Shown in pieces: positions 1 to 64,000 of a stretch of 64,000 bases of DNA (within the stretch, counting starts at the first letter, position 1; every line of letters begins with the position of its first letter). A program made the translations under genes and the position numbers. The notes beneath the pieces are model-generated. The model made no database searches and was not told where the DNA came from. It saw only the letters and a list, made by a program, of their open reading frames with translations. This DNA comes from Brachyspira hampsonii (lineage in GTDB: Bacteria; Spirochaetota; Brachyspiria; Brachyspirales; Brachyspiraceae): assembly GCF_002214805.1 (NCBI RefSeq), contig NZ_CP019914.1, forward strand, positions 1,116,001 to 1,180,000. Reading direction: 5' to 3'.

Positions 1-1
1 A

Positions 2-409
2 GTTACAGTCAATGGAAATAAATTAACAATCAGTTCAGGAGACAACAAAGGAGAGTATACATTTGAAGAGCCTATATTAGGAATAGGCGGAGTATATAAT
101 GACGGCAACGGAGGATATCTTGTAACAGTACCTGCTGGGGATAGTTTAGGTACAGTTAGTATGGATAAAGATGCAAAAGAAGCTGTTAATGAAATAATCA
201 ATATAGTAGGATCTGAAAATGCATTGGGTGCTATGAATGGAATAATACAAAGTAAAGATCCAAATAATATAGATGTAGATGCTGTTGTAGGTAATAGTAA
301 TGTTACGGAAGAAGAGAGAAAAAGAATAGAAGATATACTTAGCGGATTGAACGGCGGAAGCCATTTTGGAAATCCTGAAGTAATAAAACCTGACAGCAGT
401 AAATCATAA
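2..409 (+). CDS. 3' end of an unrecognised protein (cut by window edge)
   Basis: The reading frame is open from base 2 to the stop at 407-409, so the gene begins before the window. An internal ATG at 161 could be mistaken for the start, but the upstream frame reads as good protein (Gly-rich, with short beta-type stretches) without interruption. The visible 135 residues end in a hydrophilic tail and contain no motif I recognise. It is followed after 15 bases by a beta-barrel gene on the same strand, so it may belong to the same surface-protein operon. Function unknown. Confidence 0.6.
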   Translation, partial: VTVNGNKLTISSGDNKGEYTFEEPILGIGGVYNDGNGGYLVTVPAGDSLGTVSMDKDAKEAVNEIINIVGSENALGAMNGIIQSKDPNNIDVDAVVGNSNVTEEERKRIEDILSGLNGGSHFGNPEVIKPDSSKS

Positions 410-424
410 ATAAAAAGGGTTAAA

Positions 425-1357
425 ATGATGAAAAAAATCCTTACCGCTATTATAGTATTTAATATATCATTTATTAGTCTATATGCCAATGGTATACCTC
501 TGTCCACACAATCGGATACAAATACTTATAGCTGGATTAAAGGCAGACAAATAATAAGTGTAAATCTTAGCCCGGGATATGCAGGATTATTTCCGCCTAT
601 GATTAATACTCTGTTTGATAATCTTGATACATTTAGCGGATTAATCGGATTTGATTTCGGAGAAAATCAAAAATTTGTTGATGCCATAAAGATAAAAGGC
701 AGTTTTTGGTATGTACCTACAATATCATATACATTGCTGCTTCACCCTAGAATAGGAATAGAAGTTGGTGTGGGTGTTCAATCTATGTCATTTAATTTAA
801 ATATACCAAAAGATAAAGCTAGTGAATTAATTGATTCTACAGTTACTGTAGGAGATTTCGGCAATATAGGCGGATTAATATCATCTGATACAGGATTAAA
901 GGCATCATTAATATTTGTACCTGTAACTTTTGGTATAACATTTTACGGCGGAAAAAATAGACAAGTTCTTAATACTTTTAGATTTGGTTTAGAAACATTG
1001 ATATCTGATGTAGAAACAGAAAATGGTGTTACAGGGTTAAAAACTAAAAGGCATACTATTGATACAGGAATGTATATTTCTTATGAGCTTGGCTGGAGTA
1101 TAGAATTATTTCCTACTAGAGAATGGGCTGTAAAACCTTATATAGATATATCATTATTTGAAATAGGATATTATGTACGCTCAGGACTTCCGGGAGTATA
1201 TGAAGATATGAGAGAAGGAATAAATTTCTTCGGTGGAGGATTAATAGATTTAACTGCCAGCATACCTGCTTGGAATTCTTTTCCTTCTTGGGTAAATTAT
1301 GTTTCTGCAATAAGATTTTCTATATTCCCTAGAATAGGTTTCAGCTTAAGGTTTTAG
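425..1357 (+). CDS. outer-membrane beta-barrel-like protein
   Basis: 310 residues beginning with a positively charged, hydrophobic signal peptide (about residues 1-21, ending near Tyr-Ala-Asn). The body alternates Gly/aromatic beta-strand-like segments and ends in an aromatic-rich strand terminating in Arg-Phe, the terminal-Phe signature used by BAM-assembled barrels. The preceding motif FPRIGFS resembles the end of the next gene. It is the first of four consecutive barrel genes with 15-21 base gaps, likely one transcript. Specific function is not recognisable. Placement in the outer membrane is inferred from signal peptide, strand pattern and C-terminus. Confidence 0.6.
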   Translation: MMKKILTAIIVFNISFISLYANGIPLSTQSDTNTYSWIKGRQIISVNLSPGYAGLFPPMINTLFDNLDTFSGLIGFDFGENQKFVDAIKIKGSFWYVPTISYTLLLHPRIGIEVGVGVQSMSFNLNIPKDKASELIDSTVTVGDFGNIGGLISSDTGLKASLIFVPVTFGITFYGGKNRQVLNTFRFGLETLISDVETENGVTGLKTKRHTIDTGMYISYELGWSIELFPTREWAVKPYIDISLFEIGYYVRSGLPGVYEDMREGINFFGGGLIDLTASIPAWNSFPSWVNYVSAIRFSIFPRIGFSLRF

Positions 1358-1372
1358 TGAGGTATAAATAAT

Positions 1373-2083
1373 ATGAGAAAGAATATATTAATAATTTTAT
1401 TTTTATTTATACTTGCTGATATCACATTTGCTGATGAAGTTTCAAATATTGGATTAGAAAAATACAAAAATAATAGCAGTAATGAAAACGGAATAAATTC
1501 GCATAGAAATTCTATAGGTGTCAATTTCGGAACTACAATTTTTTATACGCTTCTTGCTCCTTCTGTTGTAAATCTTTTATTACCATCAAGCGACAGTAAA
1601 AATTTGAAACTACAAGGTAATTTCGGATTGGACCTTACATATACTTTCAGAGCATCAGAAAAAATAGACATTAATGTAGACACAGGCTTTTATGCTATGA
1701 AAACATATTATAATAATTCAACATCCGAATATAATGGAAATGTATACGGACTTGGACTTTCTGTAGGCGGAAGATTTTATTTCAATAGTAAAGATCGAGC
1801 CTCAGGTTTTTTCTTAATGCCTAAAGTAGGAACAACATTATTTATGACTCAAGGAAAACAATTACAAAAAGAAACATCAACATATACTAATATAAATAGT
1901 AATATATGGGATTTTTATGTATCCGGAGAGATGGGATTTAGAATAGATATTTCAAGAGGTTTGGGTATTAACAGCGGGGTTCGTCCTTTCTTTGATATAT
2001 CAATAATAGATATAGGCTTTTCATATAAAAGTATAATAAGAATTGTTCCTCTGCCAAGATTTGCTATAGGCATATTGTTTTGA
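1373..2083 (+). CDS. outer-membrane beta-barrel-like protein
   Basis: 236 residues with a signal peptide (residues 1 to about 20, cleavage plausible after Phe-Ala), then a low-complexity Asn/Ser stretch and a region of alternating Gly/aromatic strands. The C-terminus (LPRFAIGILF) ends in Phe and resembles the end of the preceding gene (FPRIGFSLRF), so the two are probably distant paralogues. It lies 15 bases after its upstream neighbour. The family cannot be named from the sequence; a small porin or surface antigen is the likely role. Confidence 0.55.
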   Translation: MRKNILIILFLFILADITFADEVSNIGLEKYKNNSSNENGINSHRNSIGVNFGTTIFYTLLAPSVVNLLLPSSDSKNLKLQGNFGLDLTYTFRASEKIDINVDTGFYAMKTYYNNSTSEYNGNVYGLGLSVGGRFYFNSKDRASGFFLMPKVGTTLFMTQGKQLQKETSTYTNINSNIWDFYVSGEMGFRIDISRGLGINSGVRPFFDISIIDIGFSYKSIIRIVPLPRFAIGILF

Positions 2084-2102
2084 TGTTTAAGGATAACATT
2101 TT

Positions 2103-2768
2103 ATGAAGTTTTTAATAAGAAAATTTTTGATTATCTCTATATTTACCGCATGTTTTACTAATATGCTTATGTCTATGGATATAGGAGCTTATTTAGCACC
2201 AAAATTTTTATTTGAAATAGAAGATTCCGGAATAGAAAAAGAAAACAGCAGTAAGAATATACAAAATTTATATATCGGCGGCGGGCTTGCTATAGGTTAT
2301 AATTTTAATGTACTTCATAAATATTCAACAGTGAGAGTTGAATTTGAGTATTTATACAGAAATCCATTACCGGCAAATGTATATGTATCTACTATAAATA
2401 CTATGCAGGCTCATAGTTTTTTGGCAGCTGCTTATTATGATTTTTATTTTTGGTATGTAGATTATAATAATTCTGATTCTGTGATAAGCACATTTCATAA
2501 TGGAAAAAGACCTGTTATGTCAGTTTATGCTGGTTTTTTAATCGGCGGAGAATTGAACACTTATATTATAAATAACAACTTTGAATATAATGGACTTATT
2601 AAAACAAGCACTTATTTTAATGAATTTCAATTTATTTATGGATTCGGCGGCGGTTTGGCATTTCATGTAACTCCATTAGTCAGTGTGGATTTGGGGTATA
2701 GGATTATATTAAATACTAAAACACAGTCTAATCATGATATAGTAGCTTCGGTAAGGTTTAATTTTTAG
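2103..2768 (+). CDS. small outer-membrane beta-barrel protein, paralogue of next gene
   Basis: 221 residues with a signal peptide (about 1-24), then an OmpW/OmpA-like series of strands. Shared landmarks with the following gene are a YLAPKF/YITPKF opening strand, a GGGLAIGY/GGGFALGY segment, R-x-EFEY(L/I)-x-R, a late GFGGGLAFHVTPLVSVDLGYR-type segment and a C-terminal VRF. These identify a tandem paralogue pair arising by duplication. The start codon at 2103 sits 19 bases after the previous stop. Probable small surface protein; the ligand is not predictable. Confidence 0.6.
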   Translation: MKFLIRKFLIISIFTACFTNMLMSMDIGAYLAPKFLFEIEDSGIEKENSSKNIQNLYIGGGLAIGYNFNVLHKYSTVRVEFEYLYRNPLPANVYVSTINTMQAHSFLAAAYYDFYFWYVDYNNSDSVISTFHNGKRPVMSVYAGFLIGGELNTYIINNNFEYNGLIKTSTYFNEFQFIYGFGGGLAFHVTPLVSVDLGYRIILNTKTQSNHDIVASVRFNF

Positions 2769-2786
2769 TTTCAGAGGAGAAAATAA

Positions 2787-3425
2787 ATGAAAAGACATTA
2801 TATAATAGTATTTATGCTTGTATTTTTATTTTATGGAACTCAGGAACTATTCTCTATGATACCCGAAGGTTTATATATCACACCTAAATTCGTATTCTCT
2901 CATGATGGAAATTATTATTATGATAAAGGAAACGGACAAAAGGGTTATTTCAATTATTTAGGCGGAGGTTTTGCTTTAGGATACAGCGTACCAAGTATAA
3001 ACAAGTCATCCCCTGTAAGATTTGAATTTGAATACATAGGAAGAAAAATAATAGGAATGACTAATGATATAGCTATGCATACTCTTTTAGGTTCAGTATA
3101 TTTTGATATTAACTTTTTCCTTATAAAAGAACAATTAACAGATGAAAGCTATAAGCAAACATTATTAGAAAAATATCCTCCATTTACAATTTATTTAGGC
3201 ATTTCTATAGGAGGAAGAATAAATGATACTTTTAATTATAAATTAAATAATATGGAATTAAGAAATTCTTTAACTACTATAGTTTTTGGGTTCAGCGGAG
3301 GTTTTGCTTTCAATGTACTTCCATATATGTCTATAGATTTGGGATACAGATATTTAATAGACACAAGAGCAGATGGATATCATGAGGCACTTCTTGGAGT
3401 AAGATTTAAAGTACCTAAATTATAA
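2787..3425 (+). CDS. small outer-membrane beta-barrel protein, paralogue of preceding gene
   Basis: 212 residues with a signal peptide (about 1-23) and the same strand order as its upstream neighbour: YITPKFVF at the mature start, GGGFALGY, RFEFEYIGRK, and FGFSGGFAFNVLPYMSIDLG before the end. The C-terminus is VRFKVPKL, so the usual terminal Phe is followed by a short extension. A GAGGAG-like ribosome site (2773-2778) precedes the ATG. Duplication with divergence of loops is the simplest origin. Function beyond outer-membrane location is not visible. Confidence 0.6.
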   Translation: MKRHYIIVFMLVFLFYGTQELFSMIPEGLYITPKFVFSHDGNYYYDKGNGQKGYFNYLGGGFALGYSVPSINKSSPVRFEFEYIGRKIIGMTNDIAMHTLLGSVYFDINFFLIKEQLTDESYKQTLLEKYPPFTIYLGISIGGRINDTFNYKLNNMELRNSLTTIVFGFSGGFAFNVLPYMSIDLGYRYLIDTRADGYHEALLGVRFKVPKL

Positions 3426-3447
3426 TAATTTAATAGAGGGGTTATTT

Positions 3448-4221
3448 ATGAAAAACAACATTAAATATTTTTTAATCATATTTTTACTACTTATTGTTTC
3501 ATGCAGTAATTATAAACTCGTTAATCCTTTTGGTTCTGATTCTAATACTTCTGTTGATTCTGAGACTACCGTTACTGAAGATGATTTTATATCAGGACCT
3601 GATGCAACCGATTTTGATATAGAATATAATATGAGAATGTATAAAGAAAAATTTGGTATATACAAAATAATCGTATCAGGAGATATATCAAAAACTAGTA
3701 CATTAACTGATGTAAAAAAAATAATAGATAAAAACTACTACAAAGATGCTAAAGCTGAAATAGAGGTAGATTTGACTAAAACAACTTTAACAGAAATAGC
3801 AGCTGATGCTTTTAAAGACAGTATAACTTTAAAAGCAATATACCTGCCTGCTGATGCCGCTTCTATAAAATCAGCAGCTTTTAGCGGATGTACTGCACTT
3901 TCTACAGTTAGCTTAAATGATAAATTAACTACAATTGAGGCCAATGCTTTTAATGGATGTACAGCATTGATATCTATATCCTTACCTGAATCATTAACTG
4001 ATTTAGAAGCAAGTAGTTTTGACGGCTGTACTGAGCTTGCAAATTTAGAATATTTAGGAACAGAAACGACTACTATTAATACTGTATCATTAACAGGTGT
4101 GAATAAATTAATAAATTTATATCTTCCAAATGTTCAAAAAGATCCTGGTGATGGAAGTTGGGACTCTTTCTTAGGCATTAAGTGGACACAAAAAAATTAC
4201 GGAAGCAGTATCAAAAAATAA
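3448..4221 (+). CDS. BspA-like leucine-rich-repeat lipoprotein (copy 1)
   Basis: 257 residues. The signal peptide ends in the lipobox IVSC (Cys19) followed by SNYK, so the protein should be lipidated. Residues about 45-105 form a family-specific domain (ATDFDIEYNMR... IIVSGDIS). About three LRR_5/BspA-type repeats follow, with the recurring pattern AFxGCTxLxxVxLPxxLxxI. The C-terminal cap reads LYLPNV...SWDSFLGIKW...YGSS. It heads a set of four adjacent paralogues differing mainly in repeat number. BspA-like proteins are known as surface adhesins in oral and gut bacteria and trichomonads; an adhesin role here is inferred. Confidence 0.75.
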   Translation: MKNNIKYFLIIFLLLIVSCSNYKLVNPFGSDSNTSVDSETTVTEDDFISGPDATDFDIEYNMRMYKEKFGIYKIIVSGDISKTSTLTDVKKIIDKNYYKDAKAEIEVDLTKTTLTEIAADAFKDSITLKAIYLPADAASIKSAAFSGCTALSTVSLNDKLTTIEANAFNGCTALISISLPESLTDLEASSFDGCTELANLEYLGTETTTINTVSLTGVNKLINLYLPNVQKDPGDGSWDSFLGIKWTQKNYGSSIKK

Positions 4222-4328
4222 AAAAAATGTTATATTTATAGCAGTAATATTGTGTGTATAAATAATATTAATTAATTAAAAAATATTAATTTTTTATTTT
4301 ATTAATTATTATTTAAGGAATCTAAAAA

Positions 4329-5312
4329 ATGTTTATAAGAATAATTTTACTATTGTTGATATTTATATCATCATTATTCATTTCATGCAGTAACTATAAG
4401 GCAACATCCCCTTATGACAATAATAATATAAATAACAACGATAATATTATTAATATTAATGATGATTTATATGCTGTAGGACCTGAAGCCACTGATTTTG
4501 ATATAGAATATAATATGAGAGAATATTATAAACAATTTAATAAATATAAAATAATAGTAAAAGGTAATATAAATGGCTCAAAAACATTAGAATATATAAA
4601 ACAAATTATAAATAAAGAGTACTACAAAGAGCAAAAAATAGAAGTTGATTTGAGCAGAACTACACTTACTAGTATACCTCAAGAAGCATTTATGAGTTCA
4701 GCAACATTAAGTGCAATAGTTTTTCCTGAAACATTAGAAGAAATAGCAATATCAGCATTTCAGGGCTGTACTTCTTTAACTTCTGTAACTCTTCCTTCTA
4801 GTTTATCTATATTAAGACATCATTCATTTGCAGGATGCAGTGAACTTCAGACAGTAATTTTTAATGATAATCTTAAAACCATAGCAAATAAAGCATTTTA
4901 TAATTGTAAAAAATTAAATAATGTGGTACTTCCTCCAAATATCACATCATTAGAAACATCAACATTTGATAATTGTATTTTACTTACTTCAATTAAACTA
5001 AATGATAAATTAGAAGAAATAGGTGCTAATGTATTTCAAAACTGCAGCGGCCTTGTAAATATATCACTGCCTTCAAGTTTAACCTCTATAAATAGTACAT
5101 CATTTGCATTATGCACTAATTTAAAAAATGTAGAATATTTAGGAGATACTCCTACTATAACAGATACTCCATTTAGTAGTTCCGCAGTACCTACTGATTT
5201 ATATCTTCCTAATGTGCCTGAAGCACCTAGCAGTAATAGTTGGGATAAGTTTTTAGGCGTTACTTGGGAGGCTGATAAAATTCATTATGGTCAAAGTATG
5301 CCGAATAATTAA
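4329..5312 (+). CDS. BspA-like leucine-rich-repeat lipoprotein (copy 2)
   Basis: 327 residues, with lipobox FISC (Cys20) and the shared SNYK mature N-terminus. An Asn-rich linker precedes the same ATDFDIEYNMREY domain as the upstream copy. About six LRR_5 repeats follow (pattern AFQGCTSLTSVTLPSSLS), then the cap LYLPNV...SWDKFLGVTW...YGQSMP. It is about 70 residues longer than copy 1 because of additional repeats. The 107-base gap from copy 1 is AT-rich with an ATTAATTAATT inverted stretch near 4265-4310, so it may have its own promoter. Probable surface lipoprotein. Confidence 0.75.
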   Translation: MFIRIILLLLIFISSLFISCSNYKATSPYDNNNINNNDNIININDDLYAVGPEATDFDIEYNMREYYKQFNKYKIIVKGNINGSKTLEYIKQIINKEYYKEQKIEVDLSRTTLTSIPQEAFMSSATLSAIVFPETLEEIAISAFQGCTSLTSVTLPSSLSILRHHSFAGCSELQTVIFNDNLKTIANKAFYNCKKLNNVVLPPNITSLETSTFDNCILLTSIKLNDKLEEIGANVFQNCSGLVNISLPSSLTSINSTSFALCTNLKNVEYLGDTPTITDTPFSSSAVPTDLYLPNVPEAPSSNSWDKFLGVTWEADKIHYGQSMPNN

Positions 5313-5507
5313 TGCAGCAATAATATCACAATATATCTATACTTATTAAAAAATATAAAAAGCTAATTTTATATTTTACAAAATATTAATATTTTTTATA
5401 TTGAATAATTTATATTTTGTAGTGTAAGTATATTTATAAAAATTATAGAATATATCAATATTTTTTTATTTTTGTTATTGATTTTTTTACATATCTAAAT
5501 AAAATGC

Positions 5508-6536
5508 ATGAAAATTATAAGGATATATATTGTAATAATGTTTAAAATAAAGCTCTTTTTTATATATATTTTATTTTTAATCTCATGCAGTAATTATAAG
5601 GCTACATCTCCTTTTAATATAGATAATAATAATCAAAACATATCTGCATCAATTCCAGAAAATATAGATGAAGATTATATTATCAAAGCTGATACTCAGG
5701 AAACAGAAATAGAAAATAAAATGCAGGAATATTTCAATAAATATGGATATTATGTAATATTTTTGCAAGATACAGGAGATAATATAGATAAAAACAGCAC
5801 AATAGAAACAATAAATAAAATAATAGAAAAAACAGAATATAGCAAATATGGTGTTGCACTTGATATAAGCAGAACTACAGTTACAGAAATAAAAGATAAT
5901 GCCTTCAAAGATAATAACAATATAATAGCAATAAAATTACCTGAAACTATAAAAACAATAGGAATTAGTGCATTTGAGAATTGTTCTATACTTAGTGAAA
6001 TTAACTTTCCTTCATCAATAGAATCAATAAAAACATCATCTTTTAATAAATGCATAAAATTAATAAAAGCCGATTTAAGCAAAACAAAAATAACATCAAT
6101 AGAAAATAAAGTATTTTATAATTGCATAAGCCTTAATTCTGTTGTATTGCCCGATACTTTGACAATAATAAATATTGAATCATTTGCTTACTGCTATTCT
6201 CTTAATGACATTAACTTTACATCTAAATTAACATACATACTTCCATCAGCTTTTATTAGCTGTAAATCATTAACAAAAATAAGTCTGCCTAGTAGTTTGA
6301 AATATATATATGGATATTCATTTGGAGACTGCTCTTCTTTAAGTGATGTAGAATATCTTGGTGATAATGTTAATAATATACAAATAAAAAATGGAAATGT
6401 ATTTGACGGATATGTTGAAAATTCTAAGCCTAAAAATTTACATCTGCCTAATGCATCAAGCGATTCTAGTTGGGAGAGTTTTTTAAACTATACTTGGGAA
6501 AAGGATAAAATCTTTTATGGTAAAAATATGTCCTAA
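5508..6536 (+). CDS. BspA-like leucine-rich-repeat lipoprotein (copy 3)
   Basis: 342 residues from the first ATG. An in-frame ATG at 5538 gives a more typical lipoprotein signal (MFKIKLFFIYILFLISC) and has AAGGA at 5519-5523, although 14 bases away. The 5508 start has no clear ribosome site, so either is possible. The lipobox Cys is followed by SNYKATSPF as in copy 2. The N-terminal family domain is more diverged, followed by about seven LRR_5 repeats and the cap LHLPNA...SWESFLNYTW...YGKNMS. Lys/Asn-rich drift suggests faster divergence than copies 1 and 2. Probable surface lipoprotein. Confidence 0.7.
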   Translation: MKIIRIYIVIMFKIKLFFIYILFLISCSNYKATSPFNIDNNNQNISASIPENIDEDYIIKADTQETEIENKMQEYFNKYGYYVIFLQDTGDNIDKNSTIETINKIIEKTEYSKYGVALDISRTTVTEIKDNAFKDNNNIIAIKLPETIKTIGISAFENCSILSEINFPSSIESIKTSSFNKCIKLIKADLSKTKITSIENKVFYNCISLNSVVLPDTLTIINIESFAYCYSLNDINFTSKLTYILPSAFISCKSLTKISLPSSLKYIYGYSFGDCSSLSDVEYLGDNVNNIQIKNGNVFDGYVENSKPKNLHLPNASSDSSWESFLNYTWEKDKIFYGKNMS

Positions 6537-6564
6537 TAATCAAAAATAACTTTGGAGGAATAAA

Positions 6565-7233
6565 TTGAAAATATTGGTGATAATACTGCTTTCTTTTATA
6601 ATATATTCATGTAATTATAAACTCATTTCCCCATACGATGACAAAAATAATAATCAACTAAATAATAATCAAGTAAATGAAAAAATATATGTAGTGGGAA
6701 ATGAATCTACAGAAGAAGAAATAAAAAATGCTTTAGAAAATAATAAAAAAGAAACAGGACAAAATCTTATAACTGTTAAAGGGTATATAGATAGTTCTTC
6801 TACTATTTTTGATAAAATAAAAAATGTTGCACAAAATGAAAAAGATATTATATTAGATTTATCAGCTGCTTCTTTTGAAACATCATATAAGTTTACACTT
6901 GAAGGAGCTTCCACTTTAAAAACAGTAATAATGGCTACAACTGAACAAATAACTGCAAACTTTTTTAAAGACTGCACAGCTTTGGTTAATATTCAAATAT
7001 CAAGCAGTACAATAAAAATAAATGATACTAGCTTTGAAAATTGTACTTCTCTTAAAAATGTTGAATATTTAGGAACTTCTCCAAATGCTCTTACAACTTC
7101 AGCTTTTGCTTCTATTAAACCTACAGACTTATATCTTCCAAATGTTAAAACTGATCCTCAAGACGGAAGATGGAATAATTTTTTAGGTGCAGCTTGGACT
7201 GCAATACATTATACTGCTTCTATGCCGCAATAA
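6565..7233 (+). CDS. BspA-like lipoprotein with few repeats (copy 4)
   Basis: 222 residues, starting at TTG (6565-6567), which is well supported by GGAGGA at 6554-6559. The lipobox is IYSC followed by NYKLISPYDD, matching the NYK motif of the other copies. Only about two recognisable LRR units remain (FKDCTALVNIQIS, FENCTSLKNVEYLG), then the same cap: LYLPNV...RWNNFLGAAW...YTASMP. It looks like a contracted family member in which the ends are conserved and the repeat block is reduced. Same presumed surface location as its neighbours. Confidence 0.7.
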   Translation: MKILVIILLSFIIYSCNYKLISPYDDKNNNQLNNNQVNEKIYVVGNESTEEEIKNALENNKKETGQNLITVKGYIDSSSTIFDKIKNVAQNEKDIILDLSAASFETSYKFTLEGASTLKTVIMATTEQITANFFKDCTALVNIQISSSTIKINDTSFENCTSLKNVEYLGTSPNALTTSAFASIKPTDLYLPNVKTDPQDGRWNNFLGAAWTAIHYTASMPQ

Positions 7234-7246
7234 TTAAATATTTTAC

Positions 7247-7275
7247 TTGATTATATACTTTTTGTATACTATAAT
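7247..7275 (+). promoter_or_regulatory. promoter for phosphoglucomutase gene
   Basis: TTGATT (7247-7252), a 17-base spacer and TATAAT (7270-7275) form a good sigma-70 type promoter 37 bases ahead of the ATG at 7313, with AGAGG as ribosome site. Confidence 0.6.
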
Positions 7276-7312
7276 TTATATATAAAATTTTTAAAAATTA
7301 GAGGTGTGTATA

Positions 7313-9004
7313 ATGGAACAAGAAGTAAAAGCAAGAATAGATTCATGGCTTAATGGTCCTTATGATGATGAAACAAAAAAAGAAATTAAAGCATTATTAG
7401 ATGCTGGTAATGAAAAAGAATTAACAGATGCATTTTACCGAGATTTAGAGTTTGGTACAGGCGGACTTAGAGGCATAATGGGAGTAGGCACTAACAGAAT
7501 GAATAAATACACTGTTGGAGTTGCCACTCAAGGTTTAGCTAATTATATATTAAAACAAGGCGGAAGTGATTATAAAGTTGCCATAGGATATGATTCAAGA
7601 AATAATTCTGATGTATTTTCAAAAGCTGCTGCTGAGATACTTTCTTCAAACGGAATAAAAGTTTATTTATATGATGATATTCACCCTATTTCGCTTCTTT
7701 CTTATGCTGTTAGAAGTTTGGGCTGTATTGCTGGAATAGTTGTTACCGCAAGCCATAACCCTAAAGAATATAATGGATATAAAGTTTATTGGACTGACGG
7801 AGCTCAAGTTATACCGCCTCATGATAAAAATATAATAGATGAAGTATTAAAAGTTAAGCCTGAAGAAGTAAAAATGGGAGACTCTTCAAAAATCACAATA
7901 ATAGGCAAAGATATTGAAGATAAATATATGAATGACTTAATGACATATTTGGTAAATCCAGATATTATTAAAAAACATCATGACATAAAAATAGTTTATA
8001 CACCTATTCATGGTTCTGGATACAAAATGGTTCCTATGGCTTTAAGAAAAGCAGGATTCACTAATTTAACAACATTAGAAGGTGCTCAGCCTCCTGACGG
8101 AAATTTCCCTACTGTGGAATCTCCTAACCCTGAAAACCCTGAAGCATTACAGATAGCTGTTAATAAAGCTAAAGAGATAGGTGCTGAACTTGTTATGGGT
8201 ACTGATCCAGACTGCGATAGAATGGGTTGTGCTTTGCTTACTAAAGATGGAAGCTATATGTATCTTACTGGTAATCAAATAGGATCCATAATGGCATACT
8301 ACCTCATTACAAACAAAAAAAATATTAAAAATCCATATATAGTAAAAACAATAGTAACTACTGAACTAGCTAGGGCTATTGCTGATGCTAATAATGTTAA
8401 GATTTATGATGTGCTTACTGGCTTTAAATGGATTGCTGATGTTATAGAAAGAGATAAAGAAGGAACATATTTATTCGGATTTGAAGAGAGTTTCGGTTAC
8501 TGTATAAATTCAAATGTACGCGATAAAGACGGTGTTAGTTCCTGCTTGATGCTTGCTGAAGTGCTTGCTTACTGTAAAGATAATAACATTACTTTAGCTG
8601 ATTATTTAGAAAGTATTTATGAAAAATATGGATACTTCTATGAAGAGACTATATCAATTACAAAAAAAGGTGCTGACGGAGCTAAGGCTATAGCTGATTT
8701 GATGACTTATTATAGAAACAATTTACCTAAAGAAATTTCAGGAGTTCAAGTAGAGACTATAAGCGACTATGAGAAAAAAGAAGTTTATGATAATACAGGT
8801 AAAAAAATAAAAGATATAACTTTACCTAAATCTAATGTACTTCAATACATACTTGCTGATAAAACTAAAATCACTATAAGACCTTCTGGTACTGAACCTA
8901 AAATAAAATTCTATTTTGAAGTTTGCGTAAAAGAAAGTAAAGATAAGAGACTTGCTGTAGCCAAAGAAAAAGTGGCTAATTTCAAAAAGTTTATTAAAGA
9001 ATAA
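7313..9004 (+). CDS. pgcA: phosphoglucomutase / phosphomannomutase
   Basis: 563 residues, interconverting hexose-1-phosphate and hexose-6-phosphate in the cytoplasm. The ATG at 7313 is preferred over an upstream in-frame GTG (7304) because AGAGG lies 8 bases before it. All alpha-D-phosphohexomutase signatures are present: the catalytic serine loop TASHNP (Ser147), the metal-binding loop GTDPDCDR (about 296-303), the sugar-recognition loop GFEESFG and the phosphate-binding RPSGTEPK near the C-terminus (about 523-530). The length fits the long PgcA/PGM2-like subfamily. It has its own promoter and a strong terminator, so it is probably monocistronic. Confidence 0.92.
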   Translation: MEQEVKARIDSWLNGPYDDETKKEIKALLDAGNEKELTDAFYRDLEFGTGGLRGIMGVGTNRMNKYTVGVATQGLANYILKQGGSDYKVAIGYDSRNNSDVFSKAAAEILSSNGIKVYLYDDIHPISLLSYAVRSLGCIAGIVVTASHNPKEYNGYKVYWTDGAQVIPPHDKNIIDEVLKVKPEEVKMGDSSKITIIGKDIEDKYMNDLMTYLVNPDIIKKHHDIKIVYTPIHGSGYKMVPMALRKAGFTNLTTLEGAQPPDGNFPTVESPNPENPEALQIAVNKAKEIGAELVMGTDPDCDRMGCALLTKDGSYMYLTGNQIGSIMAYYLITNKKNIKNPYIVKTIVTTELARAIADANNVKIYDVLTGFKWIADVIERDKEGTYLFGFEESFGYCINSNVRDKDGVSSCLMLAEVLAYCKDNNITLADYLESIYEKYGYFYEETISITKKGADGAKAIADLMTYYRNNLPKEISGVQVETISDYEKKEVYDNTGKKIKDITLPKSNVLQYILADKTKITIRPSGTEPKIKFYFEVCVKESKDKRLAVAKEKVANFKKFIKE

Positions 9005-9058
9005 TTTTTTATTATTGCTAGCCATAAACTTTATAATTTGTATTAGTAATAAAAATAA

Positions 9059-9093
9059 AAGAAGTCCTATTTTTTAATGGGGCTTCTTTTTTA
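9059..9093 (+). terminator. rho-independent terminator of phosphoglucomutase gene
   Basis: AAGAAGTCC (9059-9067) pairs with GGGGCTTCTT (9079-9088), directly followed by a T run to 9092. Confidence 0.75.
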
Positions 9094-9162
9094 TACGACA
9101 TTTTTTGTCATGGTGAAAAAGTATAATATATATAATTAGATAATCATATTTAAGGAGATTAT

Positions 9163-9837
9163 ATGAGAAAAATTATTATAATATTATCATTTTTACTGAT
9201 ATTCATAATAAGCTGTTCAGGTAATTATGTAAGTGTCAGCAATGAACAAACAAGTACAAATATATCTATCGGACAAATTACCGTTTCAAAAATGACTATA
9301 TAGACAAATAATTTTGAAAAAAGTAAAATGCCAAAAATTACTATTTACTTAAATCAAAAATTAGAAATTGATAAAACTCAATTAGTAAGCGTATCGAATA
9401 ATCAAAATTTAAATTTTAATATTAAAGATTTTACATTAGAGAAAAATGAAGTTTTTTATGAAAAATGAGTTAAAATAAACTTAATATCAAACTCTTTTTA
9501 TAAAATAACAAATTTGCAGACTAATGCTTTTAATTTATATTTTACATTAAAAAGTACATTCACAAATGAAAATATAGAAAATAAAGAAATATTATACGAT
9601 GTCAATGTGCAAGCTAAAATAACAAAAACTTCTCTATTATTAACTATAATAAAATGGATATTTATAGTAATTTTAGGAATTTTATTCTTTCCATTTATAT
9701 TGCTTGCTTCTATGTTTATATACCCAATAAGAACCAGCAGCGGATTTTTTCTTGCTCTTATATTACCTTTTATTTACTACCCTATTTTATTCTTTATTAT
9801 AAAATTAGTTCTTAATTTTTTTGATGAACATAGATAG
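9163..9837 (+). pseudogene. broken lipoprotein gene with two in-frame stops
   Basis: A good ribosome site (AAGGAG, 9152-9157) precedes ATG 9163, which opens a lipoprotein signal (MRKIIIILSFLLIFIISCSG). The same frame continues to 9837 but is interrupted by TAG at 9301-9303 and TGA at 9466-9468. After the second stop the frame encodes beta-type sequence and two hydrophobic helices near the C-terminus, then DEHR. No frameshift is needed, so the intact gene would have encoded about 224 residues. One stop is TAG and the TGA has no cysteine-rich context, so simple nonsense decay is more likely than recoding. The family is not recognised. Confidence 0.6.
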
Positions 9838-9870
9838 AAATTATAAGAAGTATAATAATTATTTACTTTA

Positions 9871-9908
9871 AATATAAAATCCTCATCATTTAATGCGGAT
9901 TTTATATT
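9871..9908 (+). terminator. terminator downstream of the broken lipoprotein gene
   Basis: A perfect 12-bp stem AATATAAAATCC (9871-9882) / GGATTTTATATT (9897-9908) with a 14-base loop. Confidence 0.55.
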
Positions 9909-9926
9909 TTTAACTTTATTCTAACT

Positions 9927-10236
9927 CCCCGCCCATTTTAGTTTGTAATTTTATTTGTTATTATTGTATTATTTTTTTATTAATTTTTACTGTTATTATA
10001 ACGCCCACCCTAGCTTTATTTAAAATCATAATCTTCACAACGCACGCAGAGTAAAATTAAAAATATAAATTAATTATAAATTCTAATTTTAATTAGATAT
10101 AAAATTCCGCTGACCGTGCGTTGAATAAAGTTTTAAACTTAATAAAAACTTGGGTGGGTGCCTTAATTTTTAATTAGACTATAAAAATAATAAAAATTCA
10201 AATTTATAAATAAAACAATAAAATATAAAGGGCGGG
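9927..10236 (+). repeat. dispersed GC-box repeat, copy A
   Basis: A noncoding element of about 310 bp bounded by CCCCGCCC (9927-9934) and GGGCGGG (10230-10236). Internal boxes are CGCCCACCC (10002-10010), ACGCACGC (10040-10047), CCGTGCGT (10114-10121) and GGGTGGGTGC (10152-10161). The boxes form nested inverted pairs separated by AT-rich DNA. Related copies occur at 16203, 33641, 33907, 37105 and 38126. It fills the gap before the Abi_2 gene and contains no plausible ORF. Confidence 0.75.
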
Positions 10237-10270
10237 AATGTAAATAAAATTTTTAAATATAAATTAATAA

Positions 10271-11164
10271 TTATTTATTTAAATAAACACTCCATTTTTC
10301 AGGAAATCCTATATGAACAAAATCTATATCATTTTCATATTCATCAATAAGATTAATAAAATTTGTAAGTATTTCATCATTCCACTTTTCTTTAAAAGGA
10401 TACAATTCTTTAACTGATAAAATAGCCCCCCATAATTTTCTTTCCGAATCTTTATCTAAATTATTCATTTGCTTTGGAATAGATGAAAAAATTCTATAAT
10501 AAAGTCTTCCATAATGAGCACAAATATTTCTTAAATCCGTACAGCAACGAAGCCAACTTTCTAATTTTTTAGCAGTAATGTTATACATATCTTTTGCTAA
10601 TATTTTCTGATCCTCTAATTTTAAATTAGCAAAAAAAGTTGATAACATTCCAAAAGTAAATATTTCTGTTGCCACCCATATTGGAAAATTACTATTATAT
10701 TTAGATATATGATGTTTAACAAACAAAACTTTTTTATTACTTTTTATTTCTCTTTGAAAATTATTTATAAATTTTTTATGATAATTTATGATTTTATTTA
10801 TATATTTTTGATTAGAATTTTTATTATAAAAATTTGTTTCATCCCAATATCCTAACGCTCCATATTTATGAGCATGATAATATGCTATTTTAGCACGAAT
10901 AAAAATTTCTATCTCTTCTAAAGCATTAAATAATATAGTATGCAATTTTCTATCAAACTCATAAATATTAAAAACTTTTTCAAATGAAGTACCATTAATA
11001 TAATTGCCATCATTTTGTTTAAAAGGTAAAAAATAAGCACTAAAACGATAATAATTTACTGACTCAAGTATAGATATACATTTTTGATCATTATTAATGA
11101 TACAGCCTCTATCTTTTAATTTTTGAAGCTGTTCTTCATATTTATAAGGACATTTTATATCCAT
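10271..11164 (-). CDS. Abi_2 family abortive-infection-like protein
   Basis: 297 residues from the ATG at 11164. Three upstream in-frame starts (to 11206) lie inside a leader hairpin, and the family normally begins near YEEQLQKLKDRG, so the shorter form is preferred. Family landmarks are NYYRFSAYFLPF, a YEFDRKLHTILFNALEEIEIFIR segment and RNICAHYGRLY. The last carries RxxxxH, the proposed HEPN ribonuclease motif. Abi_2 (AbiD/AbiF) proteins are linked to phage abortive infection. Bounded by a dispersed repeat downstream and its own promoter upstream, it looks like an isolated accessory gene. Anti-phage function is inferred, not shown. Confidence 0.8.
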   Translation of the reverse strand: MDIKCPYKYEEQLQKLKDRGCIINNDQKCISILESVNYYRFSAYFLPFKQNDGNYINGTSFEKVFNIYEFDRKLHTILFNALEEIEIFIRAKIAYYHAHKYGALGYWDETNFYNKNSNQKYINKIINYHKKFINNFQREIKSNKKVLFVKHHISKYNSNFPIWVATEIFTFGMLSTFFANLKLEDQKILAKDMYNITAKKLESWLRCCTDLRNICAHYGRLYYRIFSSIPKQMNNLDKDSERKLWGAILSVKELYPFKEKWNDEILTNFINLIDEYENDIDFVHIGFPEKWSVYLNK

Positions 11165-11187
11165 AAGATAACCAAAATAAAAAATGT

Positions 11188-11226
11188 CCCCCATGATGCA
11201 CATCATATAAATGATAATGCTGGGGG
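11188..11226 (-). promoter_or_regulatory. leader hairpin in the 5' UTR of the Abi_2 gene
   Basis: CCCCCA (11188-11193) pairs with TGGGGG (11221-11226). Inside it, GCA/TGC and ATCAT/ATGAT pair around an ATAA loop. It begins just after the predicted transcription start and ends about 24 bases before the chosen ATG. Confidence 0.4.
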
Positions 11227-11239
11227 TCCTGTTGATATA

Positions 11240-11267
11240 ATCATATATTATATAATTTTTTTGTCAA
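11240..11267 (-). promoter_or_regulatory. promoter of the Abi_2 gene
   Basis: Read on the - strand: TTGACA (11267-11262), a 16-base spacer, then TATGAT (11245-11240). Confidence 0.5.
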
Positions 11268-11304
11268 CATTAAATCAAAATATTTTATTATAAAATAAAT
11301 TATT

Positions 11305-11345
11305 ATATTTTAGTATTTTTTATTTAATAAAAAATACTAAAATAT
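11305..11345 (-). terminator. long AT hairpin 3' of recG
   Basis: A perfect 19-bp stem (11305-11323 with 11327-11345) with a 3-base loop lies directly after the recG stop. It contains internal T runs but no long external one, so it may terminate or protect the 3' end. Confidence 0.5.
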
Positions 11346-11352
11346 ATATAAA

Positions 11353-13443
11353 CTATTCATCTTTAACAATTCTCGATTTTAAATAATTAGCCTTTAATAT
11401 AAACGCTTCATTTTCTTTATAAAAAGCTTCTTTTGAGATTTCATCTTTAAGTAAAGAACGCATTTCATCTTTAGCCTTACGCATTATCTCTTTATCTTTT
11501 ATGATATTTCCAAGTTTGAAGTCCGGAATACCGCTTTGCTTATCGCCTAAAAACTCACCAGCCCCTCTTAATTCTAAATCTTTTTCTGATATTTTAAATC
11601 CGTCAGTAGTTTCGCATATTATATTAATTCTTTCTTTTATGATGTCATTAAGCTCGCTGTGTAGTATAAGATAGCAGTAACCTAATTTATCTCCTCTTCC
11701 CACTCGTCCTCGTAATTGATGAAGCTGTGATAAACCAAAACGCTCTGCTCCTTCTATAAGTATTGTTGTCGCATTTGGGTTGTCAATACCTACTTCTATT
11801 ACGGTAGTAGAAAATAGTACTTTTATCTCTCCACTTGCAAATCTATTCATTATATATTCTTTTTCTTCATCTTTCATTTTGCCATGTATTATTTCTATTT
11901 GGGTATCTGAGAAGTATGTTTCTTTTGCTCTCTGAAACTCGCTTGAAAGAGTGATAAAACTAGAATCATTATTTTCTATTAGAGGAAATACAACATAACC
12001 CTGTTCTCCTTTTGATATTCTATTTTTTAAGAATTTATAGCAATGATCCCTTTCATAAAGCTCTTTATATTTTGTGAGTACCCCTTTTCTTGAGCTAGGA
12101 AGAGTTTTTATGATTGATAAGTCTAACTCCCCAAATAATGTTAATGCTAATGACTGAGGAATTGGAGTTGCTGTCATAAGAAGATAATCAATATTTTTAC
12201 CTTTCGATAATAATTTATTTCTTTGAGCTACCCCAAATCTTTGCTGTTCATCTACTATTGCATAAGAAAGATTTTTAAATACTACTTCATCATATATAAT
12301 AGAATGCGTACCTACTAATATACTACTTTTACCCTCCCTAAGCCTTTTCAATAAATATCCTCTTTCGCTTTGACTTACAGATGATGTAAGTATATCTATT
12401 TTTATAATATCTTCTAAGCCAGCTGCTTTAATGAGTTTTTTAAAAGTATTATAATGCTGTAAAGCTAGTATTTCAGTAGGAGCCAAAAATGCTGTTTGAA
12501 ATCCTGATTCAGCAGGTATCAATGCAGTTAAAAATGCCACTATAGTTTTACCAGCACCAACATCACCTTGAAGAAGTCTAAACATTTGTTTTTTTGAAAA
12601 TAAATCATTTTTTATTTCGTTTATAGCATTTGATTGATCTTCGGTAAGTTCAAAAGGAAGAGCAGATTTTACTTTTTCAAGCAAGTTTAACGAATTGTAT
12701 CTTTCTTCTTTTATTAAAATATTAGGTCTTCTCTCACTTAAATGTATATACTGAAAAGTCAAAAACTCTTCAAAAATTAAGCTCTCTCTAGCCTCATCAA
12801 GTGCTTCAAACGATGTAGGAAAATGCATCTCCATAATAGAAGGAACAAAACTTTTAAGCCTGTATTTCTTTTTAATGACACTAGGTATATCATATTTCAT
12901 ATTCTTTTCAAATCCTACAAGCTCATCTACAATTAAAGTTCTCAATTTTTTCTGGGAAAGCCCTTCTGTAAGAGGGTATATTGGCACTATCTTTCCGTAT
13001 GATAATGCATTTGAAGATGGTTTCTCAAATTCAGTCATTCTGCATTGAAGCTTACCCCTTCCGCTTCTTATAAACTTACCTGTTAAATATAATTTTGCAC
13101 CTTTTGCTACTCCAGCAGGAAGTCTGCCGCCATAAATAGGAACTTCGCATACAGCAATTCCGTCTGTAACTATTACTAAAGGTTTATTCCTATATTGAAA
13201 AGTAAAGCTAGAAATATCTATGACTTCCACATATACAACAGAAGTTTTATCCTTATTCTCCAAAGCCTCATGAAGTTTCAAAGTTTTTCTTCGGTCATCA
13301 TAGGTTCTAGGAAAAAATGCTATTAAATCATATAGAGTAGTTATACCCTTCTTAGCAAGTATTTCCGCGTATTTAGGACCTACGCCTTTTGAATATTTTA
13401 TACTTTTAGTAAATATATCTTTACTATAATCATTATTTAACAA
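11353..13443 (-). CDS. recG: ATP-dependent DNA helicase RecG
   Basis: 696 residues, close to the E. coli length (693). RecG remodels stalled replication forks and Holliday junctions. An N-terminal wedge/OB region is followed by superfamily 2 helicase motifs: Walker A GDVGAGKT (about 291-298), DEQQRFG (the DExx box variant typical of RecG), MTATPIPQSL (motif III) and QLRGRVGRG (motif VI). The start appears to be TTG at 13443, since no in-frame ATG lies near and GGAT is 8 bases upstream. It follows the DUF1232 gene by 9 bases on the same strand, so the two are probably cotranscribed. Confidence 0.95.
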   Translation of the reverse strand: MLNNDYSKDIFTKSIKYSKGVGPKYAEILAKKGITTLYDLIAFFPRTYDDRRKTLKLHEALENKDKTSVVYVEVIDISSFTFQYRNKPLVIVTDGIAVCEVPIYGGRLPAGVAKGAKLYLTGKFIRSGRGKLQCRMTEFEKPSSNALSYGKIVPIYPLTEGLSQKKLRTLIVDELVGFEKNMKYDIPSVIKKKYRLKSFVPSIMEMHFPTSFEALDEARESLIFEEFLTFQYIHLSERRPNILIKEERYNSLNLLEKVKSALPFELTEDQSNAINEIKNDLFSKKQMFRLLQGDVGAGKTIVAFLTALIPAESGFQTAFLAPTEILALQHYNTFKKLIKAAGLEDIIKIDILTSSVSQSERGYLLKRLREGKSSILVGTHSIIYDEVVFKNLSYAIVDEQQRFGVAQRNKLLSKGKNIDYLLMTATPIPQSLALTLFGELDLSIIKTLPSSRKGVLTKYKELYERDHCYKFLKNRISKGEQGYVVFPLIENNDSSFITLSSEFQRAKETYFSDTQIEIIHGKMKDEEKEYIMNRFASGEIKVLFSTTVIEVGIDNPNATTILIEGAERFGLSQLHQLRGRVGRGDKLGYCYLILHSELNDIIKERINIICETTDGFKISEKDLELRGAGEFLGDKQSGIPDFKLGNIIKDKEIMRKAKDEMRSLLKDEISKEAFYKENEAFILKANYLKSRIVKDE

Positions 13444-13452
13444 ATATATATC

Positions 13453-13920
13453 CTATTCATCATCTTCACTTTCTTCATCGCCTACTATTTCATAATCTGC
13501 TTCATTATATTCTGTATCTTCTTCTGATTCTTCTTCATCTGATTCGCCATATTTCCAAACTTTATATTGTTGCAAATCAGTAGAAAAACACTTTATACAT
13601 AATCCTATTATAAAAGCATCATCTAATAATCCTATAAATGGAAATAAATCAGGAAGTACATCTAAAGGAATTATTAAATATATTAATGCCCCAGCTATAG
13701 CAGATAAACTTTTCCAAGGAATATCCTTATAATTGCCATTTACATAATCTCCTATCATATCAACCATTAATTGAATTTTATCTAAAAATTTAGAAAGATG
13801 TCTTGATGATGAAAGATTCAATATATCTTTTGTTTTATCAATAATAGATGTTAACTTTTCAAATGTAGTTTCTAATGAAATTTTATCCCATAATTCTTTT
13901 GATTTTTCTTTTATTCCCAT
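13453..13920 (-). CDS. DUF1232 (YkvA-like) membrane-associated protein
   Basis: 155 residues. ATG at 13920 is chosen over an in-frame GTG at 13926 because the GAGAG ribosome site lies 5-6 bases before the ATG. The core matches the DUF1232 signature: YLIIPLDVLPDLFPFIGLLDDAFIIG, one or two hydrophobic helices with the PxDxxPD motif (residues about 75-105). The C-terminal 30 residues are almost entirely Glu/Asp, an acidic tail not required by the domain. The biochemical role of the family is unknown. Confidence 0.8.
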   Translation of the reverse strand: MGIKEKSKELWDKISLETTFEKLTSIIDKTKDILNLSSSRHLSKFLDKIQLMVDMIGDYVNGNYKDIPWKSLSAIAGALIYLIIPLDVLPDLFPFIGLLDDAFIIGLCIKCFSTDLQQYKVWKYGESDEEESEEDTEYNEADYEIVGDEESEDDE

Positions 13921-14023
13921 AAACACTCTCTTTAATACTTTTATTAATTTATATTTATTATTATTATAACATATAAACAGAAAATATGAACAACTTTAGA
14001 CTTCTATTTTTTTACTCAAAATA

Positions 14024-14051
14024 TTGCATAAATAATAAATTATGTTATACT
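14024..14051 (+). promoter_or_regulatory. promoter for the PilZ-fthC operon
   Basis: TTGCAT (14024-14029), a 16-base spacer and TATACT (14046-14051), 31 bases upstream of the PilZ-gene ATG. Confidence 0.5.
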
Positions 14052-14082
14052 TAGTAAGCAAGTATTATGAGGAGAAATAATA

Positions 14083-14838
14083 ATGGATAAAGAACAAGTA
14101 AAAGGTGTAATTATAGAAAATAATCCTTCTATTTTAACTAAATATAAAAATGCTTTTAACAATGTATTTGATATAAGTACTTTTAATGATACCAATTCTT
14201 CTTTAGGCTATATTATAGAAAATAATTTAAATATATATTTTTATATTTTAAGATTCAATGAAAGTGAAAAAGATAGTATTAGTTTATTTGTAGAAAAAGT
14301 AAAAAAAATTAATCCTCAAATAAAATTGGTTATGACAGATGTTACAGATGGTTTTGATGAAAATGCATATCCTTATGCTTTAATATTCCATAGAAATACT
14401 GATGTTAGTGTAATAGTACAATCTATACAAAACGAAGTTTCAAAACTATTAGAAGATGGTAATACAAAAAGAAGACAGTATTCAAGAGTTAATTGGCCTT
14501 TAAATGTTGTAATAGCATATAAAGATAAAATTAGAGGAACGATAGATAGAAATATACTTTCTATAAGCGGTAATGGAGCTTATATATCATCTGATACTAA
14601 TATTCCTGATAAGGGTGATATGCTTGGACTTACTATATCTTTTAAAGATTTCAAATTATTTACTGAAGCTAAAGTGGTTTGGATTAATAATGATAATCAA
14701 AAACCTGACTTGCCTAAAGGTTTTGCTGTACAGTTTATTGATATAGGTATGGCTTCTCAAAAAATTATTGATCAAATTATTAGAGATAAACTATTACAGG
14801 AATTGTTAGTAGAATTAAATGATGAAAATTTCTCCTAA
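14083..14838 (+). CDS. PilZ-domain protein with an N-terminal receiver-like region
   Basis: 251 residues. Residues about 1-120 resemble a degenerate response-regulator receiver fold (VKGVIIENNPSIL..., KLVMTDVTD), without an obvious full set of acidic phosphorylation residues. Residues about 128-235 are a PilZ domain, with the c-di-GMP RxxxR motif in RRQYSR and the second motif as NILSISGNGAYI, where the usual (D/N)xSxxG is recognisable. It should sense c-di-GMP in the cytoplasm, probably tuning motility or surface behaviour. GAGGAG precedes the ATG. It overlaps the next gene by 20 bases, implying translational coupling. Confidence 0.8.
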   Translation: MDKEQVKGVIIENNPSILTKYKNAFNNVFDISTFNDTNSSLGYIIENNLNIYFYILRFNESEKDSISLFVEKVKKINPQIKLVMTDVTDGFDENAYPYALIFHRNTDVSVIVQSIQNEVSKLLEDGNTKRRQYSRVNWPLNVVIAYKDKIRGTIDRNILSISGNGAYISSDTNIPDKGDMLGLTISFKDFKLFTEAKVVWINNDNQKPDLPKGFAVQFIDIGMASQKIIDQIIRDKLLQELLVELNDENFS

Positions 14839-15424
14839 TGAAGATAATATTAAAGAAGAAAAAAAATTAATAAGAGAATCCTTTAAACTCATCAGAAATA
14901 ACTTAGATTCTAATTTTATTAAGGATAAAAGTTCTATAATTTCTAAAAAATTTAGAAATATAGTAAATATTAACAAATTTAGCTCTATATCTGTATATGT
15001 AGATTTCAACAATGAAGTAACAACAAATGAAATAATAAAATATGCTTTAAAAAATAATATTAAAGTATCTGTACCATTTCTTATAGATAATCATAATATG
15101 AAATTAAAATATATAAATGATTATGATAAAGATATCAACAGAAATACAAAGTTCGGATGCGGTGAACCTTTTGAATATTGTAAAGACTGTAATATAGATG
15201 AAATATCTATGTTCATTATTCCTGCTTTGGCTTTTGATGAAAAATGTAATAGACTAGGGTTTGGAAGAGGATATTATGACAATATATTAAGAATTAATAA
15301 GAGTGCATTAAGAATAGGCTTAGCTTATGATTATCAGATACTTCCATCAATACCAAAAGATGATAATGACGAGATATTGGATATTATTATCAGTGAAAGT
15401 AAAGTAATAACTGCTACTTTTTAA
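14819..15424 (+). CDS. fthC: 5-formyltetrahydrofolate cyclo-ligase
   Basis: 201 residues. It converts 5-formyl-THF to 5,10-methenyl-THF using ATP, rescuing a dead-end folate. Diagnostic motifs are the N-terminal KKLIRESFKLIRN (family KxxLR) and the strongly conserved C-terminal LAFDEKCNRLGFGRGYYD (about residues 138-157). The length agrees with the family (about 190-200). Two consecutive ATGs (14819 and 14822) overlap the end of the PilZ gene by 20 bases. It converges with cheW, leaving only two bases between the stop codons. Confidence 0.9.
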   Translation: MMKISPNEDNIKEEKKLIRESFKLIRNNLDSNFIKDKSSIISKKFRNIVNINKFSSISVYVDFNNEVTTNEIIKYALKNNIKVSVPFLIDNHNMKLKYINDYDKDINRNTKFGCGEPFEYCKDCNIDEISMFIIPALAFDEKCNRLGFGRGYYDNILRINKSALRIGLAYDYQILPSIPKDDNDEILDIIISESKVITATF

Positions 15425-15426
15425 CT

Positions 15427-15930
15427 TTAACTATCAGCAGATGTTTCTTCATCTTCTTCATCAGTAGTAAATAATTTTTCTAGGTCTAAAACAACTAATA
15501 ATTTATCTTCTAATTTACCTACACCTTTAATATATTTCTGACCTATACCTGAGAGCATTGGAGGAGGAGGCTGAATATCAGAATTTGAAATGGATACTAC
15601 CTTAGAAATAGAGTCAATAATTATACCCATATCAACATCTTCTATTTTTACTATGATAATACCTGTATTTTTATCTCCTTCTGTTTCTTCTAAATTAAAT
15701 CTCTTTTTTAAGTCAATTATAGGTATAATATTACCTCTTAAATTTATTACACCTTCTACAAAGTCTGGGGCATTAGGAATAAGAGTAATCTTTTCCATTT
15801 TAATTATCTCTTTAGCCTGCATGATATCTATAGCATACTCACCGCTGCCTAATCTAAAAGTAACAAGGTTGGTACTATCTTCTAACTCAACTCTATTTTC
15901 AGTACTTTCAATAGGTTGTTGCTCTGCCAT
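15427..15930 (-). CDS. cheW: chemotaxis coupling protein CheW
   Basis: 167 residues. CheW links methyl-accepting chemoreceptors to the CheA kinase. After an acidic N-terminal tail, the CheW fold is clear: VTFRLGSGEYAIDIMQAKEII, then the signature VEGVINLRGNIIPIIDLKKRF (about residues 65-85) and VGKLEDKLLVVLDLEKLF near the end. The C-terminus is again acidic. Other che genes are not in the window. The upstream 600 bases carry a dispersed repeat remnant, so the gene stands alone. Confidence 0.93.
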   Translation of the reverse strand: MAEQQPIESTENRVELEDSTNLVTFRLGSGEYAIDIMQAKEIIKMEKITLIPNAPDFVEGVINLRGNIIPIIDLKKRFNLEETEGDKNTGIIIVKIEDVDMGIIIDSISKVVSISNSDIQPPPPMLSGIGQKYIKGVGKLEDKLLVVLDLEKLFTTDEEDEETSADS

Positions 15931-16202
15931 TTATTATGCCTCCATAATTTTAAAGGTTAATATATTATCGGAAATGATTTCTTATATTTTATACCTACTA
16001 AATATATTAAAGATAAAATTATATAAAATCTATTATCTTAATTTAGTAAAATATATTCTATTATATTTTTAGCTAAAAGTCAATAATATAAATTTAATAA
16101 TAGTACAATAAATATTATAACTGTTTCAAAACTATTTATAAAATAATATATATTGTATTATTTCATCATTTAAATAAATTAAGATTGATAATTTCTTTTA
16201 AT

Positions 16203-16400
16203 CCCCGCCCTCTAAAATTTCTAACTTAACACTGTAATAAAAATTTTATTAATCATTATTACTTCATCAAGAAAAAGCATGCCCGCCCAAGTGTTTTTTA
16301 ATTTTAGGACTTTCATAACACGCGGTAAATGAATTTAAATATATAGTAAATATGCAGTTATTAACTATTTCTTTTTTACAGCGAATTTAACGCGTGTTTA
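16203..16400 (+). repeat. dispersed GC-box repeat, copy B (truncated)
   Basis: Starts with CCCCGCCC (16203-16210), has GCCCGCCC near 16282 and an ACACGCGG box near 16319, and ends near ACGCGTGT (16390-16397). It is shorter and more diverged than the other copies. A TATAACTGTTTCAAAACTA stretch near 16117 resembles the terminal repeat of the element at 18054. Otherwise the 624-base gap 15931-16554 holds nothing I can identify. Confidence 0.5.
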
Positions 16401-16554
16401 GTATATCACTAATTGTAAAAAATACTATAAATACTCACTAACTTGCTTTAAAAATAAACATACTAATTAATAATTAAAATTAAATAGGATTGATTTATTA
16501 TGATTATGAATATATAATACCCTAATATAGTATACAATGCATAGAGGTACCTTT

Positions 16555-17970
16555 ATGAAAATAAAAAAAATTAATACTTTTTGGAAACTATTTCCGCTGC
16601 TCTTTATACTAGTAACCGTTTTAATATTCACTGTACAATACGGAGTTCCTATAGAATTTTTACTTACACTAGGAACTTTATCTGCATGTATAATAGCATA
16701 CTTTGCAGGATATAAATGGGAGGATATGGAAAATGCATTTATAAAGAAAGTAGTTGACACTTGGATTGGAGTATTAATATTTATACTGATAGGTGTAGTA
16801 GTTGGAGCTTGGGTATATTCAGGAACCGTACCTATGCTTATATACTATGGAATAAAATTAATACATCCGTCATTCATACCTGTAATGGCTTTTATTGTAA
16901 CTTCATTTCTTTCTGTATTTACAGGAACTTCTTGGGGATCTGCTTCTACTGCAGGCGTTGCATTCATAGGTATTGCTCAGGCTACAAATACACCTTTGCC
17001 TTTAGTTGCTGGTGCCGTTATAAGTGGTGCTTACCTTGGAGATAAAAACTCGCCTATATCAGATACTACTGTTTTAGCTGCTATGGGGGCAGGCACTACG
17101 CTTTCTAATCATATAAAAACTATGCTCGCAAATACTATACCTGCTGCAATATTAGCGGCTTTAGTTTTTACAGTATTGGGCTTGAATGCCTCAGATGCAA
17201 ATGTTAATATATCAAATTTGAAAGAAGCTCAGGAGATATTAACTTCTCTAGAACAAATATTTAATTTTAATATACTTTTATTGGTGCCTCCTGTATTCGT
17301 ACTTATTGCAAGCGTTAAAGGAGTTAATCCTGTAATTACTATGTTTATAGGAAGTTTAATTGCTATAATAATCGGAGCTGTAATTCAAGATTTCGGCTTA
17401 ATAAACTCTATGAAATCTTTTGTAACAGGGTTTAATATATCAATGTCTCCTACAGTTAATCCTGATAATATACCAGATACTTTGCATTTTTTACTCAATA
17501 GAGGCGGTATGATAAGCACTATGCCCAGCGTATTATTTTTAATACTTGCTCTCACTTACGGAGCTATGCTTGAACTTATAGGCACTTTCAATACTCTAAT
17601 AGAACTATTGATAAAAATCACAAAAGGGGTAAGAAGTTTAATATTTATAACTTGGTTTACAACATTCACTATTAATTCAGCATTAAGCAGTTTGCAGTTT
17701 ACATTTTTAACATTGGGTTCTGTATTAAAAACTGTATATGATAAATATAATATAAACAGAGGCGTACTCTCAAGAACTATGGAAGAAGGAGGAACACTCA
17801 CAGAAGTTCTGCTTCCTTGGACTGTTACGGGAGTTTATATGACTTCTATACTTGGAGTGCATACTTTACAGTACATGCCTTACTCATTTTTTAACCTTAT
17901 TAGTATTGGTATTTCTTTTATATACATGCTTACTTTACCTAAATTTGCAGTAAAGATAAATAAGAATTGA
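16555..17970 (+). CDS. nhaC: Na+/H+ antiporter, NhaC family
   Basis: 471 residues. It exchanges protons for sodium across the inner membrane. ATG 16555 is chosen because AGAGG lies 8 bases upstream; the ATG at 16537 has no ribosome site. About 11-12 hydrophobic helices are visible. Family landmarks are FTGTSWGSASTAGVAFIGIA (about 130-150), followed by GAVISGAYLGDKNSPISDTT, which carries the polar transport-site residues typical of NhaC. It is flanked by long noncoding stretches on both sides and appears monocistronic. Confidence 0.9.
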   Translation: MKIKKINTFWKLFPLLFILVTVLIFTVQYGVPIEFLLTLGTLSACIIAYFAGYKWEDMENAFIKKVVDTWIGVLIFILIGVVVGAWVYSGTVPMLIYYGIKLIHPSFIPVMAFIVTSFLSVFTGTSWGSASTAGVAFIGIAQATNTPLPLVAGAVISGAYLGDKNSPISDTTVLAAMGAGTTLSNHIKTMLANTIPAAILAALVFTVLGLNASDANVNISNLKEAQEILTSLEQIFNFNILLLVPPVFVLIASVKGVNPVITMFIGSLIAIIIGAVIQDFGLINSMKSFVTGFNISMSPTVNPDNIPDTLHFLLNRGGMISTMPSVLFLILALTYGAMLELIGTFNTLIELLIKITKGVRSLIFITWFTTFTINSALSSLQFTFLTLGSVLKTVYDKYNINRGVLSRTMEEGGTLTEVLLPWTVTGVYMTSILGVHTLQYMPYSFFNLISIGISFIYMLTLPKFAVKINKN

Positions 17971-18053
17971 TTTATATAAAAAATATGTTGTAATATATAT
18001 TAAGCAGTATATATATTGGAGCTTTATATATGTCTATAATCTCAATAGAAAAC

Positions 18054-18288
18054 TATTATACTTGTTTCAAAACTACTTGATAAGATTATATGTAAAAATT
18101 TAGTATTTATAAATAATAAAGATAATGTTTTATATGTTGTACACACCATAATTTTACTTATAAATACGCAGTCTTTCTCGAAGTCTATCAGAGCTTGTGA
18201 GTATATAGCCTATTTGTGGCAAAAAAATAAGTGGGGGTAGGCTAGTTCACACAATTAATAAATAAATAATTTTGAAACAAGTATAATA
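18054..18288. mobile_element. 235-bp MITE-like element with 19-bp terminal inverted repeats
   Basis: The left end TATTATACTTGTTTCAAAA (18054-18072) is the exact reverse complement of the right end (18270-18288). The interior is noncoding and contains CGCAGTCTTTCTCGAAG and a GTGGGGGTAGGCTAG stretch. A clear target duplication is not visible, though GAAAAC occurs just outside both ends. It fills most of the 471-base gap between nhaC and the Panacea-like gene. Confidence 0.6.
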
Positions 18289-18385
18289 ATTGAAAACTTT
18301 AATGCATAAAGCAGAAAATGTTTTGTTATAATGCTTGAAAATATATATAAATTAATTATACTATACTATATAGCTAAATAAGGTA

Positions 18386-18413
18386 TTGACTTTTTCAATA
18401 TTACTGTTATTAT
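18386..18413 (+). promoter_or_regulatory. promoter of the Panacea-like gene pair
   Basis: TTGACT (18386-18391), a 16-base spacer and TATTAT (18408-18413), followed by AAGGAG before the ATG at 18442. Confidence 0.5.
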
Positions 18414-18441
18414 CTACAGTAAATAAAAAAGGAGTGTAATT

Positions 18442-18945
18442 ATGATAGGAAAAGACGCTTTTTCTTATGTATATCATATTTTAGAAGTAAATGGCTATTT
18501 AAAAAATTTAAGTTTGAAAAATAAAGCGATTAAAACAAATAAAATACTTTTCTTCGCTGAGCTGTATCATAGACATTTTTTTAAAGAACCAATGATAACA
18601 GATATAACATTTAAAGCACTTCCAAATGGTCCTGCAATAGATAAAGATGAAATTGATTGGTATGATGTTGAAGAAAACTATAATTTTTTGACCGATGAAG
18701 AAAAAGAAACTATAAAAATGTGTATAAAAGAATGGTTATGCGAGATGAGTCCTGAAGCTTTATCTGAATTAAGCCATGGAGATAAAAGAATACCTCTAAT
18801 GGCATGGAAAAGTGTAAAAAGTGAAGGAAACTATGGAAGCATACCAATACCTGATAAGTATCTTAATGCTGATGCAGAAATACTTCACAATACTACAAAA
18901 CATCAGTATAAAAATAGAATAAAAGTTGAAGCTCAAACAGTTTAA
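18442..18945 (+). CDS. Panacea/SocA-like (DUF4065) protein, possible antitoxin
   Basis: 167 residues. The N-terminal part matches the DUF4065/Panacea pattern: KTNKILFFAELYHRHFFKEPMITDITFKALPNGP (about 32-66), corresponding to the family's KLLYFAQ...P(L/I)..D...A...GP. The rest is helical, with Tyr/Trp near the middle. Panacea domains act as antitoxin modules paired with varied toxins, and SocA is a proteolytic adaptor-antitoxin. The adjacent 96-residue gene 19 bases downstream is the natural partner candidate. The domain assignment is moderately confident; the toxin-antitoxin role is inferred. Confidence 0.65.
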   Translation: MIGKDAFSYVYHILEVNGYLKNLSLKNKAIKTNKILFFAELYHRHFFKEPMITDITFKALPNGPAIDKDEIDWYDVEENYNFLTDEEKETIKMCIKEWLCEMSPEALSELSHGDKRIPLMAWKSVKSEGNYGSIPIPDKYLNADAEILHNTTKHQYKNRIKVEAQTV

Positions 18946-18964
18946 TATTATTGGAGTATAAATT

Positions 18965-19255
18965 ATGAAGATTTATGATAATTCCAATCGTATTAATAAG
19001 GCTATATTTAATAAATTCTTAATATCTAATGAAATAAACATAGAAGAATTTTCTGAAAATGTATTTGATAAAGAATGTATTGAAGAAAATTGCTGCTGTC
19101 CTTTAATAGAATATAATATACCTAGTGATTTAAATAGAATTTGCTTCAAAAAGCTAGAACAATATTTAAATAGTATTAATAAAAAAGATTTTATTGATGA
19201 TTATTTAGACTTTATAAGCAGTATCACTCAAACTAAAGATGATTTTGAAGAATAA
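18965..19255 (+). CDS. small acidic protein paired with the Panacea-like gene
   Basis: 96 residues, not recognised. It is helical and acidic, contains a CCCP cluster in the middle (ENCCCPLIEYN) and ends in DDFEE. GGAG lies 12-15 bases before the ATG. The 19-base gap and shared strand mark it as the second gene of a two-gene unit. It could be the toxin or effector partner of the Panacea-like protein, but no toxin motif is visible. Confidence concerns its being a real gene, not its function. Confidence 0.5.
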   Translation: MKIYDNSNRINKAIFNKFLISNEINIEEFSENVFDKECIEENCCCPLIEYNIPSDLNRICFKKLEQYLNSINKKDFIDDYLDFISSITQTKDDFEE

Positions 19256-19342
19256 AGAATAATTAAAAACTTTTATATAAGCAGAAAATGTTTTACAAAA
19301 ATGATAGCATAAAAATATTATACTTTAATAGTTATAATATCA

Positions 19343-19558
19343 TTAAAATTTAGAAATTAACCACATAATAAAAGAAAGTACAATACTAGCTATAATGCTG
19401 CTCATAAGAGGAAAAGCAAAAGTAAAATTCTCTTTTTTTATGACTATATCTCCTGGAAGTTTTCCAAAATGCAATTTGATATTAAATAAAAATAATATAC
19501 CTATAATTATTAAAATAACACCAATAACTATAAAAATTTTTGCAAATTGAATATTCAT
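19343..19558 (-). CDS. DUF2905 small membrane protein
   Basis: 71 residues with two hydrophobic helices (about 7-27 and 48-70) separated by the family signature FGKLPGDIVIKKENFTFAFP. This matches DUF2905, short bacterial membrane proteins of unknown role. It starts 3 bases after the stop of the TrkA gene, so it is cotranscribed with it. Confidence 0.8.
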   Translation of the reverse strand: MNIQFAKIFIVIGVILIIIGILFLFNIKLHFGKLPGDIVIKKENFTFAFPLMSSIIASIVLSFIMWLISKF

Positions 19559-19561
19559 TTA

Positions 19562-20248
19562 TTATTCAGCCATTTTTTTATGCATCTTCTCTATATCTTT
19601 GTCATGCCCCGCAATGATAAGTATATCACCCTCAACCATAGGCTCATCAGGATCAGGAGTACAATCTACAATAACTTTTTTCTCGCCTAATATTCCAACT
19701 GTTTCTTTCTTTACAGCAACAACATTTATTTTATATTTCTTTCTAAGGTCAAGCTCTTTGAAGTTTTTACCAGCAAGCCCTCCATGAACAGGAAATTCTA
19801 CTATAGAGTGATATTCAGTCAAATCATAAAGCAAAACAGTATCACCCACCTCAAGCTGTTCAGCAATATGTATCCCCATAGATTCTTCAGGGCTTACTAA
19901 ATGTGTTATCCCTATCATACTAAGTATCGCCTTATGCTTTTCATTAGAGTATCTTGCTATAATATTTTTTACATTAAGCTCTTTTAAAAGTAATGCTGTC
20001 AATATACTTGTCATCATATCTTCACCTATTGTAAGTATTACAGCATCAAATTTATTAATCTCAATAGCTTCTAATGCCTCTTTTTGAGTGGAGTCCAAAC
20101 GCATGGCTTGAGTAACATTATTTTTTATAGCCTCTATTTCATTTATATCATTATCTATAGCAAATACTTCTATAGAAGGTTTTGTCATAAGTCTATTAAT
20201 TAATGCCTTACCTAAAGTGCCGACTCCTATAACAGCATATTGAAGCAT
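19562..20248 (-). CDS. ktrA: potassium uptake regulatory subunit TrkA/KtrA
   Basis: 228 residues. It is a cytoplasmic gating ring protein of Trk/Ktr potassium channels. An N-terminal Rossmann RCK domain begins with AVIGVGTLGKAL and has the acidic ligand residue in VFAIDND (residues about 4-33). The second half is a TrkA-C domain (about 140-225) with GKNFKELDLRKKY and GDILIIAGHDKDIEKM. The length fits KtrA (about 220) rather than the double-length TrkA. The membrane subunit TrkH/KtrB is not adjacent in this window. Confidence 0.88.
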   Translation of the reverse strand: MLQYAVIGVGTLGKALINRLMTKPSIEVFAIDNDINEIEAIKNNVTQAMRLDSTQKEALEAIEINKFDAVILTIGEDMMTSILTALLLKELNVKNIIARYSNEKHKAILSMIGITHLVSPEESMGIHIAEQLEVGDTVLLYDLTEYHSIVEFPVHGGLAGKNFKELDLRKKYKINVVAVKKETVGILGEKKVIVDCTPDPDEPMVEGDILIIAGHDKDIEKMHKKMAE

Positions 20249-20550
20249 ATCAATCCTCTAGTTACTTTATTTAATATTTTATATTATAGAATAATATAAA
20301 AATTTGTCAAAAAATATTTATTATAATTATCATAAAAACCATAGATAAAATCTAAAATTATATATATTTTTTATAATTTTTAGATGATATTATCATATAA
20401 CTATGTAATTATAATTTACCATACAACTAAATATATAAAAAAAATTTATATAAACTAGTATAAAAAGAATTTTTTTTACATTTTATTTAAAATTATGTTA
20501 TTATTATAATATTATAAATAAAAAATTTAAACAGAGGGTTAAAAAAAATT
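20249..20550. other. AT-rich intergenic region with one hairpin
   Basis: Divergent promoter region for ktrA and the lipoprotein gene. An AT hairpin at 20350-20385 (ATCTAAAA...TTTTTAGAT) is the only structure seen; no element or gene is recognised. Confidence 0.4.
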
Positions 20551-21222
20551 ATGAAAAAAATAATATTAATATTAAGTATTTTATCTGTATTAACAGTTGC
20601 TTGTAGTAATAAGGCATCAACAGGTCCGGCATCAGGCAGTAAACCATTAACTACTAATGTACCAAGTGATGATAAAACAGTAAAAGACGGTACTCCATTA
20701 GCTAGTTGGAATGGAAGTTCTCAGGTTATGAAAATAAATGCTTCTGTATCTGTTAATAATGCAGCAGCAGAAAATACTGCAAAAGAATATACTTTATTAG
20801 AAAGATTATATTCTACTACTTGGTATCAGTCTGAAGAAGATTATGATGACGGAAGATTAGAAACAGAAGAAGAATTTGTATTTTTCAATGATAAATCAGA
20901 AATGGTAAAAAGAGAGTATGAAAATGGTATAGTAGACGGCAGAGATGATTATGCTACATTAACATGGATTGAAGATATTATTCTTAATGTTCAAGATGAT
21001 AAAAAAAGCAGAAATGCCTGTATAGTAAGAAATACAGAGTTCGGAAAATATGAAACAGATATGGAATACGAAGGATATTATTTAGTTGATAGAGATACTT
21101 TATATATAGTTGACGGAGATGATGAAGCAGAAGTAAAAGAAAAATTAAATGATATAATATCAGGAAATACTCAAAGATATGCAGAAGACAAATTTGTACT
21201 TTCTACTAAATCTTTGAATTAA
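20551..21222 (+). CDS. hypothetical lipoprotein
   Basis: 223 residues with lipobox TVAC (Cys18) followed by SNKASTG. A Ser/Thr-rich linker (about 20-80) precedes a compact domain with YSTTWYQSEEDYDDGRLETEEEF, Tyr- and acid-rich, with repeated strand-like segments. It is reminiscent of small lipocalin-like lipoproteins but not assignable. GAGGG lies in front of the ATG and a clear terminator follows, so it is a single-gene unit. Function unknown. Confidence 0.65.
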   Translation: MKKIILILSILSVLTVACSNKASTGPASGSKPLTTNVPSDDKTVKDGTPLASWNGSSQVMKINASVSVNNAAAENTAKEYTLLERLYSTTWYQSEEDYDDGRLETEEEFVFFNDKSEMVKREYENGIVDGRDDYATLTWIEDIILNVQDDKKSRNACIVRNTEFGKYETDMEYEGYYLVDRDTLYIVDGDDEAEVKEKLNDIISGNTQRYAEDKFVLSTKSLN

Positions 21223-21250
21223 TTAAAAAATAATTTCTAAATAATATAAA

Positions 21251-21280
21251 AAAACAAGGGGTTTTTACTCCTTGTTTTTT
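21251..21280 (+). terminator. terminator of the lipoprotein gene
   Basis: AAAACAAGG (21251-21259) pairs with CCTTGTTTT (21270-21278), followed by a T run. Confidence 0.75.
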
Positions 21281-21329
21281 ATTGCATAAAATAAATTTAA
21301 TGTAAAACAAAATAATCAATTAAAAATTA

Positions 21330-21668
21330 TTAGTCATCGCTATTAGCTTGATAGTTTAGTTTTACCAAGTAATCTATTTTATCAACCACTTTAGTAAAAG
21401 GTTTTTCCACACTAATTAAAGCCCTTTCAACATCATGTCCATCTTCATCTTCAATATATATATCATAATAAAGTTCTTTATGATCATATTCATTTTCAAA
21501 AGTAAGCCTTATAAATATAAAGTTATTAATATTAATCCTATCCATTTTAGGCTCATACTCAAGACGCTTAATCTCAGTATTTAATAATTCTTTTCCTAAA
21601 TTTTCTACTATAATTTTATAAATAGATTCTAGCTCTTTTCTTATATAGTGGACATTGTTATCAAACAT
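21330..21668 (-). CDS. conserved-looking hypothetical protein
   Basis: 112 residues, not recognised. It is soluble, acidic and mixed alpha/beta: an N-terminal amphipathic helix (YIRKELESIYKIIVENLGKELL), then strands with IRLTFENEYDHKELYYDIYIEDEDG. A GGAG site lies about 7 bases before the ATG at 21668. It lies alone between a terminator and the ankyrin lipoprotein gene. Confidence 0.5.
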   Translation of the reverse strand: MFDNNVHYIRKELESIYKIIVENLGKELLNTEIKRLEYEPKMDRININNFIFIRLTFENEYDHKELYYDIYIEDEDGHDVERALISVEKPFTKVVDKIDYLVKLNYQANSDD

Positions 21669-21754
21669 TATAAAACTCCAAATAAAATATATATATTTTT
21701 TTACAATATAATAAATATACCAAAATAAAATAATTTGTCAACAAAGACATTTTA

Positions 21755-22732
21755 TTAATATTTATCTAATATAGAAGCTACTTCCTCATCCCCCAATTCT
21801 CTAGCTATACTTGCAAGCTCCTTAGCTTTTTTCTTAGCAAGATTAGGATTAGCATTATTTTCAAGCAATATTAAAGCCGCCTCAAAATTACCATTTTCAA
21901 TAGCATAAGATAGAGCTGTTTCACCATCTTTATCTACAATATTAACATTAGCACCATTCTCTAATAAAATATTAATAGCATCTGTAGATATATCCCTCAT
22001 AGAAAATGCTATTAAAGGTGTTACTCCAGAGAAATTAGGTTTATTAATATTAACTGTCTTAGATAATATTTTAACTGTTTCAACATCATTTGCTACTAAA
22101 AGAGGTGTTATTCCTTCATTATCTATAATATTTATATTAGCACCATTATCAACTAAAAATGCCGCTACATCAGAATTAGAATTATCCGCAGCAAAAAATA
22201 AAGGAGTCCAGCCATTATTATCAGCAGCATCAACATCTGCTTTAGCCATCACCAAAAGCTCAACCACATTAAAATTGCTGTCATATATTCCTATACCTTG
22301 TCTAGCCCATATATCTGTAGCATATAAAAGTGCTGTATAATTTCTTTTATTTTTCATATTAACATCAGCATTATTTTGTATAAGTGCATTTACTAAATCG
22401 GCATATCCGTAATAAGAAGCTATCATTAAAGCAGTAGTACCCTCATCAAAAGTTACACTAAGATCATATTCTGTATCTTCAGCATTTACTATATTTGTGG
22501 ATTGTGCTAAAGTGTTATTAATATTACCTGAATCAAGAAGATTTTTTATTATATCTATACTAGGATATTCTTCATATTTTGCTATAGCATCTTCTAAAGA
22601 TAAATCCTGAACTATATTTACATCTTCTATAGAAGTTTCACTATTTTGAATGTTTTCTTTAGTATTAGAATCAGAATTTTGAGTGCATGATAATAGTATC
22701 AATAATAAAAATGTGCATGAAATAAATCTCAT
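21755..22732 (-). CDS. ankyrin-repeat lipoprotein
   Basis: 325 residues from the ATG at 22732, preferred over an in-frame TTG at 22744 because a GGGGGG ribosome site lies between them. The signal peptide ends in LLSC (about Cys16). After an Asn/Ser/Glu linker, about six to seven ankyrin repeats run to the end, with the patterns GTTALMIASYYGYADLVNALIQ, GWTPLFFAADN and GETALSYAIENGNFEAALILLENNANPN. It is probably anchored in the periplasm or on the surface and binds proteins. Ankyrin proteins are common in Brachyspira, which is general knowledge rather than evidence of function. Confidence 0.82.
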   Translation of the reverse strand: MRFISCTFLLLILLSCTQNSDSNTKENIQNSETSIEDVNIVQDLSLEDAIAKYEEYPSIDIIKNLLDSGNINNTLAQSTNIVNAEDTEYDLSVTFDEGTTALMIASYYGYADLVNALIQNNADVNMKNKRNYTALLYATDIWARQGIGIYDSNFNVVELLVMAKADVDAADNNGWTPLFFAADNSNSDVAAFLVDNGANINIIDNEGITPLLVANDVETVKILSKTVNINKPNFSGVTPLIAFSMRDISTDAINILLENGANVNIVDKDGETALSYAIENGNFEAALILLENNANPNLAKKKAKELASIARELGDEEVASILDKY

Positions 22733-23051
22733 AAAGCCCCCCAATAATTATTTACACATTGAACTATTATATATATAATAACATATATTATTAATTATAT
22801 CAATTATGATATATCTGCCATATTTATCAAAATGTATGTATATTTTTCTATGAAATATTATTTTAGATAAATACTATATCTATAAAATAATGCATTGATA
22901 TAATATATATTAAAAAATAAAAAGACTAAAAATAATCGTATATTTCATTATTGCTAATCAAAATTAAAAGAATACATTATCAAGCAAGTTAATTTATATA
23001 ATACTTATAGTTTCTATACTTAACTAATAATAAGACTATATTTTATCATAA
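22733..23051. other. AT-rich intergenic stretch, nothing recognised
   Basis: Upstream of the ankyrin gene and downstream of the sdaAA terminator. It contains a short TTATTGCTAATC segment (near 22950) that weakly resembles the end of the 82-bp hairpin unit; no gene or RNA is seen. Confidence 0.3.
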
Positions 23052-23094
23052 ATAAAAGATTTCTGATAAACAAATTTACCAGAGATCTTTTATT
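23052..23094 (-). terminator. terminator hairpin 3' of sdaAA
   Basis: ATAAAAGATTTCTG (23052-23065) pairs imperfectly with CAGAGATCTTTTAT (23080-23093). Confidence 0.5.
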
Positions 23095-23124
23095 TATATA
23101 TAATTATAAATTAATAAACAATTA

Positions 23125-24006
23125 TTATTTATTTAATTTACCCAATAGTTTTTCGGATATAGCGCGTCCTGTAGGAGTGTTTGCAAGCCCTCCTAAAGAA
23201 GTTTCTTTAAATCTCTCATCCATTCCGTCGCCAACTTCTTTCATGGCAGATACAACCTCATCAGCCGGTATAACGCTTTTAAAACCTGCACAAGCCATCT
23301 CTGCTGAAACAATAGCATGAACAGCAGACATAACATTTTTACCCATACAAGGCACTTCAACGAATCCTGCAATAGGATCGCATATAAGTCCAAGCATAGC
23401 TGATATAGTAAGTGCAAAAGCATCTGCACACTGCTGAGGCGTACCGCCCATAATCTCAGCACAAGCACTAGCAGCCATACCAGCAGCCGAACCGCATTCA
23501 GCCATACATCCTCCCTCAGCACCGGCGAATGTTGCTATCTGTGCTATGATATCAGCAAATCCTGCAGCAGTAAACATTGATTTTACTATATCTTCTTTTT
23601 TATATCCTCTGCTCTCACATACAGTAAGTACAGCAGGCATTACTCCGCAGCTTCCTGCAGTAGGGGCAGCTATTATTTTACCCATACATGCATTATAACC
23701 GCTTACTGACATAGCTGCAGTTACTACCTCGCCTACTATCTCTCCCAATATGCTTTTTTTATCTTTATAAAATTTATCTACTATTTCTACACATTCATTT
23801 TGCAAACCTGTTACAAAATTAAATTTATCCTTTTTTCCATTCTCAACAGCTTCTTTCATTATATCATAATAAGAAGTCATCTTCTCAATAACTGATTGCC
23901 TATCAGTTTTTTCTGATTCTGCTTCTATATCTATTACTATATCACTTATTTTTACTTTTTTTTCTGCAGCTAAAGCCACCAATGATTCTATAGATTTTAT
24001 ATCCAT
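23125..24006 (-). CDS. sdaAA: L-serine dehydratase, iron-sulfur alpha subunit
   Basis: 293 residues. With SdaAB it deaminates L-serine to pyruvate and ammonia using an oxygen-sensitive 4Fe-4S cluster. The alpha-chain landmarks are GKIIAAPTAGSCGVMPAVL (about 108-126), AEGGCMAECGSAAGMAASA and LGLICDPIAGFVEVPCMGKN, which supply the conserved cysteines. The C-terminus SLGGLANTPTGRAI is diagnostic. It follows sdaAB by 26 bases on the same strand; the two-gene arrangement matches Gram-positive and anaerobe-type enzymes. Confidence 0.95.
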   Translation of the reverse strand: MDIKSIESLVALAAEKKVKISDIVIDIEAESEKTDRQSVIEKMTSYYDIMKEAVENGKKDKFNFVTGLQNECVEIVDKFYKDKKSILGEIVGEVVTAAMSVSGYNACMGKIIAAPTAGSCGVMPAVLTVCESRGYKKEDIVKSMFTAAGFADIIAQIATFAGAEGGCMAECGSAAGMAASACAEIMGGTPQQCADAFALTISAMLGLICDPIAGFVEVPCMGKNVMSAVHAIVSAEMACAGFKSVIPADEVVSAMKEVGDGMDERFKETSLGGLANTPTGRAISEKLLGKLNK

Positions 24007-24032
24007 AATACTTTTTATACTCCATATAATAT

Positions 24033-24707
24033 TTAATACAACTTATCTAAAAATACAAAGTCCCTTATATTTTCTATATGTCTTATTTTTTCCTCTATCT
24101 CTTTTGATATAACATCAGTCATACCAATAACAATAATAGCATATCCTCTGTTAATACCTTCAAATTGAGGAGTTACATTCATATTCTCAATATTTATTCC
24201 ATTTTCAAATATAATAGAAGTAACTTTAGCTATAATACCCGGAACATCTTTATTAACTATAGCAATAGTTGGAAAATCTCCTTTATAATGTACCTCTATG
24301 CCATTAACTTTATCCAAAACTATTAATCCTCCGCCTATAGAAGAAGCTAATATATTAATCTCATTAGTTTCACCTTTAGCTTCAATATACACTGTATTAG
24401 GGTGAAAAGCCTCTCTCAATTTGGTAGGAATAAACTCATATTTAAGATTAGCCTTTTCAGCAAGACTATAACTGTCTCTAAGATTAGGATCATCAGTTTC
24501 AAATCCTAAAAGTCCTGCCAAAATAGCTTTGTCAGTTCCATGACCTTTCCAAGTTAAAGCAAAAGAACCATGCAAATATATTTTTGCTTCCTTCACATCT
24601 TCACCTAAAATCTTCTTAGCAAGTTTCCCAATACGGCAAGCACCGGCTGTATGAGAACTTGAAGGACCTATCATAACAGGACCTATTATATCGAATAATC
24701 CAGCCAT
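24033..24707 (-). CDS. sdaAB: L-serine dehydratase, beta subunit
   Basis: 224 residues. It has the N-terminal beta-chain domain with FDIIGPVMIGPSSSHTAGACRIG (about 5-27) and GSFALTWKGHGTDKAILAGLLG. The C-terminal ACT domain (about 148-222) reads VNKDVPGIIAKVTSIIFENGINIENMNV, likely a serine-sensing regulatory unit. It is the first gene of the sdaAB-sdaAA operon. Its 5' flank of nearly 300 bases contains TTGACA at two positions on the - strand, though neither has a convincing partner box. Confidence 0.94.
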   Translation of the reverse strand: MAGLFDIIGPVMIGPSSSHTAGACRIGKLAKKILGEDVKEAKIYLHGSFALTWKGHGTDKAILAGLLGFETDDPNLRDSYSLAEKANLKYEFIPTKLREAFHPNTVYIEAKGETNEINILASSIGGGLIVLDKVNGIEVHYKGDFPTIAIVNKDVPGIIAKVTSIIFENGINIENMNVTPQFEGINRGYAIIVIGMTDVISKEIEEKIRHIENIRDFVFLDKLY

Positions 24708-25004
24708 ATATAATTACCTCCATTTCATGGTTATAATTTAACATAATAAATAATTTTTGAATATATAGTTTATTAATTTTTTTATAAAAAAATAATAAAT
24801 TATACAAAAAAATTAATAAAATTATTATGCATATAGAAAAACAACCGTATAAAACAAATATTATACTAAAATATTTATTTTGTAAAGATAAGTCTGCTAT
24901 ATCAGCATATTACAAATACAATATAAGCTCCTATAACTTTAGCGGATTTGTCAACTGCAGATCATACTATCAATATTATTAATTATTTTGTCAATAATAA
25001 AATA

Positions 25005-25931
25005 TTAAAATAATAAACTTATTTCAAGTCCAACTTTAGTTTCATATCCGAAATAACTAGATGCTCCTCTAGGCTTTCCATAACCGACTTTTAAAGACAC
25101 AGCATATCTATAAAACTCAACTCCAATACCGAAATTGACAGCAGCATGCCAAGGCTCTTTTATAAGTCCAAGCCTGTCTTTTTTATCTAAAATGGCAGCA
25201 ATATTTATTCCTGTTATTAAGCTAATTTGATCTTTATATAAAGGAAATCTATAATCCAATCCTGTATGTATCCTGAATAACTGCGGACTATTTCCTACCG
25301 CATTATATGAAATTTCAGAGCCCAAATAAACACTAAAATTTTTAATATAATAATAAACTGCTATAGATCCGAATTCATAACTGCTTCCGCTTTTTATTTG
25401 AGTATCGCCTTTAAATCCGTCTACCAAATGCGTAGATTGATGGTACATAGGTATAAATCTAATTTTCATATTAATTCCAACAAGATTCTGAAGCCATAAA
25501 TCAGCAAATACCATAAACTGCCCGGAAAAATCATAAACATCGAATAATCCGCTGCTTCTTCCAAGTATTGATATCTCCATAGCTCCGCCCATACCTACAG
25601 AAAAATACTTATTTCTATAAAACATTATCTCACTAGCTAAACGGCCTTCAACATAAACCGATACAGATTTAAAATCCCAATTAACATCAGGAGCAATAAG
25701 TGATAAATTTTTATCTACATTAAAGTTCTTAGCAAATAATATACGCCCTATAAATGCCCTAGGATCCTGCCACCCCATGTAATATTTATCAACTTCATAT
25801 ATGCGAAAAGGATTACTGAAAGTATAATCATCTTCTAAAAAATTTAAATCATTATTAAATTGATCTTCCTGAGAATATAAACTTGAAGCACTTAATAATA
25901 TTAATAATACTACAATTATTTTTGTTTTCAT
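25005..25931 (-). CDS. exported outer-membrane-like protein
   Basis: 308 residues with a signal peptide (about 1-20, cleavage near LYSQ). The remainder is rich in aromatic beta-strand segments (FAKNFNVDKNLSL, NFGIGVEFYRYAVSLKVGYG) and ends KVGLEISLLF, with terminal Phe as expected for a beta-barrel. It follows the TPR gene, but that gene has its own terminator, so this is probably a separate unit. No specific family is recognised. Confidence 0.6.
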   Translation of the reverse strand: MKTKIIVVLLILLSASSLYSQEDQFNNDLNFLEDDYTFSNPFRIYEVDKYYMGWQDPRAFIGRILFAKNFNVDKNLSLIAPDVNWDFKSVSVYVEGRLASEIMFYRNKYFSVGMGGAMEISILGRSSGLFDVYDFSGQFMVFADLWLQNLVGINMKIRFIPMYHQSTHLVDGFKGDTQIKSGSSYEFGSIAVYYYIKNFSVYLGSEISYNAVGNSPQLFRIHTGLDYRFPLYKDQISLITGINIAAILDKKDRLGLIKEPWHAAVNFGIGVEFYRYAVSLKVGYGKPRGASSYFGYETKVGLEISLLF

Positions 25932-26026
25932 TTTACATCTCTTAATATTTATTTATCTATTAAATATTATATTTTAATATAATAATCTCTTTTTCTCAAT
26001 ATAAATAATTAAAATTATAAAAAAAT

Positions 26027-26060
26027 AAAAAGCAATGATGCAAAATACACCATTGCTTTT
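26027..26060 (-). terminator. terminator 3' of the exported TPR gene
   Basis: AAAAGCAATG (26028-26037) pairs with CATTGCTTTT (26051-26060). Read on the - strand it follows the TPR stop codon and has a T run. Confidence 0.65.
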
Positions 26061-26086
26061 ACTTTATTATTAAGATAATTAAAAAA

Positions 26087-26917
26087 TTAATTTAATTTCT
26101 TAGGTATTCGTACATTCTTCAATGCCTCTAATCTTTGAACTATAGCCTTCTGAACATCAAAATTGCTAGGCTCAACATTATCAAAATCATATTTAATAGC
26201 AAGCATTAAAGTTTCTTTTTCCTGTACATAATTACGCATTCTTCTATATATTAAAGACATTCTAAAAAGGGATAGCTTCTGTCTGTATCCGTTAATATAT
26301 GCCTGTCTGTAATAATCTACTGCAGAAGTACCTCTATTCTTACTTCCATAATGTTCTGCTAATTTGAAATATATTCTTCCTTTTTCATAATTTTTATATG
26401 TATTTTCAGCCATGGCAATAATCTCTTTTTCTATAGCGGCATAATTATTTTCATCTATTAATTTCTCATATATATATAAAAGACTGAAATATGCATCCAA
26501 TTTATATGCCGGTATTGTAAGATTAGTAGCAAAATTTATAGCTTTTTTGTATTCCTCTATAGCTAAGCGATAAGATGCAGCACCGCCCTGTTCTGCTGGG
26601 TTTCCAGCTTCTTTTTCATATATTAAACCTAAAAAATAATGAGCATCTGCATTATTAGGATAATACATCAAAGTTTTATTCATTATAAATAGAGCATAAG
26701 GAATATCATTATTATGTATTGCTCTTTTTGCCTCTCCTATATATACCCAAGCAGGCTCTAATTTACCGCTGAATAATGATTCGTATGTATTGGTATCCAT
26801 TTCCATAGTTCTGACAGTATCTGCTGTTCTATTAGGAGTATTAAGCGATTGCCCCTGCGAATATACTGATAAACAAGTCAATATTAATATAATAAATATC
26901 AAAAATATATGTTTCAT
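26087..26917 (-). CDS. exported TPR-repeat protein
   Basis: 276 residues from the ATG at 26917; an in-frame TTG at 26929 is less likely. The signal peptide runs to about residue 21 (CLSVYSQ). TPR-like helices are visible: a first unit around AWVYIGEAKRAIHNNDIPYALFIMNKTLMYYPNNADAHYFLGLIYEKEAG, and later units around AVDYYRQAYINGY and SLIYRRMRNYVQEKETLMLAI. It is probably a periplasmic scaffold. It lies 64 bases downstream of the GH35 gene on the same strand. Confidence 0.7.
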   Translation of the reverse strand: MKHIFLIFIILILTCLSVYSQGQSLNTPNRTADTVRTMEMDTNTYESLFSGKLEPAWVYIGEAKRAIHNNDIPYALFIMNKTLMYYPNNADAHYFLGLIYEKEAGNPAEQGGAASYRLAIEEYKKAINFATNLTIPAYKLDAYFSLLYIYEKLIDENNYAAIEKEIIAMAENTYKNYEKGRIYFKLAEHYGSKNRGTSAVDYYRQAYINGYRQKLSLFRMSLIYRRMRNYVQEKETLMLAIKYDFDNVEPSNFDVQKAIVQRLEALKNVRIPKKLN

Positions 26918-26980
26918 AATATAAATCAAAAATAAAGTTTTATTGTCTAAAGTATCGGTATAATAAATTTTTACATTATA

Positions 26981-28759
26981 CTATTTTTTTATTTCCTTAT
27001 AAGTAGGCTTATCTCTAAGAGCAATGCTATCAGCAAGCATATTTTCAGTTTCAAATACAATGATTTCATTAACTCCTATTTTCAAAAGAGGAGCAGGTAT
27101 ATACAAATAACATGCCGGTCCTTCACTCCAATACCTTCCTAAATTAAATCCGTTTATGAATGCCACACCTTTTCCTAGTTTAGAACAGTCAAGGAAAGTA
27201 TCTGCAGCCTCTTTAACCTCAAATTCATAACGATAGAAAGAAGGAGTATTTTCTATCCAATCGGCACTGAAATCTACATCCTCTATATTATCAAGAGATA
27301 AAGCATACTGTTCAAAGCCTGTTTCAAAATGTATATCGGCCATAACCCCTATACGAATACCTTTAACCTGACTGCATTCCTGAAGTTTATAACCGTAATT
27401 TACGCGTCCTACATTTTCAACCAATAATTCCAATATATTATCGCCGTCATTAAAATGCATTTCAATAGGCTCTATAAGCTCATCTTGATATTTTACACCC
27501 TTATATTCGCCATTTAAATAAAAATGAACCCTATCTGAAGCACCTACTGCTCTTACATTCATATTATTATTAAAACCTTTTACCTTAGTCCTATAAAGCA
27601 TATAACCATATCCGCTTCCTGCTTTCTCCATAGTTATAGGGAAATCGCTTTTCTGACATTTTGATATTTTATCTATAACTGAAAATAATGAAGTTTTATT
27701 TTTTAGTTTTGCCTCTGAGAAATCTAACCTTTTATGATCTCTAGGTTCAAAAGTTTTTATTTCAGGAAATAATTCATTTATAAGTTTCTGAAGTTTATAA
27801 AATTTCTCTGTAGGCTCACCCCATTCTGTAAGAACAGCATCATAATCATAAGATGTAATTTGAGGGAAATCTGTATAACCTGTTACAGAAGTGCCGTTAT
27901 AAAAACCAAAATTAGTTCCTCCTATAAACATATATAGATTTATACTTCCTCTTTTCAAAATCTCTTTTACTTCCATTATAAAATCATCAGCATCTCTTTT
28001 TATTATAGGATCTTTCCATAAATTAAACCAACCGTCCCAGAATTCCATACACATTAATGGTTTTTTTATACCTTTTCTTGCAAAAAATTTTTCTGTATCA
28101 TCAAAACTTTCTTTAGCCTTAGAACCGAAATTAACAGTAGCTAATATTCCATCATCTATTAAAGTACCTGCCTCTAAAACTGCATCCCAAGCACCATCTG
28201 AAGTAAATAAAGGCACTTCAGCACCATGTTTAATCATAAGATTTTTTAAAGCTCTGAGATATTCTTTATCATTTCCGAATGAACCATATTCATTTTCAAT
28301 CTGCATCATAATTACAGGTCCGTTTCTAGTAATTTGCAAATCATCAATATGTTTAAATAACTCTTTATAATAAGCATCAACCTTACTTAAAAATAATTGA
28401 GTATTAGTACGAACTTTTATATTATCATATCTTAAAAGCCATGCAGGAAGTCCTCCGAATTCCCATTCAGCACATATATACGGAGTAGGTCTTAATATAA
28501 CCAATAAATCCAATTTCTGAGCAGTTTTAATAAAAGATGCTATATCTTTATTGCCTGAAAAATCGAAAAAGCCTTCATCTATCTCATGAATATTCCAAGG
28601 TATATATGTTTCAACAGTATTAAATCCAGCTGCCTTTAAATTATAAAGACAATCTTCCCAATATTCTCTAACAAATCTAAAATAATGAATAGCTCCTGAT
28701 AAAATTTTTATAGGTTTGCCATTTAAAATAAATTCTTCTTTGATTTCAAAAGCAGCCAT
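26981..28759 (-). CDS. bga: beta-galactosidase, GH35 family
   Basis: 592 residues, the usual length of bacterial GH35 enzymes, with no signal peptide, so it is cytoplasmic. The TIM-barrel landmarks are ETYIPWNIHEIDEGFFDFSG and PTPYICAEWEFGGLPAWLL, which carries the GGLPAWL signature. The acid/base Glu157 lies in QIENEYG and the nucleophile Glu239 in LMCMEFWDGWF. Two beta-jelly-roll modules follow, with FINGFNLGRYWSEGP near the end. It hydrolyses terminal beta-galactosides, plausibly from mucin or dietary glycans. Read 5' to 3' it follows map, with a terminator between them. Confidence 0.92.
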   Translation of the reverse strand: MAAFEIKEEFILNGKPIKILSGAIHYFRFVREYWEDCLYNLKAAGFNTVETYIPWNIHEIDEGFFDFSGNKDIASFIKTAQKLDLLVILRPTPYICAEWEFGGLPAWLLRYDNIKVRTNTQLFLSKVDAYYKELFKHIDDLQITRNGPVIMMQIENEYGSFGNDKEYLRALKNLMIKHGAEVPLFTSDGAWDAVLEAGTLIDDGILATVNFGSKAKESFDDTEKFFARKGIKKPLMCMEFWDGWFNLWKDPIIKRDADDFIMEVKEILKRGSINLYMFIGGTNFGFYNGTSVTGYTDFPQITSYDYDAVLTEWGEPTEKFYKLQKLINELFPEIKTFEPRDHKRLDFSEAKLKNKTSLFSVIDKISKCQKSDFPITMEKAGSGYGYMLYRTKVKGFNNNMNVRAVGASDRVHFYLNGEYKGVKYQDELIEPIEMHFNDGDNILELLVENVGRVNYGYKLQECSQVKGIRIGVMADIHFETGFEQYALSLDNIEDVDFSADWIENTPSFYRYEFEVKEAADTFLDCSKLGKGVAFINGFNLGRYWSEGPACYLYIPAPLLKIGVNEIIVFETENMLADSIALRDKPTYKEIKK

Positions 28760-28795
28760 AATTTTATATCCTTATTTATATTTTTAATTAAAACT

Positions 28796-28831
28796 AAAAA
28801 ACTCTACTTAATATTTATTAAATAGAGTTTT
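28796..28831 (-). terminator. terminator between map and the GH35 gene
   Basis: AAAAACTCTA and TAGAGTTTT arms (28797-28806, 28823-28831) with further TTAAT/ATTAA pairing inside. Followed by a T run on the - strand. Confidence 0.65.
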
Positions 28832-28846
28832 CAATTTATTTTCCAA

Positions 28847-29641
28847 TCATTTACCAAGATATTTTTTTACTATCTCATCATCTTCTAAAGCGGTTAATAT
28901 CTCAACCCCATCTTCTTTTACCGCTACAGTATGTTCATAATGTGCTGATAATGATCCGTCCCTAGTTATGATAGTCCAATCATCATCTTCTATTAAAATA
29001 GCATGATGCCCCATATTAACCATAGGTTCTATTGCTATAACCATGTTAGTTTTAAGTATAGGACCTGCTCCCTCTTTTCCTCTGTTTGGTACGGCAGGCT
29101 CTTCATGCAAATTTGCACCAACTCCATGACCTTGAAACTCTCTTACCAGAGAATAACCTGCATCTTCAGCAGTTTTTTGAATAGCATGGGAAACATCTCC
29201 CAAATGAACGCCGTCTTTTATCTTTTTTACGCCATTAAAAAATGACTCCATAGTAACTTCAATCAATCTTGAAGCATCATCTGACACATTTCCTACTTTA
29301 AAAGTAAATGCTCTGTCAGAATGATAACCTTTATAATATACACCTATATCAAGCCCTATGATATCCCCATCTTTTAAAATTTTCTTTTTACTTGGTATTC
29401 CATGTATTACTTCATTATTTATAGAAGAACATATAGACCCCGGAAAAGGAGGCTTACCATAACCTTTAAATGAAGGCTTAGCATTATGCTTTCTTATATA
29501 ATCATAAACAAATTTATCTATTTCTTTAGTAGATATTCCCGGCTGAATTATCTTTTCAACTTCTTTAAATACATTAGCCAATATATGTCCGCTTTCACGC
29601 ATTAAATTAATTTCAGCTTGTGTTTTTATTTTTATAGCCAT
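28847..29641 (-). CDS. map: methionine aminopeptidase type I
   Basis: 264 residues. It removes the N-terminal methionine from nascent proteins. Conserved segments are SINNEVIHGIPSKKKILKDGDIIGLDIGVYYKGYHSD, containing the first metal-binding Asp residues, then GHGVGANLHEEPAVPN and VIAIEPMVNMG with the His/Glu ligands, and YEHTVAV with the final Glu region. The start ATG at 29641 gives MAIKIKTQAEI, typical of the family. It lies 17 bases after the bactofilin gene. Confidence 0.95.
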   Translation of the reverse strand: MAIKIKTQAEINLMRESGHILANVFKEVEKIIQPGISTKEIDKFVYDYIRKHNAKPSFKGYGKPPFPGSICSSINNEVIHGIPSKKKILKDGDIIGLDIGVYYKGYHSDRAFTFKVGNVSDDASRLIEVTMESFFNGVKKIKDGVHLGDVSHAIQKTAEDAGYSLVREFQGHGVGANLHEEPAVPNRGKEGAGPILKTNMVIAIEPMVNMGHHAILIEDDDWTIITRDGSLSAHYEHTVAVKEDGVEILTALEDDEIVKKYLGK

Positions 29642-29658
29642 TTACGAATACACCTTAA

Positions 29659-30147
29659 TTAAAAAATACTATTGCTTGAATTATTATCTATATTATAACT
29701 ATTATTTTCTGAAGAAGTATTATCTGAATAACCGCTGTTATTTACTAATGACTCATCTTCTATTTTTATACCGGTGAAAGATTCATGCACTACTTTTGTT
29801 ATATCTTTTTTCTGTCCGCCTGTTATAGTCATTTCTCCCTGTATAACAGCACCTTCTCCTACATCTATTTTAGGAGCTTCTATATTTCCTAAAACTCTTC
29901 CTGTTTCTATTAATATAACTTCTTTTTGGGCATCTATATTACCAATCAAGGTACCAGCTATTGTGATGCTTTCTGTTATGATAGTGCTTGTCTTTACTTT
30001 ACCATTAGGACCTATAATTAAATGTCCGTCTATCTTTAATTCGCCTTCAAATTTTCCATCTATTTGAAAAGAACCTTTTACAATAAAAGTACCTTTAAAA
30101 GATGAACCATCCCCTATAACACTGTTTACTATATCTTTTCTTGCCAT
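29659..30147 (-). CDS. bactofilin cytoskeletal protein
   Basis: 162 residues. The central domain (about 8-112) has the bactofilin beta-helix pattern: SVIGDGSSFKGTFIVKGSFQIDGKFEGELKIDGHLIIGPNGKV, then repeated I-G-x-I-x-A turns. A Ser/Asn-rich tail (about 135-162) is probably disordered. Bactofilins polymerise without nucleotide and affect shape, stalks or peptidoglycan placement; in spirochaetes a link to helical shape is plausible. It is the first gene of a bactofilin-map unit, 88 bases downstream of the FkbM gene. Confidence 0.88.
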   Translation of the reverse strand: MARKDIVNSVIGDGSSFKGTFIVKGSFQIDGKFEGELKIDGHLIIGPNGKVKTSTIITESITIAGTLIGNIDAQKEVILIETGRVLGNIEAPKIDVGEGAVIQGEMTITGGQKKDITKVVHESFTGIKIEDESLVNNSGYSDNTSSENNSYNIDNNSSNSIF

Positions 30148-30235
30148 AAATTTTTATCTCCTAAAGTTGCATTTTATAAGTATAGTTATAAAAAGTCAAT
30201 ATTATATATTAGCCTATAACAATTATAACATAATT

Positions 30236-31195
30236 TTATTTTTTAGGTATACAAAAAAGTATTGTCTCCCCTCCCCAAGGAGAAAATGTTCTTATATAAT
30301 ATTCGTAATTTTCTGTTATTTCTTTTATAAATACAGGTATTTTATAAAAATCCTCCATAAAAAGATCGCCCCCATGATATACAGCTATAGCAAGAGAAGG
30401 ACGAAATTTTTTTATTGTATTTAAAGCACCTTCTAGTATATGCATTTCTGCTCCTTCAACATCCATTTTAAGATAATCTATTTTGCCTATATCATGACTT
30501 TCAACAAACTCATCTACAGTAACAGCATTCATCTTAACTGTAGGAGTATTAGGTGTCATAGATACAAAATCTACAGTTTCGTTTTTATTAGAAAAAAGAA
30601 TATTTTCTAAAATAACATTATTTAATTTATATTTTTCTTTAATCAATTTCAATGTTTCAAAAGCATTTATATCCGGCTCAAAAGCATAAATCTTTGCATT
30701 ATCATTACATTTTTTTGAAAAGAAATAAGCCGTATCTCCTTTCCAAGCACCTATATCGAATATAACACTATCACCGCCTACTTCAAATATCTTTTTTACA
30801 TTGTATTGCTCAAGTCCGAATATATAAAAAAGTAAAAAATTTTCTATTTCGTTAGGATATTTATATTTTTGTAAATAAAATAAAAATCTCTTTAATCCCC
30901 AAGAAAATATATCAATAGAACCATATTTCATACTTAATTTTATTTTTTCTTTTGAATTAGTATAAGCATCTCTGTAAAATGACAATAAATATCTATATCT
31001 TACTATTTTTTCAAATAAATCTTTAGAATAAGATTCTGAAAGCATATTATAAAAAATATCAAAACTATTATTATTTTCTTCTTTCATTGCTCTGATAAAA
31101 TTATCATTGTTTTCTATTTTATCTATTTCTTCTTTTATAAAATTTTTATTTACTATTTTTCTGCATTTTTCTAATATATTATTTATTTCTTTCAT
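30236..31195 (-). CDS. FkbM-family SAM-dependent methyltransferase
   Basis: 319 residues. The N-terminal 135 residues are helical and unassigned. The FkbM domain starts at SVIFDIGAWKGDTAYFFSKKC (SAM-binding motif I, about 138-158) with the acidic loop AKIYAFEPD. The later segment KIDYLKMDVEGAEMHILEGALNTI is the family signature. It probably O-methylates a sugar or lipid. It lies directly downstream, in transcription direction, of the 82-bp hairpin array, whose end almost touches the ATG. Confidence 0.85.
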   Translation of the reverse strand: MKEINNILEKCRKIVNKNFIKEEIDKIENNDNFIRAMKEENNNSFDIFYNMLSESYSKDLFEKIVRYRYLLSFYRDAYTNSKEKIKLSMKYGSIDIFSWGLKRFLFYLQKYKYPNEIENFLLFYIFGLEQYNVKKIFEVGGDSVIFDIGAWKGDTAYFFSKKCNDNAKIYAFEPDINAFETLKLIKEKYKLNNVILENILFSNKNETVDFVSMTPNTPTVKMNAVTVDEFVESHDIGKIDYLKMDVEGAEMHILEGALNTIKKFRPSLAIAVYHGGDLFMEDFYKIPVFIKEITENYEYYIRTFSPWGGETILFCIPKK

Positions 31196-31198
31196 ATT

Positions 31199-31772
31199 AT
31201 TGCTAATAAAAATTGTTCGCTAACAATGTCTAGTAAATAAATTTACTAGACGCTCACAATTTTTATAATACCCCCAAATTATTGCTAATAAAAATTATTT
31301 GCTAATTATATCTAGTAAATGAATTTACTAGACACTCACAATTTTTATAATACCCCCAAATTATTGCTAATAAAAATTGTTCGCTAACAATGTTTAGTAA
31401 ATGAATTTACTAGACACTCACAATTTTTATAATACCCCCAAATTATTGCTAATAAAAATTGTTCGCTAACAATGTTTAGTAAATGACCCTGCTAGATGAT
31501 CACAATTTTTATAATAACACAAAATTATTGCTAATAAAAATTGTTCGCTAACAATATCTAGTAAATGACTCTGCTAGACGATCACAATTTTTATAACAAC
31601 ACAAAATTATTGCTAATAAAAATTGTTCGCTAACAATGTTTAGTAAATGAATTTACTAGACACTCACAATTTTTATAATACCCCCAAATTATTGCTAATA
31701 AAAATTGTTCGCTAACAATGTTTAGTAAATGACCCTGCTAGATGATCACAATTTTTATAATACCCACAAATA
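31199..31772. repeat. tandem array of seven 82-bp hairpin units
   Basis: The anchor ATTGCTAATA recurs at 31199, 31281, 31363, 31445, 31527, 31609 and 31691, a constant period of 82 bases. Each unit carries nested inverted repeats: AAAAATTGT/ACAATTTTT outside, TTGTT/AACAA flanking CGCT, and TCTAGTAAAT/ATTTACTAGA inside. Units 4, 5 and 7 differ in the inner loop (GACCCTGCTAG or GACTCTGCTAG). A single diverged copy lies at 58408-58482. No spacers, so it is not a CRISPR array. Confidence 0.9.
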
Positions 31773-31779
31773 TCAATAA

Positions 31780-32496
31780 TTATATATTTGTTATTTCTAT
31801 TATTCTCTTTAAATCCATTTTACCTTCATATATAGCTTTTCCAACTATAGCACCATTAATTTTCATGTCCATTAATTTTATAATTTCATCTTCAAAAGTA
31901 ACACCTCCTGAAGCTATAATATTGCATGAAAGTTTTTCTCTCAACTCTTTATATATATCCAAATTAGTTCCGGAAAGTTTTCCGTCTTTTGATATATCAG
32001 TATAAATAATAGTATCTATTCCCATACTATCTAATTTCATACAAAACTCTACGGAGTCCAATTTTTTTATTTCTTTCCAGCCTTTAACTGCTATCATTCT
32101 ATTTCTTGAATCTATAGAAACTGCTATATGCTCTTTATACTTATTTATCATATTCTCAGTAAAATCTATATTTTCAACAGCAGCGGTTCCTAATATTGTC
32201 CTTTTTACACCTATGTCCAAATATTTTTTTATAGTTTCTTCATTTCTTATGCCGCCGCCTACTTCTACAAATAAATTACAGTTCTTTATTATTTTTTCTA
32301 TTGTTTTAAAATTAATAGTTTCTCCGTCGCTTGCTCCGTCTAAATCAACTACATGCAAATAACTGCTTCCGCTTTTAACAAAAAATTCCAAGACCTCTAA
32401 AGGATCCTTAAAATAAGTAGTTTTATTATCATAATCGCCTTCTACAAGCCTTACAACCTCGCCGTTTTTCAAATCTATTGCAGGTAGTATATACAT
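31780..32496 (-). CDS. hisA: phosphoribosylformimino-AICAR ribotide isomerase
   Basis: 238 residues, fourth step of histidine biosynthesis. It is a TIM barrel, with N-terminal PAIDLKNGEVVRLVEGDY carrying the catalytic Asp (about residue 8), VEVGGGIRNEETI in the middle, TDISKDGKLSGTN with the second catalytic Asp, and NIIASGGVT near the end as phosphate grip. The length fits. No other his gene is beside it here, which is notable because his genes are usually clustered. The hairpin array lies immediately 3' of its stop. Confidence 0.93.
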   Translation of the reverse strand: MYILPAIDLKNGEVVRLVEGDYDNKTTYFKDPLEVLEFFVKSGSSYLHVVDLDGASDGETINFKTIEKIIKNCNLFVEVGGGIRNEETIKKYLDIGVKRTILGTAAVENIDFTENMINKYKEHIAVSIDSRNRMIAVKGWKEIKKLDSVEFCMKLDSMGIDTIIYTDISKDGKLSGTNLDIYKELREKLSCNIIASGGVTFEDEIIKLMDMKINGAIVGKAIYEGKMDLKRIIEITNI

Positions 32497-32535
32497 ATTA
32501 ATCCCCTAAAAATATTGTTATCTATAATAGTATTT

Positions 32536-32563
32536 ATTATAGCATATAATTGATAAATGTAAA
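32536..32563 (-). promoter_or_regulatory. promoter of hisA
   Basis: On the - strand TTTACA (32563-32558), a 16-base spacer and TATAAT (32541-32536), 40 bases before the ATG. Confidence 0.55.
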
Positions 32564-32639
32564 AATTAATAAACTCTATTTTTTTCTCAAAACTCCGATA
32601 TTTTATTTTATAGTAATTTAAATTTTTGGGATTTTTATT

Positions 32640-33638
32640 ATGATTAAAGATTTATATATAGAAAATTTTAAATGTTTTAATAAAATTAAAATAGATAATT
32701 TTAAAAAAATAAATTTCTTAGCAGGGAAAAATAACTTAGGAAAAACTACTATACTTGAAACTTTAATGCTCATTTTATCAGAATCTCGTATCAATATAAT
32801 AGAAAATATAAAAACTATAAGCAGAGTAAAAGAGAATAAAACTGAAATAAAAACATTATTTTATAATTTTGACTATAATAACAATATAAATTTTAATTAC
32901 AATAAATATGATAATACAAGCTATAATATCAATATTAGCCCTATATTAAAAGATAATAAGATACATAATGATAATAATATTGAATTAAATTATAATACTA
33001 TTATTAATAATGATGATTCCATAGAAGAAAAAAAATTAAATATTCCAAACATAAATAATACTATATATATGATGGGCAGAAAAGCTGAAAATATAGGAAA
33101 TAGAGAGGAAACTTATATAGCAAGTACAATAGAATATCATACATTAACAGCATATCTAATAGAAATTTTAAAAAATAAAAATGAAGAGCCTATAATAGAA
33201 ATGCTTTCATTTTTCAATAATAATATAAAATCAATAAATGTACTTAACAATAATATTTATCTTAATATTGAAGGAATGAATGAATTACTAATATTGAATT
33301 TAATGGGCGAAGGATTAAAAAAATATTTATCTATAATACTTCCTATAGCAGCAAATAAGAATAATGTAATTTTGGCAGATGATATATCAAGCTCATTAGA
33401 TAATGACACTGCTAAATATTTATTTAAAAGCATTTTAAATTTAAGCAGAAATAATGATATGCAAATGTTTTTCACAATTAATAATTATGATACATTAAAA
33501 CTTTTATATAAAACAGTAAATGACAGCGAAGAATTTAATGATATAAAAGATTCAATAAACATTATTAACATAACTAATACTGAAGAAGGTGTTAAATCTT
33601 ATAATTATAATATTGATAATGTAAATGAATTATTATAA
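32640..33638 (+). CDS. AAA/RecF-like ATP-binding protein
   Basis: 332 residues. The N-terminus (MIKDLYIENFKCFNKIKI) and the Walker A GKNNLGKT (29-36) match RecF/SMC-type AAA_15/AAA_21 ATPases. Walker B is VILADDISSSLD (about 243-254), preceded by a GEGLKKYLSI signature-like stretch. The middle is Asn/Lys-rich low complexity. There is no TOPRIM domain, so it is not an OLD nuclease. No partner gene adjoins it; two repeat copies begin directly after its stop. Similar stand-alone ATPases are often defence or DNA-repair accessory genes, which is inference. Confidence 0.75.
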   Translation: MIKDLYIENFKCFNKIKIDNFKKINFLAGKNNLGKTTILETLMLILSESRINIIENIKTISRVKENKTEIKTLFYNFDYNNNINFNYNKYDNTSYNINISPILKDNKIHNDNNIELNYNTIINNDDSIEEKKLNIPNINNTIYMMGRKAENIGNREETYIASTIEYHTLTAYLIEILKNKNEEPIIEMLSFFNNNIKSINVLNNNIYLNIEGMNELLILNLMGEGLKKYLSIILPIAANKNNVILADDISSSLDNDTAKYLFKSILNLSRNNDMQMFFTINNYDTLKLLYKTVNDSEEFNDIKDSINIINITNTEEGVKSYNYNIDNVNELL

Positions 33639-33640
33639 TT

Positions 33641-33873
33641 TCCGCCATAGATTTATTTAAAACTACAATCTTCTAACGCACGCTAAATAAAACTAAAAAT
33701 ATAAATTAATTATGAATTATGATTTTAATTATATATTAAATTTGGCTAACCGTGCGTGGAGTAAATTTTTAAATTTAATAAACACTTGGGTGGGTGCTAT
33801 AATTTCTGATTGAGCTATAAAGATAATGAAAATTAAAATGTGAAAATAAAACAATAAAGAATAAAGGGTGGGC
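33641..33873 (+). repeat. dispersed GC-box repeat, copy C1
   Basis: Begins two bases after the ATPase stop at CCGCC, so its left end is truncated. The internal ACGCACGC, CCGTGCGT and GGGTGGGTGC boxes are intact and it ends GGGTGGGC (33866-33873). Copy C2 follows in the same orientation. Confidence 0.75.
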
Positions 33874-33906
33874 ATGAAATTAAAGTTTTAAAATTTAATT
33901 ACGCTT

Positions 33907-34217
33907 ACCCACCATTTTTTGTTTATAACTATGATTTGTCATTTTTATGCTATTTTTCTTTTTAGATTTTACTGTTATTCTAACACCCGCCCTAGATTTA
34001 TTTAAAACTATAATCTTCTAACTCACGCTAAATAAAACTAAAAATATAAATTAATTATGAATTATAATTTTTATTATATATAAAATTTAGCTAACCGTGC
34101 GTGGAGTAAATTTTTAAATTTGATAAACACTTGGGTGGGTGCTATAATTTCTGATTGAGCTATAAAGATAATAAAAATTAAAATGTGAAAATAAAACAAT
34201 AAAATATAAAGGGCGGG
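33907..34217 (+). repeat. dispersed GC-box repeat, copy C2
   Basis: A full-length copy in the same orientation as C1, nearly identical to it from the ACTCACGC box to the right end GGGCGGG (34211-34217). C1 and C2 therefore form a tandem pair. Confidence 0.75.
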
Positions 34218-34235
34218 ATGTAATTAAAGTCAAAT

Positions 34236-34274
34236 AAAAAAGAGTAAGGATTTTTTAAGTCCATACTCTTTTTT
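34236..34274 (-). terminator. terminator of leuS
   Basis: AAAAAAGAGTA (34236-34246) pairs with TACTCTTTTTT (34264-34274), downstream of leuS on the - strand. Confidence 0.7.
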
Positions 34275-34296
34275 ATTATTATAAATTAATTAAATA

Positions 34297-36858
34297 TTAT
34301 TTTACAACTATGTTTACAAGCTTACCTTTAACATAAACTACTTTAACAATGTTTTTGCCGTCTGTAAACTGTTTTACTTTTTCGCTTGATAGTGCCTGAG
34401 TTTTAGCATCATCTTCGCTTATATTAATATCAGCTTCTACTCTGTCCCTTATTTTACCATTTACTTGAAATACTAATTCAAATACATCATCTTTGCAGTA
34501 CTCTTCATTATGTTCAACCCAGCTTTCTTCAAGTATCATCTTACCAAAGTTTAATATCTGATAAAGCTCTTCTGTTATATGAGGAGCTATAGGATTAAGA
34601 AGTATTAAATATCCTCTTATAACCTCTTTAAACATAGCATATTCATCATCACCATTTAATTTTATTGATGACATATCATTTAAAAGCTCCATCAAAGCAG
34701 CAATTGCAGTGTTAAAATGGAATCTGTCTTTGATATCTATTGTAACTTTTTTTATAGTTTTATGATATTTTTTATAAAGATTTTTAGCTTCTTTTGATAA
34801 GTTATTATAATCAAATGATTTATTATTTTTGAATGCCTCTTCATCTTTGTATTTTAGAAATAAGTTCCAAATTCTGTTTAAAAATCTTGCAGAACCTTTA
34901 ACACCCTCATCAGACCATTCTTTATCTTTTTCTGGCGGAGCAGCAAACATAACAAATATTCTAACGGCATCAGCCCCAAAAAGCTCTATAATCTCAGTAG
35001 GATCAATACCATTCGCTTTTGATTTAGACATCTTTTCCATTTTTACTATTATATCTTCTTTTTTTATACCGTCTTTTTCATATGCTTTATTATTCATCTC
35101 TTCCTGAGTATAGAATTTTTTTAGCTCTCTTGATTCATAGCTGTTTGCTAAAACCATACCTTGAGTAAGAAGTCTATTAAAAGGCTCATCTCCTTTGATA
35201 AGTCCGATATCTCTCATAAACTTGTACCAGAATCTTGAATATAAAAGGTGCATACAAGCATGCTCAATACCTCCTATATACTGGTCAACTCCAAGCCAAG
35301 CATTGGCAATAGCTGGGTCAAAAGGCATTTTATCATTATGAGCATCAGTATATCTTGCATAATACCAAGAACTGCATGTAAATGTATCCATAGTGTCAGT
35401 TTCTCTTTTTGCCTTTCCTCCGCATTTAGGACAAGTCGTATTAACGAATGACTCAGATTTTTTAAGAGGGTTATCTCCAACTGTAAACTCAATATCCATA
35501 GGAAGAGTTATAGGAAGTTCGCTTTCAGGCACAGGAACAATTCCGCATTTCTCACAATGTACAAAAGGAAGAGGATTACCCCAATATCTTTGTCTTGATA
35601 TAAGCCAATCTCTAAGTTTGTATTGTACTTTCTCGCTGCCGAAACCTTTTTCTGATGCATAGCTAATTGCTTTTTTAATAGCATCTCTTGTAGAAAGTCC
35701 GTTTAAAATATCCGAATTAACAACAACTCCGTCTTCAGTATATGCTTCAGTCATGTTTTCGGCTTTCAAAGAATTATCAGCATTCTGTATAACCACTTTT
35801 ACAGGTATATTATATTTTTTAGCAAATTCAAAGTCTCTTTGGTCATGAGCAGGAACAGCCATTACAGCACCGCTTCCGTATTCAGCCAAAACGAAATTAG
35901 CAGCGTATAAAGGAGCTTTTTCTTTATTGAAAGGATTAATAACATATCTTCCAGTGAATACCCCCTCTTTCTCATAATCAGTTTTTTGATCTATTTTAGC
36001 AGATTTTTTTATGAACTCTTCTACAGCATTTTTTTGCTCAGCTGTACACATATCTAAAAGTCCGTCATAATTCCAAGCTATAGCCATGTAAGTAACACCG
36101 TAAATAGTATCCGGACGGGTTGTAAATATAGGAAAATCCTTTCCGTCATCTAAAGTAAAATTAACATAAGCACCAACACTTCTTCCTATCCAGTTTTTCT
36201 GCATAGCTATAACATTATCAGGCCAGTATCCTTCAAGTAATTTTAAATCTGCGTCTAATTGTTCAGCATAATCGGTAACTTTTATATACCATTGTTCTAA
36301 TTTCTTTTTAGTAACTTCTCCGTCGCATCTCCAGCAAGTTCCTTCAGGAGTAACCTGCTCATTAGCAAGAACTGTATTACAATGATCGCACCAGTTAACG
36401 TCTCCGCCTTTTCTGTATAGAAGACCTTTCTCATACATTTTTAATATAAACCATTGTCCCCATTTATAATAATCAGGCAAACAAGTAGTAACTTCTCTGT
36501 CCCAATCATAAGAGTATCCGAGTAAGTTTAACTGCTCTTTCATATTAGCTATGTTTTTTAAAGTCCATTCTGCTGGGTGAGTTTTATGTTCTATAGCAGC
36601 ATTTTCTGCAGGCATACCAAAAGCGTCCCAACCCATAGGATGCAAGATATCATATCCTAAAAGCCTATAGTATCTAGCTATAGAGTCAGCTATAGTATAG
36701 TTAGAAACATGCCCCATATGCATTTTACCAGACGGATAAGGAAACATTTCCAGTACATAGTATTTTTTGTCTGTAGGTTTAGATACTGTTTTAAAAGAAT
36801 TATTATCTTTCCAGAATTTCTGCCATTTCTTTTCAATGGTAGTAAAATTATATTCCAT
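34297..36858 (-). CDS. leuS: leucyl-tRNA synthetase
   Basis: 853 residues, charging tRNA-Leu. ATG 36858 is chosen over an in-frame GTG at 36867 because GGAG lies 9 bases upstream. Class I signatures are PYPSGKMHMGHVSNY (HIGH motif, about 42-56) and KMSKSKANGIDP (KMSKS, about 607-618). The editing domain (CP1) contains FTTRPDTIYGVTY and AVPAHDQRDFEFA. A zinc-type CEKCG...CPKCGG insertion is also present, and the C-terminal anticodon-binding region is complete. Own terminator; no T-box leader was seen upstream. Confidence 0.96.
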   Translation of the reverse strand: MEYNFTTIEKKWQKFWKDNNSFKTVSKPTDKKYYVLEMFPYPSGKMHMGHVSNYTIADSIARYYRLLGYDILHPMGWDAFGMPAENAAIEHKTHPAEWTLKNIANMKEQLNLLGYSYDWDREVTTCLPDYYKWGQWFILKMYEKGLLYRKGGDVNWCDHCNTVLANEQVTPEGTCWRCDGEVTKKKLEQWYIKVTDYAEQLDADLKLLEGYWPDNVIAMQKNWIGRSVGAYVNFTLDDGKDFPIFTTRPDTIYGVTYMAIAWNYDGLLDMCTAEQKNAVEEFIKKSAKIDQKTDYEKEGVFTGRYVINPFNKEKAPLYAANFVLAEYGSGAVMAVPAHDQRDFEFAKKYNIPVKVVIQNADNSLKAENMTEAYTEDGVVVNSDILNGLSTRDAIKKAISYASEKGFGSEKVQYKLRDWLISRQRYWGNPLPFVHCEKCGIVPVPESELPITLPMDIEFTVGDNPLKKSESFVNTTCPKCGGKAKRETDTMDTFTCSSWYYARYTDAHNDKMPFDPAIANAWLGVDQYIGGIEHACMHLLYSRFWYKFMRDIGLIKGDEPFNRLLTQGMVLANSYESRELKKFYTQEEMNNKAYEKDGIKKEDIIVKMEKMSKSKANGIDPTEIIELFGADAVRIFVMFAAPPEKDKEWSDEGVKGSARFLNRIWNLFLKYKDEEAFKNNKSFDYNNLSKEAKNLYKKYHKTIKKVTIDIKDRFHFNTAIAALMELLNDMSSIKLNGDDEYAMFKEVIRGYLILLNPIAPHITEELYQILNFGKMILEESWVEHNEEYCKDDVFELVFQVNGKIRDRVEADINISEDDAKTQALSSEKVKQFTDGKNIVKVVYVKGKLVNIVVK

Positions 36859-37104
36859 GATTAACACTCCGTAGTTTGATACTATTTATTAATAAAAAAA
36901 TTAATTTATTATTTACATATTTTTATGACAAAAATTATATTGCAAAATTGTATATTTTTCAAGTGATAATATTATTTTAAATTTATTACACAATCAACTA
37001 TTTATTTTTTATGGATTTTATTATATTAAAGCATAAAATTAATTATTAAAAAAATTTATAAAAATTAAAAACTTATTTATAATAAATTTAAAATCCTCTT
37101 CACT

Positions 37105-37415
37105 CCCCACCCTTTTATTTATTAAACTTTATTCTGAAATTCTAATTTTTATTATATTTATAGCTTAATTAGAAACTAAAGCACCCACCCAAGCGATTAT
37201 TAAATTTAATAACACACTCCACGCACGGTTAATGAAATTTTATATATAATAAAAATTAACATTTAAAATCAATTTATATTTATAATGCCATTCTGCGTGC
37301 GGTGCGGAAATTCAAAATATAAATAAATCTAGGGCGGGCGTTATAGTAACAGTGAAAACTAAAAAGAATAATAGAACAATGATAACAAATAAAATCGTAA
37401 AACAAAATGGGCGGG
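37105..37415 (-). repeat. dispersed GC-box repeat, copy D (inverted orientation)
   Basis: Reverse-complement orientation relative to copies A and C. CCCCACCC (37105-37112) and GGGCGGG (37409-37415) mark the ends; CACCCACCC, CACGCACGG and TGCGTGCGG boxes lie inside. It ends 17 bases from the hicA stop. The rest of the 36859-37104 gap is AT-rich with nothing recognised. Confidence 0.75.
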
Positions 37416-37431
37416 AATTAGAAAAAAGTTA

Positions 37432-37638
37432 TTATAATTCATCTTCCGATATATTGGTAATCTTTAATAATTTTTTCAAAAGTCCTATCTTTAGATCATC
37501 ATTTTTATGCACTGGTACAGATATTCTTAAATCACTACCAGATTTTACATAAATATAATGGCTTCCGTTTATTCTAGCAAGAACCCAACCATGACTTTCT
37601 AATAATTTACAAAATTTTTTACCGCTTACGGTTTTCAT
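37432..37638 (-). CDS. hicA: HicA-type mRNA interferase toxin
   Basis: 68 residues. HicA toxins cleave mRNA through a dsRBD-like fold with one essential histidine. The pattern MKTVSGKKFCKLLESHGWVLARINGSHYIYVK matches closely: the first helix G-K-x-x-x-K-L-L, then GSHYIY with the catalytic His27. VPVHKNDDLKIGLLKKLLK follows as the final helix region. It overlaps hicB by an ATGA junction (37635-37638), so it is translationally coupled to the antitoxin. Here the antitoxin gene comes first, the less common order. The active-site residue is intact. Confidence 0.9.
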   Translation of the reverse strand: MKTVSGKKFCKLLESHGWVLARINGSHYIYVKSGSDLRISVPVHKNDDLKIGLLKKLLKITNISEDEL

Positions 37639-37835
37639 AATACTACATCAATAGTTTTTATAATATTATCTTTATTATATTCTTCAATATCAACTGAAAG
37701 ACATCCTTCAATAGCTTCTTTAATATTGAATTCTAATTCTTCCATAGTATCAGCTTGAGTAAAACACCCTTTTATAGATGGAACTTCTGCCCAAAAACCA
37801 TCTTCATCTTGATGCACAATCACTTTAAAAACCAT
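37635..37835 (-). CDS. hicB: HicB-type antitoxin
   Basis: 66 residues from the ATG at 37835, supported by AGAGG 8 bases upstream; a longer frame to 37910 starts with a hydrophobic stretch and has no ribosome site. The sequence MVFKVIVHQDEDGFWAEVPSIKGCFTQADTMEELEFNIKEAIEGCL is the standard HicB partial RNase-H-like fold. The C-terminal DNA-binding domain (HTH or RHH) seen in longer HicB proteins is absent, so autoregulation may differ. It neutralises the HicA encoded downstream. Confidence 0.9.
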   Translation of the reverse strand: MVFKVIVHQDEDGFWAEVPSIKGCFTQADTMEELEFNIKEAIEGCLSVDIEEYNKDNIIKTIDVVL

Positions 37836-38125
37836 AATAGATACCTCTAAAATAATTATATTTAATATCAATAAAAAAAACAATATATTAGAAAATATAT
37901 TTATCTTCAATTTTCTTTATATTTTCTATAACAGTATTATTATTAGAATATAATTCCAAAACTTTTTTATAATATTTCAATCAAAATTTTTCTAATTTAG
38001 ATTTAGTTTCATTCTTTTTAAAAAATTATTAAAGATTAACATTTAAAACTCAATTACAATGAAGACCACTATTTTATAAATTATAGCATAAATAATTTTT
38101 TATATTTTAAAATTTTATTCACATA

Positions 38126-38360
38126 CCCCACCCTTTTATTTATCTAACTCTATTTTGAAATTCTAATTTTTATTATATTTATAGCTTAATTAGAAACTAA
38201 AGCAGCCACCCAAGCGATTATTAAATATATAGACTTACTCTATGCACGGTTAATTACATTTTATATATAATAAAATTAACATACAAAATCAATTTATATT
38301 TATAATGCCATTCTGCGTGCGGTGAATAAAATTCAAAATCTAAATAAATCTTTGGCGGGA
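38126..38360 (-). repeat. dispersed GC-box repeat, copy E (inverted, shortened)
   Basis: Same orientation as copy D. CCCCACCC (38126-38133) is followed by GCCACCC, TGCACGG and TGCGTGCGG boxes, and it ends in GGCGGGA (38354-38360). The distal part of the element is deleted. Together with D it brackets hicBA. Confidence 0.7.
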
Positions 38361-38403
38361 ATTAGAATAAAATTAAATATATGAAGAAATTTAAAAAAAT
38401 TGC

Positions 38404-38434
38404 TTGACTCTGGAGTAAACTTCAATGATATAAT
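38404..38434 (+). promoter_or_regulatory. MerR-type promoter with a 19-bp spacer
   Basis: TTGACT (38404-38409) and TATAAT (38429-38434) are separated by 19 bases. The spacer carries an imperfect dyad, GGAGT-aa-ACTTC. Overlong spacers with a central dyad are typical of MerR-family controlled promoters. The next + strand gene is the alcohol dehydrogenase, about 270 bases on. Confidence 0.5.
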
Positions 38435-38705
38435 ATAAATATATTTAAAAATTTATTGACAGATAATTTTTACAAGTTTATTATTTTATATAAAATTTAA
38501 TAATATAAATTATTACAGGAATAAATGTCTTATATATGTATAATTAATTTTATATACAAAAATGCAGTCTTTTTTGGTTCTTTTGGACACAAAAAGAACT
38601 GGGGTGTGGGGTAAAGCCCCAAGTAAAACTATAAAAGACAATAACATAAATATTTATTAATTTTTAAAAAAGTTTAATAATAAAATATAAAAAGGAGATT
38701 TTAAA

Positions 38706-39959
38706 ATGAAAAAAGCTATATTAATAACTATACTCTCAATATTGTATGTGCTGTCATGCAATAATTCATCGAATGCCCAAACAAGCATAAATACAGAAAA
38801 TAATAATAACATATTACAAAATCAAAATAATTCTTCAAATGCAATGTATAATCAGGAACTTAAAAAAGCACCGATCAATATACAAACTAATGCAAACGGA
38901 AGAGTAAAATCAAGAGGATTTGCGGCTGTTTCTGCTAATATGGATTTTAAATATCATGAGTTTACAAGGCATGCAGTAGGAGACAATGATGTGCTAATAG
39001 AAATACTTTATGCTGGAATATGCCATAGTGATATTCATGTTGTTGAAGGCAAATCAAGCAATACTCCTTTAGTAGTAGGACATGAAATAGCGGGAAGAGT
39101 TGTGCAAGTAGGAAGTAAAGTAACAAAGTTTAAAGTTGGCGACTTTGCTGGTGTAGGCTGTATGGTAAACTCATGCGGACAATGCGAAAGCTGCTTAGAT
39201 AATTTGGAACAATACTGTTTAAATAGAGCAGTTTATACTTACGGTTCAAGAGATAGATTCCATGATAATGAAATAACTCAAGGAGGATACTCTGACAATA
39301 TAGTAGTATCTGAAAACTTTGCAATACTTATACCAGATAATGCCGAACTTGATAAGGTTGCTCCGCTTCTTTGTGCAGGTATAACTACTTATTCACCTAT
39401 AAAAGTTATGAATGTAAAAAAAGGAGAGAAAGTAGGTATTGCCGGATTTGGAGGACTTGGATCTATGGCTGTAAAATATGCCGTAAAACTAGGAGCTGAA
39501 GTTACAGTTTTTGACATTACAGAAGATAAAAGAGATGATGCCTTGAATATGGGAGCAGTAAAATATGTTAATGTAAATAATCAAGAAGATTTAAAAAATG
39601 TTAATAATACTCTTAATTATATTATAAGCACCATACCAGCATACTATGATGTTAACATGTATATGCGTATGCTTAAAAGAGGAGGAACTATGTGTTTATT
39701 AGGACTTCCTAGAACTTCAAAAATGCCTACACTTACAGCAATGATAGGTACTCATGGCAGTAAAAAATTATTCGGCTCTTTAATAGGAGGAATAAAAGAA
39801 ACTCAGGAAATGCTTAACTATTCTATAGAAAATAATATATACCCTAGCGTAGAAATAATAAAAGCTGATGCCCAAACTATAAAAGAAGCATACAGAAAAG
39901 TTATAGACGGCAAGGTAAAATTCAGATATGTAATAGATATGCGTACTATAAATAAATAA
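38706..39959 (+). CDS. zinc-dependent alcohol dehydrogenase with lipoprotein signal
   Basis: 417 residues. The N-terminus MKKAILITILSILYVLSC is a lipoprotein signal with Cys18, followed by an Asn/Gln/Ser-rich linker to about residue 60. The rest is a complete medium-chain alcohol dehydrogenase of the cinnamyl/YahK type. Catalytic-zinc residues lie in ICHSDIH and GHEIAG, the four-cysteine structural zinc site in CGQCESC...YC, and the cofactor-binding GFGGLGSMA near the middle. An NAD(P)-enzyme predicted to be exported and lipid-anchored is unusual. AAGGAG is placed well for the ATG at 38706, so the signal is translated. Confidence 0.85.
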   Translation: MKKAILITILSILYVLSCNNSSNAQTSINTENNNNILQNQNNSSNAMYNQELKKAPINIQTNANGRVKSRGFAAVSANMDFKYHEFTRHAVGDNDVLIEILYAGICHSDIHVVEGKSSNTPLVVGHEIAGRVVQVGSKVTKFKVGDFAGVGCMVNSCGQCESCLDNLEQYCLNRAVYTYGSRDRFHDNEITQGGYSDNIVVSENFAILIPDNAELDKVAPLLCAGITTYSPIKVMNVKKGEKVGIAGFGGLGSMAVKYAVKLGAEVTVFDITEDKRDDALNMGAVKYVNVNNQEDLKNVNNTLNYIISTIPAYYDVNMYMRMLKRGGTMCLLGLPRTSKMPTLTAMIGTHGSKKLFGSLIGGIKETQEMLNYSIENNIYPSVEIIKADAQTIKEAYRKVIDGKVKFRYVIDMRTINK

Positions 39960-39974
39960 AAATCTTAATAAAAT

Positions 39975-40010
39975 AAAGGCTGAAAATAAAAAATTTCAGT
40001 CTTTACTTTT
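39975..40010. terminator. bidirectional terminator between ADH and rubrerythrin genes
   Basis: AAAGGCTGAAA (39975-39985) pairs with TTTCAGTCTTT (39994-40004), flanked by A and T runs, between convergent genes. Confidence 0.6.
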
Positions 40011-40020
40011 AAATGATTAA

Positions 40021-40635
40021 TTATTTATATTCTTTGAAAGTATTTTCATCTTTACCGCATATAGGACATTTATTCGGTGCTAAGTTAGCTTCAATATAAC
40101 CGCAAGTTTCACATAAATAATACTTATCTGCTAAAGGCTTATTGTTTTGCAAATTATTTATAGCTTGGGTAAATAAAATATTATGTGCTTTCTCTACTTT
40201 TATTATGTTATTCATCTCTTCTGCCATTTCTTTTTTATTATCTTTATTTATTACTTTTAACAATTCAGGATACATTTTAGTATATTCATAAGAAGTCATT
40301 GAAGCAGCCGATTCTAAATTCTCAATATCTTCTCCTACTTTAGAATCTCCTACCTGAGCTTTTAAAATAGTATCTGTTATCTTATCCTGAATAGCAGCAT
40401 CATATAAAATATTAGCATGACAGGATTTTGAATCAGAAACAGCCTGAAATAAATTAACTATAGCTTTATTTTTTGAAGCTGCAGAAAATTTAGCATAGGC
40501 AAAAGAAGAATTAATTTCCATGTCATAAGCTATAGATACGGCTTCTAAAGTGTTATTAGCCTCTTTTGAAGTTTGAGAATATAGAAAAAAACTGCAAATC
40601 AAAAAAATAGAAATTATTAATAATTTTTGTAACAT
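40021..40635 (-). CDS. exported rubrerythrin-like protein
   Basis: 204 residues. A signal peptide (about 1-20, ending FFLYSQ) precedes a four-helix ferritin-like domain (about 25-165). The C-terminal rubredoxin domain has CETC (175/178) and CPIC (190/193). Rubrerythrins reduce peroxide with a diiron site. The second ExxH here is intact (EKAH, helix 4), but the helix-2 counterpart reads KSCH, so a glutamate ligand is replaced. Rubrerythrins are normally cytoplasmic; the signal peptide predicts a periplasmic form. It faces the lipoprotein alcohol dehydrogenase across a shared terminator. Confidence 0.8.
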   Translation of the reverse strand: MLQKLLIISIFLICSFFLYSQTSKEANNTLEAVSIAYDMEINSSFAYAKFSAASKNKAIVNLFQAVSDSKSCHANILYDAAIQDKITDTILKAQVGDSKVGEDIENLESAASMTSYEYTKMYPELLKVINKDNKKEMAEEMNNIIKVEKAHNILFTQAINNLQNNKPLADKYYLCETCGYIEANLAPNKCPICGKDENTFKEYK

Positions 40636-40660
40636 AAATACTCCATATTAAATATATTTA

Positions 40661-41302
40661 CTATAATATGTCCGCAAATACAGAAAAATCATTTGATAAA
40701 TACTCATCAGATATTTTTATCTTGCATTTTAAATCCAAATCTTTTACTATATCGCAAACCATATTAAATACATCATCTTTTTTATAGTAGTAATATTTAT
40801 CTCCGTATTTTTCTTTACAGGATATATCAAGCAGATTGAAGCATACGCCTTTTCTAGCAGCAATCAAGAAATTTTTTAAAGCATTTTTCAAAAACTCTTC
40901 ATTGTTCCCAAGATTAAGATTAAATATGCCTGAAGAATATATATAATCAAAATCATCTTCAATATCAGAAGTCTTAAAAAAATCTATAGTCATAAATTGA
41001 GGATTAATATTTTTAAATTTTTTATTCTTAGCTCTTTCAATCATTTCAGGCATTATATCAATACCAATATAATAAGTATCAATATTCTGTTTATCTATAT
41101 ACTCAGCCAAATGCCCAAGTCCGCATCCCACATCAAGCAAAATAGATTTTCTTATATCAAAATGATTAAGCAAAGCCCTAAATCTAGCCTCCTGAGCATC
41201 TTTAGATTCCCAATCCAAAACCTGATATTCCGGTATATTAAAATCTTTTACCCTTTCAATGTAATGTTCTATTATTATTGATTTTTTATTGTTATTACTC
41301 AT
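40661..41302 (-). CDS. class I SAM-dependent methyltransferase
   Basis: 213 residues from the ATG at 41302, which has GGAAGGG directly upstream; an in-frame TTG at 41314 is part of that site. Motif I is ILLDVGCGLGHLAEYI (about 56-71) with the acidic end of strand 2 in YIGIDIMPEMI. FDYIYSSGIFNLNL follows as motif post-II. The substrate is not predictable. It is transcribed after galM (35-base gap) and may share its transcript. Confidence 0.82.
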   Translation of the reverse strand: MSNNNKKSIIIEHYIERVKDFNIPEYQVLDWESKDAQEARFRALLNHFDIRKSILLDVGCGLGHLAEYIDKQNIDTYYIGIDIMPEMIERAKNKKFKNINPQFMTIDFFKTSDIEDDFDYIYSSGIFNLNLGNNEEFLKNALKNFLIAARKGVCFNLLDISCKEKYGDKYYYYKKDDVFNMVCDIVKDLDLKCKIKISDEYLSNDFSVFADIL

Positions 41303-41337
41303 ATACCCTTCCAAAAATATTATCTAATTTTTTACAA

Positions 41338-42366
41338 TTATTTCAATGATAATTTATATATTGTTTTATGAGTGTAATTTTTATCAGAATCAAATATTAT
41401 GCTTGGAAAATGAGGAAAGTTTACAGCTCCGGGTAAATACTCTGTTTCAAAACAAAATGCATTATGCTTATTTAAAACTGTATTTCTTACTTCTCTATTA
41501 TTAAGCATATTTCCTGAATAAAAATGCATAGCGGGTTTTGTGGTATAAAGCTCTAAGCATATTCCTGTTTTTTCACTATAGCATGAAGCTCTTAATTTAT
41601 TTAGATTATTATTTTCTTCATCAATATGAGACAATATATTTTTTTCATTAAATATAAAACAATTATCATAACCGTTTGCCTTTTCTATATCAGCACCTAT
41701 TTTTTTTGTTTTAGTAAAATCAAAAGGTGTATTTCCTGTTTTTAATATCTCTCCTGTAGAAACGCATTCATCTGTTACAGGCAAGTAAAATGAAGAATCT
41801 ATAAATAAATCATGATCATATATAGTACCTTCACCATTAAGATTCCAATATGCATGATTTGTAAGATTTATTGGTGTAGGAGCATTCACTGTAGCAAAAT
41901 ATTCTATAATTATTTCATTATCATCTGTTAAAGAGTATGTTATATCTATATCAGCATTAGCCGGATAACCTTCATCTCCTTCATTTGAGCTTAAACTGAA
42001 TAATACAGAATGATTATCCAAAACTTTAGAGTCAAATTTTTGAAATGATATTCCTTTATCACCGCCATGTAAATGATGTTTTCCATTGTCATTTTTAGTT
42101 AATTTATATGTTTGTCCGTCAAGTGTAAATTCTGCATTTATAGTTCTATTAGCTACCCTTCCTACAGAAGCTCCTATATAATCATGAGGATTCAAATAAA
42201 ATGAATAATCATCACTTCCGAATGATACCTGCACTTCATCGCCTTTTTTATCTTTGAAAAATACACCTGCTATTGAAGCACCTATATCTGTAAGTTTTAA
42301 TACCATGTCATTTTTGTTTTTTAACTCATATAAAAGATAACCGCTTCCAAAATTTTTAACCTGCAT
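41338..42366 (-). CDS. galM: aldose 1-epimerase (galactose mutarotase)
   Basis: 342 residues from the ATG at 42366, with GGAG a few bases upstream; an in-frame TTG at 42381 overlaps that region. It interconverts alpha and beta sugar anomers, feeding the Leloir pathway. Landmarks are ASVGRVANRTINAEFTLDGQTY, GKHHLHGGDKGISFQKF with the substrate-binding His, LTNHAYWNLNGEG with the catalytic His, and the catalytic Glu in FCFETEYLPGAVNFP. It fits with the cytoplasmic GH35 beta-galactosidase at 27-28.8 kb, though the genes are 12 kb apart. Confidence 0.93.
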   Translation of the reverse strand: MQVKNFGSGYLLYELKNKNDMVLKLTDIGASIAGVFFKDKKGDEVQVSFGSDDYSFYLNPHDYIGASVGRVANRTINAEFTLDGQTYKLTKNDNGKHHLHGGDKGISFQKFDSKVLDNHSVLFSLSSNEGDEGYPANADIDITYSLTDDNEIIIEYFATVNAPTPINLTNHAYWNLNGEGTIYDHDLFIDSSFYLPVTDECVSTGEILKTGNTPFDFTKTKKIGADIEKANGYDNCFIFNEKNILSHIDEENNNLNKLRASCYSEKTGICLELYTTKPAMHFYSGNMLNNREVRNTVLNKHNAFCFETEYLPGAVNFPHFPSIIFDSDKNYTHKTIYKLSLK

Positions 42367-42465
42367 ACTATAAAACTCCAAATTATTTAATATTAATAAT
42401 CAATACTAAATTATATCATTATATGTTTTTATTTCAATAAATATCAATAAATAATAATAAACATA

Positions 42466-42510
42466 TTGACAATTATCGATATGTATGATACAATCTAAAC
42501 ATATCGATAA
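42466..42510 (+). promoter_or_regulatory. ars operon promoter and ArsR operator
   Basis: TTGACA (42466-42471), a 17-base spacer and TACAAT (42489-42494). A perfect 12-bp inverted repeat, TTATCGATATGT (42473-42484) and ACATATCGATAA (42499-42510), brackets the -10 box. A further half-site TAATCGATAT follows at 42510-42519. ArsR/SmtB repressors bind such dyads and release on metalloid binding. Confidence 0.75.
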
Positions 42511-42546
42511 TAATCGATATATAATTATTAAAGGATAATTTACAAA

Positions 42547-42867
42547 ATGAAAGATTATAAAGAAGAAGCAATTATATTCAAAGCATTCTGCGATGAAAAC
42601 AGACTTAAAATATTGGAAATGATTAAAGAAGGAGAAATATGTGCATGTGAAATTTTAGAAAAATTAAATATAGTACAGTCCACATTATCTCATCACATGA
42701 AAATACTTTGCGATTCAAAAATTGTAATAGGAAGAAAAGAAGGTAAATGGACTTATTATAGTTTTAATGAAGAAGGAATAAAAAAAGCAGAAAAATTGAT
42801 AGGATATTACACAAATATATCATCATATAAAAAAGATGAAATAAAAAAAGAAAAATGTAAATGCTAA
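42547..42867 (+). CDS. arsR: ArsR-family metalloid-responsive repressor
   Basis: 106 residues. Winged-helix repressor with the recognition helix in VQSTLSHHMKILCDSKIV (about 45-62). The metal-binding CxC sits just before it, in ICACEILE (Cys34, Cys36), equivalent to the ELCVCDL of plasmid ArsR, and argues for As(III)/Sb(III) sensing. A second cysteine pair ends the protein (KCKC). It is the first gene of the operon with AAAGGA as ribosome site, and its own operator lies directly upstream. Confidence 0.9.
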   Translation: MKDYKEEAIIFKAFCDENRLKILEMIKEGEICACEILEKLNIVQSTLSHHMKILCDSKIVIGRKEGKWTYYSFNEEGIKKAEKLIGYYTNISSYKKDEIKKEKCKC

Positions 42868-42891
42868 AGATGAGTTTTAAAGGATAGTACA

Positions 42892-43935
42892 ATGAATAAT
42901 AAAAAAGAAAATATAAGTTTTTTTCAGAAATATTTAAGTTTATGGGTATTTATATGTATGATTATAGGAATATTAATATCAAAATTTTTACAAGTAATAC
43001 CAAACACATTAAATAAATTTGAATATGCAAATGTTTCTATACCAATAGCAGTATTGATATGGCTAATGATATACCCTATGATGATGAGTGTAGATTTTCA
43101 AAGCATAAAGAACATTACAAAAAATCCTCAGGGACTTTTTCTCACTTGGGTTGTAAATTGGCTTATAAAACCTTTTACTATGTTTTTTATATCATCTTTA
43201 TTTTTTTATACTATATTAAATAATATAATACCAAAAGATTTAGCAAAAGAATATTTAGTTGGTGCCGTACTTTTAGGTGCTGCTCCTTGTACTGCAATGG
43301 TATTTGTTTGGAGTGCTTTAACAAATGGAAATCCTTCATATACCGTAGTTCAGGTTGCAACTAATGATTTAATAATACTCATAGCATTCGTTCCTATAGT
43401 AAAATTTTTATTAGGCATATCAAATGTTGCTGTACCTTGGGATACATTATTTTTATCTGTAGTATTATTTGTACTTATACCATTAACTGCTGGAATTATC
43501 ACAAGAGTTTATGTATGCGGTAAAAAAGGAATAGAATATTTTAATAATATTTTTATACATAAATTTGATAATATTACAATAATAGGATTACTATTAACAT
43601 TAATATTATTATTCAGCTTTCAAGGAAATGTCATACTATCAAATCCTATACATATAATTTTGATAGCAATACCTTTAATATTACAGACTTTTTTAATATT
43701 TTTCATAGCTTATATTGCAGCTTATTTATTGAAACTTCCCTATAATGTAGCTGCACCTGCCGGCATGATAGGGGCTTCAAACTTCTTTGAGCTTGCCGTT
43801 GCTGTGGCTGTATCATTATTCGGAGTTAATTCTGGAGCTGCACTTGCGACTATTGTAGGAGTATTAGTAGAAGTACCTGTAATGCTTACTCTTGTAAAAA
43901 TAGTAAATGCAACAAAAAGTAAATTCACAAATTAA
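42892..43935 (+). CDS. acr3: arsenite efflux permease, ACR3 family
   Basis: 347 residues with about ten hydrophobic helices. It exports As(III) across the inner membrane using the proton gradient. Signature elements are the conserved substrate cysteine in GAAPCTAMVFVWS (about 128-140), the early PIAVLIWLMIYPMMMSVDF and the late APAGMIGASNFFELAVAVAVSLFG with the essential Glu. It starts 24 bases after arsR. No arsC or arsA is present, so the operon handles trivalent arsenic rather than arsenate. Confidence 0.92.
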   Translation: MNNKKENISFFQKYLSLWVFICMIIGILISKFLQVIPNTLNKFEYANVSIPIAVLIWLMIYPMMMSVDFQSIKNITKNPQGLFLTWVVNWLIKPFTMFFISSLFFYTILNNIIPKDLAKEYLVGAVLLGAAPCTAMVFVWSALTNGNPSYTVVQVATNDLIILIAFVPIVKFLLGISNVAVPWDTLFLSVVLFVLIPLTAGIITRVYVCGKKGIEYFNNIFIHKFDNITIIGLLLTLILLFSFQGNVILSNPIHIILIAIPLILQTFLIFFIAYIAAYLLKLPYNVAAPAGMIGASNFFELAVAVAVSLFGVNSGAALATIVGVLVEVPVMLTLVKIVNATKSKFTN

Positions 43936-43950
43936 TAATAGGCGGTAATA

Positions 43951-44022
43951 ATGCAAAACATAATATCAATATGCAGAACTTTATCTATAAAAGGTAAATG
44001 TTATTACTCTAAATATTTTTAA
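43951..44022 (+). CDS. possible 23-residue ORF between acr3 and arsP
   Basis: An ATG at 43951 with GGCGG 5-10 bases upstream opens 23 codons (MQNIISICRTLSIKGKCYYSKYF). It could be a small peptide or the remains of a lost ars gene; nothing is recognisable. Included because the ribosome site is clear. Confidence 0.25.
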   Translation: MQNIISICRTLSIKGKCYYSKYF

Positions 44023-44082
44023 TAATTAAAATATAAAAAATATTAGAAGTTAATTAAAAAAATAAAATTTGGAGTTATAAAA

Positions 44083-45096
44083 ATGGAAATCATAAAAACA
44101 ATATTTATATTTATACAGGATCAAATTATATCAATGAAATGGCTAAATACATTGATAGGCAATATACTAAATAATTTTAGTTTATCAGAAACATTGAAAG
44201 GGGCATTACAATTCTTTTTTTATGATGTTATAAAAATATTTGTTCTTCTTTCTGTATTAATATTTTGTATATCATATATTCAGTCTTTTTTTCCTCCGGA
44301 GAGAACAAAAAAAATATTAAGCAAATTTAATGGAATATATGCAAATATATTAGCAGCATTACTTGGAACTGTTACTCCATTTTGCTCATGCTCATCAATA
44401 CCTATTTTTATAGGATTTACTTCTGCAGGAATACCTATTTCTATGTCATTTTCTTTTTTAATATCATCGCCTCTTGTAGATTTAGCATCTATAATACTTT
44501 TATCAAGCATATTCGGTATGAAGATTGCTATAGCTTATGTTATTGTAGGACTTGTACTTGCTGTTGCTGGCGGAACTTTAATAGGAAAATTCAAAATGGA
44601 AAAATATTTAGAGGATTTTGTTAAAAATATAAAAACAAATAATACAGAATTAGAAATACAAACTATGACAAAAAAAGAAAGATTAATATATTCAAAAGAA
44701 CAAGTTGTAGAAACTATAAAAAAAGTTTATTTATATATTTTTATAGGAGTAGCAATAGGAGCTTTTATTCATAATGTAATACCAGAAAGCTGGATAAATA
44801 ATATATTAGGAAAAAATAATTGGTATTCCGTACCCTTAGCAACTTTAGTAGGTATTCCAATGTATGCCGATATATTCGGAACTTTACCTATAGCAGAAAG
44901 TTTATTTTATAAAGGTGCAGGAATCGGTACTGTTTTATCATTTATGATGGCTGTTACCGCTTTATCTTTACCTTCAATTATCATGATAAAAAAAGTTGTA
45001 AAGATGCCGCTGCTTATATTTTTTGTGTCAGTTGTAACTATTGGTATAATAATTATTGGATATTTATTTAATAATTTTTATTTTATATTTATATAA
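44083..45096 (+). CDS. arsP: ArsP/DUF318-type permease
   Basis: 337 residues with about eight to ten helices. The first half carries TVTPFCSCSSIPIFIGFTSAGIPI (about 97-120) and the second VGIPMYADIFGTLPIAESLFYKGAG, the two diagnostic repeats of the DUF318 permease family. Members next to arsR, called ArsP, export trivalent organoarsenicals such as methylarsenite, with the paired cysteines proposed as ligands. Placement behind arsR and acr3 supports that role. DUF318 permeases are often followed by small thioredoxin-like genes, as here. Confidence 0.82.
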   Translation: MEIIKTIFIFIQDQIISMKWLNTLIGNILNNFSLSETLKGALQFFFYDVIKIFVLLSVLIFCISYIQSFFPPERTKKILSKFNGIYANILAALLGTVTPFCSCSSIPIFIGFTSAGIPISMSFSFLISSPLVDLASIILLSSIFGMKIAIAYVIVGLVLAVAGGTLIGKFKMEKYLEDFVKNIKTNNTELEIQTMTKKERLIYSKEQVVETIKKVYLYIFIGVAIGAFIHNVIPESWINNILGKNNWYSVPLATLVGIPMYADIFGTLPIAESLFYKGAGIGTVLSFMMAVTALSLPSIIMIKKVVKMPLLIFFVSVVTIGIIIIGYLFNNFYFIFI

Positions 45097-45113
45097 TAAA
45101 AAAGGAGAAAATT

Positions 45114-45419
45114 ATGTTCTTTAAGAAAAAATCAGAATGCTGCTGCGGAGGTTCATGTGAAACTTCATCTGATGAAAATGCTAGAATAAAAATATTAGGC
45201 ACAGGATGCAGTAACTGTAAAAAATTAGAAGAAAATACTTTAAAGGCTTTAAAAGATATGGGACTTGATTTAACAGTGGGGCATGTTACTGATATAGATA
45301 AAATTGCCGCTTATGGGGTTATATCCACACCTAGCCTTGTATTAGATGATAAAGTATTGTCTTATGGAAAAGTGCTTACTAAAGATGAAGTCATTGCTTT
45401 ATTAAAAGATAAATTGTAA
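45114..45419 (+). CDS. small thioredoxin-like protein with Cys-rich N-terminus
   Basis: 101 residues. Residues 7-15 (SECCCGGSC) form a cysteine cluster not found in ordinary thioredoxins. A glutaredoxin/thioredoxin-like fold follows: IKILGTGCSNCKKLEENT with CxxC at Cys32/Cys35, the cis-proline loop STPSLVLDDKVLSYGKV, and a final helix. This matches the redox-active disulfide protein 2 group. AAGGAG is the ribosome site and the gap from arsP is 17 bases. It serves as the all-cysteine reference for the two TGA-containing paralogues that follow. It probably supplies thiols for arsenical handling or the permease. Confidence 0.88.
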   Translation: MFFKKKSECCCGGSCETSSDENARIKILGTGCSNCKKLEENTLKALKDMGLDLTVGHVTDIDKIAAYGVISTPSLVLDDKVLSYGKVLTKDEVIALLKDKL

Positions 45420-45502
45420 TAAATGTATGATTTTTTGATTTTTCAATTTGCAATTATTTTATATATACCTATAATATGTATAAATAAGTTTGGAGGCATA
45501 TT

Positions 45503-45820
45503 ATGGCTATAGAAAAAATTCAATTCGGCTGAGGCTGTTTGCCAGACCCTCTAGAGGAGGAGGGTGTAGAAAGAGAGATAGAAAAAATACTGCTTTTAGG
45601 CAATGATGATAAAAATTCTCTCGATATGCTTGATAATTTAAGAAAAGCTATATTGGAGTTAAATTTAGATTTATCCATAAAATATACAGACAGTAAAGGA
45701 ATTATGTCATATTACGGAGTTATGACTTTGCCTGCACTTATAGTAAATGATGAGCTTATATCTTATGGAGAAGTCTTAGATAAAGAAAAAATCATCAATA
45801 TTTTAAAAGAAAAATTATAA
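45503..45820 (+). CDS. thioredoxin-like protein with in-frame TGA (candidate selenoprotein)
   Basis: The frame opens at ATG 45503 (GGAGG at 45492-45496) and is in register with the long ORF ending at 45820, with TGA at 45530-45532 as codon 10. Reading TGA as selenocysteine gives 105 residues beginning MAIEKIQFGUGCLPDP. Without recoding only a 9-residue peptide would be made. The domain aligns with its neighbours (SIKYTDSKGIMSYYGVMTLPALIVNDELISYGEVL), but the normal CxxC is lost: the two cysteines are replaced by Asp36 and Ser39. U10-G-C12 would be the only redox pair. A hairpin lies at 45546-45565. Confidence 0.75.
45546..45565 (+). promoter_or_regulatory. SECIS-like hairpin after the first TGA
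   Basis: ACCCTC (45546-45551) pairs with GAGGGT (45560-45565), and U45552 can wobble-pair with G45559, leaving the loop AGAGGA. The loop begins 20 bases after the TGA and has G at its second position. The GC-rich stem is conspicuous in this AT-rich genome. Confidence 0.55.
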
Positions 45821-45843
45821 TAAAATAATTAAAAGGAGTAAGT

Positions 45844-46185
45844 ATGTCATTAAAAGATATTCTATTTGGAAGAGGAGGATGCGGCTGAGGACCTTCTATT
45901 AATCCCTTCGTTGAAGAGGAAACAAAAAAAGAATCGCCTGTAGAAGCTAGAATAAAAATATTGGGTACAGGCTGTTCTAAGTGTCAAAAATTAGAAGAAA
46001 ATGTAATAGCTGCTGTAGAAGAAGCTAAACTTGATTTGGCAATTAAATATGTAGAAGATATGGCTGAAATCGCTTCGTATGGAGTAATGTCAACTCCTGC
46101 TCTATTATTAGATGATAAAGTTCTTTCTTATGGTAAAGTATTAAGCAAAGAAGATATCATCAAAATACTAAAAGAAAATTTATAA
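45844..46185 (+). CDS. thioredoxin-like protein with CGU motif (candidate selenoprotein)
   Basis: ATG 45844 (AAAGGAG upstream) is in the same frame as the ORF ending at 46185, with TGA at 45886-45888 as codon 15. With selenocysteine there the product has 113 residues and begins MSLKDILFGRGGCGUGPS. The frame stays open from the TGA to the domain, although no start codon with a ribosome site lies between them. The domain is complete: IKILGTGCSKCQKLEENV with CxxC at Cys44/Cys47 and the cis-Pro loop STPALLLDDKVLSYGKVL. It thus has C13-G-U15 plus CxxC. It is the last gene of the ars operon, with a terminator after it. Confidence 0.75.
45903..45920 (+). promoter_or_regulatory. SECIS-like hairpin after the second TGA
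   Basis: TCCCTTC (45903-45909) pairs with GAAGAGGA (45913-45920) with one bulged A (45917). The loop is GUU (45910-45912), G first, starting 21 bases after the TGA. Confidence 0.55.
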
Positions 46186-46209
46186 TATTTTTTCTATTCT
46201 TAAAATTAT

Positions 46210-46250
46210 AAAAGGTTAAATAATCAAAAAGTATTTAACCTTTTTCTTTT
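46210..46250 (+). terminator. terminator of the ars-thioredoxin operon
   Basis: AAAAGGTTAAAT (46210-46221) pairs with ATTTAACCTTTT (46233-46244), followed by a T-rich tract. Confidence 0.8.
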
Positions 46251-46283
46251 TTAAATAAACATTGAATTTTTTTTAATATTTAT

Positions 46284-46334
46284 TTGACAATTAATCTTTA
46301 GTGTACTATTATAATATTTGTAACATACTAGTAT
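46284..46334 (+). promoter_or_regulatory. kdgK promoter with ATACTAGTAT operator
   Basis: TTGACA (46284-46289), a 17-base spacer, TATTAT (46307-46312), then the palindrome ATACTAGTAT at 46325-46334, over the expected start of transcription. The same palindrome lies in two other promoters of the cluster. Confidence 0.7.
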
Positions 46335-46356
46335 ATTAATAAGCAGAGGCGGTAAT

Positions 46357-47379
46357 ATGTCATATATAATAGGATTTGGAGAGATAATGCTAAGGCTCTC
46401 ATCAATAGATAATGAAAGATTATTTCAGTCCTCAAAACTTAATGCAACATTCGGAGGCGTTGAGGCTAATATTTGTGTTTTAGCTTCTATATTCGGATTA
46501 AAAAGCAGATATGTAACTGCTCTTCCTAACAATGCTATTGGTAAAAAGGTAGAGGAATTGCTTTTAAGTCATAGAGTTGATACATCTGCAATATCTTGGG
46601 AAGGTAAAAGACTTGGAATATATTTTGTAGATCCGGGTAATAATTATAGAAGTTCAAATGTTATTTATGACAGAGAATATTCTTCTATTTCTCAGGCTCT
46701 AATAGAAGATTTTGATTGGGATAAAGTTTTTAATGATGCTTCATATTTTCATATAAGCGGAGTAACTCCTGCCATAAGTCAGACTGCCGCGGATCTTACA
46801 CTATATGCTGTAAAAGAAGCAAAAAAAAGAAATGTGAAAGTTTCATGCGATATTAATCATAGAAAAAAACTATGGAAATACGGTAAAAAAATAGAAGATG
46901 TAATGCCTGAAATAGTCAAATATTCTGATATAGTATTTGCTAATGAATACGATGCTATTAAAATTTTAGGTGTAAAAAGTGATGTTGATGTTGATTCTGA
47001 TATAAGCGATGAGGACTATAAATCCATTATGAATGAGTTAATAGATAAATATTCATTAGATATGGTAATAACAACTAAAAGAGAGGCTATAAGTTCAAAT
47101 CATAATAATATATACAGTATGTTATATGCAGGTAAAAAATTATATAAATCAAAAAAATACTATATAAAAAATATTATTGACAGAATAGGTACAGGAGACT
47201 CATTTGCGGCAGGAATACTTTCCGGAATACAATTATTTGATAATTATCAGGATATATTAGAATTTGCTGCTGCTTCTTTCTGTATAAAACATAGCATACC
47301 GGGTGATTGGAATTTAACAACAAAAGATGAGGTAATAAATTTAATGAAATCCAAAGACGGATTGGATGTAAAAAGATAA
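46357..47379 (+). CDS. kdgK: 2-keto-3-deoxygluconate kinase
   Basis: 340 residues, a PfkB-family kinase phosphorylating KDG to KDPG. N-terminal GFGEIMLRLSS and FGGVEANICVLASIFG bind substrate. The C-terminal DRIGTGDSFAAGILSGI (about 272-288) is the PfkB signature with the catalytic Asp. DINHRKKLWKYGKK and VFANEYDAIKILGV are characteristic of KdgK rather than other sugar kinases. Ribosome site GAGGCGG. It converges with the GntR regulator gene, leaving 5 bases between stops. It completes the hexuronate pathway encoded downstream. Confidence 0.9.
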   Translation: MSYIIGFGEIMLRLSSIDNERLFQSSKLNATFGGVEANICVLASIFGLKSRYVTALPNNAIGKKVEELLLSHRVDTSAISWEGKRLGIYFVDPGNNYRSSNVIYDREYSSISQALIEDFDWDKVFNDASYFHISGVTPAISQTAADLTLYAVKEAKKRNVKVSCDINHRKKLWKYGKKIEDVMPEIVKYSDIVFANEYDAIKILGVKSDVDVDSDISDEDYKSIMNELIDKYSLDMVITTKREAISSNHNNIYSMLYAGKKLYKSKKYYIKNIIDRIGTGDSFAAGILSGIQLFDNYQDILEFAAASFCIKHSIPGDWNLTTKDEVINLMKSKDGLDVKR

Positions 47380-47384
47380 ATTCG

Positions 47385-48092
47385 CTATTTAAAATATTCA
47401 GGGAATTTATTTTTTAAAAACACCAAATCATCTTTTACATGCGTTAAATGTACTTCCATGAGAGGAATAAGTTTTCTTATGTTTTTTTCTTTTATATAGG
47501 AAAGTATATTTTTATGCTCTGTTAATGTTCTAGTTCTATCCATTTCCATTATATTGAATATTCTAGCTCTGTTAAAATGTTTTATAGAATCTCTTATCAA
47601 ACTGAATGTCAATTTTTTGTCTGCTATTGAGAATAATAACTCATGAAATTCATTATCCAATTTGAGAAGTTCATAAACTTTATTAGTATTTATGTTCTTT
47701 TCATACTGTTCTATATTTTTATTTATTAATTTTAAATCTTTTTCTGTCTGATTCTTGCAAACTATTTTGATTATTTCTTTTTCAAGCACCATTCTCATAA
47801 AGCTAGTTTCTTCAACAATAGAAGTATCTATCAATGATACCATAGTTCCTTTTTGAGGGTATATTTCCATTAAATGCATCTTTTCAAGTCTTGAGAAAGC
47901 CTCTCTTATAGGAGTTCTGCTTATAGACAATACCTCGCTTACTATTTTCTCACTAATAAAAGTACCTGGAAGCAATGCCATATTGATAATGTTATATTCT
48001 AAACATCTAACAGCATAGTCGCCTATAGGCTCATTAATTTCTCTCTCTAATATTATTAAATTATCAGCATTATTGTTCTTAACTTTCGGCAT
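47385..48092 (-). CDS. GntR/FadR-family regulator of hexuronate genes
   Basis: 235 residues. The N-terminal winged helix reads LPGTFISEKIVSEVLSISRTPIREAFSRLEKMHLMEIYPQKGTMVSLID (about 38-90), the GntR signature with TPxREA. The C-terminal FCD all-helical domain (about 95-225) has the usual conserved polar residues (LDNEFHELLF, EHKNILSYI). FCD members often respond to uronates (UxuR, ExuR, LgoR). It is divergent from the outer-membrane gene and convergent with kdgK, and the local palindrome ATACTAGTAT is its obvious binding-site candidate. Confidence 0.88.
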   Translation of the reverse strand: MPKVKNNNADNLIILEREINEPIGDYAVRCLEYNIINMALLPGTFISEKIVSEVLSISRTPIREAFSRLEKMHLMEIYPQKGTMVSLIDTSIVEETSFMRMVLEKEIIKIVCKNQTEKDLKLINKNIEQYEKNINTNKVYELLKLDNEFHELLFSIADKKLTFSLIRDSIKHFNRARIFNIMEMDRTRTLTEHKNILSYIKEKNIRKLIPLMEVHLTHVKDDLVFLKNKFPEYFK

Positions 48093-48346
48093 AATCTGAA
48101 AATATATCCTTAAAATTATTTGTATAAAAATAAATCAGCTAATCGGCAAGCTATAATAAGCGGATAAATTTATTTGAATATACAAACATATTTTATTATT
48201 GCATACTATAAGCTGACTTTAAATTTAATATAATCTTTTAATAAAGATTGTATTAAAGATACATCATTTATGAAAAACTTCAAGCAATAAAAAATAAATA
48301 AATAAATCCAAAATATTACTTTTTTATAAAAAAATCATCATTTTTG
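48093..48346. other. divergent intergenic region, no further element recognised
   Basis: AT-rich DNA between the regulator gene and the promoter at 48347. No second operator palindrome was seen for the regulator's own promoter. Confidence 0.3.
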
Positions 48347-48383
48347 TTGACAATGGATTTTATTTTTACTAAAATACTAGTAT
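48347..48383 (+). promoter_or_regulatory. promoter of the outer-membrane/uidA operon with ATACTAGTAT operator
   Basis: TTGACA (48347-48352), a 17-base spacer, TAAAAT (48370-48375). The palindrome ATACTAGTAT at 48374-48383 overlaps the end of the -10 box, a repression geometry. Confidence 0.7.
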
Positions 48384-48403
48384 GTTAGTAAAGGAGTTTT
48401 ATT

Positions 48404-49303
48404 ATGAAAAAAGTTTTTATAACTATCATAAGCCTAGTATTATTTACAAATGGCATATTATTTTCTCAGCAGGCAGCAAATACTCAAACAAATCCTGCCC
48501 TTCAATTCTTTAATGTATATCCGGGTTCAATGAAAATGCTAAGTTTTTATGTTGAATACGCTTCAGGTGATTTAACAAGCTTAGGAACAGACCCTAAAGC
48601 AAAAAGAATGATGGAAAATTTTGATACAAAACTTACATATTTGCAAACATTAAAAAGTGTTCCATGGTTGGGATTTGGATTTATATTCCAAGCACAGTTT
48701 GACAATCCAAGCGTTTATGACCCTACTTGGAAAGAAGGCAGCAGACCAGGAAAAAATACTTCCAATCCATTTAGTAATATTGAATTAACAGCAAATGTAC
48801 ATTTCTTAAATACTTTTAGCTTAGGGCTTACTTCATCAGGGGACTTTGTATTTATGATGTATTTGAATAAAAGACTTCCTGATGTTGCAGCTTTCAAATC
48901 TCACTCTTTAACATTTATGGCTCAGCAGAATATATATATAAGAGGAAATCAGTACGACGCTAAAACAGGTGCTTTAACTCAAGGATGGTATGATGGTACT
49001 GAGTTTAGAGTAGCTTATCAAATGCGTTTCAATGATTGGTTTGCTTTAAGACCAGAAATACAATTCAAAATATTATCAGGTGCTCAAACAGATTTCAATA
49101 AATGGTATTGGATAAGATTCAATCCTCGTTTACAGTTCTTCCTAGAAGAATGGACTTTCTTCATCGAACCTAGATTATTCTATGGTGGTATATTCAAACA
49201 AGATATGTCTGCTTTAGGAATTGGTTCTTCTGAGTTTAATAAAAATGGATGGGGATTTGAACTTAAAGTTGGTATTGACTTGACAAAATTATTCTTTGAT
49301 TAA
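48404..49303 (+). CDS. outer-membrane protein of the glucuronide operon
   Basis: 299 residues with a signal peptide (about 1-22, ending ILFSQ). The mature protein is strand-rich with many aromatic residues (WIRFNPRLQFFLEEWTFFIEPRLFYGG) and ends KVGIDLTKLFFD, so a barrel with a near-terminal Phe. It is the first gene after the operator-controlled promoter and 42 bases before beta-glucuronidase. A porin for glucuronides or oligouronides is the natural inference; the family itself is not recognised. It resembles other spirochaetal surface proteins only in general character. Confidence 0.65.
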   Translation: MKKVFITIISLVLFTNGILFSQQAANTQTNPALQFFNVYPGSMKMLSFYVEYASGDLTSLGTDPKAKRMMENFDTKLTYLQTLKSVPWLGFGFIFQAQFDNPSVYDPTWKEGSRPGKNTSNPFSNIELTANVHFLNTFSLGLTSSGDFVFMMYLNKRLPDVAAFKSHSLTFMAQQNIYIRGNQYDAKTGALTQGWYDGTEFRVAYQMRFNDWFALRPEIQFKILSGAQTDFNKWYWIRFNPRLQFFLEEWTFFIEPRLFYGGIFKQDMSALGIGSSEFNKNGWGFELKVGIDLTKLFFD

Positions 49304-49345
49304 TTAATATATAAATATTATAGATTTACGGAGGAAATTGAATTT

Positions 49346-51151
49346 ATGGTTAATTCTATGCTATATCCTAGAGAAAGCAGAACGAGAAGAGTTGTTGATA
49401 TATCTGGAATGTGGGAATTTAAGATAGACTCAAACAATGAAGGAAGAAAAAACGGTTATGCCAACGGATTAAAAGATACTACATTTATACCTGTACCATC
49501 TAGTTTTAATGATCTTTTTACAGATAAAAATATAAGAGAACATGCCGGAGATATATGGTATGAAACATCATTCTATCTTCCTTTAGAATGGAAAGACAAA
49601 AATGTTAATGTTAGATTCGGCTGTGCTACACATGAAGCTACTGTATATATTAATGGAAAAGAAGTATGTACGCATGTAGGCGGATTTATGCCTTTTAATG
49701 CTCCTGTTAATGAAGCCGGAGTATTCGGAGAAAAAAATAAATTAGTAGTTGTTGTTAATAATGAGCTTAGCAATACTACATTGCCTTGCGGACATACAGA
49801 AACTAAACCTTCAGGCAAAAAATATATCAAACCTTCTTTTGACTTTTTCAATTATGCTGGTTTGAATAGACCTGTAAAAATTACTGTTACAAATAAAGAA
49901 TATATTTATGATATAGATATATTATCTGAAGTAAACGGCAGTGATGGTATAGTAAATTATGAAGTACATACTACAGGTGAAAATAAAGTATTCATAAAAA
50001 TATATGATGAAGAAGGAAAAGAAGCAGCAAGTGCCGAAGGAAAAAATGGAAAAATAGTTATTAAAAATGCTAAATTGTGGAATCCGAAAGCTGCTTACTT
50101 ATACAAATTTGAAGCATGCATCAAAAACGGCGAAGAATTAATAGATGAATACTATCTTGACTTTGGAATAAGAACAATAAAAGTTGAAGGTACAAAATTC
50201 TTAATAAACGGAAAACCTTTCTACTTTACAGGATTCGGAAAACATGAAGACAGTGAAACAGCCGGAAGAGGTTATAATCCTCCTGTAATAAAAAGAGACT
50301 TTGAACTTATTAAATGGATAGGTGCTAATTCATTTAGAACTTCTCATTATCCATACAGTGAAGAGATAATGCAGGCTGCTGACAGAGAAGGTATAGTTAT
50401 TATAGATGAAATAGCTGCCGTTGGTATGTTCGATGTGGGATCCGTATTAAATCCGGGGGCATCAAAAGCTGATTATTTCTCTTTAGAAGAAGTGCATACA
50501 AAAACTAAAGAAATTCATAAAAAAGCTGTAGAAGAACTTATTACAAGAGATAAGAATCACCCTTCTGTTGTTATGTGGAGCTTATTTAATGAACCTGATA
50601 CTTCTAAAGATGAAGCTTTGCCATACTTTGAGGACATATTCAACTTTGCAAAAAGTATAGACAAACAAAACTTACCAAAAACTTTTGCTGCTATTCAGGC
50701 ATCTGCTCCGGGTAAATGCAAATGTATGCATCTATGCGATGTAATTACATTAAATAGATACTACGGATGGTATTTCTTGGGCGGTTATGAAATAGATATG
50801 TCAGAAGAAAAATTCAGAGAAGAGATGAGCCTCTATAAAGATATGAACAAGCCTGTTATGTTTACAGAATACGGAGCTGATACTTATGCAGGTGTTCATA
50901 AACTCCCTTCTGTTATGTGGAGCGAAGAATATCAATGCGAATACTACGAAATGAACTTCAAAGTTTTTGATAGTTACGACTTTATAATAGGCGAACAGTT
51001 ATGGAACTTTGCTGATTTCCAAACTACTGAAGGAATATTCAGAGTAGACGGAAACAAAAAAGGAATATTTACTAGAACCCGTCAGCCTAAAGCAGTTGCT
51101 CATTATATAAGAAGCAGATGGACTAAATTGCCGTTAGATTACAAAAAATAA
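49346..51151 (+). CDS. uidA: beta-glucuronidase, GH2 family
   Basis: 601 residues, almost the same length as E. coli GusA (603) and colinear with it. It hydrolyses beta-D-glucuronides in the cytoplasm. The sugar-binding domain starts at MLYPRESRTRRVVDISGMWEFKID. The catalytic domain has acid/base Glu416 in SLFNEPDT and nucleophile Glu508 in FTEYGADT (E. coli 413 and 504). The GH2 signature RTSHYPYSEEIMQAADREGI is intact, and FNEPDTS is typical of glucuronidase. GGAGG lies 11 bases from the ATG; the start at 49358 matches E. coli even better but lacks such a site. Confidence 0.95.
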   Translation: MVNSMLYPRESRTRRVVDISGMWEFKIDSNNEGRKNGYANGLKDTTFIPVPSSFNDLFTDKNIREHAGDIWYETSFYLPLEWKDKNVNVRFGCATHEATVYINGKEVCTHVGGFMPFNAPVNEAGVFGEKNKLVVVVNNELSNTTLPCGHTETKPSGKKYIKPSFDFFNYAGLNRPVKITVTNKEYIYDIDILSEVNGSDGIVNYEVHTTGENKVFIKIYDEEGKEAASAEGKNGKIVIKNAKLWNPKAAYLYKFEACIKNGEELIDEYYLDFGIRTIKVEGTKFLINGKPFYFTGFGKHEDSETAGRGYNPPVIKRDFELIKWIGANSFRTSHYPYSEEIMQAADREGIVIIDEIAAVGMFDVGSVLNPGASKADYFSLEEVHTKTKEIHKKAVEELITRDKNHPSVVMWSLFNEPDTSKDEALPYFEDIFNFAKSIDKQNLPKTFAAIQASAPGKCKCMHLCDVITLNRYYGWYFLGGYEIDMSEEKFREEMSLYKDMNKPVMFTEYGADTYAGVHKLPSVMWSEEYQCEYYEMNFKVFDSYDFIIGEQLWNFADFQTTEGIFRVDGNKKGIFTRTRQPKAVAHYIRSRWTKLPLDYKK

Positions 51152-51168
51152 TAATTGAAAAAAACTAT

Positions 51169-51201
51169 GGGTAGGAAATTAAAAAAACAATTCTCCTACC
51201 C
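51169..51201 (+). terminator. intra-operon hairpin between uidA and the transporter
   Basis: GGGTAGGA (51169-51176) pairs with TCCTACCC (51194-51201) with extra AATT/AATT pairing. The following T tract is short (TTTATA), so it may attenuate or stabilise rather than fully terminate. Confidence 0.5.
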
Positions 51202-51229
51202 TTTATAAAAAATAGGAGGTACACAGATA

Positions 51230-52669
51230 ATGGATAATACAATTAATTATCATAGAGCCAAAATATGGCAGATAGCATTTTTTGCTTTTAATAACACAGC
51301 TACCAACTTATACATGTTTTTCATGTTTTTTATATCTTATTACGCTACAGGAATGCTAGGATTAGGAGTAGTTTTGGTATCTACACTTCTTACTGCTATG
51401 CGTATTTGGGATGCTATAACAGATCCTTTCGTTGGTTATTTACTAGATAAAACCAATGGAAAATTTGGTAAAAACAGACCTTTTATAGTTGCTGGAAATA
51501 TTGTGATGATTATATCTTGTTTTATAATGTACAAATTTGCATATAAAGCTCCTGAAAATATGAGATTATTATTCTTTATATTGGTTTATGCTGTATATAT
51601 TATAGGATATACTTTACAATGTGTTGTTACAAAATCTGCTCAAACTTGTCTTACTAATGATCCTAAACAAAGACCTTATTTTACAATATTTGACGGAAGT
51701 TATAATGTTGTATTATTTGCTGGCATGCAGATTGTAGTTTCTAAAGTATGGATACCAAAATACGGCGGTTTTAATGCTGAGTTTTTTAATACTTTCTTAA
51801 CATTTACTATAATTGTATCTGCTATATTATCTGCACTTGCAATAATAGGATTATGGACTAAAGACAGAACAGAATATTTCGGACTTGGAAAACCTCAATT
51901 AATCACTTTTAAAGATTATTGGACTGTTATAACAAAAAACAGAGCAATACAAATGCTTGTAATTGCAGCTTCTACAAGTAAACTTTTTGTTACTATACAA
52001 TCTAACTCTATAGTATTAGTTATGCTTTATGGTATAATATGCGGAAATTATGCTTTAAGCGGTGAGGTTTCTGCTATATATAGTATACCTAGTATAATTA
52101 TAATAATATTGGGTATGAAATTTGTAGCCAGCCGTATGGGTCAGAGAAAAGCATTATTATTTGGTACTATAGGCTGTATAATATTTGCTGCTCTTCTATT
52201 ATTATTATTTATCTTTGGAGAGCCTACTACTATGAGCTTTAAAAATCCTAATTTCTTTACTATAGCATTCATAGTATTATGGATATTAATGCAAGGTTTT
52301 GCTGGAATATCTACTAATATAGTTATACCTATGACTGCTGACTGTGCCGACTATGAAACTTATAGATCTGGAAAATATGTTCCGGGTTTGATGGGTACAT
52401 TATTCAGCTGCGTAGACAAAATAATATCATCTTTCGCTACTACTATAGTAGGACTTTTAATTGCTATGATAGGATTCAAAACTACTCAGCCTACTCCTGA
52501 TACTCCATACACAACAGGAATTTTCTGGGTAACTATGTTTTGTGTATTCCTTGCTCCTATGATTGGATGGGTATTAAATATAATAGCTATGAGATTCTAT
52601 CCTCTTACTAGAGAGAAAATGGAAGAGATACAAGGAGCTATAGCTGAGATAAAAGCTAAAAATCAATAA
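51230..52669 (+). CDS. glucuronide/uronate transporter, GPH (MFS_2) family
   Basis: 479 residues, 11-12 hydrophobic helices, a cation-coupled sugar symporter of the glycoside-pentoside-hexuronide family. The family signature is MRIWDAITDPFVGYLLDKTNGKFGKNRPFI (about 47-75), and MTADCADYETYRSGKYVPG in the second half is the matching repeat. Cluster position between beta-glucuronidase and uxuB makes glucuronides or free hexuronates the expected substrate, as for E. coli UidB. AGGAGG precedes the ATG. Confidence 0.88.
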   Translation: MDNTINYHRAKIWQIAFFAFNNTATNLYMFFMFFISYYATGMLGLGVVLVSTLLTAMRIWDAITDPFVGYLLDKTNGKFGKNRPFIVAGNIVMIISCFIMYKFAYKAPENMRLLFFILVYAVYIIGYTLQCVVTKSAQTCLTNDPKQRPYFTIFDGSYNVVLFAGMQIVVSKVWIPKYGGFNAEFFNTFLTFTIIVSAILSALAIIGLWTKDRTEYFGLGKPQLITFKDYWTVITKNRAIQMLVIAASTSKLFVTIQSNSIVLVMLYGIICGNYALSGEVSAIYSIPSIIIIILGMKFVASRMGQRKALLFGTIGCIIFAALLLLLFIFGEPTTMSFKNPNFFTIAFIVLWILMQGFAGISTNIVIPMTADCADYETYRSGKYVPGLMGTLFSCVDKIISSFATTIVGLLIAMIGFKTTQPTPDTPYTTGIFWVTMFCVFLAPMIGWVLNIIAMRFYPLTREKMEEIQGAIAEIKAKNQ

Positions 52670-52681
52670 TATAATTTTTGC

Positions 52682-52723
52682 TTGACAGTTTATATTATTT
52701 TTGTAAAATTAATATACTAGTAT
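52682..52723 (+). promoter_or_regulatory. uxuB promoter with ATACTAGTAT operator
   Basis: TTGACA (52682-52687), a 16-base spacer, TAAAAT (52704-52709) and the palindrome ATACTAGTAT at 52714-52723, the third copy in the cluster. Confidence 0.7.
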
Positions 52724-52742
52724 ACAACTTAGAGGCTATAAA

Positions 52743-54371
52743 ATGAAAATTAATATTGAAAACTTAATAAACAATAAAACCTTTTTTGAAAAAAACAATA
52801 TAGAAATACCAAAATATGATATAAAACAAATTAGAAAAAATACAAATGAAAAACCAACTTGGATTCATTTCGGAGCTGGTAATATATTCAGAGGTTTTGT
52901 TGCGAGAATAGCGGATACTATTTTAAATGATAATGTTATAAATACTGGTATAATAGCTGTCGATACACATGCTGCTGGAAGAGATGATGATTATGAAATG
53001 CTTGAAAAAGTTTATAAGCCTTTCGATAATCTCACTCTTTTAGCATCTATTAAAAGTGATGGGAATATAGATAAAAAAGTTATAGGAAGCATTACTGATA
53101 TACTTCATGCTGATTTTATCAATTATTATGAAGAATTAAAAAAAATATTTATATCAGATTCGCTTCAAATAGTAAGTTTTACTATAACAGAAAAAGGTTA
53201 CTCTATAAAAGATTCTAATGGTAATTATAATAAAATAGTTGCTTATGATATTGAAAATGAACCTAAAAAAGCAAAAAATATTATGAGTATTGCTTGTGCT
53301 ATGCTTCTAGAAAGATATAAAAACGGAGCTTATCCTATAGCAATGCTTAGTATTGATAACTGCTCTAATAATGGAGATAAATTAAAAGATTCTATTATTG
53401 AAATAGCTAAGGAATGGGTAAAAAAAGGTTTCGCTGACAATGGATTTATAGAATATCTTGAAGATAATAAAAAAGCTGCTTTTCCTTTTAGTATGATTGA
53501 CAAAATTACTCCTAGACCTTCTGAAATTATCTCAAAAAAACTTGAGAGTATAGGGCTTGAAGATATGCAGATATTCAAAGTAGGACATAATCCTATGGCT
53601 GCTTTTGTAAATGCTGAAGTGCCTGAATATTTAGTTATTGAAGATTTATTTCCAAACGGCAGACCTGATTTAAATAAAGCAGGAGTATATATTACAGACA
53701 GAGAAACTGTAAAAAACTCTGAAAAAATGAAAGTTACTACTTGTTTAAATCCTCTTCATACATCTTTAGCAATATTCGGCTGTCTTTTAGATTATGATTT
53801 TATATATAATGAAATGAAAGACCCTATATTAAAAAAGTTGGTTGAAAAAATAGGCTATGATGAGGGCATGAAAGTAGTTATTAATCCTAAAATCTTAAAT
53901 CCAATGGACTTTATAAAAGAGGTTATAGAAGAAAGACTAGTTAATCCGTATATACCAGATTCTCCTAAAAGAATAGCAACAGATACTTCACAAAAAATAC
54001 CTATCAGATATGGAGAAACTTTAAAATCTTATGTAAAAAACGGACTTGATACTTCTTCTTTAATTGGAATACCTATAACAATAGCAGCTTGGTTTAGATA
54101 TTTAATGGGAATAGATGACAAAGGAAATACTATGGAAATAAGTCCTGATCCTATGCTTGAAGAATTGCAGAAACATATAAAAAACATAAAATTTAAAGAT
54201 GTAAATAGTGTAGGAGATAATTTAAAGCCTATACTATCAAACAAAATTATATTTGCTTGTGATTTATATGATGAAAAAATAAATCTAGGAAACAGAATAG
54301 AAGAATATTTCAAAGAAATGATAATAGGTGTAAATGCAGTCAGAGAGTGCTTAAACAAATATATTAAATAA
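52743..54371 (+). CDS. uxuB: fructuronate reductase (mannonate oxidoreductase)
   Basis: 542 residues of the long-chain mannitol dehydrogenase family. It reduces D-fructuronate to D-mannonate with NADH. The Rossmann-type start is THWIHFGAG-like (WIHFGAGNIFRGFVARIADT, about 39-58). The catalytic region around DKITPRPSEI and KVGHNPMAAFVNAEVPEYLVIEDLFPNGRP is well preserved. It is about 55 residues longer than E. coli UxuB (486), as in the anaerobe-type branch. It leads a uxuB-uxuA unit with its own promoter; the gap to uxuA is 19 bases. Confidence 0.9.
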   Translation: MKINIENLINNKTFFEKNNIEIPKYDIKQIRKNTNEKPTWIHFGAGNIFRGFVARIADTILNDNVINTGIIAVDTHAAGRDDDYEMLEKVYKPFDNLTLLASIKSDGNIDKKVIGSITDILHADFINYYEELKKIFISDSLQIVSFTITEKGYSIKDSNGNYNKIVAYDIENEPKKAKNIMSIACAMLLERYKNGAYPIAMLSIDNCSNNGDKLKDSIIEIAKEWVKKGFADNGFIEYLEDNKKAAFPFSMIDKITPRPSEIISKKLESIGLEDMQIFKVGHNPMAAFVNAEVPEYLVIEDLFPNGRPDLNKAGVYITDRETVKNSEKMKVTTCLNPLHTSLAIFGCLLDYDFIYNEMKDPILKKLVEKIGYDEGMKVVINPKILNPMDFIKEVIEERLVNPYIPDSPKRIATDTSQKIPIRYGETLKSYVKNGLDTSSLIGIPITIAAWFRYLMGIDDKGNTMEISPDPMLEELQKHIKNIKFKDVNSVGDNLKPILSNKIIFACDLYDEKINLGNRIEEYFKEMIIGVNAVRECLNKYIK

Positions 54372-54390
54372 ATTAAGGAGAAATTCTATT

Positions 54391-55458
54391 ATGATAATGA
54401 CTTTAAGATGGTTTGGAAAGAATTTTGATTCTGTTACTCTAAAACAGATTAGACAAATACCCGGAGTAAAAGGAGTTATAACAACTTTATATGATAGTAA
54501 GGTTGGAGAAGTTTGGAAAGAAGAAGATGTACAAAAATTAAAAAAAGAAGTTGAAGAATCTGGATTAAAAATATACGGCATAGAAAGTGTAAATATACAT
54601 GATGACATAAAAATAGGTTTGCCTAGCAGAGATAAATATATAGAAAACTACATAAAAACATTAGAAGTTTTGGGAAAAAATGGAATTAATTTAGTATGTT
54701 ATAACTTTATGCCTGTATTTGACTGGACTAGAAGCGATTTAGCAAAAGTAAGACCAGATGGATCCACTGTTTTATCTTATGACCAAGATATAATAGATAA
54801 AATAGATCCGCAAAAAATGTTTGAACAAATTGATTCTAGTTCTAATGGATTTGTTTTACCGGGATGGGAGCCTGAAAGACTAAGCAGATTAAAAGATCTT
54901 TTTGAAATGTATAAAGATGTTGATGATGAGAAATTATTTGAAAATTTAAAATATTTCTTAAGTGCTGTAATGCCTACTTGTGAAAAATACAATATCAAAA
55001 TGGCTATACACCCTGATGATCCTGCTTGGCCTGTTTTCGGACTTCCTAGAATCATAGTTAATAAAGAAAATATTTTGAGAATGGTTAATAGTGTTAATAG
55101 TCCTTGCAACGGAGTAACTCTATGTGCTGGTTCTTTAGGTTCTAATCCTAAGAATGATATACCTGATATAGTAAGAAGTTTGAAAGGTAAAATTTTCTTT
55201 GCTCATGTTAGAAACCTAGAGCATACTGCCCCTGGAAAATTCCAAGAAGCAGCACATTTATCAAGCGACGGTTCTATGGATATGTTCGCCATTATGAAAG
55301 CATTTTATGATATAGGTTTTGAAGGACCTTTCAGACCTGATCATGGAAGAGCTATTTGGGACGAAGTATCTATGCCCGGATACGGACTTTATGACAGAGC
55401 ATTAGGTGCTGTTTATTTACAAGGTTTATGGGAAGCTATAGAAAAAATGAGTAAATAA
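54391..55458 (+). CDS. uxuA: mannonate dehydratase
   Basis: 355 residues. It dehydrates D-mannonate to 2-keto-3-deoxygluconate using Mn2+/Fe2+ in a xylose-isomerase-like barrel. Landmarks are MTLRWFGKNFDSVTLKQIRQIPGVKGVITTLYD at the N-terminus, MAIHPDDPAWPVFGLPRI with metal-binding His, VTLCAGSLGSNPKNDI, FFAHVRNLE and GPFRPDHGRAIW at the C-terminus. The length is somewhat shorter than E. coli UxuA (394) and matches Firmicutes-type enzymes. Ribosome site AAGGAG. Confidence 0.94.
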   Translation: MIMTLRWFGKNFDSVTLKQIRQIPGVKGVITTLYDSKVGEVWKEEDVQKLKKEVEESGLKIYGIESVNIHDDIKIGLPSRDKYIENYIKTLEVLGKNGINLVCYNFMPVFDWTRSDLAKVRPDGSTVLSYDQDIIDKIDPQKMFEQIDSSSNGFVLPGWEPERLSRLKDLFEMYKDVDDEKLFENLKYFLSAVMPTCEKYNIKMAIHPDDPAWPVFGLPRIIVNKENILRMVNSVNSPCNGVTLCAGSLGSNPKNDIPDIVRSLKGKIFFAHVRNLEHTAPGKFQEAAHLSSDGSMDMFAIMKAFYDIGFEGPFRPDHGRAIWDEVSMPGYGLYDRALGAVYLQGLWEAIEKMSK

Positions 55459-55474
55459 TTGAACATATATCATT

Positions 55475-55513
55475 AATGCAATACGGTTATAAAAATTATA
55501 ATTGTATTGCATT
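55475..55513 (+). terminator. hairpin between uxuA and uxaC
   Basis: AATGCAATAC (55475-55484) pairs perfectly with GTATTGCATT (55504-55513), followed by TGTTTTAATTT. A partial terminator or attenuator; no clear promoter follows before uxaC. Confidence 0.55.
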
Positions 55514-55540
55514 TGTTTTAATTTAAGAGGGATAAATATT

Positions 55541-56947
55541 ATGAGAAATTTTATGGATAAAGATTTTTTATTATACAATGACACATCTAAAATACTTTTT
55601 CATGATTATGCTTCAAAATGCCCTATATTTGATTATCATTGTCATTTGAGTCCTAAAGAAATTGCTGAAAATAAAAAATTTAAAAATCTTACTGAAATTT
55701 GGCTTTACGGAGATCATTATAAATGGAGAATGATGAGGGCAAATGGAATAGATGAGAAATTTATAACAGGAGATGCTGAAGATTATGATAAATTTAGAGC
55801 TTGGGTAAAAACTGTTCCTAATTTAATAGGAAATCCATTATATCATTGGAGTCATTTGGAGCTTCAAAGATATTTTGATATTTATGAAATTATAAATGAG
55901 GATAATGCTGATATAATTTGGAAAAAAGCCAATGAAAAATTACAGAATATGACAGTTAAAGATATTCTCAAAAAATTTAAAGTTCATACAATAGGCACTA
56001 CTGATGATCCAATAGATGATTTAGAATATCATAAATTAATCAGAGAAGGAAAAGCTCAAATAGGAAAAATTGATACAAATGTTGTTCCTTCTTTCAGACC
56101 AGACAAGGCAATTAATATAGAAATGCCGGACTTCAGCGAATATATAAAAAAGTTAGAAAAAGCAAGTTCTGTTAATATAAAAGATATAAAATCATTAGTT
56201 GAAGCTTTATACAAAAGAATAGATTATTTTAAAACTTTAGGCTGTGTATCAAGCGATTGTTCTTTGTCATTAGTGCCTTTTAATTTAGATGATGAAAATA
56301 ATATAGATACTATTTTCAAAAAAGCTATGAATAAAGAAAAATTGTCTTTAGAAGAAATAGAAAAATATAAAACATATATACTTATTAAATTAACTCAAAA
56401 ATATAAAGAATCAAATCTAGTTATGCAGATACATATTTCAGCTATGAGAAACAATAATGAAGTAATGTTTAAAAAACTAGGTGCTGATACTGGATATGAT
56501 TCTGTAGGAGATTCTAATATTATAGAAAAATTATCATCACTATTAAAAACTGCCAATAATAACGGAGGACTTCCAAAAATTATTTTTTATAGTCTTAACA
56601 ATAAAGATTATTATCCGCTTTCTACACTTATGGGCTGTTTTCAAGATGAAGGCATAAAAGGTAAAATGCAGCTTGGTTCTGCTTGGTGGTTCTTAGATAA
56701 TAAAGACGGAATGAAAGAGCAGTTAAAAGTGCTTGCAAACAGCGGTTCTTTAGCCTTATTTGTAGGAATGCTCACTGACTCAAGAAGTTTTCTTTCATAC
56801 TCAAGGCATGAATATTTTAGAAGAATACTATGCAATTTAATAGGAAAATGGGCAGAAGACGGCGAAGTGCCTAATAATATTAAATATTTAGGAAGTATAA
56901 TAGAAAATATATGTTTTAATAATTCTAATATTTACTTTAATAGTTAA
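55541..56947 (+). CDS. uxaC: glucuronate (uronate) isomerase
   Basis: 468 residues, like E. coli UxaC (470). It isomerises D-glucuronate to D-fructuronate. ATG 55541 is chosen over 55502 because GAGGG lies upstream and MRNFMDKDFLL is the family start. Amidohydrolase-fold landmarks are PIFDYHCHLSPKEIAEN with the HxH pair (about 27-43), ATIGTTDDP-like HTIGTTDDPIDDLEYH, and LGSAWWFLDNKDGMKEQL near the end. MLTDSRSFLSYSRHEYFRR is the C-terminal signature. Third enzyme of the cluster; it may be cotranscribed with uxuBA through the preceding hairpin. Confidence 0.94.
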   Translation: MRNFMDKDFLLYNDTSKILFHDYASKCPIFDYHCHLSPKEIAENKKFKNLTEIWLYGDHYKWRMMRANGIDEKFITGDAEDYDKFRAWVKTVPNLIGNPLYHWSHLELQRYFDIYEIINEDNADIIWKKANEKLQNMTVKDILKKFKVHTIGTTDDPIDDLEYHKLIREGKAQIGKIDTNVVPSFRPDKAINIEMPDFSEYIKKLEKASSVNIKDIKSLVEALYKRIDYFKTLGCVSSDCSLSLVPFNLDDENNIDTIFKKAMNKEKLSLEEIEKYKTYILIKLTQKYKESNLVMQIHISAMRNNNEVMFKKLGADTGYDSVGDSNIIEKLSSLLKTANNNGGLPKIIFYSLNNKDYYPLSTLMGCFQDEGIKGKMQLGSAWWFLDNKDGMKEQLKVLANSGSLALFVGMLTDSRSFLSYSRHEYFRRILCNLIGKWAEDGEVPNNIKYLGSIIENICFNNSNIYFNS

Positions 56948-57015
56948 GTATGATAAATTAAAATAAGTAATAATTTTTTTAATCTAAAAATAATAAAAAA
57001 TTTTACGGAGCATTT

Positions 57016-57642
57016 ATGTTTGAAAAATATATACAAAATAAAATTATACCTGTAGTAGTTGTAGAAAATGAAGAAGAGATAAGAAATATAGCCGAGCTTT
57101 GTTTGGAGTTTCTGCCTTCTATAGAATTGACACTTAGAACAGAATACGGATATAAAGCTTTAGAGATATTAGCAAAAGACTACCCTACTCTTCCAAGGGC
57201 AGCTGCTACTGTTTTAAATACAGAACAAGTTGATAAAATACTTGATTTAGGAACTAATTTAATAATAAGCCCGGGGTTTCAGCCTGTAATGTTGGAATAT
57301 GCTAAAACTAAAAAATATAATTATATACCGGGAGCTGCTACTCCTGCTGAACTTGAGCAGTGTTTAGCTTATGGGCATAAATATATAAAATTTTTCCATG
57401 CTGGTTTATTTGGAGGAATTAATTGGATAAAAAATATAGCTCCTGTTTATCAGCATACAGGTGTTAAGTTTATGCCTTTGGGTGGAGTAAGCATTGACAA
57501 TGTAAAAGAATATTTGCAAAACAAAAATGTATTTGCATGCGGAGGCTCTTGGCTTTGTCCTAGAAACTTGATGGAAGAGAAAAATTGGAAAGAAATAAAA
57601 AGAAGATTTGAAGAAGCTCATAATTTAATAAAAGATTTGTAA
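57016..57642 (+). CDS. eda: KDPG aldolase
   Basis: 208 residues. It cleaves 2-keto-3-deoxy-6-phosphogluconate into pyruvate and glyceraldehyde-3-phosphate, the last step of the pathway. Class I aldolase landmarks are IELTLRTEYGYKALEIL (about 35-51), PGFQPVMLEYA, PGAATPAELEQCLAYGHKYIKFFHAGLFGG with the Schiff-base Lys in KFFHA (KFFPA in most homologues), and FMPLGGVSIDNVKEYL. Ribosome site CGGAG. A terminator after it closes the cluster. Confidence 0.92.
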   Translation: MFEKYIQNKIIPVVVVENEEEIRNIAELCLEFLPSIELTLRTEYGYKALEILAKDYPTLPRAAATVLNTEQVDKILDLGTNLIISPGFQPVMLEYAKTKKYNYIPGAATPAELEQCLAYGHKYIKFFHAGLFGGINWIKNIAPVYQHTGVKFMPLGGVSIDNVKEYLQNKNVFACGGSWLCPRNLMEEKNWKEIKRRFEEAHNLIKDL

Positions 57643-57688
57643 AATTAATAAAACTTTTTTATTGTTTTTATATCAGCTTTTATATATA

Positions 57689-57744
57689 TAATAAGTGATT
57701 ATAAATTTATAAAAAATAAATTTGCATTCACTTATTATTTTTTG
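57689..57744 (+). terminator. terminator of the hexuronate cluster
   Basis: AATAAGTGA (57690-57698) pairs with TCACTTATT (57728-57736), inner AT pairing, then a T run. Confidence 0.7.
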
Positions 57745-57789
57745 TATAATCTATATATTGTAATTTTAATATAATAATAGGACAATAAT

Positions 57790-58380
57790 ATGATTAGTGA
57801 AGAAAATAAATATTTTTATAGTGCATTGAATAATATACAAAATAAAAAATACGATGAAGCTATTGATGATCTGATTAAAATTATAGAAATAGATCCTCAT
57901 AATTTAGATGCCTATCATAATTTAGCAAGAGTTTATTATGATATGGAAAATTACGACAAAGCAATAGATACATACAATAAATCTATAGAAATATATCCGC
58001 ATGACAGCGATACATATTATTACAGAGCAGAATCTTATTTAAACAAAAAAGATTATGATAAAGCTATAGAAGATTTAGAAAAAAGCATATTAAAAAATGA
58101 AGCGTATTCTGATGCTTATTATTTAATGTCTGTAGCTTATAGAAAAAAAAAGAAATATAAAAAGGCAATAAAATATTTAAAAAAAACATTAGAATTTAAT
58201 AATGAAGACTATATAGCATATTATGATCTATACAAACTCTATGGTATACTTTCAAATTATAAAAATGACGAAGCGATAAAAGAAAAATATTTACTAAAGT
58301 CTAAAAAATTCTTACAGAAATCTGCCGATTTAGGATATGAAAAAGCTATAGAAAAATTAAATAATGATGCAAGTAAATAA
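57790..58380 (+). CDS. cytoplasmic TPR-repeat protein
   Basis: 196 residues, no signal peptide. About four to five tandem TPRs fill the protein: KYDEAIDDLIKIIEIDPHNLDAYHNLARVYYDMENYDKAIDTYNKSIEIYPHDSDTYYYRAESYLNKKDYDKAIEDLEKSIL and onward, with the canonical A-x-x-Y-N/D-x-A-I spacing of 34 residues. The last 40 residues look Sel1-like (KKFLQKSADLGYEKAIEKL). It is a protein-interaction scaffold with unknown partner. It stands between two terminator-like hairpins and so is probably monocistronic. Confidence 0.85.
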   Translation: MISEENKYFYSALNNIQNKKYDEAIDDLIKIIEIDPHNLDAYHNLARVYYDMENYDKAIDTYNKSIEIYPHDSDTYYYRAESYLNKKDYDKAIEDLEKSILKNEAYSDAYYLMSVAYRKKKKYKKAIKYLKKTLEFNNEDYIAYYDLYKLYGILSNYKNDEAIKEKYLLKSKKFLQKSADLGYEKAIEKLNNDASK

Positions 58381-58407
58381 TAGTTTTTAAGTATTAAATA
58401 TCTAAAT

Positions 58408-58482
58408 ATAAAAATTGTGAGTGTATAGAAATTCGCCAAAGGCGGCTATACATTTTTAGCATACAATTTTTATTAGCAATAA
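58408..58482. repeat. solitary copy of the 82-bp hairpin unit
   Basis: The outer arms AAAAATTGT and ACAATTTTT and the end TATTAGCAATAAT match the 31.2-31.8 kb array (opposite orientation). The middle arm is GTGTATAG...CTATACAT, where the array has GTGTCTAG-type and CTAGACAT, both sides changed so that pairing is kept. The inner stem is CGCC-AAA-GGCG. Confidence 0.75.
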
Positions 58483-58558
58483 TAAAATAGCTTGCAATAT
58501 TATAAATATAAACTATTATATAAATGATAAGAATTATGATAAAAGGAGATTACAATAT

Positions 58559-59113
58559 ATGTCAAAAAAAGTTTTAGTACCTTTAGCTGAAGGAGTTGAA
58601 GAAATTGAAGTTGTAACAATTATTGATGTTTTAAGAAGAGCAAATATAGAAGTTGTAACTGCTTCTTTAACTGATAATTTAGAAGTAAAAGGAGCTCATA
58701 ATATTATAATAAAAGCAGACACTTCTTTTGAAAAAATAGTTAACTCTGATTTTGATGGTATAGCACTTGCAGGCGGTTACGGCGGAATGAATAATTTAAA
58801 AGATGATAAAAGAGTATTAGAAAAACTTAAAAATATGTATGAAGCTAAAAAATTAGTATCAGCAATATGTGCTTCCCCTATAGTGCTTGGAGAGGCTGGT
58901 GTTATTAAAGGAAAATACACTTGTTATCCTAGCTGTGAAAGTGCTGTTAAAGGCGGAGAATATGTAGAAAAAGATATTGTTGTATGCAATGATAATGTTA
59001 TCACTTCTAAAGGTCCTGCTACTACTGTATTTTTTGCTTTAGAGTTAGTTAAATATTTAAATGGTTCTAATGAAGAATTATCTAATGCTTTATTAGTTAA
59101 TCTAATAAAATAA
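58559..59113 (+). CDS. DJ-1/PfpI family protein
   Basis: 184 residues, matching the DJ-1 subgroup. MSKKVLVPLAEGVEEIEVVTIIDVLRRANIEVVTAS is the family start, with the conserved Glu near residue 18. FDGIALAGGYGGMNNL follows. The nucleophile elbow is VSAICASPIVLGEAG with Cys104, and TSKGPATTVFFALELV ends the domain. Members act as glyoxalase/deglycase or redox chaperones. Ribosome site AAAGGAG. It lies 77 bases after a hairpin repeat and has no partner gene. Confidence 0.9.
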   Translation: MSKKVLVPLAEGVEEIEVVTIIDVLRRANIEVVTASLTDNLEVKGAHNIIIKADTSFEKIVNSDFDGIALAGGYGGMNNLKDDKRVLEKLKNMYEAKKLVSAICASPIVLGEAGVIKGKYTCYPSCESAVKGGEYVEKDIVVCNDNVITSKGPATTVFFALELVKYLNGSNEELSNALLVNLIK

Positions 59114-59190
59114 TAAAAAGATATTGATTTTATTAATCTTTTATATATAGTATAACAATATATATAAAAGATTTTTTAAGGATTATAAAA

Positions 59191-60177
59191 TTGAAAGTTA
59201 TTATACCGGCAGCCGGAGAAGGCACTAGATTAAGACCTCACACAATTACAAAACCAAAACCAATACTTCCTATAGCAGGTTCTACAATTATAGATTTCAT
59301 AATGACTGAAATATCTTCAATACAGGATTTAGAAGAAGTAATATTTATAGTTGGATATTTAAAAGATAAGATGATTGAATATTTAACTGATAAATATAAA
59401 AATATAAAACTTAGATTCGTAGAACAAAAAGAGTACAAAGGTTTAGCTCATGCAATATCGCTTACAAAAGAATATATAAAATATGATGATAAAATATTTA
59501 TTATTTTGGGTGATACTATATTCAAATTAAATCTTTCAAATATAGTAAGCAAAAATGAAAACTCTCTCGGAGTATGCGAAGTTGACAATCCAAGCAGATT
59601 CGGAATAGCAATATTAAATGAACAAGGTATTATAACAAAATTGGTTGAAAAACCTCAAGAACCTATAGGCAATTTAGCTCTTACAGGAATGTATAATATA
59701 GTAAATACTAAAGAATTATTTGAAGCTATAGATTATATTATTAAAAATGATATAAAAACTAAAAATGAATATCAGCTTACAGATGCTTTAGAATATATGA
59801 TAAAAAACTCAATAATATTCAAAACATTCAAATTAGACGGCTGGTATGACTGCGGCGAAAAAGCCACTATGATAGAAACAAATAAATCTATTATTAAACA
59901 TGATATATTAAGTAAAGGTATAAAAGACACCGCTATAATACCTCCTGTATTTATAGATAAGGATGTAAAAATAGAAAATTCAGTAATAGGACCTTATGTA
60001 CATATTGGAAAGAACTCTAAAATAGAAAACTCTATAATAAAAAACTGCATTATATTTGAAGAAGTAAATATATCTAATGCCTTTATGGATAATTCTATAA
60101 TATCTGAAAAAGTTACATATAAAGGAAAAACTACTTCAATGGATATAGGAGCTTCTATAACCATAGAACAAAATTAG
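59191..60177 (+). CDS. sugar-1-phosphate nucleotidyltransferase
   Basis: 328 residues, starting at TTG (59191) with AAGGAT about 10 bases upstream. The N-terminal Rossmann-like domain has IIPAAGEGTRLRPHTITKPKPILPIAG (about 3-29), the NTP-transferase signature with the catalytic Arg and Lys. GDTIFKLNL follows and VEKPQEPIGNLALTGMYNI closes the active site. The C-terminal 80 residues form a short left-handed beta-helix of hexapeptide repeats (NSVIGPYVHIGKNSKIENSIIKNCIIF). The exact sugar (glucose or mannose) cannot be fixed. It has its own terminator. Confidence 0.85.
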   Translation: MKVIIPAAGEGTRLRPHTITKPKPILPIAGSTIIDFIMTEISSIQDLEEVIFIVGYLKDKMIEYLTDKYKNIKLRFVEQKEYKGLAHAISLTKEYIKYDDKIFIILGDTIFKLNLSNIVSKNENSLGVCEVDNPSRFGIAILNEQGIITKLVEKPQEPIGNLALTGMYNIVNTKELFEAIDYIIKNDIKTKNEYQLTDALEYMIKNSIIFKTFKLDGWYDCGEKATMIETNKSIIKHDILSKGIKDTAIIPPVFIDKDVKIENSVIGPYVHIGKNSKIENSIIKNCIIFEEVNISNAFMDNSIISEKVTYKGKTTSMDIGASITIEQN

Positions 60178-60198
60178 TATTTAATCTGAAATATTAAA

Positions 60199-60240
60199 AA
60201 GGAAGTTATCATTTATAAATAGATGACTTCCTTATTTTTT
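60199..60240. terminator. bidirectional terminator
   Basis: A 12-bp stem AAGGAAGTTATC (60199-60210) / GATGACTTCCTT (60222-60233) with one U-G pair, followed by a T run, between convergent genes. Confidence 0.75.
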
Positions 60241-60670
60241 ATAATGTAGCATTCATAAATCCCATTACAATAAATTGCAAAAAACTCACAAATAAAAATA
60301 TTCCCGTATCCATTATCAAAAGAGAATACGGATAATTAGTAAGCATCATTGAAAATCTTACCTTGTCTGCTATTATTAAAGATGAATATGTTAAAAATCC
60401 TACAAATAGTTTTATATGTTCTCTCAAAGGAATAAAATAAAAAAATACCATAAAAAATAATGCTATTAATAAACTTTGAATAAAAGAAAAAAACTCGGAG
60501 TAATAGAGCATTTTAATTCTATTATTCCAATTACGGACTCCGGGCAATATCTCTCTTCTATAATAAAATTTTTTAACCGATTGGAATTCTAATATAAATC
60601 TAGTAGCTAAAAATCTAACCACATAACAAGCCAAAACAAACTCTAAATATTTTACTATTATATTTTCCAT
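60239..60670 (-). CDS. unrecognised four-helix membrane protein
   Basis: 143 residues from ATG 60670 (TTG at 60676 is possible and would overlap the upstream stop). Four hydrophobic segments are visible, at about 8-26, 60-80, 87-105 and 118-138, with a positively charged loop KKFYYRREILPGVRNWNNRIK between the first two. It follows the spiro-SPASM gene by 2 bases and is probably cotranscribed with it. No family recognised. Confidence 0.55.
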   Translation of the reverse strand: MENIIVKYLEFVLACYVVRFLATRFILEFQSVKKFYYRREILPGVRNWNNRIKMLYYSEFFSFIQSLLIALFFMVFFYFIPLREHIKLFVGFLTYSSLIIADKVRFSMMLTNYPYSLLIMDTGIFLFVSFLQFIVMGFMNATL

Positions 60671-60672
60671 AA

Positions 60673-62112
60673 TCAAAAATTATATAAATACCACTCATCG
60701 CAATTCTTACAAAAATCTAATTTCTTAGAAACATTATCTAAAAAATAATTTTCAATCTTTTTCCATATATCCTCTAAATTTTCATCATATATAGAAGCTA
60801 TTTTCTTTTCTTTGTTTATATCAAATCTGCAAATATAAATATCCCCATAACTATCTATGAATAAATCCCTAGCCAAATGCCAGCATCCTATATTAATAAT
60901 AGGTGCCATATCCCCCACTCTATTATCATCTATAATACCCCTGTAATTATAATATTTCTGCATTATAATATCTATTTTATATTTATCAAAATATTTATAA
61001 TAAGAAGCTAAATAATCAAAATTATCTTTTTGTTTTGTTATCTGCAAATAAGTATTTTTAGGCTCTCTAAGCAAATAATAATCTATATTAGACATAATAG
61101 TTTTTATATCACCATTATCATATATCTTATTATAAACATCTTCTTCTACAGTATCTAAATGTATAATAACATTAAGATTGCTTCTCTCTGACTGCATAGA
61201 TAATAATCTTTTAGCCTTGCCGCTGTCAAGAAGCAAAGCATTAGTTTCTAAATATACCTGAACATTTTTATTTCTTGTAGAATATTCTAATATATCAAAA
61301 ATATCTTTATTCAAAAGAGGCTCATAATAACTTCCTATAGAAATATGAAAATCGCCGCAAAAATTATAAAGTTTATCATAAATATTTTTAAACTCATCTA
61401 AAGTAATATTTTTTTCTTCTTTTGAAAGTTCATTTTTTATAGTTTGATTTTTTAATAAATATTTATTGAACACATTTTGTCTATTACTAATATCTATCTC
61501 TATAAATGACGGCAATGTTCTTCTAATACTTGGATTTTCTTCTATTGCCTTAACCATTTCATTATAATCTTTATAGTCTATAAGTTTTTTTATTAAAATA
61601 GCATTTCTTTTACTATCAGCGAAAAGATGAAGTCTGTAATATCTCATATCATGTTCTGATATAAGTATTTCTATTTCAAAAAAATTCGGATCAACAAATA
61701 CAATATTGCTTATCGCATTTTCACTTACTTTAATATCTTTTGTTTTTATAATGTTAAATAATTTCTCAAATGCGGTTCTTCTTATTATAAAAGGCACTAT
61801 ACCAGAAGGATAATTTTCGCCATAACTAAAATACGATATATTTTCTTCATGTATCTTAGTTAATTTAATAGTTTCATCAGCATTAAATAAAGGCATATTG
61901 CATGGTATATAAATTATATTATCATAATTCTCACTTTCCGCATATATATTATTTAAATAATTTTCTATTTTTTCAAGATCATTATTTTCTATATATTTAA
62001 CATCGCAATTTAATTTCTCTTTTAAAGTATTTATCTTATCATTAAAAATATTATCAAATATTATAGAAAACTCATTAGAAAAAGTTCTGTCAGCTAATAT
62101 TAAAAAACTCAT
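60673..62112 (-). CDS. spiro-SPASM type protein (cysteine-less radical-SAM-like core plus SPASM)
   Basis: 479 residues. Residues about 1-190 resemble a nucleotidyltransferase-like fold (ILADRTF start, then NIIYIPCNMPLFNADETIKL, like the GDxPL strand). The middle resembles a radical-SAM barrel, but the CxxxCxxC cluster expected near the IEIDISNRQNVF strand is missing. The C-terminal SPASM region retains Cys410, Cys428 (GDIYIC), Cys468 and Cys471 (FCKNC). This architecture fits the spirochaete-restricted spiro-SPASM family. Function unknown. Within a four-gene unit after prfA and the Cys-cluster gene. Confidence 0.7.
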   Translation of the reverse strand: MSFLILADRTFSNEFSIIFDNIFNDKINTLKEKLNCDVKYIENNDLEKIENYLNNIYAESENYDNIIYIPCNMPLFNADETIKLTKIHEENISYFSYGENYPSGIVPFIIRRTAFEKLFNIIKTKDIKVSENAISNIVFVDPNFFEIEILISEHDMRYYRLHLFADSKRNAILIKKLIDYKDYNEMVKAIEENPSIRRTLPSFIEIDISNRQNVFNKYLLKNQTIKNELSKEEKNITLDEFKNIYDKLYNFCGDFHISIGSYYEPLLNKDIFDILEYSTRNKNVQVYLETNALLLDSGKAKRLLSMQSERSNLNVIIHLDTVEEDVYNKIYDNGDIKTIMSNIDYYLLREPKNTYLQITKQKDNFDYLASYYKYFDKYKIDIIMQKYYNYRGIIDDNRVGDMAPIINIGCWHLARDLFIDSYGDIYICRFDINKEKKIASIYDENLEDIWKKIENYFLDNVSKKLDFCKNCDEWYLYNF

Positions 62113-62134
62113 TTTTTACCTCTTATTAAATTAA

Positions 62135-62842
62135 TTAAATATAATCCATAATATTATCAGGACTTCTTGATATCAAACCGCATACCTTGCATATATACAA
62201 GCTTTTTTCTGAATTATCATCATAATCAGCAATATCAATATCCTTCAAATTATTAATATCATTATTTATTATTTCAGCAAAATTAGAACATCCGCAATAG
62301 GAACATCTGTAAATTAAATCCTCTGGTATATCATCTATATATATTCTTTCATAGCGATTATATTTTGATGAAAATTTTATTCTGTTATTTATATATCTAT
62401 GAGGAAAAATTTCTATATATTCATCTAAAGTAATTTTTTTCAAAGAATTAGATTTTATATCATCTATTTCATTTTTTCCTATCATTAAAGCATTAAACTG
62501 ATTCATAGAAATATTATGTAAATTAATCAAATCATTAAATATTTCATCAGTAAGTTTATAATTGTCTAAAGTTAGATATTCAGGATAATCACTAACAATA
62601 AGTTTTAATTCTTCTTTGTTTTCTTTAAAATATCCAAATTCACCGAATAAATATTTATCATCTTTATGATAAGCAAATAATCCAATCAAAGAATCATAAG
62701 TTTCATAAGAATCATTTCCGCTATAAGAATAATCAGCATATAAAACATTATCAAAACTTTTTATATATCTAATAACAGGATCATCATCATATAATTTATG
62801 AATAATCTTTTCTTCGCCTAATATATTTTCTATATCTTTCAT
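62135..62842 (-). CDS. hypothetical protein with C-terminal cysteine cluster
   Basis: 235 residues, acidic and Tyr/Asp/Asn-rich. The last 60 residues carry two CxxC knuckles: CSYCGC (180, 183, 185) and CKVC (218, 221), a probable zinc or rubredoxin-like knot. The first 170 residues show no motif I recognise. It starts 6 bases after the prfA stop and ends 22 bases before the spiro-SPASM gene, so it is in the same transcript. Another Cys-rich partner of the SPASM protein is plausible but unproven. Confidence 0.6.
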   Translation of the reverse strand: MKDIENILGEEKIIHKLYDDDPVIRYIKSFDNVLYADYSYSGNDSYETYDSLIGLFAYHKDDKYLFGEFGYFKENKEELKLIVSDYPEYLTLDNYKLTDEIFNDLINLHNISMNQFNALMIGKNEIDDIKSNSLKKITLDEYIEIFPHRYINNRIKFSSKYNRYERIYIDDIPEDLIYRCSYCGCSNFAEIINNDINNLKDIDIADYDDNSEKSLYICKVCGLISRSPDNIMDYI

Positions 62843-62848
62843 AAAGCA

Positions 62849-63925
62849 TTAATCAGAATATGAAGCAAGCATATCCTCTTGTTCCTTTTTAAATAAAGCA
62901 TCTGTTATCTCTGTAATTTCTCCATCCATAAATCTATCTAATTTATACAAAGTAAGATTTATTCTATGATCCGTAACTCTATTCTGAGGGAAATTATAAG
63001 TTCTTATTCTTTCACTCCTATCTCCTGAACCAATCTGCTCTCTTCTTTCCTTAGCTTCTTTAGCCTTTCTCTCAGCTTCTTCTTTCTCATATATTCTAGC
63101 ACGAAGAACTTTTAATGCTTTTGCCTTGTTCTTGTGCTGACTCTTTTCATCTTGACACTGCACAACCAATCCTGTAGGTAAATGAGTAATTCTAACAGCA
63201 CTGTCAGTAGTATTAACAGACTGTCCTCCAGGTCCGCTTGAACGAAATATATCAACTCTTATATCCTCATCTTTTATAACAACATCGCTTTCCATAGCTT
63301 CAGGCATAACCGCAACAGTAGAAGCAGAAGTATGTATTCTTCCTCCGGACTCTGTAGCAGGTATTCTCTGTACACGATGAGTTCCGCTTTCAAATTTTAA
63401 TGTTCTGTAAGCATCTTTTCCGGATACTGAAAATATCACCTCTTTATATCCTCCAAGCTCTGTAGGGCTAGTATCTATTATTTCCATTTTTAAATTAGTT
63501 CTCTCTATAAAACGAGTATACATTCTAAATAAATCGCCCACAAATAAAGCAGATTCATCTCCTCCCGTACCAACTCTAATCTCAACTATAATATTCTTAC
63601 CGTCATTCTTATCTTTAGGAAGCAGAAGAAGTCTAAGCCCATTTATTATATCTTCTTTTTTTTGATTAAGCTCTTCTATCTCTAGTAATGCCATGTCTTT
63701 AAGTTCTTTATCAGTATCAGTATTATTAATCATTTCATTGGATTCTTCAATTTCTTTTAATACTGTTTTTAATTTTTTATATTCTTCTACAATATCTTCA
63801 ATTTCTGATTTTTTTTTCATCAAATCCTGTATAAGTCTGTTATCTTTTATATTAGCATCATTAAGTTTCTGCACTATATCTTCATAAGTTTTTTCTACCA
63901 ATGACAGTTTATCAATTATTGACAT
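62849..63925 (-). CDS. prfA: peptide chain release factor 1
   Basis: 358 residues from the ATG at 63925, supported by GGAG; the frame extends further upstream without a ribosome site. RF1 ends translation at UAA and UAG. The codon-recognition tripeptide is PAT (in RIPATESGG), which marks RF1 rather than RF2 (SPF). The catalytic loop is [24 protein letters not shown] with GGQ at about 231-233. It heads the transcript of three further genes on the - strand. RF1 does not read UGA, so it bears on the TGA question only as context. Confidence 0.95.
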
Positions 63926-64000
63926 AAAATAAATTTCACTCCAAAAAATAAATATAATTATATACAAATAATGATATTTATCAACTATTATATAATTTTT

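Follow-up and report, generated by a model that had tools for sequence, protein, structure and literature searches.

Genes at the locus

The window analysed was a stretch of 64,000 nucleotides of the Brachyspira hampsonii genome (NZ_CP019914.1), in which an ars gene cluster is followed by three thioredoxin-like paralogues, all on the forward strand. The cluster begins with an ArsR/SmtB regulator (42547–42867; profile match), followed by an ACR3 arsenite efflux transporter (42892–43935; above the TIGR00832 cut-off) and an ArsP-family (PF03773) permease with a CSC motif (44083–45096; profile match). The promoter region upstream of arsR (about 42466–42530) carries ATCGATA-type repeats that are conserved across the genus and are likely, as a putative assignment, to be the ArsR operator. 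Close behind arsP lies TrxA (45114–45419), an all-cysteine paralogue with the motifs CCCGGSC and CSNC, and downstream of it lies the pair TrxB (45503–45820) and TrxC (45844–46185). Both genes of the pair are cut short or overlooked by standard annotation.

TrxB starts at an ATG at 45503 and, after nine sense codons, reaches an in-frame TGA at codon 10 (45530–45532; MAIEKIQFG-U-GC). TrxC starts at an ATG at 45844 and reaches a TGA at codon 15 (45886–45888) after 14 sense codons (MSLKDILFGRGGCG-U-G). With TGA read as selenocysteine (Sec, U), the frames encode 105 and 113 amino acids respectively. The first-pass annotation had described two such TGA codons, each followed by an open thioredoxin-like frame, with UxC and CxU centres, and the sequence agrees on both points (FGUGC in TrxB, CGU in TrxC).

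Its further claim of a complete domain past each TGA held for TrxC, in which the CXXC motif is intact (CSKC), and failed for TrxB. Against PF13192/TIGR00412, the post-TGA domain of TrxC gave E-values of 7e-25/1e-28 and TrxA gave 2e-24/4e-26, and both are clear Thioredoxin_3/MTH895 proteins with CXXC. The TrxB domain gave 2e-10/8e-11, covers model positions 15–76 only and, lacking the thioredoxin-fold CXXC, falls short of a complete redox domain. Likewise, relative to the MTH895/ArsE family (TIGR00412, cut-off 62 bits), TrxA (91 bits) and TrxC (99 bits) scored above and TrxB (42 bits) below the cut-off, and the N-terminal Sec tail of TrxB has no counterpart in that model. The AlphaFold model of TrxB nevertheless adopts the thioredoxin fold, although the tail is modelled at low confidence; the matches to this model include the MTH895 structure 1ilo. 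Membership of SaoT (NF040730), also a thioredoxin-like selenoprotein and listed with metal(loid)-linked selenoproteins, was rejected on scores of 14.2–14.4 bits against a cut-off of 65.

Conservation of the in-frame TGA codons

The locus was compared across the 24 Brachyspira genomes in which it occurs, with public-record names including B. hampsonii, B. innocens, B. pilosicoli, B. alvinipulli and uncultured members. The TGA occupied the identical codon position in 23/23 TrxB homologues, together with the FGUGC motif, and in 22/22 TrxC homologues, so that codons 10 and 15 were retained throughout the related Brachyspira in which the first-pass annotation had proposed to look for them. Neither a sense codon nor another stop (TAA or TAG) was found at either position in any species compared. 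Residues on both sides of the TGA were conserved in all species, and dN/dS downstream of it was 0.156 for TrxB and 0.13 for TrxC, indicating that purifying selection continues past the TGA. Lesions near the 3′ end were seen in two copies, the TrxB of genome G008 and the TrxC of G002.

The Sec machinery was found in the B. hampsonii genome, where selA and selB come after the tRNA-Sec gene (selC, anticodon TCA) and selD lies at another place; all four genes that the first-pass annotation had named as a check are therefore present. Across the genus, selA was present in all 26 genomes searched. Two members (G001 and G003) had selA and selC, and no homologue of TrxA, TrxB or TrxC was found in them.

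A candidate SECIS is expected to be a hairpin shortly 3′ of the UGA with a G in its apical loop, and the sequence contains these features. In TrxB, comparative and folding evidence placed an apical stem-loop (CCCTC-loop-GAGGG) at 45547–45564 on the forward strand, beginning 17 nt after the T of the TGA. Its stem of five pairs could form in 23/23 species, including pairs changed from C-G to U-A, and its 3′ arm contains a rare GAG codon fixed in 23/23 species, whereas neighbouring genes use GAA in 84% of cases. In TrxC, the stem-loop at 45903–45920 (forward strand; comparative and folding evidence) has the core CTTC-GTT-GAAG, with the loop 21 nt after the TGA. In all 22 species the 5′ arm read CTTC or TTTC, the loop began with G and the 3′ arm contained GAA; the loop lay 18–24 nt from the TGA and had four nucleotides in the divergent genome G019; the hairpin codons were TTC in 21/21 and GAG in 20/21. 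Support for the TrxC hairpin is comparative: the minimum-free-energy test was weak (median p 0.18), the window copy was no better folded than shuffles, and the z-score by itself is uninformative. A search of Rfam gave no match.

The Sec machinery, the conservation of the TGA, the SECIS-like hairpins and the post-TGA selection agree in indicating that TrxB and TrxC are very probably genuine selenoproteins in which UGA is decoded as Sec, as the first-pass annotation had suggested. That the genes are pseudogenes with two separate nonsense mutations could be argued from the standard ORFs, each of which is broken by the TGA; the sharing of this codon by every species, never exchanged for TAA or TAG, together with the low dN/dS past it, makes chance mutation scarcely credible, and conservation rules out sequencing error in the same way. 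It is also very unlikely that the TGA is the true stop of a leader peptide and that the protein bodies are made by internal initiation at TTG codons (45539 or 45961). Although the table-11 ORFs do begin at those codons, such starts would lose the conserved tail and, from 45961, also part of the first strand; moreover, conservation in every species extends to the amino acids on either side of the TGA, and the distance to the hairpin suits a SECIS.

Cysteine and selenocysteine in TrxA and in related genes

The family has been described before. Santesmasses et al. 2017 (PMC5330540) reported, in the passages on it, a cluster, present in all Brachyspira genomes, in which two genes have Sec and one has Cys. 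The family was described with the PF13192 fold and a short Sec-carrying extension at the N terminus; CXXC is missing from one of the Sec genes, and a candidate SECIS lies past the TGA. The cluster of TrxA, TrxB and TrxC corresponds to these redox-active disulfide 2 selenoproteins in its PF13192 domain, its N-terminal Sec extension and its one Cys and two Sec genes. The core selenoprotein finding is thus not new and has been known since 2017. The family also appears in PMC13188914 and PMC9312934 as Thioredoxin-like selenoprotein Sec.1/Sec.2 (PF13192), and in these later reviews the motif labels (CxU/UxC) are possibly interchanged with respect to the 2017 passages. Those passages mention neither the ars operon, nor a separate promoter with an inverted repeat, nor Sec forms of the Cys paralogue.

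Where those passages place a Cys homologue in all genomes, the orthologue of TrxA was here found to be a Sec gene (SCGU) in four other species (G002, G011, G014 and G020; loci L065, L068, L069 and L067), so that G002 and G020 carry three consecutive Sec genes. The Sec-type TrxA genes have a hairpin, CCTTC-AGTT-GAAGG, 20 nt past the TGA and shifted in codon phase, whereas none of the 14 Cys-type TrxA genes had this motif. This natural comparison is the strongest control for the hairpins. Both the Sec forms of TrxA and the missing hairpin in the Cys versions are new here. In the domain tree, the Sec-type genes were scattered over three positions within the Cys-type genes (support was modest), which suggests that Cys and Sec have probably been exchanged more than once in TrxA. 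In the divergent genus member G019 (L071) just one copy is present; it follows arsP and is of the CGU type.

Outside the genus, the search covered partial samples of 393 Spirochaetota and 398 Bacillota genomes, plus 36 contig loci, and no internal-TGA (Sec) form was found in the sampled Spirochaetota and Bacillota. Apparent TGA matches proved to be terminal stops or upstream non-coding sequence (checked in G311), and those in Bacillota occurred alongside TAA and TAG. Cys-tailed relatives were present in Clostridia, and other Spirochaetota had relatives with Cys-rich tails beside arsR-arsP.

Promoter of the TrxB–TrxC pair

The pair has its own predicted promoter (TTGCAA-16-TATAAT; 45448–45482, forward strand), with an inverted repeat, TATAC-N9-GTATA, lying over the −10 element (pattern match 45464–45481). 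This promoter and repeat preceded TrxB in 23/23 species, and in the two genomes with the gene order A-C-B (G002 and G020) they preceded both TrxC and TrxB. The repeat differs from the repeats ahead of arsR. The exact pattern occurred at 38 sites in 26 genomes, compared with one for a reversed control.

Beyond the pair, the repeat was located about 20 nt upstream of a rhodanese gene in the three species checked, and in other species it precedes a MarR-type regulator that is accompanied by a YczE-like membrane gene. In the B. hampsonii genome, one-mismatch versions lie upstream of the rhodanese gene and across the −10 element of a CoA-disulfide reductase/rhodanese fusion. One-mismatch sites are no commoner in this genome than in the control (12 vs 10), and the case for a regulon therefore rests on the position of the sites, the genes they precede and their recurrence in other species. 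A repeat-like site before selC (L182, about 1501) was left out as evidence because it was conserved in only 3/20 species, the close relatives G000, G004 and G005, and absent in the other 17. The pair's own promoter and the recurring repeat are new here, and the shared pattern over these promoters possibly marks a candidate thiol-stress regulon.

Role of the pair

The first-pass annotation had placed the pair in an arsenic operon, with Sec centres serving arsenical or permease redox chemistry. The placement itself is correct, the pair lying downstream of arsR, acr3 and arsP here and adjoining arsR-arsP in many species. Operon membership and role fared less well, as the pair has its own promoter and is separable from the ars genes. 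In B. pilosicoli-type genomes it lies approximately 2.5–3 kb from arsP, with two unrelated genes, which by eye encode a PTS-like permease and a conserved protein of hypothetical status, between arsP or TrxA and TrxB. It is intact where arsR and arsP are remnants (G017; L061 6700–7130) and where arsP is interrupted (G010; L064 2861–3902), and many species with the pair have no ACR3 gene at the locus. This persistence of the pair where arsR and arsP have decayed or lie apart is new here.

An arsenic function, in which the Sec tails would bind As(III) or organoarsenicals and hand them to ArsP or ACR3, or reduce arsenicals, would be favoured by the adjacency to arsR-acr3-arsP in most species, the relatives with Cys-rich tails beside arsR-arsP in other Spirochaetota and the NCBIfam family name MTH895/ArsE. 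The separability described above and a conserved promoter and repeat unlike those of arsR, the repeat also preceding rhodanese and CoA-disulfide reductase genes, make it rather unlikely as the main role. No literature was found tying arsanilic acid or arsenicals to the Brachyspira ars genes. The data are better explained by a thiol/sulfur-redox unit next to an ars operon than by an arsenic-operon role. Because the pair has its own promoter, with a repeat that rhodanese and CoA-disulfide reductase genes share, its primary role is tentatively placed in thiol/sulfane-sulfur stress rather than arsenic, with aid to the adjacent ArsP/ACR3 efflux genes as a possible secondary one.

Under this thiol/sulfane-sulfur reading, the pair would be expressed from its own promoter under the operator-like repeat common to the rhodanese and CoA-disulfide reductase genes. 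Independently of this reading, UGA at codon 10 of TrxB and codon 15 of TrxC is very probably decoded as Sec by SelB and tRNA-Sec, directed by the hairpin approximately 17–24 nt downstream. In both products, a short, flexible N-terminal tail bearing Sec-Gly-Cys or Cys-Gly-Sec is predicted to precede the MTH895/Thioredoxin_3 fold. As TrxB has lost the CXXC that TrxC keeps, the tail would be the one site left to it for Sec/Cys redox chemistry or ligand binding. The tail may form a selenenylsulfide or bind a soft electrophile, such as sulfane sulfur, a disulfide or a trivalent metalloid, and could act as a mobile selenol-thiol centre passing cargo to or from a CXXC partner, for which TrxC or TrxA would be the natural candidate in the case of TrxB.

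Judging from sequence and genomic context, we give a probability of roughly 0.4 to the following reading: rhodanese, CoA-disulfide reductase and the Sec pair form one thiol/sulfane-sulfur regulon, undescribed in Brachyspira, with TATAC-N9-GTATA as its operator and possibly under MarR control, and in TrxB the redox centre has moved from CXXC to the N-terminal Sec-Gly-Cys tail. These thioredoxin-like genes offer a clean example of Cys/Sec exchange among paralogues, in which the SECIS comes and goes with the UGA. The promoter link would give a testable function to a selenoprotein family of intestinal spirochaetes that has so far been without one.
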